From Deltaproteobacteria bacterium RBG_13_61_14 (GTDB taxonomy: Bacteria > RBG-13-61-14), in assembly GCA_001797815.1 (NCBI GenBank), contig MGQK01000127.1, positions 1,981 to 8,233 of the forward strand: a stretch of DNA of 6,253 bases, written 5' to 3'. The notes under the pieces were generated by a model. The model searched no databases. It was not told where the DNA came from and saw only the letters and a program-made list of their open reading frames with translations. Shown in pieces: positions 1 through 6,253 of the stretch. Made by a program: the position numbers and the translations under genes. Within the stretch, counting starts at the first letter, position 1. Every line of letters begins with the position of its first letter.

Positions 1-119
1 GACTTGCCCGAGCCGGAGAGCCCGGTGATCACCACCAGCCGGTCGCGGGGGATCAGGAGGTCAATGTTCTTGAGGTTGTGCTCGCGCGCGCCCCGAATGA
101 CGATGTGTTCGCTGGCCAT
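1..119 (-). CDS. uvrA: UvrABC system protein A, N-terminal fragment (cut by window edge)
   Basis: This is the start of the DNA-damage recognition ATPase of nucleotide excision repair. UvrA dimerises, loads UvrB onto lesions and acts in the cytoplasm. Only 39 codons plus 2 nt are inside the window. The peptide begins [19 protein letters not shown] and reaches the first Walker A loop GLSGSGK at residues 33-39, an almost diagnostic UvrA N-terminus (family pattern: I-x-V/I-R-GAR-x-HNLKNI followed by IPRD and GLSGSGKS). The ATG at 117-119 gives the usual UvrA N-terminal length, and no better start is seen upstream. No Shine-Dalgarno sequence precedes it; the leader is an A/T-rich palindromic repeat (see 124-225). 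It lies downstream of pdxA on the same strand but about 100 nt away, so it may be the last gene of the operon or have its own promoter. I found no LexA-type SOS box just upstream. Confidence 0.95.
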
Positions 120-123
120 GTCT

Positions 124-225
124 GATACGTATATCGAATGCAGTATGTCGTATATCAGGATGGGACGATCGGAAGGGATTTAGGTTCTTCCCGATATACG
201 AAATACGGCATACGAAATACTTATC
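124..225. repeat. Large imperfect palindrome (33-bp arms) filling the pdxA-uvrA gap
   Basis: The left arm 124-156 and right arm 193-225 are reverse complements at 28 of 33 positions, separated by a 36-nt loop (157-192). The innermost 9 bp are perfect: TCGTATATC at 148-156 against GATATACGA at 193-201. Each arm is built from two related units of about 14 nt of the type GTATNTCGNAT, so the element is a tandem repeat inside an inverted repeat. It is visibly more A/T-rich than the flanking genes. The pdxA stop codon TAA (221-223) lies inside the right arm, and the left arm ends 4 nt before the uvrA ATG. As RNA on the minus strand it would form a long hairpin between the two cistrons. It resembles REP/BIME- or MITE-like intergenic elements in architecture; which family, and whether it is mobile, cannot be told from one copy. 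Confidence 0.75.
196..220. repeat. Perfect 11-bp direct repeat inside the palindrome arm
   Basis: ATACGAAATAC occurs at 196-206 and again at 210-220, separated by GGC, giving a period of 14 bp. A degenerate version of the same two-unit structure is present in inverse orientation in the left arm (about 129-156). This shows that the arms arose from, or are maintained as, short tandem units. Confidence 0.8.
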
Positions 226-1270
226 CTATCATAACGCCCTTTCGCCTTTTCGCAATTTTTAAGGCCCATTCCGCCGCGCGCAGCAGGCTCTGGGGCGAGG
301 CCCGGCCCTGCCCGGCGATATCCGGGGCGCTTCCGTGGCCGACCGAGGTGCGCACGATGGGCAGGCCGAGGGTGACCTGGACCGTGTTCTCGAAATCCAG
401 CATCTTGAGCGGGGCCAGGCCCTGGTCGTGATACATGCACACCACCGCGTCGGCCCGCTCCCGCAAGGCCCGGGCAAAGAGCGAGTCCGCGGCTAACGGT
501 CCCTCCGCGGCGATGCCTTCCGCCCGCGCCCGCGCCACCGCCGGCGCGATCACCTCCTGGTCTTCCCGGCCCAGGCGGCCGCCTTCCCCGGCATGAGGAT
601 TGAGCCCGGCCACCAGCAGCCGCGGCTTTTCGATCCCCAGGTCCTGGCGCAAGCCCTGATCGGTCACCCGGAGCAAATGCAAGAGCGCCTCCGCGCTCAA
701 TCGCTTCGGCACTTCAGCCAGGGGCAGGTGGGTGGTGGCAAGCACCACCCGCAGCCGGTCGTTCATCAGCATCATCACCGGCCGCTCGACCCCGAGCAGT
801 TCGGCCAAAAGCTCGGTGTGGCCGCCGTGCTGGCTGCCGCCGGCGAGCATGGCCGCTTTGGTGATCGGCCCGGTCACCAGCGCATCCGCGCCGCCGCCGC
901 GGCACAGCCTCACACCCGCCTCGATCGCGGCCCGCATGGCCTTGCCTTCTTCGGGTCCAGGCGCGCCCGGCTTCAGGCGGGCCGGGTCCAGCCGGGAGAC
1001 CGAGAGGATGACCAGCGGGGCCTGCTCCGGCGCCGGCAACGGATCTCCGGGGCCGAGGGTCACGGCCGCGGACAAGAATTTTTGGGTTTTCCCGGAGGTA
1101 AAACGCCGGCCGGCTTCTTGCAGGACCGCGGGGTCGCCGATGAGCACGAGCGGGCAGGGAAGATCGCTTTGCCACTTCTGAAGCGCCTTGACCACGACCT
1201 CCGGCCCGATGCCGCAGGGGTCACCTTGCGTAAGGGCCAGGCGAAAGACGACAGGGGCAAAGTCAGCCAT
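221..1270 (-). CDS. pdxA: 4-hydroxythreonine-4-phosphate dehydrogenase PdxA
   Basis: PdxA oxidises 4-phosphohydroxy-L-threonine with NAD(P)+. The product decarboxylates to 3-amino-1-hydroxyacetone phosphate, which PdxJ uses to make pyridoxine 5'-phosphate (the DXP-dependent vitamin B6 route); it acts in the cytoplasm. The 349-aa product, slightly longer than the roughly 330-aa norm, shows the N-terminal LALTQGDPCGIGPE motif (residues 11-24), VTGPITKAAM (132-141) and GGHTE with substrate-binding H151. The three divalent-metal histidines are H181 (TTHLPL), H226 (NPHAGEGG) and H281 (MYHDQG). Their 45- and 55-residue spacing equals that of E. coli H166/H211/H266. The C-terminal RTSVGHGSAPDIAG block is intact. 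The start chosen is the ATG at 1268-1270; a longer frame to 1354 would only overlap the upstream gene and add unrelated residues. The start lies 11 nt after the stop of the SurA-like gene and has no visible Shine-Dalgarno, which suggests coupling to upstream translation. SurA-PdxA adjacency is also known in E. coli. The stop codon lies in the palindromic element. Confidence 0.96.
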   Translation of the reverse strand: MADFAPVVFRLALTQGDPCGIGPEVVVKALQKWQSDLPCPLVLIGDPAVLQEAGRRFTSGKTQKFLSAAVTLGPGDPLPAPEQAPLVILSVSRLDPARLKPGAPGPEEGKAMRAAIEAGVRLCRGGGADALVTGPITKAAMLAGGSQHGGHTELLAELLGVERPVMMLMNDRLRVVLATTHLPLAEVPKRLSAEALLHLLRVTDQGLRQDLGIEKPRLLVAGLNPHAGEGGRLGREDQEVIAPAVARARAEGIAAEGPLAADSLFARALRERADAVVCMYHDQGLAPLKMLDFENTVQVTLGLPIVRTSVGHGSAPDIAGQGRASPQSLLRAAEWALKIAKRRKGVMIG

Positions 1271-1281
1271 CGCGGAAGGGT

Positions 1282-2274
1282 TCAGGGGAAGTTTAGGTCC
1301 GTATCGGTCAGGCGGATCTCGACATGGGACCGGGCTTTCAGGCGCTCGAGCCACTGCCCGTATCGCTCCATCACTTCCTGCTGGTAGAGCCGTTCCTGGA
1401 TTTGGTCCTGGACCTGGTCAAAGGGCCGGGTTTCGCCGGTGACGCGCTCCTTGAGGTGGAGCAGGAACAGGCCTTCCGGCGTCTCGAAAAGGGGGGAGGT
1501 CTCTCCCGCAGGCAGAGGCCGGACGCGGTCCTCAAACTCGGGGCGGAGTTCCCCTCGCGCAAACCATCCCCATTCGGCGTAACGGTGAGGGATCCCGGCC
1601 TGGGTCAGGAGCTGCGCCAGCTCGGACAAGGGTTGGGTGGTCGGGGTGTCAAAGTGGAACTCGGAGAGTTTCCGGCGCAACGCCTGGCGCTCGACGGCCG
1701 CGGCCCCTTCCGGCCAGGGGATGGTCACCGCTTCCAGGAAGACCTTGTCCGGCATGGTGAATTCGTCCCGGTGCTGCTGGTAATAGGTGCGCAGCTCCGG
1801 CTCGCTGATCTCGATCTCCGAGCGCACCTCCTTGCCCACCAGGCGCAGCACGATCAGGTCGCGCTTGATCTTGTCCCGGTATTGCTCGAGGCTGATCCCT
1901 TCCTTGACCAGGGCAAACTGGAACTGGTCCTCGCTCAGCTTAAGCCTCTGGCGCTGGTTCTCGACCGCCTTTTCCACCTCCATCGGCTCCACCTTGATCC
2001 CCTGGCGTTCCACCTCCTGCTCGATCAGCATGCTCTCCACCATCCGCCCCAGGTACTCCCGGGGCGTCATCTGGGCCGGGGCCCCCTCGGCTCCCGGCGC
2101 GCCGAGGGCGCCTTGCTTTAGGTAAGGGTCCTGGGTGTAGGCCTGTTCCAACTCGTAGAGGGTAATGGCCTTGTCGCCCACCACTGCCACCACCCGGTCC
2201 AGGGTCTTGGACGAAACCGCCGGCGGGCACGCCGCTAACACCAGGGTCGCAAAAGCCACTTGGATTCGGTTCAT
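1282..2274 (-). CDS. SurA-like periplasmic chaperone with one degenerate parvulin domain
   Basis: The 330-aa product is an exported foldase-type chaperone that probably escorts unfolded outer-membrane or periplasmic proteins. Residues 1-22 form an export signal. It could be a Sec signal cut near AVS-S before K23, leaving TLDRVVAVVGDKAIT, which resembles the mature SurA N-terminus. It could also be a short lipoprotein signal with LAAC at residues 13-16. The SurA N-terminal helical domain spans about 24-165, with a Gly/Ala/Pro-rich insertion near 55-68. A parvulin-like domain follows at about 175-277, containing WGWFARGELRPEFED (235-249) and LPAGETSP (254-261). The catalytic-site histidines of parvulins are absent: the first strand reads VFLEAVTI and the GYH motif is GLF (268-270), so isomerase activity is doubtful. 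The start is the ATG at 2272-2274, 11 nt after the previous stop, with AAGGCGGG upstream. By position next to pdxA it is the best SurA counterpart of the three paralogues. Confidence 0.88.
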   Translation of the reverse strand: MNRIQVAFATLVLAACPPAVSSKTLDRVVAVVGDKAITLYELEQAYTQDPYLKQGALGAPGAEGAPAQMTPREYLGRMVESMLIEQEVERQGIKVEPMEVEKAVENQRQRLKLSEDQFQFALVKEGISLEQYRDKIKRDLIVLRLVGKEVRSEIEISEPELRTYYQQHRDEFTMPDKVFLEAVTIPWPEGAAAVERQALRRKLSEFHFDTPTTQPLSELAQLLTQAGIPHRYAEWGWFARGELRPEFEDRVRPLPAGETSPLFETPEGLFLLHLKERVTGETRPFDQVQDQIQERLYQQEVMERYGQWLERLKARSHVEIRLTDTDLNFP

Positions 2275-2285
2275 GTTTTCCCGCC

Positions 2286-3218
2286 TTAGAGCAAGGGGTA
2301 ATTGATCCGGATTTTCGCGCGGAGCATTAGCTCCTGGATCCATTTCCGATAAAGCCGCTCGCGCTCCTGGTCGCGCAGTTGCTTGCGGATCATCGGCTCC
2401 ACCTCGGCCAAGGCCGGGGTCCGGGCCTCCCGCCGTTCCAGCACCTGGAGCACGTGAAACCCGTAGTCGGTCCGGACCGGGTCGGAGAGCTTGCCGGTCG
2501 GCAGGGCAAAAAGCACCTGGTCGAGCGGCCGCAGAATCTGTCCCGGGCTGAGCCAATTAAGGTCGCCGCCCTTTTCCGCCTCCGGCCCCTGCGACTGGGT
2601 CCGGGCCAGGGCGGAGAAGTCCTCGCCGCCCAATACTTTCCTCCGGAACGCCTGGGCCTCTTCCAAAGAGACCAAGACCGCCTGGCGGGCGTGGACCTGG
2701 GCCGGTTGCAAAAACGCTTCGGCGTGGGCCTGGTAATCGTCGGCCACCTGGCCGGCGGAAATTTCGATCCGGTCGTCCAGGGCCTGGTCGGTCACTTTCT
2801 GGATCAGCAGTTGCCGGCGCAGCGATTCTTTCCACTCCTCCAGGTCAATGTATTCATCAATCAGCAGTTGGGCGAAGTCCTGGTCCGAGTAATCTTTCCG
2901 GATCTCCTGAAAGGCTTTTTCGAACTCGGCCTCGCTCACCAAAAGGCCCAGGCGCTTGGCCTCCTGCACCACCAGGCACTCTTCGATCTCCCCTCGGAGG
3001 TAATAGAGCTTGACTTCCAGCGGGGGCTCTTCTCCGGCCCGGGTCTGGGTCCAGCTCCGCTGGAAGCGGAGGTTGAAATCATTGAGGTCAATCGCCTCGC
3101 CGTTGACCACGGCCACCGGCACCTGGGGCCGGCTGGGAAGCGCCGGCTCCGGCCGGCAGGCGGAAACCAGCACCCAGATCAAGACCGTGGCGCCGGGCCG
3201 CCAACCTCGATTTCCCAT
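2286..3218 (-). CDS. Lipoprotein PrsA/SurA-type foldase with PpiC-like parvulin domain
   Basis: The 310-aa product is the second of three consecutive chaperone genes. The signal has a basic N-region, a hydrophobic core and the lipobox VSAC, with lipidated C21, so it is probably membrane-anchored and periplasm-facing. A SurA-type N-terminal domain covers about 33-165, starting with PVAVVNGEAIDLNDF. The parvulin domain covers about 173-263: VHARQAVLV (175-183), a GGDLNWLSPGQILRPLDQVLF segment and YGFHVLQVLERR (252-263). It is the most canonical parvulin domain of the three, keeping the second His (H255). The first-strand His of the usual VHARHIL motif is replaced by Q179. A basic, helical C-terminal tail (about 275-302) follows. 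The ATG at 3216-3218 comes 3 nt after the preceding stop (TGA GGC ATG), with GAG/GAGG purines close to it, so translation is probably coupled. Activity as an isomerase is uncertain; a holdase role is the safer inference. Confidence 0.9.
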   Translation of the reverse strand: MGNRGWRPGATVLIWVLVSACRPEPALPSRPQVPVAVVNGEAIDLNDFNLRFQRSWTQTRAGEEPPLEVKLYYLRGEIEECLVVQEAKRLGLLVSEAEFEKAFQEIRKDYSDQDFAQLLIDEYIDLEEWKESLRRQLLIQKVTDQALDDRIEISAGQVADDYQAHAEAFLQPAQVHARQAVLVSLEEAQAFRRKVLGGEDFSALARTQSQGPEAEKGGDLNWLSPGQILRPLDQVLFALPTGKLSDPVRTDYGFHVLQVLERREARTPALAEVEPMIRKQLRDQERERLYRKWIQELMLRAKIRINYPLL

Positions 3219-3221
3219 GCC

Positions 3222-4184
3222 TCACTCGGCGGGCAGGGCGGAGGTATCCCCGGCCTGGGCGCTGGCGCCGGCTGCCGGCTCCGGTTCTTCCGGGGCGGCG
3301 GCGCGGTCGCCCAGGCTCAAAAAATCTTCGAGGTTGGCGGTGTTGGGTTGAATGTCTTTTTGGCGGCGCGTGCGCAGATCGGTCACGTAACTGCGATAGA
3401 CTTCCTCTTTCTTCTCGTTCAGCAAATACTCGGCCAACTCGCGGGTATAGCCCTCCGGGTTGAGGTTGCCCGAGGTTTCCTGCACCTGGCTGATGATATA
3501 GCCACTCGCTAACCGGAGCGGTCGGGTGAACTCTCCCGGCTTCTTCAGGGAAAAGGTCGCCTCCTCCGCCTCGAAGCCCACCTCTTGTCCCAGCCAGTCC
3601 CGGTTCATGTAACCCCAGTCCTGGTCATGCAGGAGCAGGGGCCCGGCCAGCTTTTTCCTCGCCACCTCTTCCCACTTGGCCCCCTGGCTCAGCTCGCTAT
3701 ACAGTTTTTCCGCCGCGGCCCGGGCCCGGGCCTGGACCGCTTCCGAAGGCGTTTCCGGCAGCTCGATGATCAGCGAGCGCACCTTGATGAACCGGTCCTG
3801 GAACATCCGATACAGGTCCGCGGGCATAATCGAGCGGTTGATCAGTTCGTCCACCAGGATCTGGCGCCGGGCCCCGTCCAACTTCAGGCGCACCCGGGGT
3901 TCCCGGTCCAGGTTCTGGCGCAGGGCTTCCTGGTAAAGCAGCTCCACCGTCACCAGGTTGTCCACCAACTGCCGCCGGCCCGCCCGGTCCAGGTACTTGA
4001 CCTGTTCCTCCTGGGGCAGGCCCAAAAACGCGTGGTCCACCATTTCCCGGGTGATGGTGGTATCAGCGACCTTGAGCAACGGAGTCCCGCTCGGCTCTTC
4101 CTTCGAGCATCCGCCTCCCAAAAGCCAGAGCAAAAGCCCCGCGGCCAGCGCCGCCGCCGTGGCCCGCACGATCACAGGCCTCAT
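3222..4184 (-). CDS. Divergent SurA/PrsA-like lipoprotein chaperone
   Basis: The 320-aa product is the first of the three chaperone paralogues in transcription order. The N-terminus has Arg residues, a long Ala/Leu core and ends LLGGGC-SKEE. Its Cys26 context fits a lipoprotein, although Gly at -3 is atypical for a lipobox. A SurA-type N-terminal region (about 36-130; LLKVADTTITREMVD) precedes a weak parvulin-like domain (about 131-237). That domain contains WGYMNRDWLG (190-199), ATFSLKKPGEFTRP (209-222) and SGYIISQVQE (227-236). Both parvulin histidines are lost: VRSLII stands where VRARHIL is usual, and GYI replaces GYH. A C-terminal tail of about 28 residues (292-320), rich in Ala, Pro and Glu, looks disordered. 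The start is the ATG at 4182-4184, which overlaps the upstream stop as ATGA and has a good Shine-Dalgarno. An upstream extension to 4316 only overlaps the zinc-finger gene. It may be a chaperone for lipoproteins or outer-membrane proteins; the exact client is unknown. Confidence 0.85.
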   Translation of the reverse strand: MRPVIVRATAAALAAGLLLWLLGGGCSKEEPSGTPLLKVADTTITREMVDHAFLGLPQEEQVKYLDRAGRRQLVDNLVTVELLYQEALRQNLDREPRVRLKLDGARRQILVDELINRSIMPADLYRMFQDRFIKVRSLIIELPETPSEAVQARARAAAEKLYSELSQGAKWEEVARKKLAGPLLLHDQDWGYMNRDWLGQEVGFEAEEATFSLKKPGEFTRPLRLASGYIISQVQETSGNLNPEGYTRELAEYLLNEKKEEVYRSYVTDLRTRRQKDIQPNTANLEDFLSLGDRAAAPEEPEPAAGASAQAGDTSALPAE

Positions 4185-4438
4185 GACCCTTCTCCCGAGC
4201 CACTGCTCTCCGGCTTGGCCTCGGACCCGGCCGCTCGACCCAGGAACACGGTCCGATAGTGCTCCTCGCAATAGCCCTTGGCAAAGCGAGGCTGGCGGCA
4301 ACCCTCTTCCCCGCAAATCTTGTACCGGGCACTGCCATACTCACCCTGCCGCCACTTGCGGTAATGCTTGCGGCAGTAGCCCTTGCCTTTGACCGGCTGT
4401 TTGCAGTTCTCGATCTTGCAGGTTTCTTTCTTTTTCAC
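4181..4438 (-). CDS. Small protein with two Cys3His zinc-finger-like repeats, operon leader
   Basis: The 85-aa product (89 aa if the GTG at 4450 is used) carries two copies of C-x4-C-x9-YC-x2-HY: C7/C12/C22/H25 and C42/C47/C57/H60. The spacing is identical and the period is exactly 35 residues. Each copy contains KGYC-xx-HYR, and the linker is basic (YRKWRQGEYGSARYK). Four metal-type ligands per repeat strongly suggest two bound zinc ions. Similar C-x4-C-x9-C-x2-H units occur in small hypothetical proteins and phage or HNH-associated proteins, where nucleic-acid binding is assumed but rarely shown. The N-terminus is Lys-rich and the C-terminal 20 residues are Gly/Ser/Glu-rich and probably disordered. 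I prefer the GTG at 4436-4438 because a GGGGG Shine-Dalgarno sits 5 nt upstream and the promoter at 4471-4499 leaves a leader of about 25 nt; the alternative GTG at 4450 has no such site. Its stop overlaps the next ATG. Function is unknown; a regulatory or nucleic-acid-binding role is inference. Confidence 0.85.
   Translation of the reverse strand: MKKKETCKIENCKQPVKGKGYCRKHYRKWRQGEYGSARYKICGEEGCRQPRFAKGYCEEHYRTVFLGRAAGSEAKPESSGSGEGS
4192..4196 (-). promoter_or_regulatory. Ribosome binding site of the first chaperone gene
   Basis: GGGAG on the minus strand lies 7 nt before the ATG at 4184, with AAGGG immediately after it. It sits inside the 3' end of the zinc-finger-like gene and fixes 4184 as the start. 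It allows independent initiation in addition to ATGA coupling. Confidence 0.7.
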
Positions 4439-4443
4439 GCTAT

Positions 4444-4448
4444 CCCCC
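4444..4448 (-). promoter_or_regulatory. Ribosome binding site of the zinc-finger-like gene
   Basis: GGGGG on the minus strand can pair with the CCUCC anti-Shine-Dalgarno core using one G-U pair. It lies 5 nt before the GTG at 4438 and overlaps the alternative GTG at 4450, so it decides between the two possible starts. Confidence 0.55.
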
Positions 4449-4470
4449 ACTCGTTTCGAATCAAACTTTT

Positions 4471-4499
4471 ATTATATGCCTCGGCTGCCGAAGCGTCAA
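4471..4499 (-). promoter_or_regulatory. Sigma70-type promoter of the chaperone-pdxA operon
   Basis: On the minus strand the -35 element TTGACG (4499-4494) is separated by exactly 17 bp from a perfect -10 element TATAAT (4476-4471). An A/T-rich tract at about 4502-4520 lies just upstream of the -35 and could act as an UP element. Transcription would start near 4466-4462, leaving a leader of about 25 nt before the GTG at 4438. It is the only strong promoter seen for the five-gene cluster and predicts vigorous constitutive expression unless repressed. Confidence 0.8.
4479..4493. promoter_or_regulatory. Palindrome in the promoter spacer (possible operator)
   Basis: Between the -10 and -35 boxes lies TCGGC-T-GCCGA (4481-4491), a perfect inverted repeat around one central base. 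It extends to 15 nt (CCTCGGCTGCCGAAG) with one mismatch. Its position would let a bound dimeric regulator block RNA polymerase. It may also be a chance feature of GC-rich DNA, since the arms are only 5 bp. Confidence 0.35.
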
Positions 4500-4539
4500 C
4501 TCCAAAAGCATTTTTAAACTTGGCCCCTGGAACCATCCT

Positions 4540-4563
4540 CCGCCGTTCCCGGGATCGCGGCGG
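4540..4563. other. GC-rich hairpin between the two divergent promoters
   Basis: CCGCCG (4540-4545) and CGGCGG (4558-4563) are inverted repeats flanking the self-complementary TCCCGGGA (4547-4554). No run of T follows on either strand, and no gene ends here, so it is not a standard intrinsic terminator. It may insulate the two divergent units or bind a regulator, or it may be incidental. Confidence 0.35.
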
Positions 4564-4591
4564 CCTCCAGCCAACCCGCAAGGCTCTGCCC

Positions 4592-4620
4592 TTGAGTTTT
4601 CAACACGTTTTCGATATAGT
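4592..4620 (+). promoter_or_regulatory. Candidate sigma70-type promoter of the GH2 gene
   Basis: TTGAGT (4592-4597), a 17-bp spacer and TATAGT (4615-4620) match the sigma70 consensus at 4 of 6 and 5 of 6 positions. The predicted start, near 4626-4629, is only about 11-14 nt before the ATG at 4640, so the transcript would be almost leaderless. This agrees with the lack of a Shine-Dalgarno. Confidence 0.55.
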
Positions 4621-4639
4621 GCTTCGCAATCCCTGAACC

Positions 4640-6253
4640 ATGAAAGATTGGCTGATCATCGCCTGGGCGGTCGCGCTCAGCGCCGGCGCGGCCGGAGCCC
4701 AGGAAATCCCCCGGCCCGAGCACCCGCGGCCGGACCGCTTCCGCCCGGCCTGGCAGAATTTGAACGGCGTCTGGGAATTTCAAGCGGATCCTCAAGGTCT
4801 GGGCGAGCGCCGGAAATGGCACCAGCAGTTGGACTTTCCCGAGCGGATTCGAGTTCCCTACCCGATTGAATCCGAGCTTTCCGGCCTGGCCCGCGCGAAC
4901 CCGCCGGAGCTCAACTGGTACCGGCTCCGCTTTCAACCGGCGCCGACCATGCTGGCCGCTCCCCGCCAGCTCCTCCATTTCGGCGCGGCCGACTACCGGG
5001 CCACGGTCTGGCTCAACGGCAAAAAGCTGGGCGAGCACGTGGGCGGTTATTCGCCCTTCAGCTTCGAGGTCACCGGCCTCTTGAAGCCGGGCGACAACCT
5101 CCTGGCCGTGCGGGTGTTTGATTCCCGGTCCCGCTCCCAGGTCCGGGGCAAGCAGACCTGGAAGAAAAATCCTTACGGGATCCTCTACACCGCGGTCACC
5201 GGGATCTGGCAAACGGTTTGGCTGGAGGGCGTGGGCCGATCCTATCTGGAAAATTTCCAGGTGGACTTTGATCCCCAAAACCACCAGGTCCGGATCCGGG
5301 GCCAGGTGAAGGGAGCGGACCAAAATCTTTTGCTCCAGGCCGAAGTGAAAGCGGAAGAGAATGCTTCCGCCGAGGTGCATGGCCCCGCGGCGGTGCTGCC
5401 GCCGGGGTTGGCGGAAATCGCCTGGACCGAACCCGCCCCCAGGCTCTGGTCGCCGGATTCGCCTCATCTTTACCAGCTCGCGCTGGTGCTCCAGAACAGC
5501 GAGGGCGCGGTCCTCGACCGGGTGGAAAGCTATTTTGGACTGCGCGCCATCGAAGTCCGGGACGGCAAGATTTACCTCAACGGCCGGGAGCTTTACCAGA
5601 AGTTACTGCTCGACCAGGGGTATTTCCCCGGCGGCTGGTATGCCGCGGCCAGTGATGAAGAGCTCCGCCGCGATGTCGAATTGTATAAGGCCATGGGCTT
5701 CAACGGCCTGCGCAAGCACCAGAAGGTGGAGGACCCGCGTTTTCTTTATTGGTGCGACCGGCTCGGGCTTTTGGTCTGGGAGGAGATGCCTTCTCTGAAC
5801 CATTGGCTGATCCGCTGGAACCGCCGGGAGGCCAAGGCGCGCTTTGACCGCGAGTGGGAGGACGTGATCCGGCGGGATTATAACCACCCGAGCATTGTGG
5901 TGTGGACGCTTTATAACGAGAACTGGGGCCTCTTGGAGGCGGTTTACCGGCCGAGCACCATGCCCTGGGCGCGGGCGATCGTGCAACACACCCGCGCCAT
6001 CGGCGGCAACCGTCTGGTCGTGGACAATTCGGGCGGGTGGCACTTTGATACCGACATTTTTGACTTCCATCAATACCTGCCCACCGCCGAAAAGACCCGG
6101 GAGCTTTATCAGGTCTATACCGCCCTTCAGCCGGGGGAAAAGTGGCCGTTCCGCAAAAGCCTCGGTCTTTACCGCCGCGGACTTTTCAGTTTCCCGCCGC
6201 TGTGGTCCGGGGAGCGCTACCAGGGCCGGCCCCTCCTGCTCAGCGAATACGGC
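4640..6253 (+). CDS. Secreted glycoside hydrolase family 2 enzyme, 3' end beyond window
   Basis: The frame is open for 538 codons from the ATG at 4640, the first start after an in-frame TGA at 4634-4636. Residues 1-20 are a Sec signal peptide (hydrophobic core, AGA before Q21). The N-terminal sugar-binding jelly-roll domain spans about 25-200, with QNLNGVWEF (39-47), WLNGKKLGEHVGGYSPF (124-140) and a GIWQTVWLE end (188-196). An Ig-like domain covers about 200-302. The TIM-barrel domain begins near 303 with IYLNGREL, then LLDQGYFPGG (323-332), MGFNGLRKHQKVEDPR (352-367) and NHPSIVVWTLYNENW, where E427 in the NE motif is the predicted acid/base. The window ends at LLLSEYG, where E536 is the predicted nucleophile. 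It is a retaining exo-glycosidase of the beta-galactosidase/beta-glucuronidase superfamily, probably periplasmic or secreted. The LDQGY and RKHQKVEDPR signatures place it away from LacZ and UidA, so the substrate is not predicted. There is no Shine-Dalgarno. It is transcribed away from the chaperone operon and shows no functional link to it. Confidence 0.93.
   Translation, partial: MKDWLIIAWAVALSAGAAGAQEIPRPEHPRPDRFRPAWQNLNGVWEFQADPQGLGERRKWHQQLDFPERIRVPYPIESELSGLARANPPELNWYRLRFQPAPTMLAAPRQLLHFGAADYRATVWLNGKKLGEHVGGYSPFSFEVTGLLKPGDNLLAVRVFDSRSRSQVRGKQTWKKNPYGILYTAVTGIWQTVWLEGVGRSYLENFQVDFDPQNHQVRIRGQVKGADQNLLLQAEVKAEENASAEVHGPAAVLPPGLAEIAWTEPAPRLWSPDSPHLYQLALVLQNSEGAVLDRVESYFGLRAIEVRDGKIYLNGRELYQKLLLDQGYFPGGWYAAASDEELRRDVELYKAMGFNGLRKHQKVEDPRFLYWCDRLGLLVWEEMPSLNHWLIRWNRREAKARFDREWEDVIRRDYNHPSIVVWTLYNENWGLLEAVYRPSTMPWARAIVQHTRAIGGNRLVVDNSGGWHFDTDIFDFHQYLPTAEKTRELYQVYTALQPGEKWPFRKSLGLYRRGLFSFPPLWSGERYQGRPLLLSEYG

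Follow-up and report, generated by a model that had tools for sequence, protein, structure and literature searches.

Head-to-head heptamer arrays fill the pdxA-uvrA gap and recur between codirectional genes in a deltaproteobacterial genome

An inverted repeat of heptamer arrays between pdxA and uvrA

The genes pdxA and uvrA are separated by a 101-nt gap (120-220) in the 6,253-nt stretch of DNA analyzed here (the window), and this gap is taken up by an inverted repeat. What kind of element this is, and how it came to be at this junction, are the questions raised by the locus. The pdxA gene is located on the minus strand at 221-1270 (Pfam PF04166, E 3e-99). The start of uvrA, also on the minus strand (1-119), was read from the window sequence, which likewise provides its direction because the gene is masked beyond 119. 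Its ATG (119-117) lies 4 nt outside the nearest arm of the repeat.

A mechanical inverted-repeat search places the arms at 124-160 and 189-225 (37 nt, 84% complementary), consistent with the original prediction that 28 of 33 positions pair. The 11-bp direct repeats that it described at 196-206 and 210-220 are exact. Two further statements also hold on inspection: the pdxA stop codon (TAA, 221-223) falls within the outermost part of the right arm, and no AGGAGG-like sequence precedes the uvrA ATG on direct reading, leaving this gene without a Shine-Dalgarno sequence. However, the proposed 14-nt repeat unit must be revised. The repeat is in fact built of the heptamer GTATNTC, two of which make 14 nt, and copies elsewhere in the genome unambiguously exhibit a 7-nt period.

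The left array, defined by the heptamer scan and the inverted repeat, carries the units GTATATC, GAATGCA, GTATGTC, and GTATATC (129-156; C127:2109-2136; plus strand). The right array, defined by the heptamer scan and genome matches, carries GTATTTC, GTATGCC, GTATTTC, and GTATATC (193-220; C127:2173-2200; minus strand). The GTAT strand of each runs inward toward a 36-nt loop (157-192) that, by genome search and loop comparison, is single-copy and unlike the loops of the nine other pairs described below. Arms and loop together (124-225) are predicted to form one long hairpin, both as DNA (z = -3.84) and as RNA from the transcribed strand (z = -5.45), with 0 of 200 shuffles folding as well in either case. 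At the foot of the predicted RNA stem, the end of pdxA pairs with the uvrA start region. A known RNA family was rejected because an Rfam search of the element gave no match, and an intrinsic terminator was rejected because none is predicted at this site.

The same junction in other genomes

Genomes from the same phylum available for comparison number only two (G001 and G002), and both belong to another family of the same order. In each of these order-mates, the gap is absent, as was expected if the element is an addition: the two genes overlap there, by about 8-14 nt. Most other bacteria in which these genes are adjacent have a gap of 21 nt or less. Because the genes overlap in the order-mates, the 101-nt gap in the window looks like an insertion, as judged at the order level and against another family. 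Separately, two deltaproteobacterial MAGs (L105 and L141) have their own ACTGTGA-like heptamers within the pdxA-uvrA gap, so this junction has acquired arrays of this type repeatedly.

A dispersed GTATNTC family

The host genome is a 4.7-Mb draft from a sparsely sampled phylum, and our genome-wide counts come from pattern searches and from a 398-kb sample chosen irrespective of arrays. The arms of the palindrome match many other sites in this genome, and the loop matches none. With one mismatch allowed, the pattern (GTATNNC)2GTAT (i.e., GTATNNCGTATNNCGTAT) yielded 134 genome matches versus 2 for the reversed control. The arms are therefore not single-copy, and ten loci have the same head-to-head layout, as had been foreseen for a repeat family. 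Exactly four units are present in 38 of the 54 arrays in the fetched loci (range 3-7, mode 4). All but one of these are intergenic according to a simple codon-usage gene call, and the exception adjoins masked sequence. The heptamer core G,T,A,T,C is kept while positions 5-6 are free to vary between loci, although this conservation is partly an artifact since the core itself was the search query. When solo, a GTATNTC array consists only of direct repeats and has neither an internal palindrome nor an inverted partner.

Beyond this genome, the GTAT family gave 0 matches in the two order-mates and 1-5 matches each in 7 of 385 other genomes searched, and a literature search for the GTAT sequence retrieved nothing relevant. 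Thirteen viral-contig stretches from IMG/VR (L352-L364) contain an exact GTATNTC triple array.

The ten head-to-head pairs are all intergenic, always have GTAT inward, and enclose loops of a few to 55 nt; no tail-to-tail pairs were found at the short spacing searched. The genes on either side of each of the ten are codirectional, and the distance to the stop codon upstream, like that to the start codon downstream, is usually 0-25 nt. The pairs have no loops in common, and it therefore does not look as if entire pairs had been copied recently. Nor is the similarity between the two arms of a pair significantly greater than that between arms taken from different pairs (permutation p = 0.12), which leaves a recent inverted duplication of the arms unsupported.

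Many solo arrays belong to a composite repeat roughly 390 bp long, in which tandem GGGGTGGTTGGCGTGCAGAAT-like units lie beside the heptamer array (L183, L241-L252). Among 14 copies, retrieved by their downstream flank only, four have GTAGGTM in place of GTATNTC at all four units, indicating that the units of one array change together. The GTAGGTM family is present elsewhere in the genome as well. Such concerted change is not predicted by simple copy-paste, and slippage or conversion fits it better than simple transposition. Conservation across the composite repeat is 0.85 at core positions and 0.88 at variable positions. The presence of GTAGGTM in four copies, together with a loss of register in one or more copies, accounts for these nearly equal values, which thus do not demonstrate selection on the core.

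Other heptamers share the architecture

Seven is the intergenic period in the 398-kb sample, where 26 of 33 arrays with this period are intergenic and intergenic DNA makes up 15%; arrays with periods of 6, 9, and 12 lie mainly in coding DNA. Nine or more distinct heptamers (AGGCTTT, GGATTTT, TGGTTCC, CAGTGAA, GTGTCAA, GGGTGAA, CACGGTT, GTAGGTC, and GTATNTC) form arrays of about four units in this sample, with array lengths of 25-44 nt. Five same-family head-to-head pairs of GGATTTT, AGGCTTT, or TGGTTCC also occur there (L264:741-825, L264:2613-2722, L273:3864-3950, L277:6696-6799, and L277:15810-15972), all between codirectional genes, and several fill operonic gaps. Combined with the ten GTAT pairs, 15 of 15 are codirectional, which has a chance probability of ~0.004 given the 69% codirectional background in gaps of 80-250 nt. 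In this sample, the arrays thus make up a class and not one sequence.

Small samples gave array densities per 10 kb of intergenic DNA of 4.4 in the host, 2.9 and 2.7 in the order-mates, 3.6 in deltaproteobacterial loci, and 0.7 in other phyla, and 100 kb of E. coli K-12 has no such arrays. None of about 80 arrays examined exceeds seven units. Inverted arrays of the heptamer GCAGTAT with the same layout were also noted in different deltaproteobacterial genomes (L078:1033-1126, L078:1922-2015, and L069:2918-2982).

Comparison with known repeat systems

The closest known system is the set of paired hepta- and octanucleotide sites of Geobacter metallireducens, comprising putative global-regulator sites of classes 1-3 and 4x heptanucleotide elements (PMC2700814). 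Those sites have 3-5 tandem units of 7-8 nt and tens of copies, and classes 1-3 are mostly opposite-strand pairs with variable spacing. The arrays described here share this layout, including the opposite-strand pairs, variable spacing, and many copies. However, the unit sequences differ, at least nine heptamers coexist in the present genome, and pairs fill operonic gaps. The function of the G. metallireducens sites is a prediction only in that account.

Arrays of the heptamer TAACTGA in Beggiatoaceae, Cyanobacteria, and Bacteroidetes (PMC4679880) are likewise short, intergenic, and abundant per genome, usually with few copies of the unit. They differ in using one heptamer, in being nearly all direct (with a single indirect case), and in lying mostly just upstream of start codons, whereas inverted pairs are common here. 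The GGGAATC repeats of Xanthomonas and Nostoc are also intergenic heptamer arrays found mostly beside aligned genes, but they form G-quadruplexes and vary in length, and head-to-head hairpins do not appear in the sections of that paper that treat them (PMC4692102). The arrays reported here, being tandem 7-nt units in intergenic DNA, have the form of heptanucleotide simple-sequence repeats. Among long prokaryotic repeats, those with heptanucleotide units are over-represented, and slippage has been proposed as the cause (PMC4692102, PMC4679880).

Elements of the REP/REPIN (RAYT) type are short intergenic inverted dimers found mainly between unidirectional or convergent genes (PMC3733652, PMC6006769), and the ten head-to-head pairs are inverted dimers in intergenic DNA as well. 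REP units, however, are internally palindromic and have a GTAG foot. GTAT arrays lack an internal palindrome even when solo, begin with GTAT, and flank none of the 19 Y1 transposase genes in the genome. The sister GTAGGTM array is no REP foot, and neither a GTAG nor a GGAG foot is present. We therefore rejected a GTAG-type REP/REPIN, and the REP-like label of the original prediction is weakened accordingly. Its MITE-like label fares no better. The pairs have terminal inverted repeats, but the ten loops are unrelated and hence provide no common internal sequence, and no autonomous parent was found among the 19 Y1 genes, so this does not look like a classical MITE. What survives is the more general proposal of an inserted dispersed repeat, given the many intergenic copies, the recurring layout, and the missing gap in the order-mates.

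Y1 transposases with 7-nt periodicity in their terminal repeats

Most full-length Y1 elements in the host genome have an inverted repeat of 20-35 bp at each boundary, typically starting with GGGGTCAG. They match the published TIRYT type, which has GGGGWSAS terminal inverted repeats (TIRs), and TIRYT-like genes with TIRs of this kind are thus present in the host (PMC3733652, PMC6006769). About 11 Y1 genes in loci L221-L234 have GGGGTCAG-type TIRs with a 7-nt repeat in their inner part, and copies of some of these TIRs stand alone nearby (e.g., L230, L236). When all ends bearing the GGGGTCAG motif were picked automatically, inner TIR identity at a lag of 7 was 0.55 for left ends and 0.51 for right ends, versus 0.19-0.36 at other lags, and 0 of 5000 shuffles reproduced the left-end signal.

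The GGGGTCAG motif of these resident TIRs is missing from the GTAT arrays, and TIR heptamers are no closer to array heptamers than permuted ones (566/2000), by which a direct sequence match between the two was rejected. Transposon ends built of GTAT arrays were rejected too, as none of the 19 Y1 genes carries such an array and the fetched loci showed no gene enclosed by head-to-head arrays. The 7-nt periodicity of the TIRs is nevertheless the best clue to mechanism, and it suggests, as a parallel only, how arrays might spread.

Possible origins and functions

We consider it most likely, with middling confidence, that the element at this locus is a dispersed intergenic miniature element, consisting of two arrays of about four GTATNTC units placed head to head around a loop, that inserted between pdxA and uvrA in this lineage. 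This reading builds on the observed multiplicity, fixed unit size, near-fixed unit count, fixed polarity, and intergenic placement of the arrays, and on the absence of the element from the junction in the order-mates. The arrays would serve as ends resembling terminal inverted repeats, and they may have spread by a DNA-level process akin to REPIN or TIR-dimer mobilization. Perhaps the elements survive at sites where the damage is small, just past a stop codon within operons. The hairpin would then be co-transcribed between pdxA and uvrA, and changes in mRNA stability or in translational coupling might follow as a by-product. Counted against a miniature element are the lack of any GTAT-flanked gene among the 19 examined (Y1 type only), the unshared loops, the insignificant arm similarity, the lack of a demonstrable target-site duplication, the missing GGGGTCAG, the heptamer permutation result, and the presence of GTAGGTM in 4 of 14 copies.

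A wider proposal, which we entertain tentatively and regard as unlikely, is that a class defined by its architecture, with head-to-head arms of about four 7-nt units each, occurs in numerous uncultured bacteria. It would perhaps be mobilized by Y1 (HUH) transposases whose TIRs have a 7-nt period, with the heptamer diversifying in concert in each family.

Also unlikely is an origin as heptanucleotide simple-sequence repeats generated by polymerase slippage, with inverted partners arising by template switching and no dedicated machinery. The over-representation of heptanucleotides, for which slippage has already been proposed, speaks for it, as do the concerted change of units in one array and the existence of many different heptamers. 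However, slippage should produce a long tail of array lengths, which is not seen among the roughly 80 arrays. It also sits poorly with the fixed polarity of pairs and with the presence of one heptamer family at dozens of unlinked loci, and template switching predicts that paired arms should be alike, which they are not to a significant degree.

RHH proteins, such as the plasmid omega repressor, bind heptad arrays, which favors a reading of the arrays as sites for a global DNA-binding protein. One subunit or dimer would occupy each heptamer, and inverted pairs would allow looping, as proposed for the identically arranged sites of G. metallireducens (PMC2700814). The retained core with variable positions 5-6 and the array length near four units agree with this, but the core conservation is partly a search artifact, the pairs lie between stop and start codons in operons rather than at promoters, and a genome with so many unrelated heptamers would demand many regulators. 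We judge this a doubtful explanation.

Least probable is that the hairpin works locally, as an RNA device between the two cistrons that acts in processing, in stability, or in the translational coupling of pdxA and uvrA: the strong RNA fold with its foot joining the two genes, the missing Shine-Dalgarno sequence, and the codirectional setting of all ten family pairs speak for it, but the same element is found at many unrelated loci, the order-mates' junction leaves no gap for a hairpin, and neither an Rfam match nor an intrinsic terminator was found.

The dispersed element is new in sequence, and its kind is known but poorly understood. An excess of heptanucleotide repeats in bacteria is known, yet a 2015 paper remarks that no detailed literature on them exists (PMC4692102). 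Here, one genome has many heptamer families of common size, layout, and type of location, together with transposon ends of the same 7-nt period. This combination makes it a testable question whether such arrays are the ends of mobile elements, sites for proteins, or products of slippage.

Other genes in the window

Upstream of pdxA are tandem genes for SurA/PPIC-type peptidyl-prolyl isomerases (2286-4316), two of which are supported by Pfam PF00639. The minus strand at 4181-4450 encodes a small protein rich in Cys and His that contains two repeats of the form CxxxxC...GYCxxHYR and has no Pfam match. Divergent from the operon, the start of a gene for a secreted-looking glycoside hydrolase of family 2 occupies 4640-6253 on the plus strand.
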